From assembly GCF_018771565.1 (NCBI RefSeq), contig NZ_CP076326.1, positions 3,231,785 through 3,295,784 on the forward strand: a DNA stretch of 64,000 bases, written 5' to 3'. Position numbers and translations under genes: made by a program. Every line of letters begins with the position of its first letter. Position 1 is the stretch's first letter. This document shows positions 1-64,000 of this stretch, piece after piece. The DNA comes from Thermoflexus hugenholtzii (GTDB lineage: Bacteria > Chloroflexota > Anaerolineae > Thermoflexales > Thermoflexaceae). The notes below the pieces were generated by a model that ran no database searches, had not been told where the DNA came from, and saw only the letters and a program-made list of their open reading frames with translations.

Positions 1-1
1 G

Positions 2-271
2 GCGGAGGAGGCGGAGGGCTCTCCTTCATCGGCCGGCCGCTGGTTGCGCATCCGGGTCACCGATGTGGCCACCGGACGCCCCCGGGTGCATGTGAACGTC
101 CCGCTGCGCCTGCTGGATCTGGGGCTGCGGATCGGTGGGCGGCTGGCGCCGGAGATCGCGGGGCTGGACCTCCAGAAGTGGCTCGAACAGTTGCGGGCGA
201 GCGGCAGCGGGAAGCTGGTGGAGGTCCTGGACGAGGAGGAGGGCGAGCGCGTGGAGATCACCGTGGAGTGA
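2..271 (+). CDS. C-terminal part of SHOCT-like/YvlB-LiaX-type protein (5' partial)
   Basis: The reading frame is open from the window edge to its stop, so only the last ~89 residues are present. The piece reads as a short Ser/Gly/Glu linker, then a compact domain containing LRIRVTDVATGRPRVHVNVP, a hydrophobic segment, and a Glu-rich end with GERVEITVE. This pattern (RVTD..tG...V.VNiPL, then a short helix and an acidic tail) resembles the C-terminal domain of bacterial SHOCT-like / YvlB-LiaX-type proteins common in Chloroflexota, which are linked to envelope stress in Firmicutes. A TTG at 44 is the first listed start, but the frame continues upstream, so I treat it as truncated. The family call is from memory. 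Confidence 0.55.
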   Translation, partial: AEEAEGSPSSAGRWLRIRVTDVATGRPRVHVNVPLRLLDLGLRIGGRLAPEIAGLDLQKWLEQLRASGSGKLVEVLDEEEGERVEITVE

Positions 272-301
272 GCGCGAGGATCTCAGCTTGGGAGCGCTTC
301 G

Positions 302-1540
302 ATGCGATCTCCGGACGGCATCTCGCGGGCGTTCTGGGCCGTCTGGGCTGCTCACGCCCTCTCGCTGTTCGGGAGCATGCTGGTCCAGTTCGCTCTGGTC
401 TGGTGGATCGCCCGCACCACCGACTCCGCCACCGCCCTCTCCATCGCCACGTTGCTGGTTCTCCTGCCGGGAGTCCTGCTGGGGCCGGTGATCGGTGCCC
501 TGGTGGACCGCTGGGATCGGCGGGGGATCATGCTGGGAGCCGATGGGGGGATGGCGGCTGTCACGCTCCTCCTGATCCTGCTCGCCCGGGCCGACATGTT
601 GCATCTGGGCCCGATCTACGCTGCCCTGTTCCTCCGGTCCATCCTGGAAACCTTCCACTGGTCCGCCCTTCAGGCCTCAATCGCCCTGCTGGTCCCGGAG
701 CGTCATCTCGCTCGCATCGCCGGGCTGAACCAGGCCTTGAGCGGGGCCCTGAATATGGTCGCTCCTCCTGCCGGGGCGCTCCTGCTGGGCCTCCTTCCCC
801 TCCCGGGGGTGCTGCTCGTGGATGTGGTGACGGCGGCGCTGGCGATGCTGGCCCTGGGGTTCGTGCGGATCCCTCGTCCGGGGGGCTTCGGCCCGGCGCG
901 GCCTGTGGGATGGCAAGAAATCCGGGAAGGCCTGGAGTATGTGCGGCGATGGTCAGGGGCGTTGATCCTGATGGGGATGGGGGCGCTGATCAACTTCCTG
1001 GTGAACCCGGCGTTTGCGCTGCTTCCGCTGCTGGTGATCCGGCATTTCCGGGGCGGCGCCCTGGAGCTGGGCGCTCTGGAATCCGCCTGGGGGGCTGGGA
1101 TCATCAGCGGCGGGCTCCTTCTAAGCGCGTGGGGAGGCTTCCGCCGGCGCATTCACACCACCCTGGTCGGGCTGATCGGGATGGGAGCAGCGATCCTCTC
1201 GCTGGGGCTTCTTCCCGCCGGGGCCTTTCCGTTCGCGCTGGGTGTGATGTTCATGGGGGGCCTGATGAACGTGCTGACGAACGGGCCGATCCTGGCCATC
1301 CTCCAGGCGGTGGTGCCACCTGCCCTGCAGGGTCGGGTGTTGACGGTGGTCTCCAGCGTCGTCGGTCTCATCTCTCCTCTGGGGATGGTCCTCGCCGGGC
1401 CGGTGGCAGATACCCTGGGCGTGCGCGTCTGGTTTGTGGCCGGAGGGCTGGCCTGCGCCCTGGCGGGTGGGATCGGCCTGGGGATCCCCGCGGTGGTGCG
1501 CATCGAGGAACAGGCGTCGGTCAGGGCCGCTGAGCCATAA
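302..1540 (+). CDS. MFS transporter, DHA3 (MefA-like) type
   Basis: This 412-residue polytopic membrane protein fits the usual length of 12-TM major facilitator proteins. The N-terminal half has the motif-A region GPVIGALVDRWDRRG between TM2 and TM3. A second repeat begins near residue 210 after a cytoplasmic stretch (RIPRPGGFGPARP). The layout resembles the DHA3 drug/macrolide efflux group (MefA-like), but the substrate cannot be read from sequence. It starts 30 bases after the preceding gene and probably shares its transcript. Two other MFS genes lie in the window; this one is not close to either by eye. Confidence 0.85.
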   Translation: MRSPDGISRAFWAVWAAHALSLFGSMLVQFALVWWIARTTDSATALSIATLLVLLPGVLLGPVIGALVDRWDRRGIMLGADGGMAAVTLLLILLARADMLHLGPIYAALFLRSILETFHWSALQASIALLVPERHLARIAGLNQALSGALNMVAPPAGALLLGLLPLPGVLLVDVVTAALAMLALGFVRIPRPGGFGPARPVGWQEIREGLEYVRRWSGALILMGMGALINFLVNPAFALLPLLVIRHFRGGALELGALESAWGAGIISGGLLLSAWGGFRRRIHTTLVGLIGMGAAILSLGLLPAGAFPFALGVMFMGGLMNVLTNGPILAILQAVVPPALQGRVLTVVSSVVGLISPLGMVLAGPVADTLGVRVWFVAGGLACALAGGIGLGIPAVVRIEEQASVRAAEP

Positions 1541-1653
1541 TGAGAAGTGGGAAATGAGGATGCCCCTTCCAGGCCGGCCCTCCTTGGGGGGGCAGCTGTG
1601 TCGTGCACCCCGCGTGGAGGGGATATCCAGCGTTTCGCTTCAGGAGGAGGGCG

Positions 1654-2565
1654 ATGCCCTGGCGCTTCGGTGTTCAGCTCCTTCAGGCTCCGTTGCTCCT
1701 GGAGCTCCTGTGGCCCCCAGCGTCGGGTGCCCCGGGGGGGACCCGGGTGGATGCCGCGGAGCTGGCGGGGCGGATCGCGGATCGCGGGTTCCATCTGATC
1801 GAGCTGAACCCCGACCTTCAGGTGGTGCTCCCGGAGTCCTTTGCCCTCCCCGCGCTTCGCCGTTTGCAGGACCTGAAACAAACGCGGGGCCTGCGCTACA
1901 CGGTCCATCTTCCGCTCTGGACGCTGGATCCCTCCAGCCCGGTGGAGGGGATCCGTCGCGCTTCGGTGGATGTGCTGGTGGAAGCGGTGTTCCGTCTGGC
2001 CCCGCTGGAGCCGGAGGTCTATGTGCTTCACGGGGCGGGGCCTCTGGCCGCGGAGTTCTTCACGTTGCCGGGCCTTCCGGAAGGCGCCCGTTTGGCGCTC
2101 ATGCGCCGGTTCCAGGAACAGGCTGCGCGCAGCGTGGAGGAGCTGTTGCGACGCACCGGCCTGCCCTCCCGCTCCCTGGCCCTGGAGACGATCCAGTTCC
2201 CTCTGGAGCTCACCTTGGAGCTGGCGGAGGCGCTGGATCTCTCCATCTGCTTTGACACCGGCCATGTGATCTCTCGGCAGCCGGGCCCGGTGAGCTTCGG
2301 GGAGGCTCTGGCGCGTTGCCTCCCCCGACTGGCGGAAGTGCACCTGCACGATGGCGATTATCGCGAGCGGCCTGATGGCTCCGTCGCCTGGGCCGATCAT
2401 CTTCCCCTCGGGGAGGGAGCAGTCCCGGTGGGGGAGCTCTTCCAGGCCCTGGAGGCGCATGGGTTCACCGGGCCGGTGATCTTCGAGCTGAGTCTGGATG
2501 CCGCCGAGGCCTCCCTGGCTTTCCTGAGGCAGGCGGGCCTGGTGGGATCGCCTTTCGAGGTATGA
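1654..2565 (+). CDS. TIM-barrel sugar phosphate isomerase/epimerase-like protein (CbiR-like)
   Basis: This is a 303-residue (beta/alpha)8 protein of the AP endonuclease 2 / xylose isomerase-like superfamily. Metal-site segments appear in the expected order: IELNPD, YTVHLPLW, YVLHGAG, LALETIQFP, ICFDTGHV, EVHLHDGDY and VIFELS. The YTVHLPLW and LETIQFP segments remind me of CbiR, a cobamide-remodelling phosphodiesterase, but no cobamide genes are nearby, so the substrate stays open. I chose the ATG at 1654 because AGGAGGAGG lies 4-12 bases upstream. An in-frame GTG at 1603 is less well supported. Confidence 0.6.
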   Translation: MPWRFGVQLLQAPLLLELLWPPASGAPGGTRVDAAELAGRIADRGFHLIELNPDLQVVLPESFALPALRRLQDLKQTRGLRYTVHLPLWTLDPSSPVEGIRRASVDVLVEAVFRLAPLEPEVYVLHGAGPLAAEFFTLPGLPEGARLALMRRFQEQAARSVEELLRRTGLPSRSLALETIQFPLELTLELAEALDLSICFDTGHVISRQPGPVSFGEALARCLPRLAEVHLHDGDYRERPDGSVAWADHLPLGEGAVPVGELFQALEAHGFTGPVIFELSLDAAEASLAFLRQAGLVGSPFEV

Positions 2566-2591
2566 GGCCTGGGGGAAGGATCCGCCAGGCC

Positions 2592-4100
2592 TTATGTGGG
2601 GGTTTCCACGTCGTCTTCCCCCGGTCCTTCCTCGGGGATCTCTTGGGGGGCGAAGGCCCTCCCGTCCTGCAGCCACCACACCCCCCGCGCCCGGGCCATC
2701 CGCCGCGCCGGCGCCGTCAATTCCTTCGCCGCCACCACCGGGATCACCTCCGCCCCCAGCGCCTGAGCAAAAACGGCCGCCCGCTCCGCCGCCCGAGCCA
2801 CATCCTTCGTCGTCCCCTGCCAGGAGATCTCCACCGCCAGATACATCCGGCGGTCCTCCCGGCGGTGGAAGCCCTCCACCAGGGCGTCCAGGGGGGCGGC
2901 CCGGTCGGCCTCTTCCATCGTGATGCGCCCGGCGGCCACGGCCTCCTCCAGGATCTCGGCCTGCCGCGCGTCCGGGACGATGGCGGCCCGCCGCAGCAGG
3001 GAGCGGAAAAGGACGGCGGGCTTTTCGGCGTAGAGGGCCTCCAGGCGCATCGACTTGAGCTCTCCCAGGTCCCGGCTGTGGTCCTCCTGGCGGCGCTCCA
3101 CCCGGTCCAGGCGAACCTCCACTTGATCCAGGCGGGCCTCCACCCGGTCCACCCGCTCGGTCAGGATCCGGAGGGCTTCAGCCAGCTCGGCGAAGCGGCG
3201 ATCGGTCTCGGCGCGGAACTCCAGGAACTCCTGGCGGTGGGCAATGAACTCCTGACGGTGGGCGATGAACTCCTGACGGTGAGCGGCGAAGGCCTCGGCC
3301 AGGCGCTGGAGAGACTCCTCCGTGCGGCGCTGGGCCTCGGCCAGCTCGGCGAAGCGGCGGTCGGCTTCGGCGCGGAACTCCAGGAACTCCTGGCGATGGG
3401 CGATGAACTCCTGGCGGTGAGCGGCGAAGGCCTCGGCCAGGCGCTGGAGGGACTCCTCCGTGCGGCGCTGGGCCTCGGCCAGCTCGGCGAAGCGACGGTT
3501 GGTTTCCTCTCGATGGGCCAGGAATTCCTGGCGATGGGCGATGAACTCCTGACGGTGAGCGACGAAGGCCTCGGCCAGGCGCTGGAGGGATTCCTCCGTG
3601 CGGCGCTGGGCCTCGGTCAGCTCGGCGAAGCGGCGGTTGGTTTCCTCTCGATGGACCAGGAATTCCTGGCGATGGGCGATGAACTCCTGACGGTGAGCGG
3701 CGAAGGCCTCGGCCAGGCGCTGGAGGGACTCCTCCGTGTGGCGCTGGACCTCGACCAGGCGCTGGAGGAATTCCTCCATGCGGCGCTGGGCCTCGGCCAG
3801 GGCGCGGACCTCTGCGCTGAGCTCTGCGAAGCGGGCGTTGACCTGGGCCTGGTGGGCCAGGAACTCCTGACGATGGTTCACAAAGGCCTCGCTCAGACGG
3901 CGAACGGCTTCTGCCAGCTCCATGAAGCGACGTTCGGTCTCCACCTGAAGCCGGGCCAGCTCGTCCCGAAGATCCGCCAGCCCGGTGGGCATGCGGAGGA
4001 CCTCCTCCGAGGCCAGGAGGGCCCAGAGGACCTTCCGCCATTCGGGGTGGGCCTGCAAGAGGGCGACCAGATCCCGCAGGTCTTCCGCCGTCAGGGCCAT
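2592..4100 (-). CDS. Coiled-coil repeat protein with C-terminal PD-(D/E)XK-like domain (DUF3782-like)
   Basis: The protein has 502 residues. After an N-terminal helical part, residues 120-310 form four near-identical 46-residue heptad-rich units, followed by a further coiled coil (RVDRVEARLDQVEVRLDRVE). The C-terminal ~110 residues hold a compact domain with MYLAVEISWQGTTKDV and EVIPVVAAKE, resembling the PD-(D/E)XK-like domain of DUF3782-type proteins abundant in thermophilic Chloroflexota and cyanobacteria. The usual E-x-K appears as E-x-S (E424), so catalysis is doubtful. No signal peptide is visible. The start has GAAGGAGG upstream. Role unknown. Confidence 0.7.
   Translation of the reverse strand: MALTAEDLRDLVALLQAHPEWRKVLWALLASEEVLRMPTGLADLRDELARLQVETERRFMELAEAVRRLSEAFVNHRQEFLAHQAQVNARFAELSAEVRALAEAQRRMEEFLQRLVEVQRHTEESLQRLAEAFAAHRQEFIAHRQEFLVHREETNRRFAELTEAQRRTEESLQRLAEAFVAHRQEFIAHRQEFLAHREETNRRFAELAEAQRRTEESLQRLAEAFAAHRQEFIAHRQEFLEFRAEADRRFAELAEAQRRTEESLQRLAEAFAAHRQEFIAHRQEFIAHRQEFLEFRAETDRRFAELAEALRILTERVDRVEARLDQVEVRLDRVERRQEDHSRDLGELKSMRLEALYAEKPAVLFRSLLRRAAIVPDARQAEILEEAVAAGRITMEEADRAAPLDALVEGFHRREDRRMYLAVEISWQGTTKDVARAAERAAVFAQALGAEVIPVVAAKELTAPARRMARARGVWWLQDGRAFAPQEIPEEGPGEDDVETPT
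3171..3743 (-). repeat. Four tandem 138-bp in-frame repeats within a coiled-coil gene
   Basis: The repeats encode residues 120-165, 166-211, 212-257 and 258-310 of the protein. Each unit runs R-[RH]-TEESLQRLAEAF through HRQEF, RRFAEL and EAQ. The last copy carries an extra 7-residue duplication (FIAHRQE), giving 53 residues. Near-identity at DNA level suggests recent expansion by unequal exchange or slippage, with the coiled-coil frame preserved. Confidence 0.85.
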
Positions 4101-4122
4101 CGCGCGCCTCCTTCAACACGAT

Positions 4123-4128
4123 ATTGTA
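4123..4128 (-). promoter_or_regulatory. Possible -10 box of the coiled-coil repeat gene
   Basis: On the minus strand this reads TACAAT in a locally AT-rich patch (TTGTTTTGTGTTACAAT), about 22 bases before the start codon at 4100. No convincing -35 is placed 17 bases upstream, so this is a weak call. Confidence 0.35.
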
Positions 4129-4197
4129 ACACAAAACAAGGGTTCGAAGACGTGTGAGATCCGTTGTGCGGATCGTCGTCCTCATCGACTCCGGGGC

Positions 4198-4695
4198 TCA
4201 CTCTGCCATCCACCGCGGCTCGAAGGCGGCTGCCATCTCCCAGAAGAGGGCGATCTGGAGGATCGTGGTCATGTGCTCATAGGTGTGCTGGAGGGTCTTG
4301 GTAACGATCCAGGCCAGCGTCCGCGTCCCCCAGACCGTCCCCGACACCGGCCGGGTCCAGACCTCAGGCGGGAGGGGACGGGCCAGAGCGATGGTCTCCC
4401 GGCGGACGGCCTCCAGCCGCTCCAGCCAGCGGGCGGCGGGGATCTCCCGGGGCCAGGCGAGATCTTCATCCGGGACCTCACCGGGAAGGAGGGGGCCTTG
4501 CAGGCCTAAGGCGTAGCGCATCTGGGGCAGGGCGATGTGATGCTCATAGAACCAGAGGTGGTAGAGATGGCGACGCACGGACCACTCGCCCAGGGCGGAG
4601 GGAGGGCGGCGCGCCTCCCGCTCCGGGGGGACCTGGGCGAGGGCCCAGCGCAGGTCCTCCAGCGTGGAGTCCAGGCGTCGGAGCAGCGCTTCCAT
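4198..4695 (-). CDS. DinB family protein
   Basis: This 165-residue, mainly helical protein fits the DinB/YfiT four-helix bundle. WSVRRHLYHLWFYEHH matches the conserved helix that supplies the first metal-binding histidine, and LQHTYEHMT near the end supplies further histidines. Members are metal-dependent and often linked to thiol transfer or damage response; the substrate here is unknown. The gene sits alone between the coiled-coil protein and the Fe-S oxidoreductase, both also on the minus strand. Confidence 0.75.
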   Translation of the reverse strand: MEALLRRLDSTLEDLRWALAQVPPEREARRPPSALGEWSVRRHLYHLWFYEHHIALPQMRYALGLQGPLLPGEVPDEDLAWPREIPAARWLERLEAVRRETIALARPLPPEVWTRPVSGTVWGTRTLAWIVTKTLQHTYEHMTTILQIALFWEMAAAFEPRWMAE

Positions 4696-4730
4696 CGCGA
4701 CGCCGTAAGCAGCGCTCGGGTTCCTTAGGA

Positions 4731-6740
4731 TTAGGGCTCGATCACGGCTTCGGCCAGGATCTCCGCCACATCCCGCACCGGGAGCCGCTCGGCGACGCCC
4801 CGGGTTTGGGCGGCGGAGGTCAACATCAGCTGGCAGAAGGGGCAGGCCACCGCCACCGCCTCCGGGCTCGTCCCCAACGCCTCATCGAGGCGCTGGAGGT
4901 GGATCGGACGGGCCTGGGGGGTGTCCATCCAGACCTGGGCCCCGCCGGCGCCGCAGCAGAACCCCCGCTCCCGGCTCCGGGCCATCTCCACCAGCTCGGT
5001 CCCGCTCCTCTGTAGCAGGTGCCGCGGCGCATCGAAGATCCCGTTGTAACGGCCCAGATAGCAGGAATCGTGGAAGGTGAGCCGCCGGGAGACGGGGCGC
5101 CGGGGCTGGAGGCGGCCTTCCTCCAGCAAGCGGGCCAGGAACTCCGTGTGGTGGACCACCTCGAAGCGCCCGCCGAACTGTGGGTATTCGTTGCGGAAGG
5201 TGTTATAGCAGTGCGGGCACATGGTCAACAGGATACGGAACTGATACGCGCGCAGGGTCTCCAGGATGGCCTCGGTGGCCGCCACATACATCGCCTCGTG
5301 GCCTGCGCGGCGGGCCCACTCGGCCGTGCAGGTTTCTTCATCCCCCAGCACAGCGAAGTCCACCCCTGCGGCCTGGAGCAGGCGGGCGATGGCCCGGGCG
5401 GTGCGCTGGCCGCCGGGATCGAAAGCCCCCGCGCAGCCTACCCAGAAGAGGACCTCCGCCTCCCCCTTCTCCGCCATCACCGGGACGTCCAGGCCCTTCG
5501 CCCATTCCAGGCGGGAGGTCCGTTGCCCCCACGGATTGCCCGTCCGCTCCGTGTTGCGGAACGTGTTGGAGAGGGAGGCCGGGACATTCCCTTCCATCAG
5601 GGTCAGGTAGCGCCGCATGCCCACAATGAGGTCCACATGCTCGATCAGCACCGGGCATTCGTGAACACAGGCGTAGCAGGTGGTGCAGGCCCACAGGGCC
5701 TCGCGCGGGGTCACCGCCCCAGTTAGGACGATGCGTTCCTCATCCACCCGGATGGGGGCGAAGGGGTTCAAGGTGGGCGGCAGCAGGGCGTGGAGGGTGT
5801 TCCGCACGTCCAGCACCACCTGCTTGGGGTTGAGGGGCGTCCCGGCCGCATACGCCGGGCATGCCGCCTGACACCGGCCGCATTCCGTGCAGGCCTCCCC
5901 GTTGAGCAGCTGCACCCAGGTCAGATCCCGCAACGTCTCGATGCCCAGCCGTTCTGCTGTCTCCAGGTCCGGGATCGGCGTCAGGGCCCCGTTGGGCCGG
6001 TCCAGGCGGGAGAAGAACACGTTGAGGGTGGAGGAGACGATGTGGACCAGGAAGCCCACCGGGATGAAGACGTAGGTGAGGCCGGCCAGGGCAGCGTGGA
6101 AGGTCCAGGTCGCCTGATGGAGGGGCCGTAGGAATTCTTCCCCCAGGCCCATGGCGATCCAGAGCTGGCCCAACCCCCATCCCATAAAGGAAGCGGGCCC
6201 CCAGGGGGGGCGCTGCACAGCCATGCGGAAGGATTCCAGGAGCCAGCCGGTGACGATGAGGACGGTCAGCCAGGCCAGGGCCAGGTCGAAGCGGCGGCCG
6301 TAGCTCAGCTTAGGCGGGCGGGCAGCGTATCGACGCCACGCGAGGACCCCCATCCCAATCAGGGCGAGCAGGGTGAAGAGATCCAGCACGAACTCATAGA
6401 CCAGATAGATCTCCCCCCGCAGGAACTTGAACAGGTCCGCGTCGATGAAGGCCAGGGTGGTCCCGATGAAGAAGATCACGAACCCCCAGAACAGCGAGGC
6501 GTGGGAGAGGCCCCCAACGGGGTCCCGAATCACCCGGCGCTGCCCCAGGACGTAGATCAGGACCCGTTTCAGGCGCTCCGGAAGGCGATCGAAGCGCATC
6601 TCCGGCCGGCCGACGGCCCACCAGATCCGAATGCGTCGATAAAAGGAAAGAAGGAAGATGGCCAGACAGAGGGCGTGGAAGGCGTAGACGGCTGGCTGGG
6701 CCCATGCGGGCATGTTCCAGAGGTTGATCCGCTCGGGCAT
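4731..6740 (-). CDS. Membrane-bound HdrD/GlpC-type Fe-S oxidoreductase
   Basis: The protein has 669 residues. Residues ~1-250 hold about six membrane segments with conserved histidines, as in NarI-like b-heme modules. Two [4Fe-4S] motifs follow, CTECGRCQAACP and CTTCYACVHECP. Two cysteine-rich CCG-type domains come next; the second ends in GFCCGAGGAQVW, while the first has a looser version. This architecture matches the HdrD-like membrane oxidoreductases that pass electrons between soluble flavoproteins such as ETF and the quinone pool. No etf genes are adjacent, so the partner is inferred. The gene is divergent from the fluoride operon. Confidence 0.85.
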   Translation of the reverse strand: MPERINLWNMPAWAQPAVYAFHALCLAIFLLSFYRRIRIWWAVGRPEMRFDRLPERLKRVLIYVLGQRRVIRDPVGGLSHASLFWGFVIFFIGTTLAFIDADLFKFLRGEIYLVYEFVLDLFTLLALIGMGVLAWRRYAARPPKLSYGRRFDLALAWLTVLIVTGWLLESFRMAVQRPPWGPASFMGWGLGQLWIAMGLGEEFLRPLHQATWTFHAALAGLTYVFIPVGFLVHIVSSTLNVFFSRLDRPNGALTPIPDLETAERLGIETLRDLTWVQLLNGEACTECGRCQAACPAYAAGTPLNPKQVVLDVRNTLHALLPPTLNPFAPIRVDEERIVLTGAVTPREALWACTTCYACVHECPVLIEHVDLIVGMRRYLTLMEGNVPASLSNTFRNTERTGNPWGQRTSRLEWAKGLDVPVMAEKGEAEVLFWVGCAGAFDPGGQRTARAIARLLQAAGVDFAVLGDEETCTAEWARRAGHEAMYVAATEAILETLRAYQFRILLTMCPHCYNTFRNEYPQFGGRFEVVHHTEFLARLLEEGRLQPRRPVSRRLTFHDSCYLGRYNGIFDAPRHLLQRSGTELVEMARSRERGFCCGAGGAQVWMDTPQARPIHLQRLDEALGTSPEAVAVACPFCQLMLTSAAQTRGVAERLPVRDVAEILAEAVIEP

Positions 6741-6791
6741 CGCGACTCCCTCCCGCGGACGGGATCCATGCAGCGCTGGAGCGCGGTTTTG

Positions 6792-6800
6792 AGTTTAGCA
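6792..6800 (-). promoter_or_regulatory. Possible extended -10 promoter for the Fe-S oxidoreductase
   Basis: The minus strand reads TGCTAAACT, a TGn extension plus TAAACT. It lies about 52 bases upstream of the oxidoreductase start, in the divergent intergenic region. No good -35 accompanies it. Confidence 0.35.
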
Positions 6801-6849
6801 CAGAGGGTGTTCGGGAGATGTTCAGATGGGGCAGTGGCGCGGGGACCGA

Positions 6850-6878
6850 TTGGACAGTGCAGGAAGATTGGGTATAGA
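6850..6878 (+). promoter_or_regulatory. Promoter of the fluoride-responsive operon
   Basis: TTGGAC at 6850-6855 and TATAGA at 6873-6878 are separated by 17 bases, a good fit to a housekeeping sigma-70-type promoter. The predicted transcription start near 6885 lies just upstream of the first riboswitch helix at 6898, as expected for a switch at the very 5' end of the mRNA. Confidence 0.7.
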
Positions 6879-6897
6879 ATAATACGCAGGAACGAAT

Positions 6898-6992
6898 CCG
6901 GCGATGAGGCTCGCCGGGCGGGGATCCCCGCGAACTGCCATGCGAAGCATGGCTGATAGCCTCTATCCCGAAAGCGGGATAGAGGCTTTTTT
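6898..6992 (+). promoter_or_regulatory. Fluoride (crcB-type) riboswitch with terminator platform
   Basis: The core matches the fluoride aptamer closely. P1 is CCGGCGA/TCGCCGG (6898-6904/6911-6917) closing the loop TGAGGC. A GAAC linker follows, then helix GCCATGC/GCATGGC (6937-6943/6947-6953), then TGATAGCCTCTA. The pseudoknot pairs GAGGC (6906-6910) with GCCTC (6959-6963). From memory, the crystallised Thermotoga aptamer shares GGCGATGAGGC, AACTGCC and GGCTGATgGCCTCTA. The GCCTC strand is also the 5' arm of a terminator, so fluoride binding should block termination and switch expression on. An additional hairpin at 6918-6931 is inserted between P1 and the linker. Expression target: the six genes from 7009 to 10987. 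Confidence 0.93.
6959..6992 (+). terminator. Intrinsic terminator of the fluoride riboswitch
   Basis: A perfect 12-bp stem (6959-6970/6975-6986) with an AAAG loop is followed directly by six T (6987-6992). The first five stem bases are the same bases that form the aptamer pseudoknot, so the two structures are mutually exclusive. It ends 16 bases before the first start codon. Confidence 0.92.
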
Positions 6993-7008
6993 GTTGGAGG
7001 GTCAACGG

Positions 7009-7770
7009 ATGAGCTGGGGTCTGGCGGTTTTGCAGCATGCGATGCGACAGCCGGGCTGCCCGCTGTGTCGTCTGCAGCGGGAGGCGGAGGCGCGTTACCT
7101 GGAGAACCTGCTCTGGGAGAACGTGAACGATCCGGCCACGCGGGAGCAGTGGGCGGCCGGCCTGGGGTTCTGTGCGCGGCACGCCTGGCAGCTGCAGCGC
7201 CTGGAGGCCCGCCGCTACGGGGATGGGTTGGGGAACGCCATCCTGTATGAGGATCTCCTGCAGCGGGTGATCCCCGTCCTGGAGGCGATGGCCCGGGAGC
7301 CAGCCATGGATCCGCTCCCCCTCCACCGGCGGCTGGCTCACGCCCTCCGTCTTCCCCGCTCAGGGGATCCCGAAGGGATCCCCGGCTTGCAGGGGCGGGC
7401 GCGCTGTCGGGTGTGCCGACTGGGGGAGGAGACCGCGCGGGCGTATGCGGAATGGCTGGTCGAAGGGCTGGAGGACGCTGAGGTTCGGGCGCGCTACGCG
7501 GCTTCGGATGGGCTGTGCCTGCCTCACCTGCGGATGGCCCTGATCTGCGCCCGCGCGCGTGCCCCCCACGCTCTGGCGGATCTGGCCGGCGACGCCGCCC
7601 GACGCCTTCAACGTCTGCTCGGAGCGCTGCGGGAATACATCCGCAAGCACGACTGGAACTATCGCCATGAGCCGATGAGCCCGGAGGAGCGCCGTTCGTG
7701 GATCCGGGCGGTCGCCTTCTTCGTCGGGGAGGGAGAAGGGGATGGTTCGCTGGACGATCGAGGTGGATGA
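7009..7770 (+). CDS. Cys/His-rich DUF6062-like protein, first gene of the fluoride operon
   Basis: This 253-residue soluble protein is built of two similar halves, each with CxxC followed by CxxH. The first half has C17/C20 (GCPLC) and C55/H58 (GFCARH). The second has C133/C136 (RCRVC) and C170/H173 (GLCLPH). This suggests two zinc or thiol sites; the CPLC...GFC.RH pattern resembles DUF6062-type proteins of unknown function. I chose the ATG at 7009 because GGAGGG lies 7-12 bases upstream and the longer open frame runs through the riboswitch and terminator. It is the gene directly under fluoride control; its biochemical role is unknown. Confidence 0.75.
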   Translation: MSWGLAVLQHAMRQPGCPLCRLQREAEARYLENLLWENVNDPATREQWAAGLGFCARHAWQLQRLEARRYGDGLGNAILYEDLLQRVIPVLEAMAREPAMDPLPLHRRLAHALRLPRSGDPEGIPGLQGRARCRVCRLGEETARAYAEWLVEGLEDAEVRARYAASDGLCLPHLRMALICARARAPHALADLAGDAARRLQRLLGALREYIRKHDWNYRHEPMSPEERRSWIRAVAFFVGEGEGDGSLDDRGG

Positions 7771-8179
7771 GGAGACCGCGCAGCGCTGGCAGGCCCTTTG
7801 GGCGTCCCGGGGCCTGAGCCCCACGGAGGGTTTGCTCTTCTTCCTGGGGCTGGGAGCCGCGTATGCGGAGGGTCAGGCGGTCCTCTCCGGGGTGGCCGCC
7901 GGGACCCATTCCGCGGAGGAGGTGGAGCGCCTGATCCGGCGCCTGGTGGAGCTCGAAGGACGCCACGCGGTGGTGAGGTTCCGGCTCTTCCAGTGCGAGC
8001 AGGCCCTCCAGCGCTGGGAGCTCAGCCATGGGGCCATTGAGACCATGAGCACCGGGCTACAGGAGGTGGTCCGCCGCCTCCGGGAGGAGAACGCCCAGCT
8101 TCGCGAGGCCTTGCGCCGTCTGCAGGGGGACTCGGCGGCCGGGGCGATGGATCCCGGAGGCGGAGCGGGTGGAGCCTGA
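7742..8179 (+). CDS. Small RHH-like/coiled-coil protein A
   Basis: This 145-residue protein has no family I recognise. The N-terminus (WTIEVDEETAQRW...LSPTEG) looks like a beta-strand plus two helices, as in ribbon-helix-helix proteins. Residues ~60-130 form a coiled coil ending ENAQLREALRRL, then a Gly-rich tail. It overlaps the previous gene by 29 bases, so translation is probably coupled. It shares layout and scattered identities (VxRfRxF; NAxLRxxLR) with the sixth gene of the same operon, suggesting a paralogous pair. DNA binding is only an inference. Confidence 0.7.
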   Translation: MVRWTIEVDEETAQRWQALWASRGLSPTEGLLFFLGLGAAYAEGQAVLSGVAAGTHSAEEVERLIRRLVELEGRHAVVRFRLFQCEQALQRWELSHGAIETMSTGLQEVVRRLREENAQLREALRRLQGDSAAGAMDPGGGAGGA

Positions 8180-8200
8180 ACGTCCGGCGGGGGGCGCGAG

Positions 8201-8701
8201 ATGGAACGAATCACCCGGTTCTGTCCGGAGTGCTGGGCGGAGCTGCCCGCGGCGGAGCAGGCGGTTTGCCCGGCCTGTGGGGCTTCCCTGACGGAGGAGC
8301 GCGATTTCTTTGAGAAGCTGCTCCGTGCCCTCTGGCATCCGGAGCGGACCCGGGCGGCGACCGCGGCGGCCATCCTGGGGCAGCTGGGGGATCCGCGGGC
8401 GGTGCCGCCTTTGATTGAGGTGGCGCTCCACGCCCGGGATTTCGGCGTCCAGGAGGCTGCGGTGCGCAGCCTGGGGCGTCTGCGGGATCCGCGGGCGATC
8501 CCCGCCCTGGCGTTGCTGTTGCGGATGGAGAGCCCCCTCCCTGTGCGCCTGGCGGCGGTGGAGGCCCTGGCGGCCTTTGATGATCCTCGAGCCCGGGAAG
8601 CCCTGCGGGGCGCGCTGAACGACCCCTCCGGGGTAGTGCGGCAGGCGGCCCGGGAAGCGTGGAAAGCCGGTTCCCACCTGGTGAGCCAGGAGGAGGGATG
8701 A
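8201..8701 (+). CDS. Zinc-ribbon HEAT-repeat protein
   Basis: The protein has 166 residues. The N-terminus has a double-Cys zinc ribbon (FCPECWAEL ... VCPACGASL), and residues ~40-160 form about four HEAT-like helical repeats with the recurring phrase DPRAxPxLxxxL. Such proteins usually act as scaffolds or lyase-like PBS/HEAT adaptors; no enzyme motif is seen. It is the third gene of the fluoride operon, 21 bases after the previous stop and 1 base before the next start, so it is almost certainly co-expressed with the MFS transporter. Confidence 0.75.
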   Translation: MERITRFCPECWAELPAAEQAVCPACGASLTEERDFFEKLLRALWHPERTRAATAAAILGQLGDPRAVPPLIEVALHARDFGVQEAAVRSLGRLRDPRAIPALALLLRMESPLPVRLAAVEALAAFDDPRAREALRGALNDPSGVVRQAAREAWKAGSHLVSQEEG

Positions 8702-8702
8702 G

Positions 8703-9890
8703 ATGAGGACCATCGCGGCCTGGTTCTCCGCTCGTCCCGCGCTTCGCTTTGTGATCTGGATCGGAGTCCTCAGCCTCCTGGCAGATGTGACCTATGAGGG
8801 AGGACGGAGCATCGCGGGTTCCTATCTGGCCGTCCTGGGGGCCACCGGCACCGTGGTGGGCCTGATCGCTGGGATGGGGGAGCTGGCAGGGTATGGAAGC
8901 CGCCTGCTTTCCGGAGTTTTGAGCGATCGGCTTCAACGGCTGTGGCTGTTCATGTGGATAGGTTATTTCGTCAACCTTGTGGCGATCCCCTTGCTGGCTC
9001 TGGCCGGCCGTTGGGAGATCGCGGCAGCGCTTCTGATCTTAGAGCGGATCGGCAAAGGGATCCGCACCCCTGTTCGGGATGTGATGCTCTCTTACGCCTC
9101 CGGCGTTGTGGGACGTGGATGGGCTTTCGGCCTCCATGAGGCGCTGGATCAAATCGGAGCGGTTCTGGGGCCCGTGATCGTGGCAGCGATGCTCCTGCGA
9201 ACGTCGTCTTACCCATCTGCTTTCGGCATCCTGGCGATCCCTGCCGGAATGGCTCTCCTCGTCCTCCTTCGCGCGCATTTGGCTTATTCGCATCCTCAGC
9301 GGATGGAGCCGATAGGGCCCAGGAAGCCTTCGCAGGCCTTTTCGCGTGCTTTCTGGCTTTATCTGGCCGGAGTGGCCTTGCTGGCTGCAGGGTATGTGGA
9401 TTTCGCCCTCATCGCCTTCCACCTGGAGCGAGGCGCTCGGGTGGCTCGACCCTGGATCCCTATCGCTTACGCGCTGGCGATGGGTGTGGATGCGCTGGCG
9501 GCCCTCGTCCTGGGATGGGCCTATGAACGTCGGGGAGTACGGGTGCTGAGGGATGCGATAATGCTTTCGGCCATGGCGGCCCCTCTGATCTTTCTGGGAG
9601 ATCCGTTCCTGGTCATCGCCGGGGTGGTTTTGTGGGGGATCGGCACAGGCGCCCAGGAATCGATCCTGCGAGCGATCATCGCGGCGCAGATCCCCCGGAG
9701 CCGCCGGGGAACCGCTTATGGTCTCTTCTACCTGGTTTACGGAACGGCCTGGATGCTGGGAAGCGTTTTGCTGGGATGGCTCTACGACCGATCCGTTCCG
9801 GTCATGGCCGGTGTCTCCGCAGGGTTGCAAATCGGCGCCATCGGGGTGCTTGCCCTCGAGCAAACAGTTGAAGACTTCAATCTGAGATGA
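8703..9890 (+). CDS. MFS transporter in the fluoride operon (candidate fluoride exporter)
   Basis: This 395-residue, 12-TM major facilitator protein has SGVLSDRLQR between TM2 and TM3 and a conserved ERIGKGIRTPVRDVMLS segment near TM4. The latter recalls MFS members annotated in many thermophiles without known substrate. It begins immediately after the HEAT-repeat gene. Because the operon is preceded by a fluoride riboswitch and has no crcB or CLC-F gene, the MFS protein is the natural candidate to export fluoride or an associated ion; this is inference. Base composition looks slightly less GC-rich than its neighbours, which may mean a different origin. Confidence 0.85.
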   Translation: MRTIAAWFSARPALRFVIWIGVLSLLADVTYEGGRSIAGSYLAVLGATGTVVGLIAGMGELAGYGSRLLSGVLSDRLQRLWLFMWIGYFVNLVAIPLLALAGRWEIAAALLILERIGKGIRTPVRDVMLSYASGVVGRGWAFGLHEALDQIGAVLGPVIVAAMLLRTSSYPSAFGILAIPAGMALLVLLRAHLAYSHPQRMEPIGPRKPSQAFSRAFWLYLAGVALLAAGYVDFALIAFHLERGARVARPWIPIAYALAMGVDALAALVLGWAYERRGVRVLRDAIMLSAMAAPLIFLGDPFLVIAGVVLWGIGTGAQESILRAIIAAQIPRSRRGTAYGLFYLVYGTAWMLGSVLLGWLYDRSVPVMAGVSAGLQIGAIGVLALEQTVEDFNLR

Positions 9891-9943
9891 GAAAACGCCC
9901 TGGGCTTCAAAAGGAATCCTCTCCATCCGGAGGTGAGAAAGCG

Positions 9944-10474
9944 ATGAATCTGTGGAAGGATCTTCTGCCCGGACCGGATGTGCCCCATATGATCCATGTG
10001 GTGGTGGAGATCCCCAAGGGATCTCGGAATAAATATGAGTTCGACAAATCGACGGGCCTGCTCCGCCTCGATCGGGTTCTTTATTCCCCCATTCACTATC
10101 CGGGGGATTACGGCCTGATTCCTCGAACCCTTTATGAGGACGGAGATCCTCTGGATGTTCTGGTGATGGTCACGGAGCCGACGTTCCCGGGGTGCATCAT
10201 CGTGGCGCGGCCCATCGGATTGTTTCGGATGATGGATCGGGAGGTGCCGGATGATAAGATCCTGGCGGTCCCTGCCATGGACCCGCTGTTCCAGGATTAC
10301 CACGATATCTCGGACATCCCCCAGCATTTCCTCCGAGAGGTTGCGCATTTCTTCGCGGTCTACAAGGATCTGGAGGGCGGGCGGGTGCGGACGCTGGGGT
10401 GGGAGAACGCGGATCGGGCCAGGGAGCGGATCCTTCACGCCGTCCGGCTTTACGCGGCGCGCGAAGGGGGGTGA
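9944..10474 (+). CDS. ppa: Inorganic pyrophosphatase, family I
   Basis: The protein has 176 residues, the normal length of soluble family I pyrophosphatase. It catalyses pyrophosphate + water to two phosphates, pulling biosynthetic reactions forward. Diagnostic segments are EIPKGSRNKYEFDK, the signature-like DGDPLDVLVM and DREVPDDKILAVP, which contain the metal-binding acidic residues. Family I enzymes are Mg-dependent and classically inhibited by fluoride, so its place in a fluoride-switched operon makes sense. I chose the ATG at 9944 with GGAGG upstream over an in-frame ATG at 9887. The 53-base gap after the MFS gene shows no terminator. Confidence 0.95.
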   Translation: MNLWKDLLPGPDVPHMIHVVVEIPKGSRNKYEFDKSTGLLRLDRVLYSPIHYPGDYGLIPRTLYEDGDPLDVLVMVTEPTFPGCIIVARPIGLFRMMDREVPDDKILAVPAMDPLFQDYHDISDIPQHFLREVAHFFAVYKDLEGGRVRTLGWENADRARERILHAVRLYAAREGG

Positions 10475-10567
10475 AGGACCCCAACCGGTGGAGGCCGCGG
10501 CGGGATGATCGCCGGAGGATTCGCTTCCGGGGCCCGGAACTGAGCCCATTGAGGAGGGAAGGCAGGG

Positions 10568-13054
<2,487 letters not shown>

Positions 13055-13090
13055 CGGAGCCGCTCCACGGCTTGAGGATTTACCGCTCTG

Positions 13091-13119
13091 AGCATACCAT
13101 GGCCTCCCCAGGCCGTCAA
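13091..13119 (-). promoter_or_regulatory. Promoter of the roadblock gene
   Basis: On the minus strand TTGACG (13114-13119) and TATGCT (13091-13096) are spaced by exactly 17 bases, and the -10 is preceded by TGG as an extended -10. It lies about 37 bases before the start codon and at the edge of the hairpin repeat array. Confidence 0.7.
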
Positions 13120-13136
13120 CGCCCGGGATGGAGCGC

Positions 13137-13622
13137 GCCGAATGGGTTCGACCTGAGAGGCCTTCGGCCGATGGTCGGCCTGGGCGCCGAATGAATTCGG
13201 CCTCGAGAGGCCTCCGGCTAACGGTCGGCCTGCGCCGACCGAAAGGATGTCCTGCGTCAGCGGAGGCCGACGCTTGGCGCGGGGTGTGCCGAATGAATTC
13301 GGCCTCAAGGGGCCTCCGGCCAACGGTCGGCCTGCGCCGACCGAAAGGAGGCCCTGCGTCGGCGGAGGCCGACGCCTGGCGCAAAGCGCCTCTGAAGGCC
13401 GATTTCAATCGGCGTGAAAGCCTTCGGCCGGCGGTCGGCCTGTGCCGACCGGGAGGTTGTCCTTTGCGTCGGCGGAGGCCGGCGCCTGGCGCGGAGCGCC
13501 GAATGAATTCGGCCTCAAGGGGCCTCCGGCCAACGGTCGGCCTGCGCCGACCGAAAGGAGGTCCTGCGTCGGCGGAGGCCGGCGCCTGGCGCGGAGCGCC
13601 TTGAGGGGCCGATTTCAATCGG
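13137..13622. repeat. Tandem hairpin-rich repeat array (~100-110 bp units)
   Basis: Units begin at 13137 (partial), 13186, 13288, 13398, 13498 and 13608 (partial), giving spacings of 49, 102, 110, 100 and 110. Each full unit has a start hairpin (GCCGAATGAATTCGGC or GCCGATTTCAATCGGC), GGCCTCCGGCC, then GGTCGGCCTGCGCCGACC, then GCGTCGGCGGAGGCCGACGC. The array fills the space between the divergent roadblock and lipid-kinase genes. Copies are close but not identical and there are no unique spacers. Open frames through it are by-products of the repeat period. Function unknown. Confidence 0.85.
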
Positions 13623-13652
13623 TGAGCCAAATCATCATCGGAGCGAGGGGCA

Positions 13653-14570
13653 GTGGAGGAGCGCTGGTGGGTGATCGTGAACCCGGTGGCTGGCAACGGC
13701 CGCACCGGGCGCCGGTGGGGCGGGCTGGAGGCCCGCCTGCGCGTGGAGGGGATCCGGATGGAGGTCGTCTTCACCCAGGAGCCGGGCCACGCCACGGTCC
13801 TGGCTCGTCAGGGGATCGAAGCCGGGTTCACCACCGTGGTGGGGGTGGGCGGCGATGGAACCCTCCACGAGATCCTCAACGGCCTCCCGTTGGAGGATCC
13901 CGAGCGGATGCAGCGGATCCGCCTGGGCATGCTCCCCTTGGGCACCGGCTCCGACTTCGTCCGCACCTTCGGGCTGCCCCGGGACCCGGTGGCGGCGGCC
14001 CTCCGGTTGCGGGAGGGGCGGGTGCACTGGGTGGACGTGGGGCAGGTGACCTGCCGGCGGGCCGGGGAGACCGTCACCCGTTATTTCGTCAACGCCGCCG
14101 GCCTGGGCTTCGATGGGGAGGTGGCCGATCGCACCAACCGGGGGATCAAGGCTTTCGGCGCCACCGGCACCTATCTGGTCTATCTCTTCCTCACGCTCCT
14201 CCTGTATCAGAACAAAACCGTCCGCCTCCGTCTGGACGGAGAGGAGCGCGCCGGACGGATGAACTCGGTGCTGGTCTGCAACGGTCGTTACTTCGGGGGC
14301 GGGATGTTCATCGCCCCTCAGGCCGCTGTCGACGATGGCTGGTTCGACGTCATCGTGCTGGGAGATCTCGGGAAGGGGGAGATCGTCTGGAACCTCCCCC
14401 GGGTGTATCGGGGAACCCATCTGACGCATCCGAAGATCACCTGGCGGCGCGCCCGGGAGGTCCATGTGGAAGCCCAGGAGCGGATGTTCCTGCAGGCGGA
14501 GGGGGAGCTCATCGGGGAGGCTCCCGCGGCCTTCCGCCTCCTCCCCCGGGCCTTGCCCTTCCTGGCCTGA
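13653..14570 (+). CDS. Diacylglycerol/lipid kinase family protein (DagK/YegS type)
   Basis: This 305-residue protein has the diacylglycerol kinase catalytic fold. VNPVAGNGRTG near the N-terminus, GVGGDGTLHEILNGL (the nucleotide-binding GGDGT) and LPLGTGSDFVRTFG follow in the usual order. A C-terminal beta-sandwich contains NAAGLGFDGEV and ERMFLQAEGELIGE. These enzymes phosphorylate lipid alcohols at the inner membrane; the exact substrate is unknown. The start is GTG with GAGGGGC upstream. The next gene follows after 50 bases. Confidence 0.9.
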   Translation: MEERWWVIVNPVAGNGRTGRRWGGLEARLRVEGIRMEVVFTQEPGHATVLARQGIEAGFTTVVGVGGDGTLHEILNGLPLEDPERMQRIRLGMLPLGTGSDFVRTFGLPRDPVAAALRLREGRVHWVDVGQVTCRRAGETVTRYFVNAAGLGFDGEVADRTNRGIKAFGATGTYLVYLFLTLLLYQNKTVRLRLDGEERAGRMNSVLVCNGRYFGGGMFIAPQAAVDDGWFDVIVLGDLGKGEIVWNLPRVYRGTHLTHPKITWRRAREVHVEAQERMFLQAEGELIGEAPAAFRLLPRALPFLA

Positions 14571-14620
14571 GGGCAACGTCCGCCTCCGCGCCTTGCATCC
14601 TGTGGAGGAGCCGAGCCGGT

Positions 14621-15754
14621 ATGCTGACCATCCAGGAATGCCGGACAACGGCGGAGCGCCGGGCTTTCGTGACTTTCCCCTGGCGGGTTTACCGGAACGA
14701 TCCTCACTGGGTGCCTCCGCTGATCAGCGAGCGGATGGCCTTCTTCGACCCGCAGCGGAACCCCTTCTATCAGCACGCGGAGGTGGCCCTTTTCATGGCC
14801 CGGCGGGATGGAGAGCCGGTGGGCACCATCGCCGCCCTTATCAACCACCAGCACAACGCTTTCCACAACGAGCAGGTGGGGTTCTTCGGGGCCTTCGAGG
14901 TGCTGCCGGACAGGGAGGCTGCCCATGCGTTGCTGGCCACCGCCCGGGACTGGGTCCGGGAGCGGGGGATGACGGCCCTGCGGGGCCCGGCCACCTTCAG
15001 CACCAACGAGGAGTGCGGCCTCCTCATCGAGGGCTTCGACGATCCCCCGCGCATCCTGATGGCTTACAACCCTCCCTATTATCGGGACTTCATCGAGCGC
15101 TTCGGCTTTCAGAAGGCGATGGACCTCTATGCCTATGAGCTCACGGTGGAGGTCTTCAACTGGCCGGAGAAGCTGGTCCGGGTGGTGGAGAAGCTGAAGA
15201 GCCGGGCGAAGTTCCGGGTTCGCCCGGGGAACATCCGGCGCTTCCGGGAGGAGCTGGATCGCATCAAGAAAGTCTACAACTCCGCCTGGGAGCGGAACTG
15301 GGGTTTCGTGCCGCTGACGGACGCGGAGATCGAGCACATGGCGGCCCAGCTGATCCGCTTCGTGGACCCGGATTTGGTGTTCATCGCCGAGGTCGATGAC
15401 GAGCCCATCGGCTTCTCCTTGACCCTGCCGGATCTGAACCAGGCCCTGCGCAAAGCCTACCCGCGGCCCGGGGTGCCGGAGTGGTGGACGTTGATTAAGC
15501 TTCTTTACTACTGGAAAGTGCGCCGGGTGGTGGACACCATCCGCGTGCTGGCCATGGGGGTGGTGGAGAGCTGGCGCGCCCAGGGGGTGAGCGCCCTGTT
15601 TTACTACGAGACAGCGAAGGCGGCTCTGCCCAAGGGCTACCGGCGCGCGGAGATGTCCTGGATCCTGGAGAACAACCTGATGATGAACCGGGACATCCGG
15701 ACGATGGGCGGGCGGCTGTATAAGATCTACCGCATGTATGAGCTGCCGCTGTGA
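14621..15754 (+). CDS. GNAT-superfamily N-acetyltransferase-like protein
   Basis: This 377-residue protein is common in Chloroflexota and usually annotated as a hypothetical or GNAT-like protein. The N-terminal third holds FPWRVYRNDPHWVPPL and a GNAT-like core (VGTIAALINHQHN, GFFGAFEVLPD). A second GNAT-like half contains LVFIAEVDDEPIGFSLTLPD. The double-GNAT layout without an obvious acyl-acceptor motif leaves the substrate unknown. It is followed by an MFS gene overlapping at TGATG, so the two are translated together. Confidence 0.7.
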   Translation: MLTIQECRTTAERRAFVTFPWRVYRNDPHWVPPLISERMAFFDPQRNPFYQHAEVALFMARRDGEPVGTIAALINHQHNAFHNEQVGFFGAFEVLPDREAAHALLATARDWVRERGMTALRGPATFSTNEECGLLIEGFDDPPRILMAYNPPYYRDFIERFGFQKAMDLYAYELTVEVFNWPEKLVRVVEKLKSRAKFRVRPGNIRRFREELDRIKKVYNSAWERNWGFVPLTDAEIEHMAAQLIRFVDPDLVFIAEVDDEPIGFSLTLPDLNQALRKAYPRPGVPEWWTLIKLLYYWKVRRVVDTIRVLAMGVVESWRAQGVSALFYYETAKAALPKGYRRAEMSWILENNLMMNRDIRTMGGRLYKIYRMYELPL

Positions 15755-17004
15755 TGTCGGCCCGGACGCTCTGGCGGAAGGGGCGGGCGCTCTGGCCCTT
15801 CGGGGGGTCGTTCACTCTGCTCTGGCTGGGCCAGTTCCTCTCGCAGGTGGGCGATCAGTTCCTGTTTATCGCCGGCCTGAGCCTCCTGAACCGCCTGACG
15901 GACTCCCGGGCGGCCTTCGGGGGGCTGGCCCTGGCCATCACCGTCCCTCAGATCCTCTTCGGGCTGTGGGGCGGGGTCTTCGTGGATCGATGGCCCCGCC
16001 GCTTCGTGCTGATCGGCTCGGACATCGCCCGCGCCCTGATCGTCCTGGGCGCGCTGACGGTGCAGACGAACGCCGATCTGTGGCGGATGTATCCGCTGGC
16101 CTCGGCCCTGGCCATCGCCGGGCTTTTCTTCTACCCCGCCCGCAACGCCGTGCTCCCCGCCCTGGTCCCGTCGGCCCACCTGCTTCAGGCCAACGCGGTG
16201 CTCCAGGCCAGCTACATCCTGGCCCTGATCGTGGGAGGGATCTCAGCCGGCTTCTTCGTGGATCGCTTCGGCCCCTACGCAGCCTTCGTTCTGGACAGCC
16301 TCACCTTCCTGATCTCCGCCCTCAGCCTGGCCTTTATCCGCCTGCCGCCGGCCGTCAATCGCCCCCAGCCTGCCCTGCAGAACTCCCCCGGCCGGGATCT
16401 GTTAGAGGGCCTTCGCTTCGTCTGGGAGCAACGGGCGCTCCGCCGGGTGACGGCCATCACTCCCTTCGCCACCGTGGGGATCGGGACGGTCCAGGTCCTC
16501 GGCCTGGCCTTCCTGGCGGAGGTCCTGAACGTGCGAGCGGGAGGCTTCGGGTGGACGATGGCGATGATGGGCGTGGGCCTGGCGCTGGGATTGGGCGGGA
16601 TGCCGCTGCTGGGCCGCTGGCTTCCCCCGCACCGGGCAGTGGGGTTGGCCCTGGCGGCCGCCGGCCTGGCCACCGTGCTCTTCAGTCAGGCCCAGACCTT
16701 CGCCTTCGTCCTGATCGCTGCCCTGGCGATGGGGTTGTGCGTGGTGATCGCCCGGGCCGGGCTGGCCACCCTGATGCAACAGTTGACCCCGGATAGCCTG
16801 CGCGGGCGGGTGGACAGCCTGATCAACCTCTCGGTCAACGGGGCCCTGGCCCTGGCCCAGGGGAGCGCCGGGCTCTTCGGGCAGTTGTGGGGGCCTCGCC
16901 CGGTGCTCCTGGGGGCCGGCCTCCTGATGGTGGCGGTGGGCGGCCTGGCCACCCTCGGCATGCGCGGGCTGGTCCGGGAGCCGGAGCTCTATACCCGGCC
17001 CTGA
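15754..17004 (+). CDS. MFS transporter, DHA3-like
   Basis: This 416-residue, 12-TM major facilitator protein contains WGGVFVDRWPRRFVLIG as the motif-A region after TM2, and AALAMGLCVVIARAG with the helix-10/11 motif LTPDSLRGRVDSLIN typical of the DHA3 group. Substrate unknown. The ATG overlaps the preceding stop as TGATG; a GTG three bases earlier is an alternative. It appears to be the last gene of the lipid kinase-acetyltransferase-MFS operon. Confidence 0.85.
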   Translation: MSARTLWRKGRALWPFGGSFTLLWLGQFLSQVGDQFLFIAGLSLLNRLTDSRAAFGGLALAITVPQILFGLWGGVFVDRWPRRFVLIGSDIARALIVLGALTVQTNADLWRMYPLASALAIAGLFFYPARNAVLPALVPSAHLLQANAVLQASYILALIVGGISAGFFVDRFGPYAAFVLDSLTFLISALSLAFIRLPPAVNRPQPALQNSPGRDLLEGLRFVWEQRALRRVTAITPFATVGIGTVQVLGLAFLAEVLNVRAGGFGWTMAMMGVGLALGLGGMPLLGRWLPPHRAVGLALAAAGLATVLFSQAQTFAFVLIAALAMGLCVVIARAGLATLMQQLTPDSLRGRVDSLINLSVNGALALAQGSAGLFGQLWGPRPVLLGAGLLMVAVGGLATLGMRGLVREPELYTRP

Positions 17005-17053
17005 CCCCGAGCCTCACCGCTCCTCCGGCCTGAAGCGACGGATCGCGCTGCAC

Positions 17054-17059
17054 TATAAT
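17054..17059 (+). promoter_or_regulatory. -10 box for gatC-gatA
   Basis: A perfect TATAAT lies about 66 bases before the gatC start in the only non-coding gap after the MFS gene. The -35 region 17-18 bases upstream reads CTGAAG, a weak match to TTGACA. Confidence 0.55.
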
Positions 17060-17124
17060 TCAGTGAAGGCAGCTGGCTGATCCGGAATCAGGCCCTTGAT
17101 CTGCGATGGGCGCTGGAGGCAATC

Positions 17125-17418
17125 ATGCCGATCTCCCGGGAGGAAGTGGAGCACATCGCCGAGCTGGCCAAGCTGGCCCTGACGGAAGAAGAAAAGACCC
17201 TCTACGCGGAACAGCTCTCCGCCATCCTGGAGTATTTCCGCCAGCTGCAGGAGGTGGACACCTCGGGGATCCCGCCGACGGCCACCGTCCTGCCGATCCG
17301 CAATGTCTTCCGGCCCGATGAGCCGGGGGAGCCGATGCCCCGGGAGGAGCTGCTTCGGAACGCCCCCGCCCAGGCGGACGGATGTTTTCAGGTGCAGCCG
17401 ATCCTGGAGTTCGACTGA
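17125..17418 (+). CDS. gatC: Asp-tRNA(Asn)/Glu-tRNA(Gln) amidotransferase subunit C
   Basis: This 97-residue protein is the small GatC chaperone subunit of the GatCAB complex, which converts mischarged Glu-tRNA(Gln) and/or Asp-tRNA(Asn) to the amide forms. The family pattern is plain: [20 protein letters not shown], then a helix with [19 protein letters not shown], and [19 protein letters not shown] at the end. It is followed by gatA after 11 bases; gatB is not in the window. Confidence 0.95.
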
Positions 17419-17429
17419 GGAGGCAGGCC

Positions 17430-18932
17430 GTGGCCCCCTGGCGGTGGACGATTCACGAGACCCTGGAGCATCTGCGGCGCGGCGAGATCTCCGCGGTGGA
17501 GGTCACCCGGGCGTATCTCGATCGCATCGAGGCCCTCGATCCCCTCCTGCACGCCTACCTCACGGTGACGCCGGAGGAAGCCCTTGCCCAGGCCCGGGAG
17601 GCGGACGCCCGCTGGGCGGCCTGGCGGCGGGATCCTTCGACGCCGCTCCCGCTGCTCAACGGGATCCCCCTGGCCATCAAGGACGTGATCTGCGTGCGAG
17701 GGGTGCGCTGCACCTGCGGCTCCCGAATCCTGGAGAACTTCATCCCACCCTATGAGGCCACCGCGGTGGCCCGGCTGCGGGAGGCCGGGGCGGTCTTCCT
17801 GGGGAAGACCAACACCGATGAGTTCGCCATGGGCTCCTCCACGGAGAACTCCGCCTTCGGGCCCACCCGCAACCCCTGGAACCCCGAGCGGGTGCCCGGG
17901 GGATCCTCCGGGGGCAGTGCGGCGGCGGTGGCGGCCGACCTCTGCGCCGGGGCCCTGGGCACCGACACCGGCGGCTCCGTCCGCCAGCCGGCCGCGCTAT
18001 GCGGCGTGGTGGGCCTCAAGCCCACCTACGGCCGGGTCTCCCGCTACGGCCTGGTGGCCTATGGCTCCTCCCTGGATCAAATCGGGCCCATCACCAAGGA
18101 CGTGCGGGATGCGGCGCTGTTGTTGCAGATCATCGCGGGGCCGGACCCGCGGGACGCCACCTCATGGCCGGCGCCCGTCCCGGATTACACCCAGGCCCTG
18201 ATCCCGGATCTTCGGGGGATGCGGATCGGGGTTCCCCCGGAGTATTTCATCCCCGGGATGCAGCCGGAGGTGGAGCGGGCCGTCCGGGAGGCCATTGAGG
18301 TCCTGGCCGAGCTGGGAGCGGAGGTGATCGAGGTCTCCCTGCCCCATACCCGCTACGCCCTGCCGACTTACTATATGATCGCCCCGGCGGAGGCCTCGGC
18401 GAACCTGGCCCGCTACGACGGCGTCAAATACGGCCTGCGGATCCAGGGGGAGACCATCTGGGACACTTACCGCCTCACCCGGGGGATCGGGTTCGGGCCC
18501 GAGGTCAAGCGGCGCATCATGCTGGGGACCTATGCGCTGTCCGCCGGTTATTACGATGCCTACTACCTGAAGGCCCAGAAGGTGCGCACGCTGATCCGGC
18601 AGGATTTCGAACGGGCCTTCGAGCGGGTGGACGTGATCGTCTGCCCCACCTCGCCCACGACGGCCTTCCGGCTGGGCGAGCGCACCGCCGACCCGTTGCA
18701 GATGTATCTCGCGGATATCTTCACCATCACCGCGAACCTGGCCGGCATCTGCGGCATCAGCGTCCCGTGCGGTTTCGATGGGGAAGGCCTGCCCATCGGG
18801 TTGCAGATCCTGGGACCTGCCCTGGGGGAGGAGAAGATCCTGCGCGTCGCCTACGCCTATGAGCAGGCCACCCCGTGGCATCATCAACGCCCACCGATGG
18901 ATGCGGCGCTTCAAGGACGAACGGGGGCCTGA
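17430..18932 (+). CDS. gatA: Asp-tRNA(Asn)/Glu-tRNA(Gln) amidotransferase subunit A
   Basis: The 500-residue amidase-signature enzyme releases ammonia from glutamine for tRNA transamidation. The catalytic Lys lies in [11 protein letters not shown]. The Gly/Ser-rich signature with the cis-Ser and nucleophile Ser is in [14 protein letters not shown] and [34 protein letters not shown] is typical of GatA rather than other amidases. Start is GTG with GAGGAGG upstream, coupled to gatC. Length matches the family. Confidence 0.96.
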
Positions 18933-19013
18933 CGCCCTCCGGCACGGAGCGGACGCCGCCTTGTTCGGAAGAGAGGGATCCGCCTGCAGGCCGATCCCGG
19001 ACTCGGATCGCCG

Positions 19014-20213
19014 ATGAAACCGGTATGGCATGTCCTGTTGCTCCCAGCGGATGCGGATTGGCGGTGGGTGGAAGCCGCCCGCCTCTATGTGGAGCGCTTC
19101 CGCGTCCTCTGGGCATGGGATCCGGAGCAGGCGGTGGCGCTCCCCGGGGATCCCCTCCTTCTCTCCCTGGTCCTGCCGGACGGACGTCCCGGGCACACCG
19201 CGGCCTGGCTCCGCCAGCGTCGTCCTTCCATCCTCCTGGACGTGCTGTTCGCCCCCACCCCGGAGCACCTGCAGCGGATCCTGGACGCACGGGCCGCCCA
19301 GGGGGACCGGCTGGGCCGGGGGCTCCGGGTGGTCACGACGGACCGTCTGAACGTCCGGAGCGGTCCGAGCCGTTCGGCCCCCATCGTCGGCCGCCTGGAG
19401 GCCGGAGTGGAGGTGGAGGTGATCGGACGCAGCGCCGACGGCGCCTGGTGGGCGATCCGGGATCCCGGCGGGCGGGGCCGGGCATGGATTGCCGCCGCCT
19501 ACACCCGCATCGTGCGGGGGATCCCGGAGACCCTCCCCATCTGGATCGGGGCTCCCCCGCGGGTTCGCGCCCGCCGAGTGCTCCCGGTCCATCGGGCGCC
19601 AGAGTCCGGATCGCCGGTCGTGGGATGGCTCGCGGCGGGGGCGGAGCGGGAGGCCCTGGGGCGGACGGAAGAGGGGGAATGGGTGCAGATCGCCTTCCCG
19701 GACGCCGCCCATCCGGGCTGGGTGCGCGGGGCGGACCTGGAGGTGGAGGCCGGGGCGCTGGAGGGCCTGCCGGTCTACGCCTCCTCCCGTTGGCTGGAGC
19801 CTCCGGTGCGGCCGCCCCTCATCCAGCGGCCCTTCGGGGCGGATCCGGCGGCCTTCGCCGTGTGGGGTCTGCCCGGGCATGAGGGGATCGATTTCGCCGC
19901 CCGGCCGGGCGATCCGGTTTATGCGGCGGCGGACGGCTGGGTCCTGCAGGCCGGGGATCGCCTTGAACATCCTTATGGCACCCAGGTGCGGATCCAGCAC
20001 CGGAGGCCCGATGGCGTTTACGTCACGGTCTACGGTCGCCTGATGCCCGGCAGCCTGGTGGTCCGCGCTGGGGAGTTCGTTCAGGCCGGCCGGATGCTGG
20101 GCCGCGTGGGTCCGGAGGGGTTCGTGCACTTTATGCTCAAGAAAGAGGGGGCGCGGAACGGCCCCTACGGGGACATCCTGGATCCCTCGCCGCATCTCCG
20201 CGTCGCGCCCTGA
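19014..20213 (+). CDS. SH3b-domain protein with degenerate M23 (LytM) peptidase domain
   Basis: The protein has 399 residues. The N-terminal ~110 residues match no family I know. Two bacterial SH3 domains follow (LNVRSGPSRSAPIVGRLEAG and RVLPVHRAPESGSPVVGWLA). The C-terminus is an M23/LytM-like domain with GHEGIDFAARPGDPVYAAA, which keeps the first His and Asp zinc ligands. The usual HxH near the end reads FVH (GFVHFMLKK), so the first His of that pair is missing and peptidase activity is uncertain. No signal peptide is evident. A role as an inactive EnvC-like regulator is possible. Confidence 0.75.
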   Translation: MKPVWHVLLLPADADWRWVEAARLYVERFRVLWAWDPEQAVALPGDPLLLSLVLPDGRPGHTAAWLRQRRPSILLDVLFAPTPEHLQRILDARAAQGDRLGRGLRVVTTDRLNVRSGPSRSAPIVGRLEAGVEVEVIGRSADGAWWAIRDPGGRGRAWIAAAYTRIVRGIPETLPIWIGAPPRVRARRVLPVHRAPESGSPVVGWLAAGAEREALGRTEEGEWVQIAFPDAAHPGWVRGADLEVEAGALEGLPVYASSRWLEPPVRPPLIQRPFGADPAAFAVWGLPGHEGIDFAARPGDPVYAAADGWVLQAGDRLEHPYGTQVRIQHRRPDGVYVTVYGRLMPGSLVVRAGEFVQAGRMLGRVGPEGFVHFMLKKEGARNGPYGDILDPSPHLRVAP

Positions 20214-20255
20214 CCGCAGTAAAGATTCGTTCACTTCCTCGGAGGCACGGCGTCC

Positions 20256-20882
20256 ATGGATCAGGTGCGGATCATCCGTCATCCGGTGGTTCAGCACAAG
20301 CTGACGGAGCTGCGGGATCTCCAGACGCCCCCGCCGCGGTTTCGGGAGCTGCTCCGGGAGATCACCCCACTCCTCCTGTATGAGGCCACCTGGGATCTGG
20401 AGGTAGAGGAGGTTCCGGTGCGCACCCCGATGGGGGAGGGGCGGGGGCAGCGGCTGCGGGGCGCGGTGGGCCTGGTGCCCATCCTGCGGGCCGGGCTGGG
20501 GATGGTGGAGGGCGCCCTCCAGGTCTTCCCCGAGGCCCAGGTCTGGCATCTGGGCCTCTACCGGGATGAGCGCACCCTGCAACCGGTGGCCTATTACAAC
20601 CGGCTGCCCGCCCAGCCCACCGTGACCTGGTGCTTCATCCTGGATCCGATGTTGGCCACCGGCGGCTCGGCGGTGGCGGCGGTGGACATGGTCAAGCGCT
20701 GGGGGGTTCCCCATATCGTCTTCGTCGGCCTGATCGCCGCCCCGGAGGGGCTGGAGCGCTTCCGGGGAGCGCATCCCGACGTCCCGGTTTATGTGGCGGC
20801 GGTGGACAGCCATCTGAACCCCCACGGCTTCATCGTGCCGGGCCTGGGGGACGCGGGCGACCGCCAGTTCGGAACCGGATGA
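20256..20882 (+). CDS. upp: Uracil phosphoribosyltransferase
   Basis: The 208-residue type I phosphoribosyltransferase converts uracil and PRPP to UMP (pyrimidine salvage). The PRPP loop is [28 protein letters not shown] and the uracil-site region [23 protein letters not shown] are diagnostic for Upp. The start has CGGAGGCAC upstream and lies 42 bases after the previous gene. Confidence 0.96.
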
Positions 20883-20960
20883 GCCGGCCGCCTCAAAGGC
20901 GCAAGGCAAATCGGGATCGCCTCGCGATCTTTCCAGGGCCGGGCGTGCAGGAGGCGCATA

Positions 20961-21254
20961 ATGGGACGCTTCATGAGCTTGCGGGTGATCGCATGGGCGT
21001 TGCGGGCGGCGGGCCTGCTGATGGGGATCGGGGTCGGGCTCGCCCTCTGCTCGGCGCTGATCCCCGGAGGCCTCGGCTTCTTCCGAATGCCCTCTCCGCT
21101 GGAAGGAGTTTTCTTGCTGGGGGCGGGGCTCCTCTACGCGTTGCTCCTCTACGGAGCCGGGGAGCTGATCGAGCTGCTCCTGGCCATCGAGGATCACGTC
21201 CGGACGATGGCCGAACATTTCCGACGTCAGGGAACCCCGCCCGCGGCCTCCTGA
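20961..21254 (+). CDS. Small membrane protein, two TM segments
   Basis: This 97-residue protein has two predicted membrane helices (roughly residues 7-30 and 48-75) and a charged C-terminal tail (IEDHVRTMAEHFRRQG). I recognise no family. An internal ATG at 20973 is an alternative start. It lies between upp and the tRNA nucleotidyltransferase fusion on the same strand. Confidence 0.5.
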   Translation: MGRFMSLRVIAWALRAAGLLMGIGVGLALCSALIPGGLGFFRMPSPLEGVFLLGAGLLYALLLYGAGELIELLLAIEDHVRTMAEHFRRQGTPPAAS

Positions 21255-21343
21255 AGGCGGGGAGCCCGCGGGATGCGCCCTCCGGATGAGGCGGTCCCAT
21301 CGCCGGGATCGGCACAACGTCTTGCGGGTGAGCATAAACGGTT

Positions 21344-23974
21344 ATGGAAACGGGCTTGACGCTGGTCCTCACCCATGAGAACGCGGATTTCGACGCCGTG
21401 GCCGCCCAGCTGGCGGCGGCCCGGCTTTACCCGCGGGCCATCCCGGTGCTCCCCCGACGGGTGAACCGGAACGTGCGGGCTTTCCTGAACCTCTACGGGG
21501 ACCAGCTGCCGTTCATGCTCCCGGATGAGCTGATCCGCCGCCCGGTGGATATGGTGATCCTGGTGGACACCCAGACGATGGCCACGGTGCGGGGGATGGG
21601 GCCGCAGACCCGGGTGCAGATCATCGACCACCATCCCCTGGCCCGGGATCTGCCTCCGGGCTGGACCTATCACGGGGAGCCGGTGGGGGCGACCACCACG
21701 CTCCTGGTGGAGGGGCTGGCTGAACGGGGGATCGCCCTGAGCTGGGTGGAGGCCACTTTTTTGCTGTTAGGGATCTACGAGGACACCGGATCCCTCACCT
21801 ATCCTTCCACCACGCCGCGGGATCTGCGGGCGGCGGCCTGGCTGATGGAGCGGGGGGCGGATCTCGCCGTGGTCAGCGAGTTCCTGCACCATCCTCTCTC
21901 CGAGGCCCAGCGCCGCCTGTATGATCGCCTGCTGGAGTCCGCGCAGACCCTGGAGCTGGAGGGGCACACGGTGATCATCGCCGCCGCGCGGGCGGATGGT
22001 TTCCTGGAGGAAGTCTCCAGCGTGGCCCATCGCCTGCGCGACCTCTTCGAGCCCTCCGCCCTCTTCGTGCTGGTGGAGTTCGACGGGCACGTCCAGCTGG
22101 TATGCCGCACCACTACCGACGACATCGACGCCGGCGGCGTCGCCGCCCACTTCGGGGGCGGGGGCCACGCCCGCGCGGCCGCCGCGGTGATCCGGGGCCG
22201 CTCCCTGGAGGAGATCCGGGAGGAGCTGGTGCGGATCCTGCCCCGACACATCCGGCCGGCGGTCACGGTGGCTGAGATCATGTCCCGCGGTGTGCGGGTG
22301 TTCCCGCCGGATCTCCCCATCCGGGAGGCGGCGAAGGAGATGCAGCGCACCGGCCACGAGGGCTTCCCGGTGGTGCGCGAGGGGCGGGTGGTGGGCTTGC
22401 TGACCCGGCGGGCGGTGGATCGGGCCATGCAGCACGGGCTGGGCGGCCAGCCGGTGGAGCGGGTGATGGAGAAAGGGGAGGTGTTCGTCCTGCCCACCGA
22501 CCCGGTGGAGAAGGTCCAGCGCCTGATGATCGAAACCGGCTGGGGGCAGATCCCGGTGGTGGAGGACGGCGAGGTCGTCGGCATCGTCACCCGCACCGAC
22601 CTGATCCAGCTGTGGGGGGAACGTCGGAAGGTCCGCCCGCGCTTCAGCGTGACCTCGGCGATGGAGGCCGCCTTCCCGCCCCCCTGGCTGGCCCTGGTGC
22701 GGGAGATCGGGGCCACGGCCCAGGCCATGGGCTTCACCGCTTACTTCGTCGGCGGGCTGGTGCGCGACCTCATCCTCAACCACCCCATCGTGGACGTGGA
22801 TATCGTGGTCGAGGGGGATGCCATCGCCCTGGCGGACGCGATGCGGGCGCGTTACGGCGGACGCGTGGTCGCCCACCGGCGGTTCGGGACGGCCAAATGG
22901 TTGCTGGAGGGGACTGTGATCACCACCCCGGCCGGGCCGGTGGAGGGGTTGAAGGCCATCGACTTCGTCACCGCCCGCCGGGAGTTCTACGCCCACCCGA
23001 CGGCGCTCCCCCAGGTGGAGCCCAGCTCCATCAAGCAGGACCTGCACCGCCGCGATTTCACCATCAACACCCTGGCGGTCTGCCTGAACCCCGATCGCTT
23101 CGGGGAGCTGCTCGATTTCTATGGGGGCCTGCAGGACCTGCAACGAGGCCTCATCCGCGTCCTCCATTCCCTGAGCTTCGTGGAGGACCCTACCCGGATC
23201 CTGCGGGCGGCCCGCCTGGAAGCCCGCCTGGGCTTCCGGGTGGAACCCCGGACGGAGGAGCTCATCCAGCATGCGGTGGATCTGCTGGCCCGGGTGAGCG
23301 GCGAGCGGATCCGGCACGAGATGGAGCTGATCCTGGCCGAGCCGGAGCCGGAGCGGATCCTGGCCCGGCTGGAGGAATGGAAGGCCCTGACGTTCGTGAT
23401 GCCGGGCCTCCGGGCGGATGATTGGTTGCGGGAGCGCTTTCGCGCGATGCGCGTGGCCCTGGAGGATGGGGAGTGGCAGGCCCGGGAGGGGACTCCGTTG
23501 GATCGCTGGCGGGTTCTGGCCGGGTGGGGGCTGATGGCCTATCGGCTGACCCCGGCCCAGCTGGAGCAGGGGATCCGCCGCCTGCGCTTCCCGGGCCGGG
23601 AGGCCGAGGCGTTGCGGGCCGTGCTGGAGGTTCGGGGGAAGCTCGAGCGCCTCGCGGAGCCTCTCAAGCCCAGCACCGTCGCCGAGCATCTGGATCCGTA
23701 TCCCCTGATCGCCCTCTTTGTGGTATGGGTGGCCGCGCCGCCCGGCCGGGCCCGCGATAACCTGTTCCGGTATGCGCATGTCTGGCGGGGAGTCCGGCCG
23801 CTGCTGCGGGGGGACGACCTGCGCCGGTTGGGCGTGCCGGAGGGCCCAGCCATCGGGGAGATGCTGCGGGCCCTCCGGGCTGCTCGCCTGGATGGGGAGG
23901 TGCAAACTCGGGAGGACGAGATCGCTTTCGTGAAAGCCCGCATGGGCGCCGCATCCGGACAGGGCTCCCGGTAG
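21344..23974 (+). CDS. DHH-CBS-poly(A) polymerase head fusion (tRNA nucleotidyltransferase-like)
   Basis: The protein has 876 residues and four parts. An N-terminal DHH phosphoesterase has HENADFDAVA, D75 in VDTQTMA, and IIDHHP (95-97). A DHHA1 domain has FGGGGHARAAA. Two CBS domains follow (VAEIMSRGVRVFPPDLPIRE and VERVMEKGEVFVLPTDPVEK). Last is a class II CCA-type head with VGGLVRDLILNHPIVDVDIV, RRDFTINTLAV and EDPTRILRAARLEARLGFRV. Comparable fusions act as A-adding or CC-adding tRNA enzymes in Aquifex-type bacteria; which activity applies here is unclear. No separate cca gene is visible. Confidence 0.9.
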   Translation: METGLTLVLTHENADFDAVAAQLAAARLYPRAIPVLPRRVNRNVRAFLNLYGDQLPFMLPDELIRRPVDMVILVDTQTMATVRGMGPQTRVQIIDHHPLARDLPPGWTYHGEPVGATTTLLVEGLAERGIALSWVEATFLLLGIYEDTGSLTYPSTTPRDLRAAAWLMERGADLAVVSEFLHHPLSEAQRRLYDRLLESAQTLELEGHTVIIAAARADGFLEEVSSVAHRLRDLFEPSALFVLVEFDGHVQLVCRTTTDDIDAGGVAAHFGGGGHARAAAAVIRGRSLEEIREELVRILPRHIRPAVTVAEIMSRGVRVFPPDLPIREAAKEMQRTGHEGFPVVREGRVVGLLTRRAVDRAMQHGLGGQPVERVMEKGEVFVLPTDPVEKVQRLMIETGWGQIPVVEDGEVVGIVTRTDLIQLWGERRKVRPRFSVTSAMEAAFPPPWLALVREIGATAQAMGFTAYFVGGLVRDLILNHPIVDVDIVVEGDAIALADAMRARYGGRVVAHRRFGTAKWLLEGTVITTPAGPVEGLKAIDFVTARREFYAHPTALPQVEPSSIKQDLHRRDFTINTLAVCLNPDRFGELLDFYGGLQDLQRGLIRVLHSLSFVEDPTRILRAARLEARLGFRVEPRTEELIQHAVDLLARVSGERIRHEMELILAEPEPERILARLEEWKALTFVMPGLRADDWLRERFRAMRVALEDGEWQAREGTPLDRWRVLAGWGLMAYRLTPAQLEQGIRRLRFPGREAEALRAVLEVRGKLERLAEPLKPSTVAEHLDPYPLIALFVVWVAAPPGRARDNLFRYAHVWRGVRPLLRGDDLRRLGVPEGPAIGEMLRALRAARLDGEVQTREDEIAFVKARMGAASGQGSR

Positions 23975-24028
23975 ATCCCTTCCGGGTTGGCGCGTAGAAA
24001 ACCGGAGTTCTCCCTTAGAGACCAGCGC

Positions 24029-24034
24029 TATACT
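24029..24034 (+). promoter_or_regulatory. -10 box of the ATPase/nuclease pair
   Basis: TATACT lies about 44 bases before the ATPase start in a gap that is less GC-rich than its surroundings. The -35 region is poor, so promoter strength or activator need is uncertain. It suggests the pair has its own promoter. Confidence 0.45.
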
Positions 24035-24077
24035 CAAGATAGCCATATGGCCGGCAGGTGGAAAGGAGTGTAAAGCG

Positions 24078-25433
24078 ATGTCCGATCATGGGCGGTTGCG
24101 CATCGAAATCGAGAACTTCGGCCCGATCGCCTCGGGATCCTTCGAGCTGCGCCCTCTGACGCTCTTCATCGGGCCTAACAACACGGGGAAATCCTACGCC
24201 GCCACGCTGGCGCATTCTATTGTTCGAACAGTTCCAAACATGATGGTCCTTGACAAAAGGAAGATATCGCTCCCAATTCAAGAAATGCTATTTCAGTTTC
24301 TATCAGAATACCTGAAAGAAGAGATGCTTGATCGCCTTTATGTCTACTTCAATTGCAAGAATCTTCGGGATTTGATTTCCCGATTTGCTTCGGAAGAGAA
24401 GGCCCATGTTTATGTCTACAGTCGCGATTCGGAGAATTGGTGGGCCTCTCTTAAAGGGAATGGATCTCGCTGGTCAGTTGAGGTGAACGCCTCGGGGTTG
24501 GCTAAGATCGAGTTGCAGTATGAAGAAGAGGTGCTTACAGGCAAACTACCGATTGTCCGGTTTCCCGTGACCAAAGCGATTGGCTTGCCGAATTTCTCTT
24601 ACTACCTCCCAGCGGCCCGTTCGGGGGTGTTGCAGGGATGGCGAGCTCTAACCGCTGAGGCTGTGCGCCGGGTCTCCCGTTGGGCCGGCATTGAGGAGAT
24701 CCGCGTGCCGGCGCTGCCCGGCCTGATCGGAGAGTTCCTGGAGGAGCTCATCCACGCATCCGAGGGCCTGGCATCCGAGGGCCTGAGGCGACGGTCCCGG
24801 GTGGGCGAAGGCGCCTCTCCTTTCCAAAGCGCCCTGGAGGTGCTGGAAGGGGATCTTCTGAAGGGCACGGTGGATTTCTCCTATCCAGATGGGGTGCCTG
24901 TCCCTGAGATCGTTTATCGAACCCGGGTAAAACGGAAGAAACTTGAGATCCCGATCCAACGCGCCTCCTCCACGGTCGGGGAGCTCGCCCCCCTGGTCCT
25001 CTGGATCAAGTATCTGCTCCGGCCGGGAGGGATGCTGGTCATCGAGGAGCCCGAGGCCCATCTGCACCCGGAGAACCAGCGTCGGGTCGCCCGGGCCCTG
25101 GTGCGGCTGGTGCGGGCCGGCGTGACGGTCCTCTGCACCACCCATAGCCCCCTGATCCTTCATCAAGTCAGCAATCACATCCTGGCCTCCCGGGCGGACC
25201 CCGCGCGCCGGAAGGAGCTGGGGTTCACCGAAAAGGATCTGCTCCGCGAGGAGGAGGTGGGGGCCTACCTGTTCCGGATGCGGGAGGACGGACGCGGGAG
25301 CGAGATCCAACCTCTCCGCATCGAGCCCGACTTCGGCATCCCGGAGGATGAATTCGTGCGCGTCTCCGAGGCCATCGGTGAGGAAACCTATCGCCTGACC
25401 GGCCCCCTGACCGTAGAGCTGGGGGAGGGATAG
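24078..25433 (+). CDS. AAA ATPase of ABC/OLD-like type (candidate defence ATPase)
   Basis: This 451-residue soluble ATPase has Walker A GPNNTGKS (32-39), a signature-like ASSTVGELAPL (296-306), Walker B MLVIEEPEAHLHPEN (319-333) and a switch His in TTHSPLIL (354-361). This order matches the AAA_15/AAA_21 (OLD/SMC-like) class used by many two-gene anti-phage systems. The bases encoding residues ~50-175 are clearly AT-richer than both ends, as if the middle domain has a different history. AAAGGAG precedes the start. It is followed after 17 bases by a small nuclease-like gene. A defence role is inference. Confidence 0.85.
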   Translation: MSDHGRLRIEIENFGPIASGSFELRPLTLFIGPNNTGKSYAATLAHSIVRTVPNMMVLDKRKISLPIQEMLFQFLSEYLKEEMLDRLYVYFNCKNLRDLISRFASEEKAHVYVYSRDSENWWASLKGNGSRWSVEVNASGLAKIELQYEEEVLTGKLPIVRFPVTKAIGLPNFSYYLPAARSGVLQGWRALTAEAVRRVSRWAGIEEIRVPALPGLIGEFLEELIHASEGLASEGLRRRSRVGEGASPFQSALEVLEGDLLKGTVDFSYPDGVPVPEIVYRTRVKRKKLEIPIQRASSTVGELAPLVLWIKYLLRPGGMLVIEEPEAHLHPENQRRVARALVRLVRAGVTVLCTTHSPLILHQVSNHILASRADPARRKELGFTEKDLLREEEVGAYLFRMREDGRGSEIQPLRIEPDFGIPEDEFVRVSEAIGEETYRLTGPLTVELGEG

Positions 25434-25450
25434 CGTGCGAGGGGCTCGGC

Positions 25451-25960
25451 ATGCATCCTTTCCTGAACTGGCTGCTGACGCACCACGATGCCCACGGTTG
25501 TTTAACAGCTACTCCCCGACGATGGAACATTAAGTGCTCCATCCAGTGGCCGAAGGACTCGGCTTTTCGTATCCTGGATTGCGATCAATGCCCAGACTTC
25601 CGGCAGGGGCAGGGCGGCAAGAGACCAGACTTTCTCCTTTTCTGGGAACGTCCGGGACAGCTGCTGATTGTCGTGTTGGAGCTCACCCGGGGAGCGGTGG
25701 AGCCCCATAAGCGGGATCAGATCGCGGCGGGCCTTCGGATCCTGGAGGGATATCTCGCTCAGTTTAACAGAGGACCCCGTGCTTACGTCCATGCCCTTAT
25801 CCTCCATAGTGGGCATATGCGTAGCGCGAATGTGCATCATCTCCAGCAGCCGTTGCCCTTCCGGGGAAAGCGGCTCTGGCTTATTGTGAATCGTTGCGGG
25901 GACAAATTGAAAGAGATCTTGGAGGACTGGGCCTCAGGCCACGTTCCCCCGACGGGATAA
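25451..25960 (+). CDS. Small PD-(D/E)XK-like protein paired with the ATPase
   Basis: This 169-residue protein belongs to no named family I recall. It shows a nuclease-like pattern: RPDFLLFWE (D60), then the hydrophobic strand LIVVLELTRG with E77-x-T79 in place of E-x-K, and a following helix with Q90. Cys pairs (CDQCPDF) occur near D60. It sits 17 bases after the ATPase and shares its moderate GC content. I read it as the effector of a two-component ATPase/nuclease module. Alternatively it may be a metal-independent binding protein. Confidence 0.6.
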   Translation: MHPFLNWLLTHHDAHGCLTATPRRWNIKCSIQWPKDSAFRILDCDQCPDFRQGQGGKRPDFLLFWERPGQLLIVVLELTRGAVEPHKRDQIAAGLRILEGYLAQFNRGPRAYVHALILHSGHMRSANVHHLQQPLPFRGKRLWLIVNRCGDKLKEILEDWASGHVPPTG

Positions 25961-25986
25961 GGAGCCGGGAGGAGCTTCCCGGCTCC
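25961..25986. terminator. Hairpin between convergent genes
   Basis: A perfect 10-bp stem GGAGCCGGGA/TCCCGGCTCC with a 6-base loop begins right after the nuclease-like gene's stop. It has no T-run on either side, so it may be a weak or Rho-assisted terminator or a 3'-end stabiliser. Confidence 0.5.
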
Positions 25987-26018
25987 CGAAGGCAAGTGCG
26001 CGTATCGCTCGGGCATCC

Positions 26019-27371
26019 CTACTCTCCCCGCACGATGCGCCGGGCGATGCGGTTGTGCTGTTCGATCAGGCGGCCTTCTTCTACGGGGAGCAGGTGCCCC
26101 TCCTGAACGATCACCCGGCCCTGGACCACCACCCAATCGGCCGGGCGGGGCTGACAGAGCACCAGGGCGGCGACCGGGTCGTGCAGGGCCCCCGCGTAAT
26201 CCAGACGATCCAGCCGCCACGCGGCGAAGTCGGCGGCCTTCCCCGGCGCGAGCTGCCCGATGTCATCCCGCCCCAGCACCGCCGCGCCGCCCCGGGTGGC
26301 CAGCCACAGGGCCTCCTCCGCGGTCAGGGCGTCGGGCCGCTCCAGGGCCACCCGCTGGAGGAGCATCGCCTGCCGGACCTCCGCCAGCATATGAGAGGAA
26401 TCGTTGCTGGCGCTGCCATCCACCCCCAGCCCGACCTTCACCCCCTGGTCCAGCATCGCCCGGATTGGGGCGACGCCGGAGGCCAGCCGCATGTTGGAGG
26501 TGGGGCAGTGGGCGACGCCCACCCCCGTGCGGGCCAGGGCGGCGATCTCCTCCCGATTCACGTGCACCATGTGGGCGAACCACACATCGGGCCCTTCCCA
26601 GCCCAAATCGGCGGCGAAGGCCACGGGGCGCTTGCCGAACCGGGCCAGACAGTATTCCTCCTCGTCCCGGGTCTCCGCCAGGTGCGTGTGGAGCATCACC
26701 CCGTAATGGCGGGCCATGGCCGCGGCCTCCCGCATGAGATCCGGGGTGACGGAGAAGGGGGAGCACGGGGCCAGGGCCACCCGGCACATCGCGTAGGGCT
26801 TCGGGTCGTGATAGGCCTCGATGACCCGTTGCATGTCTTTCAGGATCGCCTCCTCATCCTCCACCACGGAGTCCGGCGGGAGGCCGCCCCGGGATTCCCC
26901 CAGCGACATGGCCCCACGGGTGGCATGGAAGCGGATCCCGATCTCCTGCGCCGCGCGGATCTCGTCGTCCAGCTTCGCCCCGTTGGGGAACAGATACAGG
27001 TGATCGCTGGTGGTGGTGCAGCCGGAGCGGAGGAGCTCCGCCATCCCCACCAGGGCGCTGACGTAGACCGCCTCGGCGTCCATGCGGGCCCAAATCGGAT
27101 ACAGGGTGCGCAGCCAGTCGAAGAGCTTGGCGTTCTGGGCGATGACCCGGGTGAGGGTCTGATAGAGATGATGATGGGTGTTGACCATGCCCGGGATCAC
27201 CACCATCCCCCGGGCGTCCAGGACGAGGTCCGCCTCCCGAGGCAGCTCCTCCGTCCGCCCCACCTGTTCGATCACGCCGTCCCGGGCGAAGAGGCCCCCG
27301 TCCGGGATCCGCCGCCGGGCGTCGTCCATGGTCACCAGCACCTCCGCGTGGCGCACCAGCAGGGTCGTCAT
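26019..27371 (-). CDS. Amidohydrolase, 8-oxoguanine deaminase-like
   Basis: This 450-residue metal-dependent amidohydrolase has the metal pair in GMVNTHHHLYQTLTR, further ligands in LHTHLAETRDEEEY and a catalytic Asp in GLGVDGSASNDSS. Length and the HHHLYQTLTR segment fit the guanine/8-oxoguanine deaminase and atrazine chlorohydrolase-like group. I favour 8-oxoguanine deaminase, which converts oxidised guanine to urate, but the exact substrate cannot be fixed from sequence. It is the only gene of its transcript visible here. Confidence 0.75.
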   Translation of the reverse strand: MTTLLVRHAEVLVTMDDARRRIPDGGLFARDGVIEQVGRTEELPREADLVLDARGMVVIPGMVNTHHHLYQTLTRVIAQNAKLFDWLRTLYPIWARMDAEAVYVSALVGMAELLRSGCTTTSDHLYLFPNGAKLDDEIRAAQEIGIRFHATRGAMSLGESRGGLPPDSVVEDEEAILKDMQRVIEAYHDPKPYAMCRVALAPCSPFSVTPDLMREAAAMARHYGVMLHTHLAETRDEEEYCLARFGKRPVAFAADLGWEGPDVWFAHMVHVNREEIAALARTGVGVAHCPTSNMRLASGVAPIRAMLDQGVKVGLGVDGSASNDSSHMLAEVRQAMLLQRVALERPDALTAEEALWLATRGGAAVLGRDDIGQLAPGKAADFAAWRLDRLDYAGALHDPVAALVLCQPRPADWVVVQGRVIVQEGHLLPVEEGRLIEQHNRIARRIVRGE

Positions 27372-27493
27372 CGGTCGCCTCCCCGGGCGCAGGATTCGAA
27401 GCTCCGATGGAGTTCATTTTACCCGGGCCGTGAAGGTAGAGTAGGAGCAGGTCCAGACAGCGGGCGTGGCGATCCCCCGGGAGGGTCGCGGCG

Positions 27494-28234
27494 ATGTGGG
27501 CTATCGGGCTGGATTTAGCGTGGTCGCCCCGGAACCCGAGCGCCGGGGTGGTGTTGGGATGGGCGGAGGATCACTGGGAGGTGGTGGCCTGGGAGGCGCA
27601 GCTGGGCGCCGATGCGGAGATCCTGGCCTTCCTGGAGCCTTATCTGGACGCCCCCTGTGTGATCGGGATCGACGCGCCCCTCATCGTCCCCAACGAGACG
27701 GGTTCCCGGCCCTGCGATCGGATCCTGGCCTCCCGCTTCGGCCGCCATCACGCGGGTGGCTACCTGGTCAACCGTCGCTGGCTGCGATCCTTCGGAGGGC
27801 TGCGAGGGGAGGCCCTGAGGCAAGCCTTATGCGCCCGGGGGTTGATCCTGGAGCCTCCCGAAGCCCCCCGCCTCCCGGTCCGCGCAGTCCTGGAGGTGTT
27901 CCCCCATCCGGCCGCCGTGGTCCTGTTTGGCCTGCGACGGATCCTCCGGTATAAACGGTTGGGCCGGGATCAATGGGCGCAGGCGTTGCGACGGTGGCAT
28001 CAGCGGCTGCTGACCCTCGAGGCCTTCCGGCCTCCAGTGCGCTGGCCGGAGCCCTGGCGCGAGCCGCCCCGCGGGGGGACCCGACGGATGTGGAAGGCGT
28101 GGGAGGATCAGCTGGATGCGGCTTTCTGCGCCTACATCGCGGGCTACGTCTGGTTCCACGGCCCGGCGGGCTATGAGCGGATCGGAGATCTGGAGACCGG
28201 CTTGGTGATCGTCCCCCGTCGGATCGATGGATAG
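27494..28234 (+). CDS. DUF429 domain protein (predicted RNase H-like fold)
   Basis: The protein has 246 residues. It starts MWAIGLDLAW, then CVIGIDAPLIVPN, then RPCDRILASRFGRHHAGGY and FPHPAAVVLFGL. This series is typical of DUF429, which is predicted to have an RNase H-like fold with Asp residues in GLDLA and GIDAP. The C-terminal DQLDAAFCAYIAGYVW is also conserved in the family. Function is not established. It leads a short co-directional series with the DUF309 gene and a dehydrogenase. Confidence 0.8.
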   Translation: MWAIGLDLAWSPRNPSAGVVLGWAEDHWEVVAWEAQLGADAEILAFLEPYLDAPCVIGIDAPLIVPNETGSRPCDRILASRFGRHHAGGYLVNRRWLRSFGGLRGEALRQALCARGLILEPPEAPRLPVRAVLEVFPHPAAVVLFGLRRILRYKRLGRDQWAQALRRWHQRLLTLEAFRPPVRWPEPWREPPRGGTRRMWKAWEDQLDAAFCAYIAGYVWFHGPAGYERIGDLETGLVIVPRRIDG

Positions 28235-28267
28235 GGCAAGGATCCAGACTCCGGTGCAGGGGGGAAG

Positions 28268-28663
28268 ATGAGCGGGGAGTGGGCGTGCTGCGAGGAGCCG
28301 CTGCCGGAGATGGTGCGGCATGGCCTGGAGCGGTTTAACGCCGGAGAATACTTCGAACAACATGAGATCCTGGAGCATGTGTGGCGGGCGGAGCGCCGGC
28401 CGGTGCGGGAGATCTATCAGGGCATCCTGCAGATCGGCGTGGCCTGCTATCAGATCCAGCGGGGCAATTACGCTGGGGCGCTGAAGATGCTGCGGCGGGG
28501 GCTGGCCCATCTGCGCCGGGCCCCGGATCGCTGCCAGGGGATCGACATCGCCCGCCTGCGGGAGGACGCCCAGCGCCTGCTCCACGAGCTGGAGCGCCGG
28601 GGTCCCGCAGGCTCCTCCGAGCCGGATCCCCGCTGGTTCCTTCGGGTGTTTTTCGAGGGTTGA
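28268..28663 (+). CDS. DUF309 family protein
   Basis: This 131-residue helical protein has the DUF309 hallmark LERFNAGEYFEQHEILEHVW and later YQGILQIGVACYQIQRGNY. The family is widespread and of unknown function; the conserved Glu/His residues look like a metal or active site. It follows the DUF429 gene after 33 bases and is probably in the same transcript. Confidence 0.88.
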   Translation: MSGEWACCEEPLPEMVRHGLERFNAGEYFEQHEILEHVWRAERRPVREIYQGILQIGVACYQIQRGNYAGALKMLRRGLAHLRRAPDRCQGIDIARLREDAQRLLHELERRGPAGSSEPDPRWFLRVFFEG

Positions 28664-28668
28664 TGTGG

Positions 28669-28686
28669 ACCGAAATGAATTTCGGT
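28669..28686. promoter_or_regulatory. Perfect 18-bp palindromic site upstream of the dehydrogenase
   Basis: ACCGAAAT-GA-ATTTCGGT is a perfect 8-2-8 inverted repeat ending 41 bases before the dehydrogenase start. It could be an operator for a dimeric regulator. It also resembles the start hairpin of the 13.1-13.6 kb repeats (GCCGAATGAATTCGGC), so it may instead be a lone member of that repeat family. Confidence 0.45.
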
Positions 28687-28727
28687 TTACCTCACAGCAT
28701 CGCATCTATTCGTTCTGAGGAGGTCCG

Positions 28728-29762
28728 ATGAAAGCGGTGGTGATGCGACGGCGGGGAGGTCCGGAGGTGCTGCAGGTGGAGGAAGTGCCCACCCCGGTCC
28801 CGGGGCCGGGGGAGGTGCTGGTGCGGGTTTACGCGTGCGGTCTGAACCATCTGGATCTTTACACCCGGGCCGGGGCCCAGGGGCGGAAGGCGAAGCTTCC
28901 CCATATATTGGGCCTGGAGCCGGCGGGGGAGATCGTCGCCCTGGGGGAGGGGGTGACCGGATGGCGGGTCGGGGATCGGGTGCTGGTAGGGGCCTTCATC
29001 GTGTGCGGGACGTGCGAGTTCTGCCGGGCCGGCATGGACAACCTGTGCCGGCAGCGCAAGATCATCGGGGTGGATCGCTGGGGCGGTTACGCGGAGTATG
29101 TGGTGGCCCCGGCCGCCAACCTGATGCGTCTGGCCCCCCACATCTCCTACGAGGCTGCGGCGGCGGTCCAGGCGGCCTTCGGCACCGCCTGGCACATGCT
29201 GGTGTCCCGGGCGCGGATCCGGCCCGGGGAGACGGTGCTGGTGCTGGCGGCCGGCAGCGGCATCGGCACCGCCGCCATCCAGATCGCGCGGCACTTCGGG
29301 TGCCGGGTGATCGCCACCGCCAGCAGCGAGGAGAAGCTGGAGAAAGCGCGGGCCCTGGGGGCGGACGTGCTCATCAACTACCGCCAGCAGCCCCGCTTCA
29401 GCCTGGCGGTGATGGAGGCCACCGGCGGGCGCGGGGCGGACATCGTCTTCGAGCACGTGGGCTCGGACACCTGGAAGGAGAGCGTGGCCTCCCTGGCCTT
29501 CCGAGGACGCCTGGTGTTCTGCGGCTCCACCACCGGCCGCTGGGGCGAGACGGATCTGTGGGGGGTGTTTTATAAAGAGGCGGAGATCCTGGGCTCCTTC
29601 GGGGCCACGCGGGCGGATTTCCAGGCGGTGATGGAGCGGGTGGAGCAGGGGATCTTCCAGCCGGTCATCGACCGCGTGTTCCCTCTGGAGGAGGCCGCGC
29701 AAGCCCATCGCGACCTGGAGGACCGGCGGGTCTTCGGCAAGGTGGTGCTCCGAATCCCCTGA
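28728..29762 (+). CDS. Zinc-containing medium-chain dehydrogenase/quinone oxidoreductase family protein
   Basis: The protein has 344 residues. The N-terminal GroES-like domain has GLEPAGEIVALGEGVTGWRV and the structural-zinc lobe CGTCEFCRAGMDNLC. The Rossmann part has VLVLAAGSGIGTAAIQIA, a typical NAD(P)-binding glycine motif. The catalytic-zinc Cys and His positions are replaced in part (CGLNHLDLY), as in quinone-reductase-like members that keep only structural zinc. Substrate unknown. GAGGAGGTCCG precedes the start. Confidence 0.88.
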   Translation: MKAVVMRRRGGPEVLQVEEVPTPVPGPGEVLVRVYACGLNHLDLYTRAGAQGRKAKLPHILGLEPAGEIVALGEGVTGWRVGDRVLVGAFIVCGTCEFCRAGMDNLCRQRKIIGVDRWGGYAEYVVAPAANLMRLAPHISYEAAAAVQAAFGTAWHMLVSRARIRPGETVLVLAAGSGIGTAAIQIARHFGCRVIATASSEEKLEKARALGADVLINYRQQPRFSLAVMEATGGRGADIVFEHVGSDTWKESVASLAFRGRLVFCGSTTGRWGETDLWGVFYKEAEILGSFGATRADFQAVMERVEQGIFQPVIDRVFPLEEAAQAHRDLEDRRVFGKVVLRIP

Positions 29763-29841
29763 GGGTTTGGTCTCCTATGCCCTCGGGTTGCGCTTCAAAG
29801 GACATCCCGGGATGAAGGGGATGCCCTCCTCAGGGCTCTCC

Positions 29842-30258
29842 TCAGCCCTCGGGCGGCCCCTTCCCGGGCTCCCCATACACATCGGGCCGCGCTGCCCGGA
29901 CCCATTCGGCGGGGATGCCGCACAGGAACCGCAGGGGCTCCTGCCCGGTGTTGCGGTACTGATGCGTTACGTGGGGTGGCACGAACACCACATCCCCAGC
30001 CCGAATCGGATACACCTGATCGCCGATCTGCACCTCCCCCTCCCCGCTGAGGACGAAGTTTTCGTGCTCGAACCAGTGGGCATGGAGAGGGGTGTGGCCG
30101 CCCGGCTCCAGCTCGATGACCCGCAGGCGGTAGGTCGGGGCGCCGTGTCGGGTGTCGATGATCCACCGGATGGAGGCGCCCCGGGCGCCCGCATCGGTCA
30201 CCGGCTGCCGCTCGCACGCGGTGAAGGGAGAAGGACGTCGGGGGTCGAACTCGCCCAT
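29842..30258 (-). CDS. Cupin domain protein
   Basis: This 138-residue single-domain cupin has motif 1 HTPLHAHWFEHENFVLSGEG, giving His/His/Glu metal ligands, and motif 2 ending VFVPPHVTHQYRN. Such small cupins range from storage and sugar epimerases to dioxygenases; the substrate is not readable. I chose the ATG at 30258 because GAGGAAG sits just upstream, whereas the first ATG at 30270 lacks a ribosome site. It lies downstream of tmk on the same strand. Confidence 0.82.
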   Translation of the reverse strand: MGEFDPRRPSPFTACERQPVTDAGARGASIRWIIDTRHGAPTYRLRVIELEPGGHTPLHAHWFEHENFVLSGEGEVQIGDQVYPIRAGDVVFVPPHVTHQYRNTGQEPLRFLCGIPAEWVRAARPDVYGEPGKGPPEG

Positions 30259-30293
30259 CGGCTTCCTCATGGGGAAAGGGATTCGCCTTCATT

Positions 30294-30929
30294 CTACTCG
30301 ATGCGGAGGCCCAGGCGGTCGGCCAGGTGGGCGCGGATCGCCGCCTGCACCGCCTCCATGGGCTGGGAGGCGTCGATCACCACCCATCGGGCGGGCTCGG
30401 CGGCGGCCAGGGCGAGATAGCCCTCCCGCACCCGTTGATGGAAGGCCAGGTCCATGGCGTCCAGGCGGGTCCAGGCCTCGCCGGAGGCCCGGCGGCGGGC
30501 CAGGCCCTGTTCCACCTCTACGTCCAGCAGGAAGGTGAGGTCCGGCTGCAGGCCGCCGGTGGCGAACCGGTTCAGGCGGCGCAGCTCCTCCAGATCCAGT
30601 CCCCGGCCGTAGCCCTGATAGGCCAGGGTGGAATCCGCGTAGCGATCGCTGATGACGATGCCTCCCGCCATCAGGAAGGGGCGGATGACCCGCTCCACCA
30701 GCTGGGCCCGGGCGGCGCAGAAGAGCAAGGCCTCCGCCCGGGCGGTCATATCCGCCTGCTCATGGGCGTGGAGCAGCTCCCGGATCGCCTCCCCCACGGG
30801 GGTCCCGCCGGGCTCCCGGGTGAGCAGCACCCGAAGCCCTTTCTCCTGCAGGACGCCGGCCAGCCAGCGGGCCATGGTGGTCTTCCCGCATCCCTCCGGC
30901 CCTTCAAAGGTGATCAGGAGGCCGCGCAT
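30294..30929 (-). CDS. tmk: Thymidylate kinase
   Basis: This 211-residue enzyme phosphorylates dTMP to dTDP with ATP. The P-loop is FEGPEGCGKTTMARWL, the DR-motif region reads ISDRYADSTLAYQG, and the TREPGGTPVGEAIRELL segment is diagnostic. The Gly/Ala-rich LID region contains RRRASGEAWTRLDAM. It starts at the ATG at 30929, right after the cdsA stop, and is probably the last essential gene of the rpsB operon. Confidence 0.95.
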   Translation of the reverse strand: MRGLLITFEGPEGCGKTTMARWLAGVLQEKGLRVLLTREPGGTPVGEAIRELLHAHEQADMTARAEALLFCAARAQLVERVIRPFLMAGGIVISDRYADSTLAYQGYGRGLDLEELRRLNRFATGGLQPDLTFLLDVEVEQGLARRRASGEAWTRLDAMDLAFHQRVREGYLALAAAEPARWVVIDASQPMEAVQAAIRAHLADRLGLRIE

Positions 30930-30930
30930 C

Positions 30931-31734
30931 TTAAAACCCCTGGATCCAGTGAGCATATAGGTATGCGATCATCGCATTCCAGAGCAGGCTGTCCAGCCGG
31001 TCCAGCACGCCCCCGTGCCCGGGGAAGAGGTTCCCGGAGTCTTTCACCCCGGCCCGGCGCTTCAGGACCGAGATCGAGAGATCCCCCAGGGTCCCCAGGC
31101 TGCCGGCCAGCAGGCCGAGGAGGGCGCCGGGCCCGGCTCCGATCCCGATCAGAAGGCCCAGGAGAGCGCCCACCACGAGGCCGGCTATACAGCCGCCGAG
31201 GAACCCCTCCCAGGTTTTGCCCGGGCTCAGACGAGGCGCTAGGCGATGTCGCCCCCACCGCTGGCCGACGAAGTAGGCGGCGGTGTCGGCCCCCCAGGTG
31301 ACGAAGAGGACGAAGACCACCCATCCGCGGCCGTAGGGCTCCGGGAGGTTCCGGAGCCAGACGAAGGAGCGCCCCAGCCAGCCCAGATACAGCCCGCCGG
31401 CGGCGGTGAAGGCCCAGTCGATCAGGGGATGCTCTGTGCGCCGGATCCACCAGAACCACACGAGGGCGAAGGGCGGCGCGAGGGTCAGGGTGAGCTCCGC
31501 CAGCCGGGGGCTGGCTGCGGAGAACATCCCGTCTATCAGGAAGCCCAGGATCATCAACCCGACCCAGCCCGGGGAGGGGGAGAAGCCGATGCGCCGGATC
31601 AGGCCGGTGTATTCCCAGGCGGCCAGCCCCAGGGCGAGGGCCACCGTCGCCGCCCAGATCCACCCGCCTTGGTGGATGAGGGCCGCGAGCAGGGGGATGG
31701 CGATGAGGGCGACGAGGAGGCGCTGGCGCAGCAC
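30931..31734 (-). CDS. cdsA: Phosphatidate cytidylyltransferase
   Basis: This 267-residue integral membrane enzyme makes CDP-diacylglycerol from phosphatidate and CTP. The C-terminal CDS signature reads SLGTLGDLSISVLKRRAGVK, then DSGNLFPGHGGVLDRLDSL. About eight hydrophobic helices precede it. Start is GTG. It follows uppS in the operon, the usual order in bacteria. Confidence 0.95.
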   Translation of the reverse strand: MLRQRLLVALIAIPLLAALIHQGGWIWAATVALALGLAAWEYTGLIRRIGFSPSPGWVGLMILGFLIDGMFSAASPRLAELTLTLAPPFALVWFWWIRRTEHPLIDWAFTAAGGLYLGWLGRSFVWLRNLPEPYGRGWVVFVLFVTWGADTAAYFVGQRWGRHRLAPRLSPGKTWEGFLGGCIAGLVVGALLGLLIGIGAGPGALLGLLAGSLGTLGDLSISVLKRRAGVKDSGNLFPGHGGVLDRLDSLLWNAMIAYLYAHWIQGF

Positions 31735-31750
31735 GGCGGGATCAGGAAGG

Positions 31751-32497
31751 TTATCCGGGGGGAGCCAGTTGCTCGCTGATCTGTCCGAACCGACGCTCCC
31801 GGCGGCTGTAGGCCTCGATGGCCTTCAGCAGCTCTTCCCGGTCGAAGTCGGGCCAGTAGACGGGCGTTACGTAAAACTCCGCATAGGCGGCCTGCCAGAG
31901 CAGGAAGTTGCTCAGTCGCATCTCCCCGCTGGTGCGGATGATCAGATCCGGATCCGGCAGCCCGGCGGTATACAGGTAGCGGGAGATCAGCTCCTCGTTG
32001 ACCGCCTCCGGGGGGACGCCGTCGGCGATGATGCGGCGGACGGCCTCCACGATCTCCTGGCGGCCTCCGTAGTTGAAGGCGACGCAGAGGATGAGCCGGG
32101 AGTTCCCCTTCGTCCGCTCGATGGCCATGCGGATCTTCCGCTGGAGCCGTTCGGGCACCCCCTCCAGGCTGCCCAGATGGCGGATCTGCACCCCATTGCG
32201 GTCCAGGTTGTCCAGCTCCCGATCGATCATCTGCTCCAGCAACCCGAAGAGGCCGTAGACCTCCTCCGGGGGGCGGCGCCAGTTCTCGGTGGAGAAGGCA
32301 TAGATGGTGAGGATGCGGACCCCGAGGTCGGCGCAGGCCTCGATCACCCGGCGCAGGTTCTCCGTGCCGGCCCGATGCCCGGCCAGGCGAGGGAGACCGC
32401 GGGCCTTGGCCCAGCGGCCGTTGCCGTCCATGATGATGGCGATATGGGTGGGGATTTTCAGCGCGATCTCTGCGACCTGACCGTTCTGCTGCCTCAC
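31751..32497 (-). CDS. uppS: Isoprenyl transferase (undecaprenyl diphosphate synthase)
   Basis: This 248-residue cis-prenyltransferase makes the C55 lipid carrier for cell-envelope polymers. [17 protein letters not shown] contains the catalytic Asp; [27 protein letters not shown], and [19 protein letters not shown] follow in order. I chose the GTG at 32497, preceded by AAGGAGGAGTCC, over a further upstream ATG that would overlap frr-proximal sequence. Confidence 0.95.
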
Positions 32498-32560
32498 GGA
32501 CTCCTCCTTCCGGGCCCTCTCCGAATCCGGGCGGGGATCTCTCCCCCTCCCGGCCATGAT

Positions 32561-33121
32561 TCAGAAGGACATGATCTCCTTCTCTTTGGCCTGGGCGACC
32601 TTCTCCGCCTCCTCGATGTAGCGGTCGGTGAGCTTCTGAACCTCCTCCTTGGCCTCCTCCAGCTCATCGTCAGACATCTCTTTGTTCTTGTGGCGGGCCC
32701 GCAGCTCCTCCAGGGCATCCCGCCGGATGTTGCGGATGGCGACGCGGGTCTCCTCGAGCCGCTTGTGCACCAGCTTCACCAGCTCCTGACGGCGCTGTTC
32801 GGTGAGCCGGGGCAGCACCAGTCGGATGATCCGGCCGTCGTTGCTGGGAGTTAGCCCCAGGTCGGACTTGAGGATGGCCCGTTCGATCTCCGGCAGGGCC
32901 TTCGGGTCATAGGGCTGGATGGTCAGCAGGTTCGGCTCCGGAGCCCGGATGATGGCCAGCTGCTCCAGCGGGACCTGGGTCCCGTAGTATTCCACCGGGA
33001 TCCGCTCCACCAGGGCGGGGGAAGCGCGCCCCGTGCGGATGCCCTTGAGCTCGTCCTCGAACACCCGAATGGCCTTGCGCATGCGCTCTTCGGCGTCGCG
33101 GAAGACCTGTTTCGGGATCAT
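32561..33121 (-). CDS. frr: Ribosome recycling factor
   Basis: This 186-residue protein releases ribosomes from mRNA after termination together with EF-G. It has the expected two-domain composition: a three-helix bundle with [18 protein letters not shown] and a domain-II segment [20 protein letters not shown], ending in [32 protein letters not shown] precedes the ATG. Operon partner of pyrH and uppS. Confidence 0.97.
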
Positions 33122-33167
33122 CGCGCCTTTTCACCTCCGCCAGGTTCAAGCGGCGGGCGGATGCGGC

Positions 33168-33978
<811 letters not shown>

Positions 33979-33985
33979 CTCTTCA

Positions 33986-34588
33986 TCATTCCACCGTCTC
34001 CCCCAGTTCGTATCGTGCGAACCGACGGACCACGATGTTCTCCCCGACGCGGGCGATGACCTCCATGATCCGCTCGTTGACCGTGCGGTTCTCATCCCGG
34101 ATGAAGGGCTGCTCCAGCAGGCAGACCTCCTGGATGAAGCGGGCCAGCCGGTTCTCCGCGATCTTCTCAGCGATGTGCGGGGGCTTGCCCTCGTTGAGGG
34201 CTTCTTTTAGATAGATCTGCCGCTCGTGCTCCAGGACCTCCGCCGGGATGTCCTCGCGGCGGATGTAGCGAGGGTTGGTGGCGGCGATCTGGAGCAGCAG
34301 GTCGTGGGCCAGCTGCTGGAACTCCGGGGTGCGGGCGACGAAATCCGTCTCGCAGTTCAGCTCCAGCAGCACGCCCACCCGATTGCCGGGGTGCACGTAG
34401 GCCACCACCAGGCCCTCCCGGGCGGTTCGCTCCAGCTTGCGGGCCGCCCGGGCCAGCCCCTTCTCCCGCAGGTAATCGATCGCCTTCTCGAAATCCCCAC
34501 CGGTCTCCTCCAGGGCTTTCCGGCAATCCAGGATCCCGGCGCCGGTCATCTCCCGCAGGCGCTTGACCATATCGACGGTGATGTTCAA
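33986..34588 (-). CDS. tsf: Elongation factor Ts, short form
   Basis: This 200-residue protein is the nucleotide exchange factor for EF-Tu. Domain markers are [20 protein letters not shown], and [18 protein letters not shown] (with the TDFV contact residues). The length matches the short EF-Ts of Thermus-like bacteria rather than the ~280-residue E. coli type. I chose the TTG at 34588, which has GGAGGG at the right distance; the ATG at 34603 lies before that site and lacks one. Confidence 0.93.
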
Positions 34589-34639
34589 GGGTCTTCCCTC
34601 CATCGAAGGATGTTCGAAAAGGCCCGGGCAGGGGCCGGC

Positions 34640-35479
34640 TCAGGGGAGCTCCTCCAGCTCCTCCCCGATCTCCTCCTCGATCTCTTCCTCGGCCTCTTCC
34701 TCCTCCGCCTCGAAGACGCGGCGGGGCTCCAGAGCCGGCACGGCCTCCTCGATTTCCTCCTCCTCAGTCGGGACTTCCGCCACGCCGATCTTCTCCCGCA
34801 GCTGCAGGCCCTCCAGGACGGCGTCCGCCATCAACCGGGTGATGAGCTTGATGGAGCGGATGGCGTCATCGTTGGCCGGGATGATGTAGTCGATGGGATC
34901 GGGGTCGCAGTTGGTGTCGACCATGGCGATGACGGGGATGTTCAGGGCGTTCGCCTCGCGGATCGCCGTGGCCTCCCGCATGGTGTCCACCACGAACAGC
35001 ATGTCGGGGAGGCGCTTGAGGGGCCGGAGCCCCTCGAACTTGAGGCGCATCTTCTCGTATTTGCGACGGAGCCGGATGGCCTCCTTCTTGGGCATCGTCT
35101 CCAGCCCGCCGTTGCGGATCATCTCGTCCAGCTGGATGTAGTAGCGGATGCGCTCCCGGATGGTCCGCCAGTTGGTGAGGGTGCCGCCCAGCCAGCGGTA
35201 GTTCACATAGGGCATCTGGCAGCGCTGGGCTTCCGCGGCGATGGTCTCCTGGGCCTGCCGCTTGGTCCCCACGAACAGGATCACGCCGCCCTGGGCCACC
35301 TTGTCCCGGACCAGCTCATAAGTGCTGTCGATGGCGCGGATGGTTTGCTGGAGGTCGATGATGTGGACGCCGTTGCGTTCCGTGAAGATATAGGGTTTCA
35401 TCTTGGGGTGCCAGCGGTTGGTCTTGTGGCCGAAGTGCACCCCGGCTTCCAGCAGCTCCTTCATCGTCACACGCGGCAT
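34640..35479 (-). CDS. rpsB: 30S ribosomal protein S2 with acidic C-terminal extension
   Basis: The 279-residue protein binds the 30S subunit. [37 protein letters not shown], and [20 protein letters not shown] are diagnostic. The last ~50 residues are dominated by Glu (PALEPRRVF flanked by Glu runs), an extension not present in E. coli S2 but common in Chloroflexota and Actinobacteria. ATG at 35479 with GAGGAG upstream. First gene of the rpsB-tsf-pyrH-frr-uppS-cdsA-tmk operon. Confidence 0.97.
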
Positions 35480-35593
35480 AGGCGCTCCTCCGAATGCGTT
35501 TTTCTCCTCCACCCCTTCCTCCCGGCCGGGAGCCGGGCCGCGCCCGGCACGCCCCTCCGGTCCAGGGTGTGTGGGATGGGATACCGGCTGCAC

Positions 35594-35602
35594 AGTATAA
35601 CA
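35594..35602 (-). promoter_or_regulatory. Extended -10 promoter of the rpsB operon
   Basis: The minus strand reads TGTTATACT, a TGn extension followed by TATACT. It lies about 115 bases before the rpsB start. The -35 region at a 17-base spacing (TGGCCG) is weak, as often seen with extended -10 promoters. The leader is long enough for S2-type autoregulation, but I see no clear motif. Confidence 0.55.
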
Positions 35603-35729
35603 CGAGATCCGGCGATCGGCCAGTCCTCCCCGGAACCCCGTAACCTTTTGCCGTCCACCGCCGACATGATGGGCGGATCACGGCGCGCCGCTCGATCCGC
35701 TCCGTTCAAACCGTCAGGGAGGTGCTTCC

Positions 35730-37646
35730 ATGCAAAAGATCTTTCGTTTGGGGATCCTCGGGCTTGGGCTGGCGCTCCTCGCGCTGACCGCCTGCACGAC
35801 CGCTCCCGCCGCCGGGGATGGGCAGACGATCCGCTGGCAGGGGACGGTGGAGGCGGTCCTCCCCGATGGCCTCCAGGTCTCCGGCCAACGGGTCCGCTGG
35901 ACCGGCGACACGCAGATCCTGGGGTCGGTGCAGGTGGGCTCGCAGGTGGAGATCGAGGGGACGCAGGCGGACGGAGCGCTGAGCGCGATGGTGATCCGGG
36001 TCCGCTCCTCCGCTGAGTCGACGGCGATGGGCCCCGGGGCCGCCGGGACCTTCGTCTCCCCGCTTCCCACGCCGATCCCGCGCATGGAGTTCCGAGGCGT
36101 GGTGGAGGAGATCCTTCCCAACGGCTACCGGGTCGCCGGCCAGACGGTGATCGTGACGACCACCACTCGAGTGGAAGGCGCGGTCGAGGTGGGCGTCTTC
36201 GTGAAGGTGAAGGGAATCCTGCAGGCCGACGGCTCCGTCCTCGCGCTTCAGATCGAGGTGGAGGCCCCGCCCGCCGAGGTGGAGTTCAAGGGCGTCGTGG
36301 AGGCGATCCTGCCGGACGGCTATCAGATCGCCGGGCGGACCGTCATCGTGACCGCCACCACACGGATCGATGGCCCCATCGCGGTGGGGACGTTCGTGGA
36401 GGTGAAGGGGACTCTCCAGCCCGATGGAACGATCCTGGCCTCGCGGATCCATCGGGAGGAGGAGGGACAACCCCGGGTTGAGTTCGAGGGGATGGTGGAG
36501 GAGATCCTTCCCAACGGCTACCGGGTCGCCGGCCAGACGGTGATCGTGACGACCACCACGCGCATCGAGGGTCCGATCGCCGTGGGGGATTTCGTCAAGG
36601 TCGAGGGGATCCCCCAGCCGGATGGGACGATCCTGGCGACCCGCATCCGCCTGCGGGAGGAAGTGAAGTTCACGGGCTTGGTGGAGGAAATCCTCCCGGA
36701 CGGCTATCGGGTCAGCGGCCGCACCGTCGTGGTGACGGACTTCACGAAGGTGAAGGGCCCCATCGCCGTCGGAGACTGGGTGGAGGTGAAGGGGTTCCTT
36801 CAGGCCGATGGCCGCATCCTGGCCCGCGAGATCAAGGTGAAGAAGGCTCCCGGGCCGGTTCGGATGGAGTTCAAGGGGGTGGTGGAAGAGGTCCTTCCCA
36901 ACGGCTACCGGATCGCCGGGATCACGGTGGTGGTGACTGCGACCACTCGTATCGATGGCCCGATCGCGGTGGGGGACCTGGTGGAGGTGAAGGGGGTCCT
37001 CCAGGCGGATGGCACGGTCCTGGCCTTCCGCATCCACGTGGAGAAGCCCGAGCGAAAGGGCGCTGAGATCGAGTTCAAGGGGGTGGTGGAGGAGGTCCTC
37101 CCGAACGGCTATCGGGTGAGCGGGCGCACGGTGGTGGTAACCGCGACCACCCGCATCGATGGCCCCATTGCGGTGGGGGACCTGGTGGAGGTGAAGGGGG
37201 TCCTCCAGGCGGACGGCACGATCCTGGCCTCGCGAATCCACGTGGAGGAGGCGGAGCGGAAGGGCGCTGAGATCGAGTTCAAGGGCGTGGTGGAGGAGGT
37301 CCTCCCGAACGGCTATCAGATCGCCGGGCAGACCGTCATCGTGACCGCGACCACCCGCATCGATGGCCCCATTGCGGTGGGAGACCTGGTGGAGGTGAAG
37401 GGGGTCCTCCAGGCGGACGGCACGATCCTGGCCTCGCGGATCCATCGGGAGGACCGCTCCGGGAAGGATTCCGGCAGCCTTCAGGCCGGACGTGACGAGG
37501 GGAAGAAGGGCGGTGATCCGTCCGGGAAGGACCGTAAAGGAAGCGGCGAGGAACGGAAGGGGGAGAAGTCCGGGAAGGGCGATAAGGGGAAAGGCGAGGA
37601 CAAGCAGGAGGATCGGTCCGGAAAGGACAAGGATGATGACGATTAA
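35730..37646 (+). CDS. Lipoprotein with eight DUF5666 repeats
   Basis: The protein has 638 residues. The signal peptide ends in LALTAC with a lipobox Cys at 22. Eight ~65-residue beta-rich units follow, each with the pattern [FW].G.VE.[IV]LP[DN]G....G, then VV.T..T.[IV].G, then V.V.G..Q.DG. Repeats 6-8 are nearly identical at DNA level. The tail is a Lys/Gly/Asp/Glu-rich low-complexity stretch ending in DDDD. DUF5666 units look like OB-fold-like beta domains of unknown role. It lies just upstream of an ECF sigma factor and a membrane protein with two more such units. Confidence 0.85.
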   Translation: MQKIFRLGILGLGLALLALTACTTAPAAGDGQTIRWQGTVEAVLPDGLQVSGQRVRWTGDTQILGSVQVGSQVEIEGTQADGALSAMVIRVRSSAESTAMGPGAAGTFVSPLPTPIPRMEFRGVVEEILPNGYRVAGQTVIVTTTTRVEGAVEVGVFVKVKGILQADGSVLALQIEVEAPPAEVEFKGVVEAILPDGYQIAGRTVIVTATTRIDGPIAVGTFVEVKGTLQPDGTILASRIHREEEGQPRVEFEGMVEEILPNGYRVAGQTVIVTTTTRIEGPIAVGDFVKVEGIPQPDGTILATRIRLREEVKFTGLVEEILPDGYRVSGRTVVVTDFTKVKGPIAVGDWVEVKGFLQADGRILAREIKVKKAPGPVRMEFKGVVEEVLPNGYRIAGITVVVTATTRIDGPIAVGDLVEVKGVLQADGTVLAFRIHVEKPERKGAEIEFKGVVEEVLPNGYRVSGRTVVVTATTRIDGPIAVGDLVEVKGVLQADGTILASRIHVEEAERKGAEIEFKGVVEEVLPNGYQIAGQTVIVTATTRIDGPIAVGDLVEVKGVLQADGTILASRIHREDRSGKDSGSLQAGRDEGKKGGDPSGKDRKGSGEERKGEKSGKGDKGKGEDKQEDRSGKDKDDDD

Positions 37647-37690
37647 GGATGGCGGCTCGCATCCGGAGGGCGATCCCAACAATGGGGTGA

Positions 37691-37726
37691 CACGATCCGG
37701 GGGACGCGCGGCCCTCCCGAATCGTG
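37691..37726 (+). terminator. Possible terminator after the DUF5666 lipoprotein gene
   Basis: Arms CACGATCCGGG (37691-37701) and CCCGAATCGTG (37716-37726) pair with one mismatch around a 14-base loop. No T-run follows, so this is weak. It lies 45 bases after the lipoprotein gene. Confidence 0.35.
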
Positions 37727-37877
37727 GGACCGGGAAGAGGGTGGGGCGGAGGACCGGCCGCGCACAATGGTCCTCTGCCCAGCCTTTTTCAGCCGGGGAC
37801 CCGATGGCATCCTTCCCCCAGAGCGGATACGATGGGGTCGATCGACGGTGGAAACTTTTCTTGAGCGATCCGGAACG

Positions 37878-38423
37878 GTGACGGACGAACAGGCTCTGCT
37901 GGCCCGCGCGCGGTCCCTGGATCCGGAGGCCCTGGCCGAGCTGCACGAGCGGTATTACCGAATGCTGTATTTCTACGTGCTCGGCCGGGTCGGGGAACGG
38001 ATGGCGGCGGAGGACCTCACCGCCGAGGTCTTCACGCGCCTCCTGGAGGCTTTCCATCGGGGGCGGGGGCCGGAGCGGCACCTGACGGCCTGGCTGTTTC
38101 GGACCGCGGATCACCTGGTGGCCGATCACCACCGCGCCCGCTACCGGCGCCCGGAGGTCGCGCTGGAGGAGGCGTGGGCAGCCGCGAGGGAGGAGGAGCG
38201 GAGCGATGTGGTGGTCCAGGAGCGGGTGCGAGAGGCTCTGGAGCACCTCACGCCCGATCAGCGGGCGGTGATCCTGATGCGGTTCTGGATGGATCTCCCC
38301 CTGGCGCAGATCGCCCGGGAGCTGGGGAAAAGCGTGGGGGCGGTGAAGTTGTTGCAGCATCGGGCCCTGGCCGCCCTCGCCAAACGATTACAGGACCTCA
38401 GGAGCGACCATGGCGCAGCGTGA
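37878..38423 (+). CDS. ECF-type RNA polymerase sigma factor
   Basis: This 181-residue protein has sigma region 2 (LHERYYRMLYFYVLGRVG, AEDLTAEVFTRLLEAF) and region 4 (LTPDQRAVILMRFWMDLPLA, IARELGKSVGAVKLLQHRAL). It lacks region 1.1 and region 3, as ECF factors do. The neighbouring gene, overlapping by 14 bases, encodes a single-TM protein that may be its regulator. Start is uncertain: GTG at 37878 gives the standard length, and a GTG at 37848 is an alternative. Confidence 0.88.
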   Translation: MTDEQALLARARSLDPEALAELHERYYRMLYFYVLGRVGERMAAEDLTAEVFTRLLEAFHRGRGPERHLTAWLFRTADHLVADHHRARYRRPEVALEEAWAAAREEERSDVVVQERVREALEHLTPDQRAVILMRFWMDLPLAQIARELGKSVGAVKLLQHRALAALAKRLQDLRSDHGAA

Positions 38424-39516
38424 GGAGGAGCTGGAAGAAGCCCTGCGGTTGCTCCGGGAAGGAGCTCCGCTCGAAGCGGTGGCGGCCCGCTATCCGGAGC
38501 TGGCTCCGGCCCTGCGCGCCGCCCATCTCCTGGAGCGGGCGCGCCCCCCGGGGCCGTCCCTGCGCGCGGAACTGGCCTCCCGGGCCGCCTTCCTCCGGCG
38601 CGCGGAGGAGCTTCGGGCCGCTCGCCGTCCCTGGGCCGGGATCCTGTTCGGATGGCTCCGGTATGCTCGGGCCGGCGCCGTCCTCGCGGGCATCCTGCTG
38701 ATCGCCGGGATGCTGCATCTCCTGGCCCAGCAGAGCCTTCCGGGGGATCCCCTCTACGGGTTGAAGCGGGCGGAGGAGCAGGTCTGGCTGGCGCTGACGC
38801 TGGACCCGGTGGAGCGGCGTCTGGTGGAGGAGACCCTGGCCGCCCGCCGCTGGGAGGAATACCGAGCCCTCGCGCAGCGCCGGGGCTCGGGGACGGTGAC
38901 CTGGGAGGGCCGGATTGAGGGGATCGAGGGGACCACCTGGCGCATCGGGGGGATCCCGGTGGAGGTCTTCCCCGAGACGGAGATCGTGGGGCCGGTGGCC
39001 CTGGACCAGCGGGCGATGGTGACCGCCTTTCTGGGGCCGGAAGGACGGTGGATCGCCCTGCGGATCCAGGCGATCCCGGAGACCCCAACGTGGACTCCGG
39101 AGCCCACCCGGACGCCGGAGGAGATCCAGGAGACCTCCACGCCCACATCAACCCCGACGCGGACCCGTCCGCCGACGCGGACCCCCGGGCCGACGGCGAC
39201 GCCGATCCCTGCGCCCGCTCCCACGGCCACCCCGTCGCCGACCGCGCCGGAGACGTCCACCCCCACGCCTCGGCCGACCGAGACGCCGCGGCCCACGCCG
39301 ACGCCGGAGGATCACGACAAGGGAGATACCGTGGAATGGAAGGGGATCCTCCAGGCGATCGCCGGATCCACCTGGGTGATCGACGGCCGCGCGGTGCAGG
39401 TCACGAGCGATACCCGGATCCGCGGCAGTCCCCGGGTTGGCGATCGCGTGGAGGTCAAGGCGCGGCGCCAGCCGGATGGAACGCTCGTCGCTCTGGAGAT
39501 CGAGCGAAAGGATTAG
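38410..39516 (+). CDS. Single-TM DUF5667/DUF5666 protein, likely anti-sigma or sensor
   Basis: The protein has 368 residues. The cytoplasmic N-terminus (~90 residues) is helical, with a segment like those of anti-sigma partners (EALRLLREGAPLEAVAARYP). One TM helix spans ~90-110, followed by SLPGDPLYGLKRAEEQVWLA, the DUF5667 hallmark. A DUF5666-like unit, a long Pro/Thr-rich linker (~95 residues) and a second DUF5666 unit follow outside. It overlaps the sigma factor by 14 bases, suggesting coupled translation. Anti-sigma function is inferred from context and topology. Confidence 0.75.
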   Translation: MAQREEELEEALRLLREGAPLEAVAARYPELAPALRAAHLLERARPPGPSLRAELASRAAFLRRAEELRAARRPWAGILFGWLRYARAGAVLAGILLIAGMLHLLAQQSLPGDPLYGLKRAEEQVWLALTLDPVERRLVEETLAARRWEEYRALAQRRGSGTVTWEGRIEGIEGTTWRIGGIPVEVFPETEIVGPVALDQRAMVTAFLGPEGRWIALRIQAIPETPTWTPEPTRTPEEIQETSTPTSTPTRTRPPTRTPGPTATPIPAPAPTATPSPTAPETSTPTPRPTETPRPTPTPEDHDKGDTVEWKGILQAIAGSTWVIDGRAVQVTSDTRIRGSPRVGDRVEVKARRQPDGTLVALEIERKD

Positions 39517-39559
39517 CCCGATCGGAGCCGGAAGCCCAAAGGGAGCTTTTCGTCTTAGC

Positions 39560-39925
39560 GTGGACTACCGGCCGTTCTGGGTGGGGTGGGGGCAGCTGGG
39601 CCTGTATTTGCTGGCGCTGGTGACGCTCTCTTTCTATGTCCGGCGGCGCATCGGTCATGCGACGTGGCGGCGGATCCATTACCTGAGCTTTGTGGTCTTC
39701 CTGATGGTCACAGTCCACGGGCTGATGAGCGGCACGGATACGGCCAGGGCCGGCGTTCGGGTCATGTATCAAACGGCGGGGTGGAGTGTGCTGGGGCTTG
39801 GGATTTATCGAGCCCTCGCGGTTTGGGTGTTCCCAGCCTTCCGGAAATGGACTTCCGCGCTCTTCGGGAAGGGTTCGGCGTTTTCGAATGAACGCTCCCG
39901 CCCGCTGCAGGGGCGATCGCCCTGA
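39560..39925 (+). CDS. Ferric reductase-like membrane protein
   Basis: This 121-residue protein has three hydrophobic helices. It contains WRRIHYLSFVVFLMVTVHGL, where the two His could hold heme as in ferric-reductase/MsrQ-like domains, then SGTDT and a third helix. I chose the GTG at 39560 because GGGAGC sits upstream and the hydrophobic domain begins just after. It is shorter than full ferric reductases and has no flavin domain. Confidence 0.65.
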   Translation: MDYRPFWVGWGQLGLYLLALVTLSFYVRRRIGHATWRRIHYLSFVVFLMVTVHGLMSGTDTARAGVRVMYQTAGWSVLGLGIYRALAVWVFPAFRKWTSALFGKGSAFSNERSRPLQGRSP

Positions 39926-39972
39926 AGCGGCTCTCGCCGGCGCATGGATGTCCGGAAGCCATGAAGGCTCCC

Positions 39973-40419
39973 CTATCCGGGCTCGCGTCCGCCCCGAGGA
40001 AGGACGACTCGCACCTCCCGGAACAGGATCGCCCCTTCCTCGATGCGATCCCGAAGGGAGCGGATCCAGCGCAACAACCGGCGATCCGTCCGGGACGCGG
40101 CGCTCATCTCCTCCTGTAGCTCTTCCTCCAGCTCGCGCTCCGCCTCCTGGAGGCGCCTTCGGAGCTTCTCCTGACGATCCGCCCATTCCTGCTGCAATCG
40201 CTCCCGCGCTTCCGGCCGCAAAAACCGGACCCGCACGGGCTCCGGGGAGCCCCGGCTCCGCTCCAGGACATCAAAGTCTTCCCAGCGGATCAAAACCGGG
40301 AGGCTTTCGTTGGCCAGCAGCGCTTCCAGCTCCCGGGCCATCCGCCACGAGCTCCCATAGCACCACCCGCTCCATTCGTCCCCTTCTTCCGGATGAAGGG
40401 CGAAGAGGTTGGTTCCCAT
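39973..40419 (-). CDS. Conserved coiled-coil protein of unknown function
   Basis: This 148-residue protein has no family I recognise. The N-terminus reads MGTNLFALHPEEGDEWSGWC and LPVLIRWEDFDVLER, and the centre is a long charged coiled coil (LQQEWADRQEKLRRRLQEAE). The ATG at 40419 has GGAGAAGCC upstream. It follows the beta-propeller lipoprotein gene on the same strand. Confidence 0.55.
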   Translation of the reverse strand: MGTNLFALHPEEGDEWSGWCYGSSWRMARELEALLANESLPVLIRWEDFDVLERSRGSPEPVRVRFLRPEARERLQQEWADRQEKLRRRLQEAERELEEELQEEMSAASRTDRRLLRWIRSLRDRIEEGAILFREVRVVLPRGGREPG

Positions 40420-40462
40420 AGGCTTCTCCTCCGGCGAGCGTTGCGAGATCGGGCAAGGGCGC

Positions 40463-43102
40463 TCACGGGCGCCAGTCGACCGGTCGGGCTCCGGGGGGCC
40501 AGGGCGCCTCCCAGAGCCGCCACGTCCCGGGCTCCACCAGGCGGACGCTCCACAGGCCATCCCAGCGTGGACGGAGAGCGAGCAGAAGAGGCTCTCGGGG
40601 GCTCCAGGCGATCTCCTTCACGTCCGCAAAAAGATGCCGCCCCTCCTTCCCGTCCGCTCGGAGCACCCAAACATCCCCATACCTTGGATCCGGAGAGGGA
40701 GCCAAGAAGGCGAGCCATTGTCCATCCGCGCTCCACGTGATCCCGGAGGGGATCGGAGGATAAGGCTCCGGCCGCGTCCAGAGCGGCAGCACCTGGGCCC
40801 GGCGTGTCCTCAGGTCCGTGATCACGATGGCGGATTGACTCTCGCGCTCTCGCCGCGCATACACCGACCATGCCAGGCGGCGGCCATCCGGCGCCCAGGC
40901 CGGATGGGAGACGGAAACCCGCTGCCATCCATCCCAACGGGATGGAAACCAGTCCAGGAGAATCGGGCCTTTCTCCCAGACATATAGCGCGGGAACCTCA
41001 CCTCGCACATAGGCGATCGCTTGTCCGTCCGGGCCGGGGGCAGCCGGACCGATCCCGCCCGCATCAGGATCCAGGATCCGGTAATCGGTGCCATCCCGAC
41101 GGATGGCCGCGAGGGCGACACGGGGAGGTAAGGCGCTTGGGGACATCACCTCCAGGATCAGCCACTCCGGGCGGGCCGGCCATTCATATGCAGCCAGCAC
41201 GAGCTCCGGAACCTCCCAGGTGAGGTTCCGGACGACGTTCCCCTGGAGATCCCACTGATAGAGATCCGTATCCCGGATGCTCTCCATGAAACGACCGTCG
41301 GGGGAAAGCCGGATAGGCCGGAAGGGATCGATGGGGGGATCCGGCGGCCGGGCGAGGGGGCGCGCCCGGCCATCCAGATCGATCCGCCACAGCGCTCCCC
41401 CGCTCCAGTAAATCAGGCCCGCCGGGAGGCGCGCGGCGGTGAACGTCAGGCCCTCCCGCATCAGGAGAAAGGCGCTCCCCAGGTCCACGGCGCCGCGATC
41501 GGTATACCCCAGGCCGATCCCATGGAGGCCCGCGGCGATCCACGTTTCCTCCGCCGGTTCCCCGTCCCGCCGAACGTGAAGCGCCGGAAGCCCGCTGGCC
41601 GACGTCGGAAGGGTCGTGCGCGGAGCCTCGCGGCGCGGGGCCCACTCCTCCAGAGTGCCGGTGATCGGGAAGCGATAGAGGATGCAGTCGATCCCCGGCG
41701 CCTCGCCGGGGGGCTGGCTCGCATAAAGAGGCGGGATGAACCGAACGCGACGGCGCGCGTGTTCGTCCGGCGGAAGCTCCCGGGGGATCCAGCCCGGGGG
41801 ATAGCGCACGGAGAGCGAGGCCTCCGGGATGTGGAGGACCGGCCAGGCCATGGGGTTCTCCCCCAGGAGGCCGGCGAACCCTGCGAAACTGCCTCCCGGC
41901 ACGGTGAGCCAGATCAGCCGGCCCAGACGTTGCCACGGCTCCTCGCCCCCGCCCTCCCATCCGATGAGGACGCGATCGCTCCGGCCGGAGGCCTCCGATC
42001 GCCATGCCAGCGGAAGCCAGACCGCGGTCTCAGCGAGCCACAACCGGGTGGAGAAGAATATCCTATCCTCCCACCCCAGAAGCGGATCCCACCAGGGAAG
42101 CGAAGGCCCCTCTGCGCTGAAGACCGGCCGCGATCGATCCATCAGGTCGATGCGCAGCCATCCGCCGGGCCCCTTCCCGTGATCCCCGGGCCGCATCAGG
42201 AGCAGGCGCCGGCCGTCCGGAGCCCAGATCGCCTCGCGCGGCCGCGGCGAGGGCACGAACAGCCAGAAGGCCCCAGCCTCCAGGTCCAGAAGATGGAGCC
42301 CCGACCGATCCTCATCGGCCTCCGCATCCATCAGGATCGCCAGATCCCGTCCGGTAGGCGAGGGAAGGAGGCGGATCCGAACCCTCTCCGGCGAGCGGGA
42401 CTCCACCGGCAGGGACGACGAGCGGATCTGTTCCGTGATCGGATCCAGCTGATGGAGGGTCCACCGGCCGTCGACGTCATGCGCGACAAAGGCGAGGCGC
42501 CCATCCGGCATCATCGTCAGGCTGTGGATCGCCCGGACCCGGCTGGCCGGATCGAAGCAGAGATCGGAGTCCCGCCCTCCGGATTCCGGATCCAGGCGGG
42601 CCAGACAGAAGGGACGTTCCGCCGGGACGAACCACAGCCGGAGGGATCCCATCGCCCGTGCCCACGCCATCCCGCCCGCGCGCGTGAGCCGGAGCTCCGG
42701 GAAGCGGCGGCGCTCTCCTGCCAGGGGGAAGAGCAAATCGAGCAGGAGATGCTCCGGCCGGGCCGGATCCGGCCGGACCAGGGCCAGGAACCGCTGATCG
42801 GGCGACCATAAGCCCGTGATGGCCTCTCGATCGACCCGCCACAGGGTCTCCCCTTCCGGATCCGTCACCCAGAGGCCATCGGTGCGGGGCCAGACAATGG
42901 GCCCAAGAGGAGAGGGCAGCGGTTCTGTGAGGCGGAGGAACGGAGCGGGCAGGGTGGACGGGCTTGACATAGGGAGCGGCGCGGCGGGTGGAGCGGTGGG
43001 GGTAGGGATCGATGACAGGGGAGAGGACCTGCTCCGGCACAGGCTCAGGAGGAGCAGGCCCGCAAGCCCCAGAGGAACCCATGCGAGCCGCGCGGGTTTC
43101 AT
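40463..43102 (-). CDS. Large secreted lipoprotein with beta-propeller (TolB/PD40-like) repeats
   Basis: The protein has 879 residues. A signal peptide ends near LLLLSLCRS, a likely lipobox, followed by a Pro/Ser-rich linker. Many WD40/PD40-like blades follow, with phrases such as GLWSPDQRFLALVRP, AIWAPDGRRLLLMRP, IRLSPDGRFMESI and HPAWAPDGRRLAWSV. A middle domain (PSGLPALHVRRDGEPAEETW) interrupts the blades. It overlaps the sensor kinase stop by four bases (ATGA), so the two are co-translated; perhaps the propeller senses an external cue for the kinase. Exact function unknown. Confidence 0.75.
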   Translation of the reverse strand: MKPARLAWVPLGLAGLLLLSLCRSRSSPLSSIPTPTAPPAAPLPMSSPSTLPAPFLRLTEPLPSPLGPIVWPRTDGLWVTDPEGETLWRVDREAITGLWSPDQRFLALVRPDPARPEHLLLDLLFPLAGERRRFPELRLTRAGGMAWARAMGSLRLWFVPAERPFCLARLDPESGGRDSDLCFDPASRVRAIHSLTMMPDGRLAFVAHDVDGRWTLHQLDPITEQIRSSSLPVESRSPERVRIRLLPSPTGRDLAILMDAEADEDRSGLHLLDLEAGAFWLFVPSPRPREAIWAPDGRRLLLMRPGDHGKGPGGWLRIDLMDRSRPVFSAEGPSLPWWDPLLGWEDRIFFSTRLWLAETAVWLPLAWRSEASGRSDRVLIGWEGGGEEPWQRLGRLIWLTVPGGSFAGFAGLLGENPMAWPVLHIPEASLSVRYPPGWIPRELPPDEHARRRVRFIPPLYASQPPGEAPGIDCILYRFPITGTLEEWAPRREAPRTTLPTSASGLPALHVRRDGEPAEETWIAAGLHGIGLGYTDRGAVDLGSAFLLMREGLTFTAARLPAGLIYWSGGALWRIDLDGRARPLARPPDPPIDPFRPIRLSPDGRFMESIRDTDLYQWDLQGNVVRNLTWEVPELVLAAYEWPARPEWLILEVMSPSALPPRVALAAIRRDGTDYRILDPDAGGIGPAAPGPDGQAIAYVRGEVPALYVWEKGPILLDWFPSRWDGWQRVSVSHPAWAPDGRRLAWSVYARRERESQSAIVITDLRTRRAQVLPLWTRPEPYPPIPSGITWSADGQWLAFLAPSPDPRYGDVWVLRADGKEGRHLFADVKEIAWSPREPLLLALRPRWDGLWSVRLVEPGTWRLWEAPWPPGARPVDWRP

Positions 43103-45900
43103 CCGTAGGACCCTTCTCCGCTCCGGAGAGGAGGGAGTCCCGGCTGCTGTGCGGAATCCGCCGCGGGCAGGGTGAACCAGAAGGTGCTGCCACGCCCGGG
43201 TGTGCTCTCCACGCCCACCTCCCCGCCCAGTTTCTCGACGATCATCCGCACGATGGAGAGCCCCAGGCCATGGCTTCCGGGCCGTCGATCCCGAACCCCG
43301 AAGGGAGCGAAGAGCCGGGCCTGCTCCTCCGGCGGGATCCCCGGCCCGTTATCTTTCACCCAGAACCGGAGCGCGCCGTTCGGAAGGCGATCGGCCCCCA
43401 GAACCACCCGGGGAGACCGCCCGCCGTATCGCAGGGCATTGCTCAGGTAATTCGCCCACACTTCTTCAAGCCATGGACCATACCCGAGGACGGTTGGCCA
43501 GGATTCCGGCAGATCGATGTGGGCGCCGGTCTCGGTGATCAGGGGGGCCAGCCGCTCCAGGACCGCCTCCACAATCGTCCCCATGGCCACCGGCTCGCGA
43601 GGGACCTCCGTGTAACGGACGCGGGCCAGCAGCAGGAGCTCTTCGATCATCCGATGCATTTTCTTACCCACCCGGCGGATCCAGCGCAGATGCTCCCGGA
43701 GCTCTTCCACGGATAGCGTCTCCAGATCCTTCTCCAGGAACTCTGTTGCTCCCAGGATCACGCCCAGGGGCTGTTTAAGGTCATGAGCCACCGTATGGGC
43801 GAAGGCCTCCAGGTCCTGGTTCAGCCGGCTCAGCTCCTCCCGGTGCCGTCGTTCCTCCTCCAGCCATCGCGCCCGCTCCAGCGCGACGGCCACCGAGTTC
43901 ACAAAGGGCATGACCAATCGGAGATGGTCCTCATGGAAAAAGCCGGGCTGGTAGCTGTCCAGCGCCAGCATCCCGATCACTCGGTCCTGAGCGATGAGAG
44001 GGATCCCCATCCACGATCGGATGGGAGCGTGCGGAGGCTCCCGGAAGATCGGATACTCCGCTGGCGCGTCCGGAAGGATCAGGGGCTTTCGCTCAAGGAC
44101 GACCCGCGTGTTCGGGTTGTCCCCGGGGATCGGGAATCGGAAGCCCAGGACGGACTCCGGGAGGCCGCTCTGCCCGACGATCTCGAGATATCCCTCTCGA
44201 AGCCACTGGACCGAAGCGCTGTCATAGGGGATGAGGGTGCGGAGTTGTTCCAGGATGCGCCGGAGCATCACGGTCAGGGTGGGGGCCTCCACCACCGCGG
44301 CGATCGCCCGTCGGAGGGTGTCTGCTTCCCGCCAGCGGGCCTGGGCCTCCTCCAGGGAGCGCGCTTTGGCGATCGCCAGGGCAACGATGCGCGCCATGAT
44401 CTCCCCCCGGGCGATCTCCTCGCTGGTGAACCGATGAGGGGTGTTGTAGGCGATCAGGAGGGCCCCCAGCCACTTCCCTCCGGCGATGAGGGGGAGGGCC
44501 AGCAGGGATCGGGTGGGGAACTGCGCCGCGATGCGGGGGCTGAGGTAAGGAGTGTTGGACACATCCTCGATGGGAAGGGGCCGGCCGGCCCGTAAGGCGG
44601 ATTCCGTAGCGGTGACTTCCCCGGGCTGGGCCCGCAAGGTGGGGTAGATCTCCCGCAAGGGGCCATAGGCCGCCATGGGAATCGGTTGGCCGGACCGCTC
44701 GTCCCACTGCGTGATGAAGCAACCGTCGGCCCCGATGATGGCTCCCAGGCGATCGGCCAGCACCTGAAGCATGGACGGAAGATCTGGCGACTCCAGAGCA
44801 GTCCCGAGGATCTCATAAAGGGAGCGCAGGAACCGCTCCCGATCCTCCAGGATGAGCTCCATCTCCCGACGGCGGGTGAGGTCCCGGAGGGTGAGGGCCC
44901 AGCCGATCATCCGGCCCCGTCGATCCCGCACCGGTGAAATCTGCAGCTCATAGAAACGCCGTGCTTCCCCTTCCCCCAGGACCATCTCCTCCCGCGTCTC
45001 GGTCGCTTCTCGGAGACGGGTTGCCAGGTCCGGCCAGAGGGCGAGGATCTCCCGGGCAGGGCGTCCCAGCGCTCGATCCCGATCCAGCCCCAGCATGCGG
45101 GCGGCGCTCGGGTTGAGGTCGACGAGGCGGTGGGAGGCGTCCAGGACGATCAACCCATCCGCCATGTTCTCGATGATGGTTTCATATGCGATCGGTGTGA
45201 TGTCTAAGAGCCTGAACCGGTAAGCCCCCCAGGCCAGGGCGAGCCCGCCCACGACGAAGCCGTAAGGGGTGAAATCGAACGTCACGGTGGGGAAGGGGTT
45301 CAGGAGAGCGGTCAACCCGTTGGCGGCCCAGGGCGCCAGGAGGCCGAGCATCATCATCCCGGCCTGACCCCGATAGAGGGAGGGGCGACGGAGCAAGAAG
45401 CGCAGGAACAGGATGGTGGCCAGGAGCATGAGGCTGTAGGCGTATGCGACATGGATGTAAAACCAGGTCCCGTGGATAACGGCCATGCGGGGGAAGGGGC
45501 CTTGCACGTCTAAGGCGATGGACGACCAGATCCACCCGTGTCGCTCGTTCGTCCAGGCCAGCCCCAGCGTCAGCAGGGGCTCCAGGACCAGCCATCCCAG
45601 GCGCCGGGGAGAGGTCCAGCGCTCGTGGCCTGTGTAGTGAAGGGCAACGATCAACCATACGGTGGGAATGAAAGCGATCCCGAGGTATTGGACTTTGGCC
45701 CAGAAAACTTTCTCCGTCAGGCTGGCCCGGGAAAGCTCGAAGGCGTAGCTGGAGGTCCACAGGGCGATCAGCAGATTCATGACGCAGAGAGCTGCCGCGC
45801 CGGGAGCTGACCGGGTTTTCCAGGTATATCCAGCCAGCCCCAGGGCGATGAGGGCCGCTCCGAACAGGGAGAATATGAATAACGCACCTGGCCCAGGCAT
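43099..45900 (-). CDS. Hybrid-input sensor histidine kinase (7TM-PAS-GAF-GAF-HisKA-HATPase)
   Basis: The protein has 933 residues. Residues ~1-225 form a seven-helix N-terminal membrane sensor of the 7TM/HisK_N type. A PAS domain (ENMADGLIVLDASHRLVDLN) follows, then two GAF domains (FITQWDERSGQPIPMA and SVQWLREGYLEIVG). The dimerisation helix carries the phospho-acceptor His in FAHTVAHDLKQPLGVIL. The ATPase domain has an N-box ANYLSNALRYG and G boxes VKDNGPGIPPEEQ and HGLGLSIVRMIVEKLGG. No response regulator gene lies next to it in the window. Confidence 0.9.
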   Translation of the reverse strand: MPGPGALFIFSLFGAALIALGLAGYTWKTRSAPGAAALCVMNLLIALWTSSYAFELSRASLTEKVFWAKVQYLGIAFIPTVWLIVALHYTGHERWTSPRRLGWLVLEPLLTLGLAWTNERHGWIWSSIALDVQGPFPRMAVIHGTWFYIHVAYAYSLMLLATILFLRFLLRRPSLYRGQAGMMMLGLLAPWAANGLTALLNPFPTVTFDFTPYGFVVGGLALAWGAYRFRLLDITPIAYETIIENMADGLIVLDASHRLVDLNPSAARMLGLDRDRALGRPAREILALWPDLATRLREATETREEMVLGEGEARRFYELQISPVRDRRGRMIGWALTLRDLTRRREMELILEDRERFLRSLYEILGTALESPDLPSMLQVLADRLGAIIGADGCFITQWDERSGQPIPMAAYGPLREIYPTLRAQPGEVTATESALRAGRPLPIEDVSNTPYLSPRIAAQFPTRSLLALPLIAGGKWLGALLIAYNTPHRFTSEEIARGEIMARIVALAIAKARSLEEAQARWREADTLRRAIAAVVEAPTLTVMLRRILEQLRTLIPYDSASVQWLREGYLEIVGQSGLPESVLGFRFPIPGDNPNTRVVLERKPLILPDAPAEYPIFREPPHAPIRSWMGIPLIAQDRVIGMLALDSYQPGFFHEDHLRLVMPFVNSVAVALERARWLEEERRHREELSRLNQDLEAFAHTVAHDLKQPLGVILGATEFLEKDLETLSVEELREHLRWIRRVGKKMHRMIEELLLLARVRYTEVPREPVAMGTIVEAVLERLAPLITETGAHIDLPESWPTVLGYGPWLEEVWANYLSNALRYGGRSPRVVLGADRLPNGALRFWVKDNGPGIPPEEQARLFAPFGVRDRRPGSHGLGLSIVRMIVEKLGGEVGVESTPGRGSTFWFTLPAADSAQQPGLPPLRSGEGSYG

Positions 45901-46194
45901 GAGCGAGATCCCTTTCGCTTCCAGAGGGGTAGCCGCCCACCCGGCTGCTCGCAGCTCGTTTAGGCGCCTTCGCGCCGTGCCTCTATCGGCCTGGACGCAG
46001 TTGCCCGACCGGTCGGTGAAGATCGATGGCTGATCACTTCATCGGCAAGAAACGGAACAGCGTCTTTCAGGGTATACGGGATCGCAAGGGAATTCCAATC
46101 ATGTCGTTCCGGTTCTATTGTAACCCTGCTTCCATGGGGTGGAATTTTGAGCCTCCGGCTGTGAACCCCTTTCCGAACCCGGATCCGCCCGGAT
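45901..46194. other. Intergenic region, no gene seen
   Basis: This 294-base gap lies between the sensor kinase and the tRNA-Lys terminator. I see no credible coding frame with a ribosome site. It is less GC-rich near 46080-46200. A possible -10 box for the kinase is listed separately. Confidence 0.5.
46117..46122 (-). promoter_or_regulatory. Possible -10 box of the sensor kinase
   Basis: The minus strand reads TACAAT, with ATTCCA 17 bases upstream as a poor -35. It is about 215 bases from the kinase start, so the call is tentative. Confidence 0.3.
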
Positions 46195-46231
46195 AAAAAA
46201 CCGCGCCCCGGGGTTGCCCCCCGGGGCGCGG
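46195..46231 (-). terminator. Strong intrinsic terminator of tRNA-Lys
   Basis: A 13-bp GC stem (46201-46213/46219-46231, CCGCGCCCCGGGG) has a 5-base loop and is followed on the minus strand by six T (46195-46200). It lies directly after the tRNA 3' end. Confidence 0.92.
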
Positions 46232-46236
46232 TGAGG

Positions 46237-46309
46237 TGGGCCGTGCAGGACTCGAACCTGCAACCTTGGGATTAAGAGTCCCCTGCTCTACCAGTTGAGC
46301 TAACGGCCC
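46237..46309 (-). tRNA. tRNA-Lys (anticodon CTT)
   Basis: The 73-base cloverleaf has acceptor stem GGGCCGT pairing with ACGGCCC, T-loop GGTTCGAGTCC, and anticodon loop CTCTTAA, giving CTT (Lys, AAG codons). The discriminator base is A and no CCA is encoded. It is flanked by its own promoter and terminator. Confidence 0.96.
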
Positions 46310-46323
46310 ACGTCCACTTCTAA

Positions 46324-46352
46324 AGTATAGCCAGGGCTCCATGGGCTGTCAA
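46324..46352 (-). promoter_or_regulatory. Promoter of tRNA-Lys
   Basis: On the minus strand a perfect TTGACA (46347-46352) and TATACT (46324-46329) are spaced by 17 bases, about 15 bases upstream of the tRNA 5' end. This is one of the best promoters in the window. Confidence 0.88.
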
Positions 46353-46412
46353 GGCGGAGCGCTCCGAGCGGCCTCCGGGCGGAGGCAGAACCTTGAACGG
46401 GGGCGGCTATCC

Positions 46413-46418
46413 CCTAAA
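46413..46418 (+). repeat. Left copy of flanking direct repeat CCTAAA
   Basis: Identical to 47723-47728 and directly abutting the element end, consistent with a 6-bp target duplication. Confidence 0.6.
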
Positions 46419-47722
46419 TAGGACTTACGCCGTTTTCTGCGTATTCCGGTCGTGGCCTTGGGTTTTATCCCGAGGCCAGAGGACCGGCCACCGGGGTCGC
46501 CCACCGACCCCTGCCTCGAAGGCCGGAGCCCTCGAGGAATTCCACCCCCCTGCGGGCGATGTTCACCGCCGCCGCCTCGTGACGGCCCATCCTCACCCCG
46601 CAAGGGCACGCCAGGGCGTGTCCCCTTAGCCGGTCTACCACCCTGCCGCATACCGGACACGCCCGGGACGTGTTCTGCGGATCCACCCAAATCACCGGAA
46701 CCCCATAAAACCTCGCCTTGTGAACCAGAATCCGATGGAAAGTCATAATGCTCCAGAAGTTGAGCAAACGCTGCCGCATCCTCCTGGACTTCCCCTTCCC
46801 GATCCGCTCCTTCATCCCCTTCAGGTCCTCCAGCACCAGGGCTGCTTTCATTCCAAGCGCCCACGCAATCAGCGCCAGGGCCAGATGATGCCAGAAGTTC
46901 TCCGTCTTCTCCCGGCGGATCATTCGGTGCTTGGAGGCGATCTTCTTCTTCGCCTTCGGGTTGTGCTTCCCTCTTGTCCCTTTGATCTCGCGCCGCAGAT
47001 GGTCCCGGTTGACCTTCCCCACATATCCCGTGTCGATCTCCCGGATCTCACCGGTGGAGGTCACGAAAGCCGTCAGATTCCCCTCATTGCTGTCGATCCC
47101 GATCACCCCCTCCGGCTCATAGGGGATGGGATCGGGGAACTTCAAGGGGATGGAGAGGGAATGGGCCGTGAGCGTCGGCTCCCCCATCCGCGCCCGCCCC
47201 GCCTTCCACTCGTCCAGCAGCCGGCGATACTTGTGGTGAGGGCGAAAGGTGAGGACGATGGGCTCCGGATCCCGGGGGGAGACCGGGATCGTGACGGTCA
47301 GGGTCTCGCCGTCCCATTCGATCTTCACCGTCTGCTGGACCAGGTAGACCGATGGACGCCGGATCTCCGGCCGGTCCGCCCGGGTCTTCCCTCTCCGCTG
47401 CCGGTTTCGGAAGCCGTGGACGATCCGGGCGCCGGATCGGATCGCCCCGTAGATGAGACTGGAGTGGAGATCCGGATGCTGCGCGCGCAGGGAGGGGTAG
47501 AGGGCTTTGATGAGGGTGAAGGTGGCGGTTTTGCCGTTTTCCAGGGCGTAGTCGACGGCCTGCCGCTGGATGTCGGCGCAGGCCTCCATCAAAGCGCGGA
47601 TTTTGGGATGCTCCTCGAATCGGAACCGCAGACAGACCGTCGGCATCGTCGCCGCCTCCATCCATAATGATAGCCCCGTCCGCCGCGTGAAGAGAAGGGC
47701 ACAGCCAACTGCGTAACTCCTA
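46419..47722 (-). mobile_element. tnpB-only insertion element with short inverted ends
   Basis: The element is ~1.3 kb. Its ends are TAGGACTTACGC (46419-46430) and GCGTAACTCCTA (47711-47722), inverted repeats matching at 11 of 12 bases. The only gene is tnpB, with no tnpA. The 6-bp sequence CCTAAA occurs directly outside both ends (46413-46418 and 47723-47728), as a target-site duplication would. IS200/IS605 and IS607 elements normally lack terminal inverted repeats and duplications, so the mode of movement is unusual or the element is mobilised by another transposase. Confidence 0.7.
46465..47646 (-). CDS. tnpB: TnpB-family RNA-guided nuclease-like protein with altered RuvC-III residue
   Basis: The protein has 393 residues from the ATG at 47646, preceded by GGAGGCG. 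It has the TnpB C-terminal layout: RuvC-I Asp in GVIGIDSNEGN (D185), RuvC-II Glu in ALVLEDLKGM (E273), and a zinc ribbon CPVC (330/333) plus CPC (347/349). The expected RuvC-III Asp in the D-x-N-A-A-x-N motif is His here (GRHEAAAVNI, H356). The protein may therefore be nuclease-weak or use a moved acidic residue (E357). The 3' end of the gene may overlap an omega-RNA, which I could not delimit. Confidence 0.85.
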   Translation of the reverse strand: MPTVCLRFRFEEHPKIRALMEACADIQRQAVDYALENGKTATFTLIKALYPSLRAQHPDLHSSLIYGAIRSGARIVHGFRNRQRRGKTRADRPEIRRPSVYLVQQTVKIEWDGETLTVTIPVSPRDPEPIVLTFRPHHKYRRLLDEWKAGRARMGEPTLTAHSLSIPLKFPDPIPYEPEGVIGIDSNEGNLTAFVTSTGEIREIDTGYVGKVNRDHLRREIKGTRGKHNPKAKKKIASKHRMIRREKTENFWHHLALALIAWALGMKAALVLEDLKGMKERIGKGKSRRMRQRLLNFWSIMTFHRILVHKARFYGVPVIWVDPQNTSRACPVCGRVVDRLRGHALACPCGVRMGRHEAAAVNIARRGVEFLEGSGLRGRGRWATPVAGPLASG

Positions 47723-47728
47723 CCTAAA
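47723..47728 (+). repeat. Right copy of flanking direct repeat CCTAAA
   Basis: Matches 46413-46418 exactly and abuts the other element end. Confidence 0.6.
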
Positions 47729-47767
47729 ATGAAACGCAGAGGTCGAGCCTGACAGGGAGGAGGATCG

Positions 47768-48289
47768 ATGTCCGGACGAGGTCCTCAGGATGTGCAGGCG
47801 TTCCTGGATCAACATCTCCCCGGAACCGCGGTGCGGGTGCTGGAGCAGAGCACGGCGACGGCCCCGGAGGCCGCGGCGGCGGTCGGATGCCCCCTGGGCG
47901 CCATCGTGAAGTCCCTCCTCTTCCTGGCCGATGGGGACCCACGGCTGGTGCTGGTGGCCGGGGATCGAAAAGCTGATCAGCGCCTCCTGGCGGGGCTGTG
48001 GGGGATCTCCCGCAAGCGCATCCGCATCGCGGACCCCGAGACGGTGCAACAGGTGACCGGATTCGAGGTGGGCGCGGTGCCTCCCGTCGCCCACGCCACG
48101 CCCCTCCCGGTCTGGATCGACGCCTCCCTCGCTCGTTACGAGATCCTGTGGGCGGCCGCCGGAGCGCGCAACGCCCTTTTCCCCATCACCTTCACGGACC
48201 TGGTCCGGATCACCGGCGGGACGGTCGCCGCGTTCACGGTAGAGGATCGCCCGGTGGAGCAGGGGCCCGATGCGGATCCTGGCCATTGA
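47768..48289 (+). CDS. YbaK/EbsC family aminoacyl-tRNA deacylase-like protein
   Basis: This 173-residue single-domain protein has the trans-editing fold of YbaK/ProX, which hydrolyses misacylated Cys- or Ala-tRNA(Pro). Markers are VGCPLGAIVKSLLFL (with the conserved Lys), LVLVAGDRKADQRLL, and GFEVGAVPPVAHATPLPVWI. GGAGGAGG precedes the start. It overlaps tsaD by 20 bases, tying it to tRNA quality control. The exact amino acid specificity is unknown. Confidence 0.88.
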   Translation: MSGRGPQDVQAFLDQHLPGTAVRVLEQSTATAPEAAAAVGCPLGAIVKSLLFLADGDPRLVLVAGDRKADQRLLAGLWGISRKRIRIADPETVQQVTGFEVGAVPPVAHATPLPVWIDASLARYEILWAAAGARNALFPITFTDLVRITGGTVAAFTVEDRPVEQGPDADPGH

Positions 48290-49313
48290 GACCTCGTGCG
48301 ATGAGACGGCGGCGGCGGTGGTGGAGGACGGCCGGGCCCTGCGCAGCCACGTGGTGGCCTCCCAGGCCGCCTTCCACGCCAAATACGGCGGCATCTTCCC
48401 GGAGCTTGCCGCCCGGATGCATGTCGAGGCCATCGTCCCGGTCACCCGCGAGGCCCTCTCTCAGGCCGGCCTCTCATGGGAGGCCATCGACGCCATCGCC
48501 GTGACTTACGGGCCCGGCCTGCCCGGCTCGCTGGTGGTCGGGGTGAGTTTCGCGAAAGCCCTGGCCTTCGCCCGTCGCAAACCCCTCATCGCCGTCAATC
48601 ACCTGGAAGGCCACCTCTACGCCCACCGCCTCCGGGTGGAGGGGAACCCCCCGGAGGACCTCCCCACGCCGTTCCTGGCCCTCATCGTCTCCGGCGGCCA
48701 CACCGAGCTCATCTGGGTCCGGGATCTCCTGGATCACCGCCGGGTGGGCTGGACCATCGACGATGCGGCGGGGGAGGCCTTCGACAAGGTCGCCCGGCTC
48801 CTGGGCCTGGGGTTCCCCGGCGGGCCCGCCATCGAGCGGATCGCCCGGGAAGGGGATCCCCAAGCTTTCCCCTTCCCCGCTTTGCCGAAGGTCGACGATC
48901 CCCTCTGGTTCAGCTTCAGCGGGCTGAAGACCGCAGTCCTGCGCACCGTGGAGCGGTTCCAGGGACGGCCCCTCCCGGTGGCCGATCTGGCAGCTTCCTT
49001 CCAGGCGGCGGTGGTCGAGCAGCTGGTGACGAAGACGCTGGAGGCCCTGCGCCGCTACGAAGCCCGGGCGATCCTGATCTCCGGCGGAGTCTCCGCCAAC
49101 CGGCTGCTCCGATCCGAGATGGCCCGCCGCGCCCCCGTCCCGGTGGTGGCTCCTCCACCCTGGTTGTGCACGGACAACGCGGCGATGATCGGCGCCGCCG
49201 CGGCGCTCCACGCCCGGGCCGGTCACTTCGCCTCCCTCGACCTGGAGGTGGACCCCGATGCGAAGATCGGATCGGCCCCTTGGGATCCCGGGCGCAGCCG
49301 CCTTCGGGATTGA
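48270..49313 (+). CDS. tsaD: tRNA N6-threonylcarbamoyladenosine transferase subunit
   Basis: This 347-residue Kae1/TsaD ASKHA-fold protein transfers threonylcarbamoyl to A37 of ANN-decoding tRNAs. MRILAIETSCDETAAAVV, the metal-binding HVEAIVP and NHLEGHLYAH, and IVSGGHTELIWV are all present; the C-terminal ILISGGVSANRLLR is conserved. Length is normal. The start overlaps the YbaK-like gene by 20 bases, so translation is probably coupled. tsaB, tsaE and tsaC are not in this window. Confidence 0.97.
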   Translation: MRILAIETSCDETAAAVVEDGRALRSHVVASQAAFHAKYGGIFPELAARMHVEAIVPVTREALSQAGLSWEAIDAIAVTYGPGLPGSLVVGVSFAKALAFARRKPLIAVNHLEGHLYAHRLRVEGNPPEDLPTPFLALIVSGGHTELIWVRDLLDHRRVGWTIDDAAGEAFDKVARLLGLGFPGGPAIERIAREGDPQAFPFPALPKVDDPLWFSFSGLKTAVLRTVERFQGRPLPVADLAASFQAAVVEQLVTKTLEALRRYEARAILISGGVSANRLLRSEMARRAPVPVVAPPPWLCTDNAAMIGAAAALHARAGHFASLDLEVDPDAKIGSAPWDPGRSRLRD

Positions 49314-49336
49314 AGCCCCGCGCCCCAAACCCGGGG

Positions 49337-49342
49337 TATAAT
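49337..49342 (+). promoter_or_regulatory. -10 box upstream of moeA
   Basis: A perfect TATAAT sits inside a small inverted repeat (CCCGGGGTATAATCCCGGG), about 52 bases before moeA. A -35 is not clear; TTGAAG occurs but at 21 bases. The flanking symmetric bases could bind a regulator. Confidence 0.45.
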
Positions 49343-49394
49343 CCCGGGGGAGGCCGGAGGGAATGGCAGCCCCCGGGCGGGAGAAACAGCGAAG

Positions 49395-50675
49395 ATGCTT
49401 CAGACCCAGGAATGGGTGTCGGTCGAGGAGGCCCGCCGGCTGATCCTGGCGGAGTTTCATCCGCTGCCGTCGGAGTCGGTGCCCCTTTCCCGGGCCCTCG
49501 GGCGCATCCTGGCGGAGGACATCCGGGCGGAGAGGGATCTGCCTCCTTTCCCGAACTCCGCCATGGACGGCTACGCGGTCCGCGCGGAGGACGTCCGGAC
49601 GGCGAGCCGGGAGCGGCCGGTCCGATTGCGGGTGCGGGGGGAGGCCGCGGCGGGCCGTCCGTTCCCCGGCGTGGTGGAGCCCGGGACGGCGGTGCGCATC
49701 GCCACCGGGGCCCTGCTTCCCAACGGGGCGGATGCGGTGATCCCGGTGGAGGACACGGATGATGCGGGCGGGCCGGGCCGTCCTCTTCCTCCGGAGATCG
49801 CCGTGTTCCGGCCGGCGCAGCCCGGACAGTTCATCCGCCCGGCCGGGGAGGATGTGGCCCGGGGGACGGTGGCGCTGGAGCAGGGGACGATCCTGACTCC
49901 GGGGGCCCTGGCCCTTCTGGCCGCCCTGGGACGCCTGGAGGTGCCCGTCCACCGCCGGCCGCGGGTGGCGGTGCTGGCCATCGGCGACGAGCTGATCGAG
50001 CCGGGCCGTCCGCTTCCCCCGGGCTGCATTTACGAGACCAACCGGACGGCCCTGGCGGCCCAGGCGGTGGAGGCCGGGGCGGAGCCCTTGCTGCTGGGGA
50101 TCGCCCGGGACGATCCGGAGGATCTGCAGCGGTTGCTGGACGAAGCGGCTGCTCACCATCCGGATCTCATCCTCTCCTCCGCGGGCGCCTCCGTGGGCGC
50201 TTACGATTGGGTGAAGGAAGTGGTCCGCCGGCACGGGGAGCTCCGGCTCTGGAAGGTGCGCATCCGCCCGGGGAAGCCCTTCGCCTTCGGCCACTACCGG
50301 GGCATCCCCTTCTTCGGCCTGCCCGGGAACCCGGTCTCCGCGATGATCACCTTCGACCAGTTCGTCCGGCCGGTCCTGCGCCGGATGAGCGGCTATCCCC
50401 GCTGGGAGCGGCCCCGCATCCCGGTGCACCTGGCCGAGCCGATCTCCAGCGACGGTCGGGAGACGTATTTCCGCGCGCGCATTTTCTATGAGGATGGCCG
50501 GTTCTGGGCCCGCCTCAGTGGGCTGCAGGGCTCTCATATCCTGAGCGCGATGGCCCGAGCGAACGGCCTGGTCATCCTCCCCGAGGGAGTGCCGGCGCTC
50601 CCGGAGGGGGCGACGGCGATGGCCGAGGTGTGGGTAGACCTCCAGGATCTGATGAGCGCATCCGGAACCCCGTAA
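49395..50675 (+). CDS. moeA: Molybdopterin molybdotransferase
   Basis: The 426-residue MoeA/gephyrin-like enzyme inserts molybdate into adenylated molybdopterin. It has the N-terminal PPFPNSAMDGYAVRAED loop, the MoCF-like domain with VLAIGDELIEPG and SAGASVGAYDWVKE, and domain IV with GLPGNPVSAMITF. This implies that molybdenum cofactor enzymes are present in the cell. It starts a run with the DsbA-like and VKOR genes. Confidence 0.95.
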   Translation: MLQTQEWVSVEEARRLILAEFHPLPSESVPLSRALGRILAEDIRAERDLPPFPNSAMDGYAVRAEDVRTASRERPVRLRVRGEAAAGRPFPGVVEPGTAVRIATGALLPNGADAVIPVEDTDDAGGPGRPLPPEIAVFRPAQPGQFIRPAGEDVARGTVALEQGTILTPGALALLAALGRLEVPVHRRPRVAVLAIGDELIEPGRPLPPGCIYETNRTALAAQAVEAGAEPLLLGIARDDPEDLQRLLDEAAAHHPDLILSSAGASVGAYDWVKEVVRRHGELRLWKVRIRPGKPFAFGHYRGIPFFGLPGNPVSAMITFDQFVRPVLRRMSGYPRWERPRIPVHLAEPISSDGRETYFRARIFYEDGRFWARLSGLQGSHILSAMARANGLVILPEGVPALPEGATAMAEVWVDLQDLMSASGTP

Positions 50676-50687
50676 GGAGAGGCTTCG

Positions 50688-51383
50688 ATGAGCAAGCGCA
50701 CGGCCCGTTCCACCCCGACCCGGCGACCCATCGGCCTGCCGATCCTGATTGTGGCGGCGGCGCTGGTGGGGGTGCTGGCCCTGATCGGCTATCAGTGGTG
50801 GGCCAGCCGCCCTTCGGAGCGCGTTGCCGCGGTGGACTACCCGAGCGGCCTGACCCCGGACGGTTATCCCTACAAGGGGAACCCGGAGGCGAAGATCGTG
50901 ATCGAGGAGTATTCGGATTTCCAGTGCCCGGTCTGCGCCCGCTACACCCGGGAGGTCGCCCCACGGCTGGACGCGAAATACGTGAAGGCCGGGAAAGTGT
51001 ATTATATTTTCCGGTATTTCCCCTTCCTGGGGCCGGAGTCCTTCCGGGCGGCGGAGGCGGCGGCTTGCGCGGCGGAACAGGGCCGGTTCTGGGAATATGA
51101 GCACGTCGTCTTCGCCAACCAGCGGGGGGAGAACCTGGGCTGGTTTTCCGATGACCGGCTGATCGGGTTCGCCGCGCGGGTGGGGCTGGATCGAGGGCGG
51201 TTCGAGAACTGCCTGCTCTCCGGCAAATACCGGGATTTCATCCGCCAGGCGGCCGAGGCCGGGCGCCAGCGAGGCGTCCGCGCGACGCCGACGATCTTCA
51301 TCAACGGGGAGAAGATCGAGGGGCTATACGATGTGACGTTTTATGAGACCTACCTAGACACCCTGCTGCAGAAGGGCCCGTGA
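50688..51383 (+). CDS. Membrane-anchored DsbA-like thioredoxin-fold protein
   Basis: The protein has 231 residues. One N-terminal TM helix (residues ~18-38) anchors it with the catalytic part outside. The thioredoxin domain has SDFQCPVCARYTREVAP with active-site CPVC and the cis-Pro in RATPTIFINGEKIEG. It is typical of actinobacterial/Chloroflexota DsbA-type oxidases. The next gene is a VKOR homologue, its expected re-oxidising partner. Twelve bases follow moeA. Confidence 0.9.
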   Translation: MSKRTARSTPTRRPIGLPILIVAAALVGVLALIGYQWWASRPSERVAAVDYPSGLTPDGYPYKGNPEAKIVIEEYSDFQCPVCARYTREVAPRLDAKYVKAGKVYYIFRYFPFLGPESFRAAEAAACAAEQGRFWEYEHVVFANQRGENLGWFSDDRLIGFAARVGLDRGRFENCLLSGKYRDFIRQAAEAGRQRGVRATPTIFINGEKIEGLYDVTFYETYLDTLLQKGP

Positions 51384-51395
51384 GAGGGAAGGCGG

Positions 51396-51857
51396 ATGGC
51401 GCAGGCAAGGGTGGCGGCGGCGAAAGATCGGCTCGCCCTGGCCCAGAGCGGGCTGGCCCTGATGGGGGCGGGCGTGGCTGCTTACCTGACGTGGGCCAAG
51501 CTCCAGGGCGAGGGTCTGGTCTGCATCGGGTTCCGGGGCTGCGACGTGGTGAACAACAGCCCCTACGCGGAACTGCTCGGGATCCCGGTGGCCGCCTGGG
51601 GGCTGGGCGCCTATCTGGCCCTGGCCCTCCTCGGCGGCCTCTCATGGGTCGACCGCGCCTCCCTCCGGCCGTGGACGGTGACCCTCTCCTTCGCCCTCGC
51701 CCTGGGAGGATGGCTGTTCTCGATGTATCTCACGGCCATCGAGGCCTTCGTCCTCCACGCCTGGTGCAGCTGGTGCGTGACCTCCGCCATCCTCATCACC
51801 CTGTTGCTGGGAGTGTGCGGCCTTCGCTTCTATCAGACGTTCCGGGAGGAAGGGTAA
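51396..51857 (+). CDS. Vitamin K epoxide reductase (VKOR) family protein
   Basis: This 153-residue protein has four TM helices and the two VKOR cysteine pairs. The loop pair sits around CIGFRGCDVVNNSPYAEL, and the catalytic CxxC is in HAWCSWCVTSAIL. VKOR replaces DsbB in many bacteria and passes electrons from DsbA to quinones. The adjacent DsbA-like gene, with 12 bases between, strongly supports this role. Confidence 0.92.
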   Translation: MAQARVAAAKDRLALAQSGLALMGAGVAAYLTWAKLQGEGLVCIGFRGCDVVNNSPYAELLGIPVAAWGLGAYLALALLGGLSWVDRASLRPWTVTLSFALALGGWLFSMYLTAIEAFVLHAWCSWCVTSAILITLLLGVCGLRFYQTFREEG

Positions 51858-51930
51858 ACGCAATTAAGGAAGCATGACGTCGCCTCCGAGATCTTCCTCA
51901 ATCTTTTAACATTCCGTCAGGAGGGATCCC

Positions 51931-52164
51931 ATGCCGCGCATTCGCTGCCATTATGTGGATTGTGTCTACCTGGAGGCCGGCATGTGCACGGCCGATGAGA
52001 TCGAGCTGGACCCCGAGATGGGTTGCCTGACCTACACCCAGGCCGAGGAGGAGGAGTGGGAGGAGGAAGAGGTGGTCCCGGAGGAAGAGGAGGAGCTGGA
52101 GCTGGACGACGAGGAGTGGGAGGAGATCGACCTCGAGGAGGACGAAGAGGACGAGGAATGGTGA
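51931..52164 (+). CDS. Small Cys-rich protein with acidic tail
   Basis: This 77-residue protein has an N-terminal Cys cluster (IRCHYVDCVYLEAGMC and EMGCLTY), likely a small metal site, followed by ~45 residues made almost entirely of Glu and Asp. AGGAGGGATCCC precedes the start. I recognise no named family; similar Cys-cluster plus acidic-tail proteins exist in Chloroflexota. The acidic tail may keep the protein soluble or bind basic partners. Confidence 0.65.
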   Translation: MPRIRCHYVDCVYLEAGMCTADEIELDPEMGCLTYTQAEEEEWEEEEVVPEEEEELELDDEEWEEIDLEEDEEDEEW

Positions 52165-52192
52165 GCCGCCCCTCTCGGCCTCCGAAGGACTC

Positions 52193-52237
52193 CGGGCGGG
52201 GCGGGGAGCCGTATGAAAGGCTGCCCCGCCCCGCCCG
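52193..52237. terminator. Large GC hairpin between convergent genes
   Basis: Arms of about 18 bp (CGGGCGGGGCGGGG plus AGCC) pair with one bulged base around a short GTATGAAA loop. It separates the small Cys/acidic gene from the convergent aminotransferase. No T-run follows on either strand, but stem strength suggests a bidirectional transcript end or 3' stabiliser. Confidence 0.55.
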
Positions 52238-52269
52238 GGTGGAGCCCGCTGTGGCTGCGCCTCCGGGAT

Positions 52270-53430
52270 CTACCCGTAGCGCTTCAGGAAGCGGGCGATG
52301 CGCTCCAGGGCCTCCTCGATCTTCTCGTAGGCGGTGGCATACGAGCAGCGGACGTGCCCTTCGCCCCCCAGCCCGAAGGCGCTCCCCGGGACCACGGCCA
52401 CCTTCTCCTCCATGAGCAGACGCTCGCTGAACTCCGTGTCGCTCATGCCGGTGCGGGCGATGGAGGGGAAGGCGTAGAAGGCGCCCTTCGGCTCGAAGCA
52501 GGTCAGGCCCAGCTCGTTGAGCCCCTTCACGATCAGCCGCCGGCGCCGGTCGTATTCCTGGCGCATCTGTTCCACGTATTCCTCCCCGATGCGCAGGGCG
52601 GCCAGGGCAGCATACTGGGAAGGGGTGGGAGCGGACATGATGGTGTATTGATGGATCTTGCGCATGGCCGCCAGGATCTCCCGGGGCGCCGCCGCATAGC
52701 CGATCCGCCACCCCGTCATGGCGTAATCCTTGGAGAAGCCGCCGAGGAGGATGGTTCGCTCCCGGGCCCCCGGCAACGCCGCGAAACACGTGTGCGTCCC
52801 GTCGTAGACCAGGCGGTCGTAGATCTCGTCGGAGATCACGAGGAGATCGTATTTCTCCGCCAGGGCGGCGATGGCCATCAGTTTCTCCCGGGGCATCACC
52901 GCCCCCGTGGGGTTATTGGGGTAGCCGATCAGGATGGCCTTGGTGCGCGGGGTGATGCGGGCCTCGACGTCGGTGGGGTTGACCTGGAAATCCTCCTCCG
53001 CCCGCGTGGCGAAGGTCACCGGCACGCCCCCTGCCAGGGTCACCTCCGGCGCGTAGGAGACGAAACACGGCTGGGGGATGATCACCTCATCGCCCGGATC
53101 CAGGATGGCGTTCACCGCCAGATAAAGGGCCTCGGAAACCCCCACCGTGATCAGGATCTCCGACTCCGGGTCATAGGAGACGCCGTAGAGCCGGTAGAGA
53201 TGCTCGGCCAGCGCCTCCCGCAATTCGATCAGCCCGGAGTTGCTGGTGTAATGGGTCTCCCCTCGCAGCAGGGACTCCACGCCGGCTTTGAGGATCGGCT
53301 CCGGCGTCACGAAATCCGGCTCGCCGATGCTCAGGCTGATCACGTCTTTCATCGTCGCCGCGATATCAAAGAAGCGGCGGATCCCGGACGGAGGGATGGA
53401 AGCTACGCGCTGGGCGATGAAGTTCCGCAT
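52270..53430 (-). CDS. PLP-dependent class I/II aminotransferase
   Basis: This 386-residue fold-type I enzyme has the catalytic Lys in GGFSKDYAMTGWRIGY, the conserved Asp in VISDEIYDRLVYDG, and a pyridoxal-binding Asn in IGYPNNPTGAVM. It resembles the AspC/AlaA-like family, so aspartate or aromatic transamination is likely but not certain. I chose the ATG at 53430 with GGGAGG upstream. A longer frame to 53487 lacks a ribosome site. Confidence 0.9.
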   Translation of the reverse strand: MRNFIAQRVASIPPSGIRRFFDIAATMKDVISLSIGEPDFVTPEPILKAGVESLLRGETHYTSNSGLIELREALAEHLYRLYGVSYDPESEILITVGVSEALYLAVNAILDPGDEVIIPQPCFVSYAPEVTLAGGVPVTFATRAEEDFQVNPTDVEARITPRTKAILIGYPNNPTGAVMPREKLMAIAALAEKYDLLVISDEIYDRLVYDGTHTCFAALPGARERTILLGGFSKDYAMTGWRIGYAAAPREILAAMRKIHQYTIMSAPTPSQYAALAALRIGEEYVEQMRQEYDRRRRLIVKGLNELGLTCFEPKGAFYAFPSIARTGMSDTEFSERLLMEEKVAVVPGSAFGLGGEGHVRCSYATAYEKIEEALERIARFLKRYG

Positions 53431-53483
53431 CGCTGCAACCTCCCGGTCAGATCGTCCGATCAGAGGCAAATCGGAGGTGCCCT

Positions 53484-54251
53484 TCACGTTGTCCTTTCCT
53501 CCCGCTGGGGATTCTCCCCCAGCCCCGCCGGATCGACAAGGCCTCCGGATGGACGCGCGAGATCCCGGGCGCCGGCGTGGGATCCCCTGAGGGGGTCAAG
53601 GGCCTCGCGCGCCACAGCCCGGAACTCCGCCAGGATCATCGCCGTGGCCCCCCAGATGACGTGCCCCCCCAGCCGGAACACCGGGATCCGCCACCGCGCG
53701 CCGTGAAGCTCCCATTCCTCCTCACCCTGATGGCGCGGATCCAGCAGCCAGGAGAGGGTGGCCTCCAGCACCTCCGCCACCTCCAGGGGGGCGGGATGGA
53801 ACACGGGGCGCTCCGGGAGATAGCCCACCACCGGATATACCAGAAAGCCGCTGGGGGGGACATAGAGGGGGGTGAGATGGCCCAGGAGGCCCACTGCGCT
53901 TGTCAGAAAGCCCAGCTCCTCCTCGGTTTCCCGCAGAGCAGCCGCCTCCGGGGATTCGCCCGGCTCGCATGCGCCCCCGGGCAGGGAGATCTGCCCCTTG
54001 TGATGGGCCACATGATCCGTCCGTCGGGTGAGCGGGAAGGCGAGGTCACGGCCCCGGGGATACAAGAGGATCAGCACGGCCGCCGGCCGGGCCTCCGGAG
54101 GAAGCCCCCCGGTCTGCTCCAGGAGGGCCCGACGATAGGGCGGGGCCATCTCCCACTGGGCAGAAGGCCCGGGGAGCGGCCGGGCCAGCGCCTCCCGAAG
54201 CCGTTGGATCATCGCTTCCGGCGTCGGCTCCGTGCGGATGGAGGAAGTCAT
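53484..54251 (-). CDS. Nudix hydrolase, CoA-pyrophosphatase-like
   Basis: The protein has 255 residues. The preceding segment HVAHHKGQISLPGGACEPGE and the Nudix box (G-x5-E-x7-RETEEELG) match the CoA diphosphatase / NudL group, which cleave CoA-type substrates. The Lys/Gln/Ser/Pro stretch before the Nudix box is the CoA-type signature. It overlaps the phosphoribosyltransferase stop by four bases. Confidence 0.85.
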   Translation of the reverse strand: MTSSIRTEPTPEAMIQRLREALARPLPGPSAQWEMAPPYRRALLEQTGGLPPEARPAAVLILLYPRGRDLAFPLTRRTDHVAHHKGQISLPGGACEPGESPEAAALRETEEELGFLTSAVGLLGHLTPLYVPPSGFLVYPVVGYLPERPVFHPAPLEVAEVLEATLSWLLDPRHQGEEEWELHGARWRIPVFRLGGHVIWGATAMILAEFRAVAREALDPLRGSHAGARDLARPSGGLVDPAGLGENPQREERTT

Positions 54252-54910
54252 GAGCGCGCCCCCCAGGCCATGGCTTCTTCTAACAGCGCGATCACCTCCT
54301 CATCGGAGACCTGCTCGAACTGCTCGTAGAAGGCCCCGACGGCCCAGAACAGGGCAGGGGTGTAAAGCACCACCACCGCGTCGGCTTCCGCTTCCACCCG
54401 GGGGAGCATCTCCGGCGGCGCCACCGGGGCGGCGGCGATCCGCCGCTTCGCGCCCCGATGGCGCAGCGAGCGCAGGCTCACCCGCATCGTCGCCCCCGTG
54501 GCGATCCCATCGTCCACCACCACCACGGTTCGCCCTTCCACCGGAACCGGCGGGCGGAGCCCGCGAAAGCGGGCAGCCCGTCGCCGCAGCTCCTCCTGCT
54601 GGCGGCGGGTCTCTTCCTCAATGTAATCGGGGGGGATCTCCAGCTCCGCGACCGCGAGGGGATCGATCCAGAGGGTTCCATCCTCGGCCACCGCCCCGAT
54701 CGCCAGCTCCGGGTTGCCCGGGGCGCCCAGCTTGTGGGCCAGCACCACATCCAGGGGAGCCCCCAGCGCCCGGGCGACCTCGTAGGCCACCACCACGCCC
54801 CCCCGGGGGATCCCCAGCACCACCACCTGTCCGGCCCGGGCCTCCGGCTCCAGGTCCCGCAACGCCTCCGCCAGCCGCTGTCCGGCCTCCCGCCGATCCC
54901 GGAACCGCAT
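54248..54910 (-). CDS. Phosphoribosyltransferase family protein
   Basis: This 220-residue type I phosphoribosyltransferase has the PRPP loop VVVVDDGIATGATMRVSLR. The N-terminal VVVLGIPRGGVVVAYEVARA and LAHKLGAPGNPELAIGA are typical of the DUF-like PRT family found next to Nudix or esterase genes in many bacteria. Substrate base unknown. Translationally coupled to the Nudix gene. Confidence 0.85.
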   Translation of the reverse strand: MRFRDRREAGQRLAEALRDLEPEARAGQVVVLGIPRGGVVVAYEVARALGAPLDVVLAHKLGAPGNPELAIGAVAEDGTLWIDPLAVAELEIPPDYIEEETRRQQEELRRRAARFRGLRPPVPVEGRTVVVVDDGIATGATMRVSLRSLRHRGAKRRIAAAPVAPPEMLPRVEAEADAVVVLYTPALFWAVGAFYEQFEQVSDEEVIALLEEAMAWGARS

Positions 54911-55020
54911 GAATGCCTCCGTTCCTGCACAACTGCCAGGTTGATCTTAACGCAGATCTCGATGGGATGGGTTCCCCGGCTCCTGAGGAACCGGGAACGC
55001 GGGAGGCCGGCGAAGCCGGC

Positions 55021-57501
55021 TCATCCCCCGGTCGGATGCGGGGCGCTCTCCGGGCGGATCCGGGCGATGGAGGCCAGCCGGTCGGTTTCCGCCAGGGCGA
55101 TCAGGCGGCTGCCGCGGGCCGCCCGGCCGGCCTGGGGGACCTCCCGGACGGGGATCCGGATGGCCATCCCGCTGACCGTCAGCAGCACGAGGTCGTCCTC
55201 CGGACGCACCGTCCGCGCCGCCACGATCTCCCCGATCTCCTCCAGTCGATCCGCCACCGTCCGCACGCCCCCCGTGGCCCGGCCCTTCTGGGGATACTGG
55301 GCGAAGGGGGTGCGCTTCCCGAAACCTCCCGCCGTCACCACCAGGAGCTCTCCCTCTGGATCCACCCGATCCAGGGCGACCACCTGATCGCCTTCCTCCA
55401 GCCGGATGCCCCGCACGCCGGCCGCCGCCCGGCCCATCGGGCGCACCTCCGCCTCCTCGAAGCGCAGCGCCTGACCCCGCGCTGTCACCAGCACCAGGTC
55501 CCCACGGCCGTCGCTGAGGCAAACGTCCTGCAGCACATCCCCTTCCTCCAGCAGGATCGCCACCAGGCCGGAGGAGCGAACGGTGAGGAACTCGCTCAGG
55601 GGGACCCGCTTGATCTTCCCCAGGCGGGTGGCCATCACCAGGTAACGGTCCGCCCCATCGCCGGCCCCTTCCATCCAGGCGGGCGGGACCGCCACCAGGG
55701 CGGTGATGCGCTCTCCCTCCGCCAGGTTGATCAGGTTCACAATGGGGAGGCCCCGGGCCGCCCGATCCGCGTCCGGCACCTCGTAGACCCGGATCCGATA
55801 GGCCCGGCCCTGATCTGTGAAAAGGAAGAGATAGTCCAGGGCTCGACAGGCCAGCCCCCGGGCGACCGCGTCCTCCTCGTCGGTGGTCATCCCGGTGACC
55901 CCGCGCCCTCCGCGGCCCTGGGGCCGGTAGGCGGCCACCGGGACCCGCTTGATGTAGCCCCGCTGGCTCAGGAGCACCAGCACCGGCTCGTCGGGGATGA
56001 GGTCCTCCACGGTGAACTCCGCCGTGGCCTCGGGGAGGATGCGGGTGCGGCGGGGATCGCCGTATTTCTCCTTGAGCTCCTGCAGCTCCCCGCGGATCAC
56101 CATCCGGATTTTGTGGGGATCGGCCAGCAGGGCCTCCAGCTCGGCGATGCGGGCCTGCAGGCTTTGATACTCCTCCTCCAGCCGCTGGCGCTCCAGCGCC
56201 GCCAGACGCCGCAACGGCATGTCCAGGATGGCCTGGGCCTGGACCTCCGTGAGCCCGAAGCGGGCCATCAGGTGTGTCTTCGCGGTCTCCGCATCGGGGG
56301 CGTTGCGGATGAGGGCGATCACCTCGTCCAGGAACTGGAGGGCGATCCGTAGCCCCTCCAGGATATGGGCCCGCGCCTTCGCCTTCTCCAGGTCGTAGCG
56401 CGTCCGCCGGGTCACCACCTGGATCCGGTGCTCGACGAACAGCTGCAGCATCCGCTTAAGGGAGAGGACCCGAGGCTGGCCGTCCACCAGGGCCAGCATC
56501 TGGACCCCGAAGGTGGTCTGAAGGGGGGTGAACTTCAGGAGCTGGTTGAGCACCGTCTGGGGCCGGGCGCCGCGCTTGAGCTCGATGACGATGCTCATCC
56601 CGTGGCGGTCGGACTCGTCGCGCAGGTCGGCGATGTCCTCGATGCGCCCTTCGCGGACCAGCTCGGCGATCCGCTCGATGAGGGCCGCCTTGTTCACCTG
56701 ATAGGGCAGCTCCGTCACCACGATGCGCCAGCGCCCGCCCTTCATCTCCTCGATGCGGGTCACCGCCCGCACCACCAGCCGCCCGTGCCCGGTGGCGTAG
56801 GCGGCTTTGATCCCCTCCTGGCCCAGGATCAGCCCGCCGGTGGGGAAGTCCGGGCCCGGGATGAAGCGCATGAGATCCTCCACCGTGATCTCATCCCGCT
56901 CCTCCCAGCGGTCGATGAGATGGATCAGGGCATCGCAGACTTCCTGGAGGTTGTGGGGGGGGATGTTGGTGGCCATCCCCACGGCGATCCCCGAAGCCCC
57001 GTTGATCAGCAGCTGGGGCGCCTTCGCCGGCAGCACCACCGGCTCCCGCAGCGAACCATCAAAATTGTCCACCCACTCCACCGTCTCCTTCTCCAGATCC
57101 GCCAGCAGCTCCTCCGCCATCGGCGTCAGCCGCGCCTCGGTATACCGCATCGCCGCCGGCGGATCCCCATCCACCGACCCGAAGTTCCCCTGCCCGTCCA
57201 CCAGGGGATAGCGCATGGTGAAGTCCTGGGCCATCCGGGCCAGGGCCTCATACACCGCCATATCCCCGTGGGGGTGGAACTTGCCCAGCACCTCCCCCAC
57301 GATGCGGGCCGACTTCTTGTAAGGGGCGTTCGGATGCAGCCCCATCTCGTGCATCACATACAGAATGCGCCGCTGCACCGGCTTCAGCCCGTCCCGCACG
57401 TCCGGCAGCGCCCGCGCCACAATCACACTCATCGCGTAGTCCAGATAAGCCGCTTTGAGCTGCTCCTCGATCTCCACCTGGATCACGTTGGACGTCGCCA
57501 T
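55021..57501 (-). CDS. gyrA: DNA gyrase subunit A
   Basis: The 826-residue type IIA topoisomerase subunit has the catalytic Tyr at 120 (AMRYTEARL) and a C-terminal beta-pinwheel with a GyrA box variant QGRGGRG. It introduces negative supercoils with GyrB. The quinolone-determining segment reads [10 protein letters not shown]: the positions equal to E. coli S83 and D87 are Met81 and Glu85. GAGAGGGAGG precedes the start. gyrB is not in the window. Confidence 0.96.
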
Positions 57502-57629
57502 GGATCCTCCCTCTCCTGCCGCGGAAATCCGCCATCCGCCTCCGGCGATCCCACCACCCTTCCCGCAGGAACCGGAGGGCGGAGACGAAACGGGGAGCCC
57601 GTTGAGGGATCCCGAAGGCGGTGTTCCTC

Positions 57630-57635
57630 ATTCTA
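57630..57635 (-). promoter_or_regulatory. Possible -10 box for gyrA
   Basis: The minus strand reads TAGAAT, about 129 bases upstream of gyrA. The -35 region is poor. Tentative. Confidence 0.3.
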
Positions 57636-57695
57636 CCGGGTTCCGGGAGGGCCCGCCAGCCTGGGAAGAGGCGCTCCACCGGCGGGGGCTTCTTT

Positions 57696-57724
57696 TTGAC
57701 AGGGAATGTCCCGATTCATACAAT
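57696..57724 (+). promoter_or_regulatory. Promoter of the APC permease operon
   Basis: A perfect TTGACA (57696-57701) and TACAAT (57719-57724) are spaced by 17 bases. The predicted start lies near 57731, giving a leader of about 60 bases before the permease. Confidence 0.82.
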
Positions 57725-57788
57725 TAGGATCTGTTGAGAGGGGATTGCAGCGCTCAAGCGATCCAATCGCTTTGCGATGGAGTGCCCG

Positions 57789-59333
57789 ATGGCCTCTGAG
57801 GCGGTTGCTCGACGGGAGCATGTCGGCTTACGGCGAGAGGTCACCGTCTGGGGTTCCTTCACCTGGGGTTATGCCGATGTGGGGGCGGACGTCTACGTCG
57901 CCCTCGGCCTGGTGATGGCGGCGGCTCAAGGGGCCACCCCCCTGGCCTTCCTGATCGCCGGGATCGTTTACATCATGGTCGGCCTGGCTTATACCGAAAT
58001 GGCCGCGGCCTATCCCTCAGCGGGGGGAGGTCACTATTTCACCCTGCGCGGGCTGGGGGATTTCTGGGGCCTGGTGGCCGGGGCCGCCCTGATGCTCGAT
58101 TACACGGTGGACGTCGCCCTCTTCGCCATGGCCTCCGCGGGTTATATCAACTTCTTCTTCCCGGCCTTCCGGGAGTTTCGGACCACGGTGGGGCCCTTCC
58201 ACGACGTCAACCTGATCTGGCTGGCCGAGACGCTGGTCCTCATCCTGCTGCTGGCCTTGCTGAACGTGAAGGGCATCCGGGAGTCCTCCCTCTTCAACTC
58301 GGTCCTGGGGGCCCTGGACCTGGTGATGGAGTCCAGCATCATCGTGATCGGCTTCGCCTTCGCCTGGCAACCGGAGCTCTTCCTCCATCAGTGGCGGACC
58401 CAGTTCCCCCCCACCGAGCAGCTGCTCTATGCAGTCTCCATCGCGGTGATCTCGTATGTGGGGTTGGAGTCGGTCTCCCAGGCGACCCAGGAGACCATCC
58501 GGCCGGCGACGGTGATCCCCCGCACCTCCCTGGCCCTCATCGTCATCGTCCTCCTCTTCGCCCTGGCCTTCCCCACGGTGTCCCTGGGCATCCTGCCCTG
58601 GCAGGAGATCGCCGCCCGGGAGGGAGACCCGGTGGCCCGCCTGGCCAGCCAGCTCCCCATGGTGGGGTTCCTGGCCGGCCCCATGGCGGCCGTGCTGGCG
58701 GCCACCATCGTCCTGATCTCCGCCAACACCGGGGTGATGGGGGCCAGCCGCCTGGCCTACAGCATGGCCGAGCTGGGCCTGATCGGCGAGGGGCTCTCCT
58801 GGGTCCACCCCCGCTTCCGCACCCCGGTCCGTGCCGTCCTGGTCTTTTCCGGAGTGGCCGCGGCGGAGGCGGTCTTCGCTTTCCTGAGCGGGCGCCGGGC
58901 TCTGGAGACCATGGCCAACATGTATGCCTTCGGGGCGATGCTGGCTTACTTCCTGAGCACCATCGCCCTGGTGGCCCTGCGGATCAAAGAGCCCCACGTC
59001 CCGCGCCCGTATCGGGTTCCCTTAAATCTGCGCTGGCGTGATGTGGAGATCCCCATCCCGGGGGTCCTGGGGGTGATCGGCACCGGGCTGATGGTCCTCA
59101 TCGTGCTCTACACCCACGACATCGCCCGCATCACCGGTCCGATCTGGGTGGGCCTGTGGGTGCTCTACTACGCGTGGTATCGCCGGCGCACCGGCAGGCC
59201 GGTGTGGGGGAGCCTCCCTCGCGATTGGGACGCCCAGCAGCTGAAGATCCTGGAGGACACCGGGGAATACGAGCTGCTGGAGCGCTTCCGCATCGAGCGG
59301 ATGCGCCGACAGCAGGAGCGGGGACGGGCATGA
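57789..59333 (+). CDS. APC-superfamily permease
   Basis: This 514-residue, 12-TM transporter begins with a short cytosolic tail and TM1 containing TWGYADVGADVYVALG, then PSAGGGHYFTLRGLG, consistent with the amino acid/polyamine/cation fold. ISYVGLESVSQATQETIRP and the C-terminal cytoplasmic WDAQQLKILEDTGEYELLER are notable. The gene leads an operon containing UspA, NIL and two TrkA/RCK genes, so it may be a cation (potassium) importer similar in idea to KimA. I chose the ATG at 57789 with GGAG upstream. Confidence 0.8.
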   Translation: MASEAVARREHVGLRREVTVWGSFTWGYADVGADVYVALGLVMAAAQGATPLAFLIAGIVYIMVGLAYTEMAAAYPSAGGGHYFTLRGLGDFWGLVAGAALMLDYTVDVALFAMASAGYINFFFPAFREFRTTVGPFHDVNLIWLAETLVLILLLALLNVKGIRESSLFNSVLGALDLVMESSIIVIGFAFAWQPELFLHQWRTQFPPTEQLLYAVSIAVISYVGLESVSQATQETIRPATVIPRTSLALIVIVLLFALAFPTVSLGILPWQEIAAREGDPVARLASQLPMVGFLAGPMAAVLAATIVLISANTGVMGASRLAYSMAELGLIGEGLSWVHPRFRTPVRAVLVFSGVAAAEAVFAFLSGRRALETMANMYAFGAMLAYFLSTIALVALRIKEPHVPRPYRVPLNLRWRDVEIPIPGVLGVIGTGLMVLIVLYTHDIARITGPIWVGLWVLYYAWYRRRTGRPVWGSLPRDWDAQQLKILEDTGEYELLERFRIERMRRQQERGRA

Positions 59334-59533
59334 CGAGCTTCCGGCTGGCAAGCGGGACGATCCTGATGATCCTGGGGGCGCTCCTCATCGGTCGCAGCCT
59401 GTGGGTCGTCCTGGAGCGAGGCATGGGGTGGAGCACGCTGATGCTTCCCATCCTGGTGGGAGGGCTGATGATCGGGATGGGGGTCCAGCGCTGGCGGGCC
59501 TGGTGGGCCATGCGAAAAGGGCAGATCCTCTAA
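59330..59533 (+). CDS. Small two-TM membrane protein
   Basis: This 67-residue protein has two hydrophobic helices (GTILMILGALLIGRSLWVVL and LMLPILVGGLMIGMGV) and a basic end (RWRAWWAMRKG). It overlaps the permease stop by four bases (ATGA), so it may be an accessory subunit. I recognise no family. Confidence 0.65.
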   Translation: MTSFRLASGTILMILGALLIGRSLWVVLERGMGWSTLMLPILVGGLMIGMGVQRWRAWWAMRKGQIL

Positions 59534-59560
59534 TTCAGGATCTCGGAGGCATCGCATCCG

Positions 59561-60115
59561 ATGGGACATCCGTTGGGCGTTGCGCTGGCGCTGGTGTTCC
59601 TGGTGATCGTCTCGGCGACCCTGTTCTGGATGCTGCGGGTGCCCCGACCGGTCCCGGCGGAGGTGGCCCGGGCGGTCTACTCGGTGGAGGCCGCCCGCTG
59701 CATCGTGGTTCCCATCGTGGAGGGGATCTATTCCGAGCGGGCGGTGGAGCTGGCCTGTCGGCTGGGGGAACCCCAGCACGCCCGCCTGGTCCTGGTCCAC
59801 GTCCTGGAGGTTCCCTACACGGTGCCCCTGGACACCCCCCTCCCGGAGCTGGAGGCGCGGGGCCAGCGGGCCCTGGAGACCGCCCGCTTCATCGCCATGC
59901 AGCACGGGATGAAGCCGGAGATCTATTTGATCCGGCATCGCTCCGCTCCGGAGGGGATCCTCAGCGTGGCCCGGCAGGTCGGGGCGGATCAGATCATCAT
60001 GGGGATCGGGCTGAAGCACCGACCCTCCGGCGACGGCCTGGGGCGGACGGTGCAGGAGGTGATGCGCCGGGCAGCCTGCGAGGTGATCGTGGCCAAGGCG
60101 CCCATGCGGGAATGA
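59561..60115 (+). CDS. Membrane-anchored UspA-like universal stress protein
   Basis: The protein has 184 residues. The N-terminal TM helix (~5-25) is followed by a UspA fold containing CIVVPIVEGIYSERAVELAC, LVLVHVLEVPYT and a C-terminal GADQIIMGIG with RTVQEVMRRAACEVIVAK. Usp domains often bind ATP and regulate transporters; the G-x2-G-x9-G(S/T) motif is imperfect. Its place in the permease/RCK operon points to a role in regulating that transporter. Confidence 0.82.
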   Translation: MGHPLGVALALVFLVIVSATLFWMLRVPRPVPAEVARAVYSVEAARCIVVPIVEGIYSERAVELACRLGEPQHARLVLVHVLEVPYTVPLDTPLPELEARGQRALETARFIAMQHGMKPEIYLIRHRSAPEGILSVARQVGADQIIMGIGLKHRPSGDGLGRTVQEVMRRAACEVIVAKAPMRE

Positions 60116-60161
60116 GAGTGGGGATGGACTTCCGCTTCGGATCCACGAAGGGGAGGCTCCC

Positions 60162-60401
60162 ATGGACCAGACGACCCTGCGGCGGGTGAAGCTGGTGTAT
60201 CCCCCGGCGTTGATCGATGAGCCGCTGCTCTACCGGCTCATCCAGCGGTTCGGCCTGCTGGTCAACATCCGTCGGGCCCATGTGGAGGCCACCGAGGCCT
60301 GGCTGGTGGTCGATCTGGAGGGCCCGCCCGATCGCGTGGAGGAGGGGCTGGCCTGGATCCAGAAGCAGGGGGTGCTGGTGGAGCCGGTGGAGCCGCTGTG
60401 A
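60162..60401 (+). CDS. Stand-alone NIL-domain protein
   Basis: This 79-residue protein consists of one ferredoxin-like NIL domain (VKLVYPPALIDEPLLYRLIQ, NIRRAHVEAT, WLVVDLEGPPDRVEEGLAWI). NIL domains bind methionine or similar ligands in ABC transporters and occur in small regulators. Here the neighbours are an APC permease and RCK genes, so ligand gating of transport is a plausible but unproven role. Confidence 0.75.
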   Translation: MDQTTLRRVKLVYPPALIDEPLLYRLIQRFGLLVNIRRAHVEATEAWLVVDLEGPPDRVEEGLAWIQKQGVLVEPVEPL

Positions 60402-60444
60402 TCCGGGCCGTGGGACGGCGGAAGCATCGGGAGGAACAAACGCC

Positions 60445-60843
60445 ATGCGCATCGTGATCCTGGGTTGCGGTCGTCTGGGGGCGTATCTGGCTCGTCAGTT
60501 CGCGCGGGAGGGCCATGCGGTGACGGTGATCGATCGGGAGCGGGAGGCCCTGGAAGCCCTGGGGCCGGACTTCCCGGGGGAGACGGTGGTCGGGATGGGC
60601 ATCGACGCGGAGGTGCTGCGCCGGGCCGGGATCGAACAGGCGGATGTCTTCATCGCCGTCACCGGCTACGACAACACCAACATCATGGCCGCCGAGGTCG
60701 CCCGGGAGATCTTCGGCGTGCCCCGGGTGATCACCCGGCTGAACGATCCGCTGCGGGCGGAGATCTTCCAGGAGCTGGGGCTGAAGACCATCTCCCCCAC
60801 CGCCCTGGCGGCGGAGGCCATCCGCAAGTGCCTGGAGGATTAG
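60445..60843 (+). CDS. TrkA-N (RCK) domain protein A
   Basis: This 132-residue NAD-binding RCK domain starts MRIVILGCGRLGAYLARQF (GxGxxG) and has VTVIDREREALEAL with the acidic residue at the end of beta-2 for nucleotide binding. It lacks a TrkA-C part. GGAGG lies upstream. Three bases separate it from the second RCK gene, and together they look like the cytoplasmic regulatory unit of a potassium transport system. Confidence 0.88.
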   Translation: MRIVILGCGRLGAYLARQFAREGHAVTVIDREREALEALGPDFPGETVVGMGIDAEVLRRAGIEQADVFIAVTGYDNTNIMAAEVAREIFGVPRVITRLNDPLRAEIFQELGLKTISPTALAAEAIRKCLED

Positions 60844-60846
60844 AGG

Positions 60847-61509
60847 ATGTATCTCATCATCGTCGGCGGCGGCAAGGTCGGCTATTACCTGAGCAAGTCC
60901 CTGCTGGCGGAGGGGCACGAGGTGCTTCTGATCGAGAAGAACCCCCGCCGCGCGGCCTTCCTGATCGACGAGCTGGGGACGGACCACGTCTGGGTGGGGG
61001 ACGGCTGCGATTCCAGCACCTTCGCCCAGGTGGGGATGAACCGGGCCGACGCGGTGATTGCGGTGACAGGGGACGACGAGGACAACCTGGTGGTGTGTTT
61101 GCTCGCCAAGCGCAAATTCAACGTCCCCCGGACCATCGCCCGCATCAACAACCCGCGCAACGCGGAGATCTTCGCCCGCCTGGGGATCGACGTGACGGTC
61201 TCCACCACAGAGGTCATCCAGGCCCAGATCGAGCGGGCCCTGCCCCTGCGCTCCCTGGTGCACCTGCTGGCCCTGCGCCGCGGGGGCATCCAGCTGGTGG
61301 AAGGGAAGGTCGCCCCCGGGGCGCCTGCCGACGGGCGGCCCATCCGGGAGCTGGGCATCCCGGCGGACGCCCTGGTGGTGATGGTGGTGCGCGGGGACCA
61401 GACCTTCATCCCCTCTGGGGACACCGTCCTGCAGGCCGAGGACGAGCTCCTCGCCGTGACCACCCCGCAGAGCGAGCCGATCCTGCGGCGCCTGTTGCTG
61501 GGCGCCTGA
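60847..61509 (+). CDS. TrkA-N/TrkA-C (RCK) protein B
   Basis: The protein has 220 residues. The N-terminal RCK fold has LIIVGGGKVGYYLSKSL and VLLIEKNPRRAAFL; residues ~135-215 form a TrkA-C domain (IQLVEGKVAPGAPADGRPI and VVRGDQTFIPSGDTVLQAED). Such proteins bind NAD(H) or ATP and gate Trk/Ktr channels. No trkH/ktrB gene is visible; the only transporter in the operon is the APC permease. Confidence 0.9.
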   Translation: MYLIIVGGGKVGYYLSKSLLAEGHEVLLIEKNPRRAAFLIDELGTDHVWVGDGCDSSTFAQVGMNRADAVIAVTGDDEDNLVVCLLAKRKFNVPRTIARINNPRNAEIFARLGIDVTVSTTEVIQAQIERALPLRSLVHLLALRRGGIQLVEGKVAPGAPADGRPIRELGIPADALVVMVVRGDQTFIPSGDTVLQAEDELLAVTTPQSEPILRRLLLGA

Positions 61510-61804
61510 GCGCCGCGACGACCCCGTCCCCCCACATCCGCCGGACCGTCCCCGCCCGGGGCCGGGTTCGGGCGCCCGGCCCCACTTTCCTCCGTCGGAA
61601 CCGGCCGGAGGCTCCGGGAGGCCTTCGGCCAAAAGTTGATTCCCTTATCCAGAAATTCGGCCGGAAAGAGGCTTTTCCTTGACAATTTCGATGATTGATC
61701 ACATTATTATTAAGGCCCCTTCTTCAGGAACGGGCGATGGGGTGTGGTCCTCCTGAAGGAGCGGATTGATCCCTTAGGAGTCTGTGAAGCGGGAGGAGCA
61801 TCGG
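61510..61804. other. Intergenic region with promoter and a degenerate repeat-like patch
   Basis: This 295-base gap holds the coxB promoter. Around 61560-61660 there is a GC-rich segment with GGCCTTCGGCC, which resembles part of the 13.1-13.6 kb repeat unit. I see no coding frame. Confidence 0.4.
61679..61707 (+). promoter_or_regulatory. Promoter of the cox operon
   Basis: TTGACA (61679-61684) and CATTAT (61702-61707) are spaced by 17 bases; TATTAT overlaps just after. The region is AT-rich in contrast to its surroundings. Confidence 0.6.
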
Positions 61805-62824
61805 ATGCCATCCGCATGCGATCGACGGAAGGGATGGGCCCTCGATCGAAGGGTCGTGATGGGGGTGATGCTGGGCCTCCTGACCGGATGCGCCGCCCAG
61901 AGCCCCTCCATCCTGCGCCCGGTCTCCCCCAAAGGGCGCGCCGAGGCGGATCTGTTCGGCTTCATTTTGGCGATCACCGCCTTCGTCTTCATCGTGGTGG
62001 AAGCCCTGCTGCTCTACGCCGTCGTCCGCTTCCGGGCCCGGGATCCCCGGGCGATCCCCCCTCAGATCCATGGGAACCGCGCGCTGGAGGTCTCCTGGAC
62101 CACGGTGACCGCCCTGGGGCTGGCGGTGATCTTCGCCATGACCTGGCGGACGATGGCGGCGACCTCCACGCCGCCGGCGGATGCGCTGCCGGTGAAGGTC
62201 ATCGGCCACCAGTGGTGGTGGGAGTTTCAATATCCCACCCTGGGGATCACCACCGCCAATGAGCTGGTGATCCCGGTCGGCCAGCCCCTTCGGGTCACCG
62301 TCACCTCCGCCGACGTCATCCACAGCTTCTGGGTCCCCCAGCTGGGCGGCAAGATGGATGCCATCCCCGGCCGGGAGAACGTCCTGTGGCTGCAGGCCGA
62401 TGCGGAGGGGACCTACTACGGGCAGTGCGCGGAGCTGTGCGGCGCCTCCCACGCCAACATGCGGCTGCGGGTGCATGCGGTCTCCCGGGAGGCCTTCGAC
62501 CGATGGGTGGAAGCCCAGCGGGCGCCCGCGGCTTCTCCGACGGAGCCCCTGGCGCAGCAGGGCTATCAGGTCTTTATGAGCAAGGCCTGCGTGGGCTGCC
62601 ACACCATCAACGGCACGCCCGCCCAGGGGAAGGTCGGGCCGAACCTCACCCACGTGGGCAGCCGGACGACGATCGCGGCGGGCCTTCTGGAGAACACTCC
62701 GGAGAACCTGGCCCGCTGGCTCGATAATCCCCCGGCCATCAAGCCGGGCTCGTTAATGCCCCGCCTGGGCCTGACCCCGCAGGAGATCCAGGCCCTGGTG
62801 GCGTATCTCTCGTCCCTGAAGTGA
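61805..62824 (+). CDS. coxB: Cytochrome c oxidase subunit II with fused cytochrome c domain
   Basis: The protein has 339 residues. A lipoprotein-type signal ends near LLTGC (Cys29), two TM helices follow, then the CuA cupredoxin with HSFWVPQLGGK and GQCAELCGASHANM, which supplies the two Cys, two His and Met for the binuclear copper site. The C-terminal ~85 residues hold a heme c site CVGCH with a distal Met in SLMPRLG. This is the caa3-type arrangement. GGGAGGAG precedes the ATG at 61805. coxA follows after 14 bases. Confidence 0.95.
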   Translation: MPSACDRRKGWALDRRVVMGVMLGLLTGCAAQSPSILRPVSPKGRAEADLFGFILAITAFVFIVVEALLLYAVVRFRARDPRAIPPQIHGNRALEVSWTTVTALGLAVIFAMTWRTMAATSTPPADALPVKVIGHQWWWEFQYPTLGITTANELVIPVGQPLRVTVTSADVIHSFWVPQLGGKMDAIPGRENVLWLQADAEGTYYGQCAELCGASHANMRLRVHAVSREAFDRWVEAQRAPAASPTEPLAQQGYQVFMSKACVGCHTINGTPAQGKVGPNLTHVGSRTTIAAGLLENTPENLARWLDNPPAIKPGSLMPRLGLTPQEIQALVAYLSSLK

Positions 62825-62838
62825 TGAAGGAGGCGGCG

Positions 62839-64000
62839 ATGGCCAGCTCGACGGTCGCGCTCCCCCGCGTGTATGCCGAACGCGGGTTGCTCTCGTGGTT
62901 GACCACAGTCGACCACAAGCGCATCGGCATCCTTTACATCCTGGGCGCCGGGTTCTTTGCCCTGATCGGCGGCCTGGAGGCCCTGCTCATCCGCACCCAG
63001 CTGGCGATCCCGAACCACCGGGTGCTGGTGGGGGAGGCTTACAACCAGGTCCTGACCATGCACGGCACGACCATGGTCTTCCTGGTGGTGATGCCGGTGC
63101 TGGCGGGCCTGGGGAACTATGTGGTCCCCCTGATGATCGGGGCCCGGGACATGGCCTACCCCCGCCTCAACGCCTTCGGCGTGTGGATGTTCCTGCTCGG
63201 CGGGATCTTCCTGAACCTGAGCTTCCTCCTGGGCGGGGCGCCGGACGCGGGGTGGTTCGGCTACGCGCCGCTGACGGCGAAAACCTTCTCCAAAGGCGCC
63301 GGCATCGACTTCTGGATCCTGGGCCTGCAGCTGTTGGGGATCTCCTCCATCACCTCCTCCATCAACTTTGTCTCTACCATCCTGCTGTTGCGGGCGCCCG
63401 GTCTCACTCTGAACCGGCTGCCGCTTTTCGCCTGGACCACGCTGGTGACCGCCTTCCTCATTCTCTTTGCGATGCCCAGCATCTCGGCGGCCCTGTTCCT
63501 CCTGTTCCTGGACCGCCATCTGGGGACCCATTTCTTCAACCCGGCGGCGGGCGGCGACCCGTTGCTGTGGCAGCACCTCTTCTGGTTCTTCGGCCACCCG
63601 GAGGTCTACATCATGATCCTGCCGGCCATGGGGATCGTCTCGGAGGTGCTGCCGGTTTTCTCCCGCAAGCCCATCTTCGGCTACACGGCGGTGGCCTACT
63701 CCAGCGTGGCCATCGGCTTCATCGGGTTCACCGTCTGGGCTCACCACATGTTCGCCGTGGGGCTGCCGGATGTGGTGAACGCCTTCTTCTCGGCCGCCAG
63801 CATGCTGGTGGCGGTGCCCACGGCCATCAAGGTCTTCAACTGGATCGCCACCATCTGGGGCGGGTCGGTGCGGTATCGGGCGCCCTTCCTCTTCGCCGCC
63901 GCCTTCGTCGCCCTCTTCGTCATCGGCGGGTTGAGCGGCCTGTTCCTGGCCTCGGTCCCGGTGGACTGGCAGGTGACGGACACCTATTTCGTGGTCGCCC
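62839..64000 (+). CDS. coxA: Cytochrome c oxidase subunit I, 3' partial
   Basis: The frame runs from the ATG at 62839 (preceded by AAGGAGG) to the window edge, about 387 residues. A low-spin heme ligand is H75 (LTMHGTTMVF), and the active-site segment FFGHPEVYIMILP gives CuB His253, Glu255 and the cross-linked Tyr257. The CuB His pair is H302/H303 (WAHHMFAVG). HPEVY indicates the A1-type with a D-channel Glu. The remaining heme ligands lie beyond the window. Together with coxB it forms a caa3-type terminal oxidase. Confidence 0.95.
   Translation, partial: MASSTVALPRVYAERGLLSWLTTVDHKRIGILYILGAGFFALIGGLEALLIRTQLAIPNHRVLVGEAYNQVLTMHGTTMVFLVVMPVLAGLGNYVVPLMIGARDMAYPRLNAFGVWMFLLGGIFLNLSFLLGGAPDAGWFGYAPLTAKTFSKGAGIDFWILGLQLLGISSITSSINFVSTILLLRAPGLTLNRLPLFAWTTLVTAFLILFAMPSISAALFLLFLDRHLGTHFFNPAAGGDPLLWQHLFWFFGHPEVYIMILPAMGIVSEVLPVFSRKPIFGYTAVAYSSVAIGFIGFTVWAHHMFAVGLPDVVNAFFSAASMLVAVPTAIKVFNWIATIWGGSVRYRAPFLFAAAFVALFVIGGLSGLFLASVPVDWQVTDTYFVVA

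Follow-up and report, generated by a model that had tools for sequence, protein, structure and literature searches.

The window, a stretch of 64,000 nucleotides from Thermoflexus hugenholtzii (contig NZ_CP076326.1), belongs to a genome that consists of one contig and is 98.6% complete. On its forward strand, six genes at positions 7009-10987, presumably co-transcribed as an operon, encode in this order a DUF6062 protein, ORF2, a zinc-ribbon and HEAT-repeat protein, an MFS carrier, an inorganic pyrophosphatase and ORF6. The first gene (7009-7770, 253 aa) encodes a clear member of the DUF6062 family (PF19538, 66.5 bits against a cut-off of 27) and is preceded by the ribosome-binding site GGAGGG at 6996-7001. 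ORF2 (7742-8179, 145 aa) gave no family match, and its C-terminus looks coiled-coil-like by eye. The zinc-ribbon and HEAT-repeat protein (8201-8701; PF13646, PF18912) recurs in fluoride-riboswitch loci, while the MFS carrier (8703-9890; PF07690, 79.6 bits against a cut-off of 33.4) is a candidate fluoride exporter. The soluble inorganic pyrophosphatase (9887-10474) scored 192.7 bits with PF00719 and matched a PDB entry with an E-value of 2.9e-70. ORF6 (10568-10987) is the probable end of the operon and is followed by the convergent gene pyrG (10984-12672, reverse strand). ORF2 and ORF6 look mutually related, in that both match the same genes at other loci, and relatives of the two were found at further DUF6062 or fluoride loci (L145, L151, L152, L155, L162, L167 and L181). 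Elsewhere in the window, a reverse-strand gene at 2592-4100 encodes a protein of 502 aa with numerous heptad-like repeats that are nearly identical (EESLQRLAEAFAAHRQEF) and differ in copy number in a congener (L032).

A cmscan search of the window against Rfam (4227 families) identified a fluoride riboswitch aptamer (RF01734) upstream of the operon, at 6891-6972 on the forward strand, with 35.0 bits and an E-value of 5.8e-6. The preliminary description, made from the letters alone, had already named a fluoride riboswitch here, and the Rfam model bears this out with a score that is barely above the gathering cut-off of 34. The low score is explained by a 14-nt hairpin (6918-6931) that is inserted between P1 and P3. 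No other match to RF01734 was obtained in the whole genome (single contig, 3.3 Mb). The aptamer was also detected, with 29.6 bits and an E-value of 6e-6 over 798 kb, by model R1, for which 23 short fluoride aptamers from the class were used and the window sequence was left out.

The P1 stem-loop (6898-6917), in which the core GGCG at 6900-6903 pairs with CGCC at 6912-6915, and the P3 stem-loop (6937-6953) were both recovered by cmscan and by folding, and P1 covaries in the class alignment. The optional hairpin between them, GCGGGGATCCCCGC (6918-6931), was predicted by folding; congeners keep its stem, and the length of its loop varies. The first pseudoknot strand, GAGGCT (6906-6911), is complementary to the second, AGCCTC (6958-6963), which doubles as part of the 5' arm of an intrinsic terminator. 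The pairing of GAGGC (6906-6910) with GCCTC (6959-6963) proposed earlier is thus found in place, but the pseudoknot has six pairs rather than five, all of them Watson-Crick. The terminator (6958-6992) consists of the hairpin AGCCTCTATCCCG-AAAG-CGGGATAGAGGCT at 6958-6987 and a T run to 6992, and its stem, which starts with GCCTC as the preliminary description had it, can be read either as 12 bp followed by six T or as 13 bp. The minimum-energy fold contains P1, the inserted hairpin, P3 and the 13-bp terminator followed by the Ts, with a folding z-score of -6.7 and none of 200 shuffled sequences folding equally well. The features by which RF01734 is recognised, namely P1 and P3 with the conserved core, a long-range pseudoknot between the P1 loop and a 3' strand, and a terminator that shares the pseudoknot strand, are all present in the window. 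An open reading frame at 6904-7770, which begins inside the aptamer, was rejected as the true start of the DUF6062 gene: the residues MSWG encoded from 7009 are conserved and preceded by the ribosome-binding site, and the 5' part of the longer frame is the riboswitch.

A putative sigma-70-like promoter, TGGACA-18-TAGAAT (6851-6880, forward strand), was located by consensus scan only, with agreement at 10 of 12 positions, and some congeners also show a -10-like A/T-rich element. Transcription from this promoter would begin a few bases 5' of the aptamer, in agreement with the promoter placement described previously. The upstream gene (4731-6740, reverse strand) is divergent, and the terminator thereby lies downstream of the promoter but ahead of the operon's first gene, where it makes sense only as an attenuator.

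In the alignment of the 23 class aptamers, 99.6% of the cells are paired, and 7 of the 12 pairs in P1, P3 and the pseudoknot change on both sides; none of 500 shuffles was as good, and structures slid along the alignment paired in 35-54%. The 5-bp core of the pseudoknot (6906-6910 with 6959-6963), a helix that is not part of the Rfam model, is paired in 100% of the cells of the 23 sequences and includes three covarying pairs. Among the 67 class sites covered by our script, pseudoknot and terminator were both found in 26, and each of these 26 has a terminator arm that includes all five nucleotides of the pseudoknot strand. Over seven Thermoflexus genomes, almost no change is seen in the aptamer core, the terminator stem and the T run, whereas the flanks on the promoter side and the loops of the inserted hairpin and of the terminator are variable, which argues that the window RNA is more than a chance resemblance.

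The sixth, top pair of the pseudoknot (6911 with 6958) is a Watson-Crick U-A pair in all seven Thermoflexus sequences and a U-G pair in many other members of the class; the U-A pair could be an adaptation to heat. A wobble at this position matters for switching in the constructs studied previously (PMC11077080), and the window differs from these in this respect. In Ca. Thermoflexus sinensis (G102, L125:520-737), the hairpin that separates P1 from P3 is about 40 nt larger, and the Rfam score is lowered to 29 as a result, so that the riboswitch is missed by a default search. At two other loci (G006:C35:2479-2637 and L147:2559-2797), fluoride riboswitches on opposite strands point away from each other, each towards an operon of its own.

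Taken on its sequence features, the segment 6891-6992 is very probably a fluoride-ON riboswitch that acts by transcription termination. The nascent RNA would fold into P1, P3 and the pseudoknot (6906-6911 with 6958-6963), which fluoride and Mg2+ would lock, so that the terminator arm would be unavailable and the polymerase would read into the operon. In the absence of fluoride, the pseudoknot would give way to the terminator hairpin and transcription would stop at the T run near position 6992. A pseudoknot that overlaps the base of the terminator and is locked by fluoride is the published mechanism of such riboswitches (PMC11077080; PMC13273304), and the earlier label of a textbook case is apt in this sense. 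In the window, the pseudoknot alone excludes formation of the terminator. The covariance model, the covarying pseudoknot and stems, the overlap with the terminator and the position before an operon all point to the fluoride-ON reading that had been proposed.

Alternatively, the window RNA could be a degenerate relative of the fluoride aptamer, with a hairpin that terminates or attenuates transcription constitutively, independently of fluoride. Such a loss of function would fit the low Rfam score as well as the stability of the terminator, which is -24.4 kcal/mol at 37 C compared to about -8.7 for the pseudoknot duplex. However, the score is accounted for by the inserted hairpin, and a terminator that is more stable than the pseudoknot is usual for fluoride riboswitches, in which switching is kinetic (PMC11077080). 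Moreover, the pseudoknot, a helix outside the Rfam model, is intact in the window and covaries in the class, and the aptamer core and pseudoknot have stayed nearly invariant over the seven genomes while flanks and loops diverged. We therefore consider a degenerate aptamer highly improbable and retain the fluoride-ON riboswitch.

The window element is a further example of a known riboswitch class, and the new part is the set of downstream genes. Like the terminating type of the crcB RNA motif (RF01734) in Bacillus cereus crcB and Thermotoga petrophila, it has P1, P3, the pseudoknot and the conserved core nucleotides, with a pseudoknot strand that forms the base of an intrinsic terminator (PMC11077080). 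It differs from that type by the extra hairpin between P1 and P3 and by an operon without a crcB or CLC-F gene. The known fluoride regulon comprises the Fluc/CrcB or CLC-F exporters, Na+/H+ antiporters, pyrophosphatase and enolase (PMC11139923), of which the pyrophosphatase is found in the window too. This enzyme is inhibited by fluoride and is a known partner of fluoride riboswitches (PMC11139923). In relatives from the same class, genes for CrcB, CLC-F, an antiporter, CBS/Usp and MutS-like proteins are located behind the fluoride riboswitch. The fluoride-regulon partners named in the portion of PMC11139923 available to us do not include DUF6062, the zinc-ribbon and HEAT-repeat protein, ORF2/ORF6 or the MFS subfamily of the window. 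Within the class, the riboswitches are most often followed by MutS-like genes arranged in tandem pairs (28 genes in 15 genomes, e.g., G089:C63:103774, G081:C78:3228 and G206:C262:13547), and genes for dynamin-like and MoxR proteins also recur behind these riboswitches.

In contrast to the known fluoride regulon, both known exporters are absent from the genome of the window. No Fluc/CrcB protein (PF02537) and no CLC protein (PF00654) was detected in it by searches that were positive in 10 and 12, respectively, of 14 control genomes. Nor was CrcB detected in any of the nine members of the genus included in the class search, the window genome among them. Three congeners (G010, G078 and G122) have a CLC, and within the genus the presence of a CLC coincides exactly with the absence of the operon MFS. 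Classification as CLC-F is based on PF00654 together with the motifs GNNLI/GMGLI, GREGT/V and GEVTP (PMC11139923). These motifs are absent from the CLCs of G078 and G122, which have EMPGV, GPEDPS and GGVFAP instead, and the CLC of G010 (L126:3534-5232) lies in two frames next to a transposase-like ORF and is apparently broken. By contrast, the CLCs of two other members of the class (G099 and G274), which are located directly behind a fluoride riboswitch, carry GNNLL and GEITP. A CLC that replaces the MFS as exporter was thus rejected, since the congener CLCs lack the CLC-F motifs and one of them is frame-broken. According to a review, no more than two kinds of fluoride exporter are known from bacteria, and the species that lack them are mostly reduced symbionts (PMC11139923). 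Thermoflexus does not fit this pattern, being a thermophilic hot-spring genus that apparently lives without either known exporter.

We compared the genomic contexts of 48 members of the MFS subfamily, defined as relatives with at least about 45% identity and counted with the window MFS included. A crcB gene was found within 8 kb of 15 members, a fluoride riboswitch within 8 kb of 15 and a DUF6062 gene within 8 kb of 9, and 25 of the 48 are located near one of these three. From this gene context, we tentatively propose that the carrier exports fluoride, as a possibility that we rate at somewhat below even chance. It is fairly probable that the carrier instead exports another cargo, such as a drug, a metabolite or an ion for pH balance, and that fluoride is dealt with by means other than export. 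MFS proteins form a very broad family, the nearest solved structure, NorA, is only weakly similar (E 8e-4), and the remaining 23 subfamily members have no fluoride context; in addition, the congeners without the MFS retain the rest of the operon. Such a cargo is less easily reconciled with the 15 members near crcB and the 15 near a fluoride riboswitch, with the subfamily MFS that lies directly behind the riboswitch in G277, and with a host that lacks both known exporters. Four Thermoflexus genomes (G000, G046, G102 and G175) have the operon MFS and three (G010, G078 and G122) do not, and in these three neither CrcB nor a CLC with CLC-F motifs was detected. The MFS, if it does export fluoride, can therefore not be the sole answer for the genus. 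Elsewhere in the genome, a second MFS paralogue (G000:C1:1550589-1551677), 49% identical and kept across the genus, is located between genes for a Clp ATPase and a threonine-synthase-like protein, where no fluoride context was seen.

To our knowledge, DUF6062 is a family without an assigned function. Eleven positions are invariant in 60 members (G16, C17, C20, C55, H58, C133, C136, G168, C170, H173 and L192). The protein has two CxxC...CxxH sets, the arrangement expected of a metal-binding module that has been duplicated, and these residue patterns suggest that it binds metal. Structure prediction gave a confident, all-helical model (pLDDT 89.4, pTM 0.82). Comparison of this fold to solved structures gave nothing significant, with a best Foldseek E-value of 1.4 and a best VIA Z-score of 4.4 over 47 residues, and a sequence search for solved relatives found none. 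An assignment of function by fold was abandoned, the top structural matches being uninformative for a helical protein. No mention of DUF6062 or of its link to fluoride was found in the literature searched, although the family may have been listed elsewhere under another name.

DUF6062 is the constant first gene behind the switch in the seven Thermoflexus genomes, and in the class as a whole it is located behind fluoride riboswitches in many families. We scanned 84,980 species genomes with a tighter DUF6062 alignment, alignment A1 being too diverse for a search of the collection, and obtained 70 DUF6062 loci. A riboswitch on the same strand was detected at most 400 nt upstream in 24 loci and within 5 kb in another 14, while 32 had no detected riboswitch. 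The query was built from riboswitch-linked members and favours their subfamily, so that the linked fraction is inflated, but not the link itself. The Rfam model confirms the riboswitch at loci labelled Bipolaricaulota (54.9 bits), Bacillota (42.2 bits), Clostridiales (41.7 bits), Armatimonadetes (38.1 bits) and Thermomicrobium (37.8 bits); the group labels of the DUF6062 loci, including Bipolaricaulota, Armatimonadota and Bacillota, are unchecked titles of MAG records. Genes for zinc-ribbon and HEAT-repeat, MutS-like, NhaP, CBS/Usp, dynamin, MoxR and CrcB proteins are also found at the DUF6062 loci.

This gene context suggests that DUF6062 is probably a fluoride-response family. The linkage would mean less if DUF6062 were a general neighbour or stress gene without a fluoride-specific role, as the 32 loci without a detectable riboswitch and the query bias towards the linked subfamily might indicate. 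Yet in 38 of the 70 loci a riboswitch lies on the same strand at most 5 kb upstream, whereas by our estimate (about 67 sites in 298 class genomes of about 4 Mb) far fewer than one chance linkage is expected. The link also persists with varied partners (MutS-like, NhaP, dynamin, MoxR, CrcB and MFS proteins) and in MAGs labelled as several phyla. We consider a general neighbour rather unlikely and favour a fluoride-response family, although the 32 loci without a riboswitch mean that DUF6062 may have other roles as well.

We infer that the operon in the window responds to fluoride, and its genes can be assigned provisional roles. It would make up the response to fluoride in a Thermoflexus with neither of the known bacterial exporters; in this response, the pyrophosphatase would restore the step inhibited by fluoride and the MFS carrier would be the likeliest exporter. 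DUF6062 and the HEAT-repeat protein may work as a pair in the cytoplasm, in defence or regulation, and probably have metal sites. The more far-reaching proposal, that Thermoflexus resists fluoride without Fluc or CLC-F by means of a third kind of exporter, the MFS, and of a widespread multi-phylum defence module consisting of DUF6062 and the zinc-ribbon and HEAT-repeat protein, is speculative, and we rate it as unlikely in this full form. A validated riboswitch reveals which genes answer to fluoride, and here it would mark DUF6062 and an MFS subfamily as fluoride-response genes across several bacterial groups.

Follow-up and report, generated by a model that had tools for sequence, protein, structure and literature searches.

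A tandem DUF5666 lipoprotein gene and a BldN-like sigma/anti-sigma gene pair as a candidate autoregulated operon in Thermoflexus

In a 64,000-nucleotide stretch of the Thermoflexus hugenholtzii genome (hereafter, the window), three genes encode a lipoprotein, an ECF sigma factor, and a probable anti-sigma factor, and we consider it fairly likely that they constitute one autoregulated signalling operon. The system appears to be related to the one that governs surface-sheath proteins in Streptomyces, a member of another phylum. The features are as follows.

35638–35670, + strand: probable sigma-dependent promoter, CCGTAACCT-N15-CGACATGAT, with the exact block in 8 of 8 Thermoflexus genomes that have the locus
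35639–35644 and 35662–35667, + strand: −35 element CGTAAC and −10 element CGACAT of this probable promoter
35730–37646, + strand: lipoprotein of 638 amino acids with eight DUF5666 (predicted OB-fold) domains (Pfam) and a lipobox and a Lys/Asp/Glu-rich tail (from the translation)
35835–35999, + strand: DUF5666 repeat 1, the most diverged
36090–36257, + strand: DUF5666 repeat 2
36285–36452, + strand: DUF5666 repeat 3
36483–36650, + strand: DUF5666 repeat 4
36669–36836, + strand: DUF5666 repeat 5
36870–37037, + strand: DUF5666 repeat 6
37074–37241, + strand: DUF5666 repeat 7
37278–37445, + strand: DUF5666 repeat 8
37848–38423, + strand: ECF sigma factor, BldN-like, with a probable GTG start at 37848 and an ORF open from 37767 (Pfam, TIGR02952, 6dxo_A, starts in congeners)
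38410–39516, + strand: probable anti-sigma factor (Pfam; helices in the model; sigma gene directly upstream in relatives)
38734–38880, + strand: DUF5667 (Pfam)
38905–39069, + strand: first DUF5666 of the anti-sigma factor
39340–39504, + strand: second DUF5666 of the anti-sigma factor
39560–39925, + strand: ferric-reductase-like membrane protein, C-terminal remnant (residues 136–240 of 257 match)

An earlier note on this DNA had described a lipoprotein with eight DUF5666 domains, an ECF sigma factor, and a membrane protein with DUF5667 and two DUF5666 domains, and Pfam searches bore this out. The 638-amino-acid lipoprotein matched DUF5666 (PF18914) in eight stretches (E = 4.7e-103) and the 368-amino-acid membrane protein in two (E = 1.3e-23). 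All of these domains, the eight and the two, exceeded the Pfam gathering cut-off, and the two sets are related, as the note had also held, in that both fall in one Pfam family. DUF5667 (PF18915) was recognised in the membrane protein with 32.0 bits against a cut-off of 27, and sigma-70 regions 2 and 4 were found in the 218-amino-acid ORF lying between the other two genes. The secondary Pfam matches of the lipoprotein (Cry1Ac_D5, KOW6, DUF1737, MS_channel_2nd, and others), some of which were over the cut-off, were taken as repeat artefacts because no single stretch passed alone, and a comparison of the lipoprotein sequence with the PDB gave chance matches only. The signal peptide, as read from the translation, ends in a lipobox-like LTAC with Cys22.

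The best NCBIfam model for the sigma factor was that of the BldN family (TIGR02952; 138.7 bits, below the cut-off of 206.45), and its best PDB match was 6dxo_A. The sigma ORF was over-extended in the ORF list; in five of seven congeners the start falls at the position of GTG 37848, whereas the ORF of G001 is longer, and the sigma gene of G006 matches two ORFs in different frames, which reflects a frameshift or a sequence error. The overlap between the sigma and anti-sigma genes is 14 bases long here and at four of the five Thermoflexus records compared, and 4 bases long at the fifth. Between this genome and G004, dN/dS was 0.07 for the sigma gene and 0.33 for the anti-sigma gene.

The membrane protein, whose sigma-binding fold is putative, is most likely an RsbN-like anti-sigma factor, because an ECF sigma gene lay directly upstream of the DUF5667 protein at 77 of 80 loci, bldN-like actinobacterial ones included; out of 139 relatives, these 80 were the most similar to the anti-sigma factor of our genome. 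Of the remaining three, L153 had only a distant sigma gene, and L158 and L162 start close to the end of a contig. L085–L089 are the same records as G006, G005, G003, G002, and G001, and several further loci repeat G records. The protein is ordered as a cytosolic helical N-terminus, one transmembrane helix, DUF5667, DUF5666, a Pro/Thr linker, and DUF5666, and a helix predicted at residues 75–107 of the model includes the transmembrane segment. DUF5667 was also carried by one member each from Lentzea, Amycolatopsis, and Geodermatophilus, the Lentzea gene following that of a sigma factor whose match to 6dxo_A has E = 7.5e-46. The Chloroflexota and actinobacterial anti-sigma profiles aligned in hhalign with a probability of 99.3% (E = 2e-20), mainly over the membrane segment and DUF5667, whereas the cytosolic part alone gave an unconvincing 1.2% against its actinobacterial counterpart. 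No RsbN chain was found in the PDB with either the Chloroflexota or the actinobacterial cytosolic-part profile. The anti-sigma model matched 22 PDB chains uninformatively, none of them RsbN (best Z 4.0 at 10.1 Å rmsd); its sequence gave only a low-complexity Pro/Thr match and one chance match, and the Lentzea DUF5667 protein gave nothing up to E = 1.

The earlier note had proposed that the sigma factor controls the locus and had suggested a search for sigma-dependent promoters upstream of position 35730, where a candidate block was indeed found at 35638–35670. The block precedes the lipoprotein gene in all eight locus-bearing Thermoflexus genomes, occurs exactly once per genome, and is kept while its flanks diverge. 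The BldN promoter motif is given as CGTAACN16CGTTGA (PMC2375139); the −35 box of our block is identical to that of BldN, and its −10 element would be CCGACA at N16 or CGACAT at N17. Judged from this conserved BldN-like block, control of the locus by the sigma factor encoded there appears most likely. When the 18-base pattern was searched with up to three mismatches, 29 sites were found in the eight genomes, of which eight were exact, all at this locus, and the other 21 were spread over seven genomes (backward control: 5). A looser pattern gave one additional exact site each in G000 and G001. The window held four sites within two mismatches, one of them exact, which is fewer than in shuffled sequences (mean 6.1). 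The best further candidate target (one mismatch here; two in G002, G003, and G005) was rejected, being inside a gene that reads as dihydroorotate dehydrogenase, identified by eye from G000 and G005, as was a three-mismatch site at L187, which lies in open frames.

Outside the genus, the BldN motif in the form CGTAAC-N16-CGTT with at most two mismatches was found near the sigma start at 23 of 48 non-Thermoflexus Chloroflexota loci (shuffled sequences: mean 3.46, maximum 8; reverse strand: 2), with spacer 16 the best of 12–21, and these sites include forms closer to the BldN motif than the Thermoflexus block; no site within two mismatches occurred at the other 25 loci. In Actinobacteria, none of 23 loci had the motif with at most one mismatch, and 8 had it with at most two (shuffled sequences: mean 1.85, maximum 5); because there were five sites on the reverse strand and nine at spacer 21, this test failed as a clean positive control. 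A [CT]GTA[AT][CT] box was absent from −200 to +60 of the sigma ORF start at the genome's two other sigma/DUF5667 pairs. The findings suggest that autoregulated operons in Chloroflexota, too, are run by the BldN-like promoter logic familiar from the development of Streptomyces.

BldN and RsbN of Streptomyces are an ECF sigma factor and a class III membrane anti-sigma factor, and the class III cytosolic fold binds sigma regions 4 and 2. The Thermoflexus locus resembles this pair in its adjoining genes for a sigma factor and a one-pass membrane anti-sigma factor, in the BldN-like sigma factor, in the CGTAAC −35 element, and in having, by our prediction, a surface protein as its output; the BldN–RsbN regulon comprises the chaplins and rodlins, according to the title of a reference cited in PMC4255298. 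It differs in belonging to another phylum, in its −10 element (CGACAT rather than CGTTGA), in its spacer length (17 against 16, taking CGACAT as the −10 element), in the extracellular DUF5666 domains of the anti-sigma factor, in having as its target a lipoprotein of tandem OB folds that the operon itself encodes, and in a sigma factor under the BldN-family cut-off.

By analogy, the membrane-bound DUF5667 protein would hold the ECF sigma factor at the membrane at rest, as RsbN does with BldN, and its two extracellular OB-fold domains (DUF5666) may read the state of the envelope or surface. Once freed, the sigma factor would take RNA polymerase to the CGTAAC-N17-CGACAT promoter before the lipoprotein gene, which would raise the amounts of the lipoprotein, the sigma factor, and its inhibitor. 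The lipoprotein would be the main output, with OB domains strung together on a lipid anchor and a tail rich in charge; it probably covers the surface or binds there. As it shares its type of domain with the sensor, it might also occupy the ligand of the sensor, or the sensor, and thereby end the response, the most tentative step of the scheme. In such a scheme, DUF5667 gains a testable role as the neck, outside the cytoplasm, of an anti-sigma factor like RsbN, and DUF5666 as an OB-fold surface domain.

At the DNA level, a 204-nucleotide unit occurs seven times in the lipoprotein gene, at spacings of 186–204; repeat 1 is more diverged and was seen in shorter DNA repeat families only. The note's wording that repeats 6–8 are nearly identical was a little strong, since their identity is 91% in amino acids and 85–90% in nucleotides. 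Repeat number, which the note had proposed to compare among strains, varies quickly, ranging from three to eight across the eight Thermoflexus genomes, and a near-identical relative has six repeats against the eight found here, with repeats 1–5 being 98–99% identical. The last repeat of this relative is a mosaic of repeats 6 and 8 of our genome, which fits unequal recombination or assembly collapse. The recent change in number, which the note had read as an expansion, may be a gain here or a loss in the relative.

Several other readings of the locus were weighed against that of an autoregulated operon. We think it unlikely that the upstream block is an operator, an RNA element, or the promoter of another gene, with the sigma factor acting elsewhere. 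The upstream region is shared here with a divergent gene that reads as rpsB; however, the block persists in G005, in which the upstream ORFs are different genes, its spacing and −35 element match those of BldN, and the motif family occurs near sigma starts in other families. A stronger competitor, to which we give somewhat less than an even chance, is that DUF5666 is a generic OB-fold building block, so that the ligands of the lipoprotein and the anti-sigma factor would be unrelated, contrary to the common ligand or surface that the note had suggested, and the promoter their sole link. The anti-sigma copies share just 21–48% identity with the lipoprotein repeats, DUF5666 also occurs at 2322.4–2324.1 kb of this genome, far from the sigma/DUF5667 loci, and at L118 a marginal anti-sigma DUF5666 (E = 4.6e-5) stands beside a companion with three. 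Against this, DUF5666 companion genes were mostly found beside anti-sigma factors with DUF5666 rather than those without it, at 7 of 24 versus 1 of 24 loci under the stricter threshold (one-sided p = 0.02) and at 8 of 25 versus 0 of 23 under the looser one (p = 0.003), for loci related by descent and a profile built from this locus. The eight comprise seven found by script and L102, which the rule of the script had excluded for a four-base overlap between companion and anti-sigma gene; a DUF5666 gene 1.7 kb upstream at L117 was outside the distance rule and left out of the count. Because the 80 loci were chosen by similarity to this anti-sigma factor, the DUF5666 fractions are biased. The extension of the operon reading to a surface "ruler" or density feedback, in which one surface polymer is bound by the OB domains of both the lipoprotein and the anti-sigma factor, or the two sets of domains bind one another, is a long shot; were it true, the amount and repeat number of the lipoprotein would set the threshold for switching off its own sigma factor, and strain-to-strain changes in repeat number would tune the response.

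The predicted fold bears on a further reading, that the repeats are CusF-like metal-binding domains of a system sensing copper or silver. In a prediction covering lipoprotein repeats 7–8, DUF5666 appears as a small OB barrel with CusF, the periplasmic Cu/Ag chaperone, among its nearest structures. CusF headed the VIA-align ranking (3e6z, Z 10.0, 66 residues at 2.6 Å; 2vb2, Z 9.9, 61 residues at 1.3 Å), but an aspartyl-tRNA synthetase domain was nearly tied with it (Z 9.6), rank 50 still reached Z 8.4, and cold-shock and S1 domains ranked ahead of it in Foldseek. The metal site of CusF consists of His/Met/Met/Trp, whereas no DUF5666 column had His, Met, or Cys in more than one-fifth of 56 two-domain sequences, and we regard this reading as very unlikely. 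We know of no described function for DUF5666, which was named in four papers of the literature searched but never in a title or abstract; no mention of DUF5667 was found there. It is also rather improbable, though a shade less so, that the operon is essentially an extracytoplasmic redox module with the lipoprotein as an electron carrier or flavin-bearing protein. Three congeners also have genes for PepSY, ApbE, and a ferric-reductase-like protein. In G001 and G008 these continue the gene row after the anti-sigma gene, in tandem and in its direction, in G002 the anti-sigma gene is followed by PepSY, a small protein, and ApbE, and ApbE was found in three of nine genus genomes, each time at this locus only. 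Our genome, however, gave no ApbE match and lacks PepSY, the small protein, and the N-terminal half of the reductase, yet the core with its repeats and promoter is kept. An unrelated gene adjoins the end of the anti-sigma gene in G003, the stretches compared at 75 non-Thermoflexus loci gave no match to any of the four redox proteins at E = 1e-5, and the proteins scanned had no FMN-binding domain.

The congener gene sets recall the MsrQ-like flavinylation clusters, in which PepSY is PF03929/PF16357 (Meheust et al. 2021, PMC8238504), in combining ApbE with a ferric-reductase-like protein, but the PepSY of the congeners is PF03413, an FMN-binding domain was not found in the proteins scanned, and the set is lost in this genome, which has no PF01794 protein with an ApbE or FMN-binding partner. 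The ApbE match in the congeners is clear, and PF01794 scored 27.2 and 20.2 bits, under the cut-off of 28. For the reductase remnant, dN/dS between this genome and G004 was 0.43, from 8 synonymous and 10 nonsynonymous changes, too few to separate decay from weak constraint. The full redox set was present at L045 and L046.

Comparison with other genomes supports reading the locus as one operon with a conserved promoter, sigma/anti-sigma synteny and extracellular domains of predicted OB fold. The window covers 3231785–3295784 of the source genome, a single contig of 3.32 Mb; in window positions, the features are as follows.

35730–37646, plus strand: lipoprotein of 638 aa with eight DUF5666 domains
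37848 (probable start)–38423, plus strand: ECF sigma factor
38410–39516, plus strand: one-pass membrane protein of 368 aa with DUF5667 and two DUF5666 domains
39560–39925: ferric-reductase-like C-terminal piece, 43 bases behind the stop of the membrane protein gene

The locus also occurs in four records named Thermoflexus or Candidatus Thermoflexus (70–98% identity), and its minus-strand neighbours, recognised by eye from their translations, are presumably pyrH, frr, tsf and rpsB. Lipoprotein repeats 2–8 are 60–91% identical pairwise and share 43–47% identity with repeat 1; the DUF5666 copies of the membrane protein are 21–48% identical to the lipoprotein repeats.

The best NCBIfam model for the sigma factor was the BldN family (138.7 bits, below the cut-off of 206.45), and its best match among solved structures was 6dxo_A (E = 1.8e-20; next best, 4.6e-11), described in the search result only as an ECF-subfamily sigma factor, which we take to be from the BldN–RsbN complex. 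When relatives of the membrane protein were scanned across genome contigs, an ECF sigma gene lay directly upstream in 77 of the best 80 of 139 loci (Thermoflexus, 5/5; other Chloroflexota, 48/49; Actinobacteria, 23/24; others, 1/2). In one Lentzea locus, the sigma factor matched 6dxo_A at 7.5e-46 and is followed by a DUF5667 gene, as is the sigma factor of one Amycolatopsis and one Geodermatophilus. A profile comparison joined the Chloroflexota and actinobacterial proteins (99.3%, E = 2e-20), mainly through the membrane segment and DUF5667; the cytosolic part alone gave no join (1.2%). The most likely identity of the membrane protein is that of an RsbN-like anti-sigma factor, an assignment based on its position behind the sigma gene and on DUF5667, not on a class III sigma-binding fold. 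It could instead belong to class I, which one study assigns to 72% of Chloroflexi ECFs (PMC7406223). DUF5667 is common in Chloroflexota (171 of the 301 genomes drawn). The source genome has two further ECF sigma/DUF5667 pairs (L166:3412–4790, at 569 kb, and L167:4038–5569, at 2488 kb), neither with a DUF5666 match or a CGTAAC-type box upstream; the gene beside the latter is presumably mutL.

The earlier note had proposed that the sigma factor controls the locus. The alignment revealed an invariant, gapless block, CCGTAACCT-N15-CGACATGAT, 5' of the lipoprotein gene in all eight congeneric genomes with the locus, the source genome included. Its flanks diverge on both sides, except among the close trio G000 (the source genome), G004 and G006; in another congener, G008, the block sat within an over-extended ORF. 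Each of the eight genomes has a single exact copy of the 18-base pattern, always at the locus, and allowing up to three mismatches added 21 sites, against five for the backward control. A looser 11-base form was found exactly in 8/9 genus genomes, with one extra site each in G000 and G001; its backward control gave none in seven genomes, three in G004 and one in G007. In G007 (76% complete), no lipoprotein match was found, just a distant anti-sigma paralogue.

The BldN recognition sequence is CGTAACN16CGTTGA (PMC2375139). We scanned CGTAAC-N16-CGTT from 150 bases before to 120 bases after the sigma ORF start in 48 non-Thermoflexus Chloroflexota loci, and found it with at most one mismatch in seven (shuffled mean 0.25, maximum 2; reverse strand 0) and with at most two in 23 (shuffled mean 3.46, maximum 8; reverse strand 2); other spacers of 12–21 gave 1–11 of the 48 at up to two mismatches. 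The actinobacterial loci gave 0/23 and 8/23 at these thresholds (shuffled means 0.12 and 1.85; reverse strand 0 and 5), a result not clean enough for the scan to serve there as a positive control. Together, the conserved block and the BldN-type motif counts near sigma starts suggest that the sigma factor probably acts on its own operon, in line with the earlier proposal, with the BldN-like candidate site in Thermoflexus placed before the lipoprotein gene. Near the sigma ORF starts of the Chloroflexota loci, a CGTA(A/T)(C/T)-N16-CGT(C/T) promoter family recurs, in which T-runs commonly follow the −35 box.

Repeats 7–8 were modelled from 56 two-domain sequences with a mean pLDDT of 89.2 but a pTM of 0.50, which makes each domain reliable but not their position relative to one another. 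Each domain is predicted to be all-beta. The Foldseek matches listed were mostly OB folds, and none had an E value below 0.001; cold-shock and S1 domains headed the list, and CusF appeared from rank 5 onwards. A second structure comparison placed CusF first (Z = 10.0; 66 residues, 2.6 Å), level with tRNA-synthetase domains (9.6); PriB and further OB folds came next, Z still being 8.4 at rank 50. The repeat structure is predicted to consist of OB-like beta domains, in which the columns at least 80% conserved in both domains are Gly, Val, Ile, Thr, Ala and Asp and one position holds Trp or Tyr in roughly 90% of sequences. A CusF-type metal site is unlikely, because at any DUF5666 column at most a fifth of the 56 sequences carry His, Met or Cys.

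The shared domain had been taken to suggest that both proteins recognise the same ligand or surface. A separate DUF5666 gene, upstream or downstream, adjoins the sigma/anti-sigma pair in eight of the 48 non-Thermoflexus Chloroflexota loci: at a stricter threshold, in 7/24 loci with a DUF5666 anti-sigma factor versus 1/24 of the rest (one-sided p = 0.02), and at a looser one, which adds a marginal DUF5666 in locus L118, in 8/25 versus 0/23 (p = 0.003). These p values are indicative only, since the loci share ancestry, contig ends truncate ten of the 48 anti-sigma genes and the profile came from the source-genome locus. The association supports a functional tie between the two DUF5666 sets, short of proof of a shared ligand. 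Chloroflexus islandicus (L092:3926–8146) has a pair of anti-sigma-like genes that contain DUF5666-like domains; some 2 kb separates them, and just one sigma gene was detected in that interval. The source genome has two adjacent minus-strand ORFs with DUF5666-like domains at 2322.4–2324.1 kb (L165:4407–6102), with no sigma match in the 10-kb stretch.

The locus would be a variation on BldN–RsbN, in which the anti-sigma factor would inhibit the sigma factor by membrane sequestration, its two extracellular OB domains would do the sensing, and the lipoprotein would be the main output and possibly a feedback element. It differs from BldN–RsbN in the extracellular OB domains common to the anti-sigma factor and the operon-encoded tandem-OB lipoprotein, and in the promoter form in Chloroflexota. 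Our literature search found no paper naming DUF5667 and four naming DUF5666; the group may already stand in the main ECF classification, and a review notes further ECF groups adjoining genes that resemble the ECF121 anti-sigma genes (PMC8999054).

Redox genes follow the locus in some congeners. Behind the anti-sigma gene, G001 and G008 carry genes for a PepSY protein, a small Pro-rich protein, ApbE and a ferric-reductase-like membrane protein; G002 has the first three on the locus contig and a reductase match on another. The reductase is reduced to its C-terminal part in G000 and G004, nearly identically, and in G003 an unrelated gene adjoins the end of the anti-sigma gene. ApbE occurs in 3/9 genus genomes, solely at this locus; no match was found in the G003, G005 and G006 genomes, the contigs of the latter two ending at or in the anti-sigma gene. 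As the redox genes are partial or missing in several Thermoflexus genomes and occur in 0/75 non-Thermoflexus loci within the stretch around each, the core unit is independent of them.

Comparison across the eight genomes, with three to eight DUF5666 repeats per lipoprotein (G000, 8; G006, 6; G004, 3; G001, 6; G005, 8; G002, 7; G008, 8; G003, 7), supports a fast-changing repeat number; the G002 linker retains what appears to be the beginning of an eighth repeat. At the locus, G006 is all but the same organism as G000, with repeats 1–5 98–99% identical. More than the first half of its sixth repeat resembles G000 repeat 6, and the last quarter and beyond resembles repeat 8, the pattern expected from unequal recombination between repeats 6 and 8. 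Alternatively, repeats could have collapsed in this low-coverage (3.8) short-read contig, which may hold errors, as its sigma gene (L085:2163–3098, the same record as L050) matches two ORFs in different frames, reflecting either a frameshift or a sequence error. The tail of the three-repeat G004 lipoprotein (L043:5972–6142) is His/Asp-rich and possibly metal-binding; that of G000 is Lys/Asp/Glu-rich.
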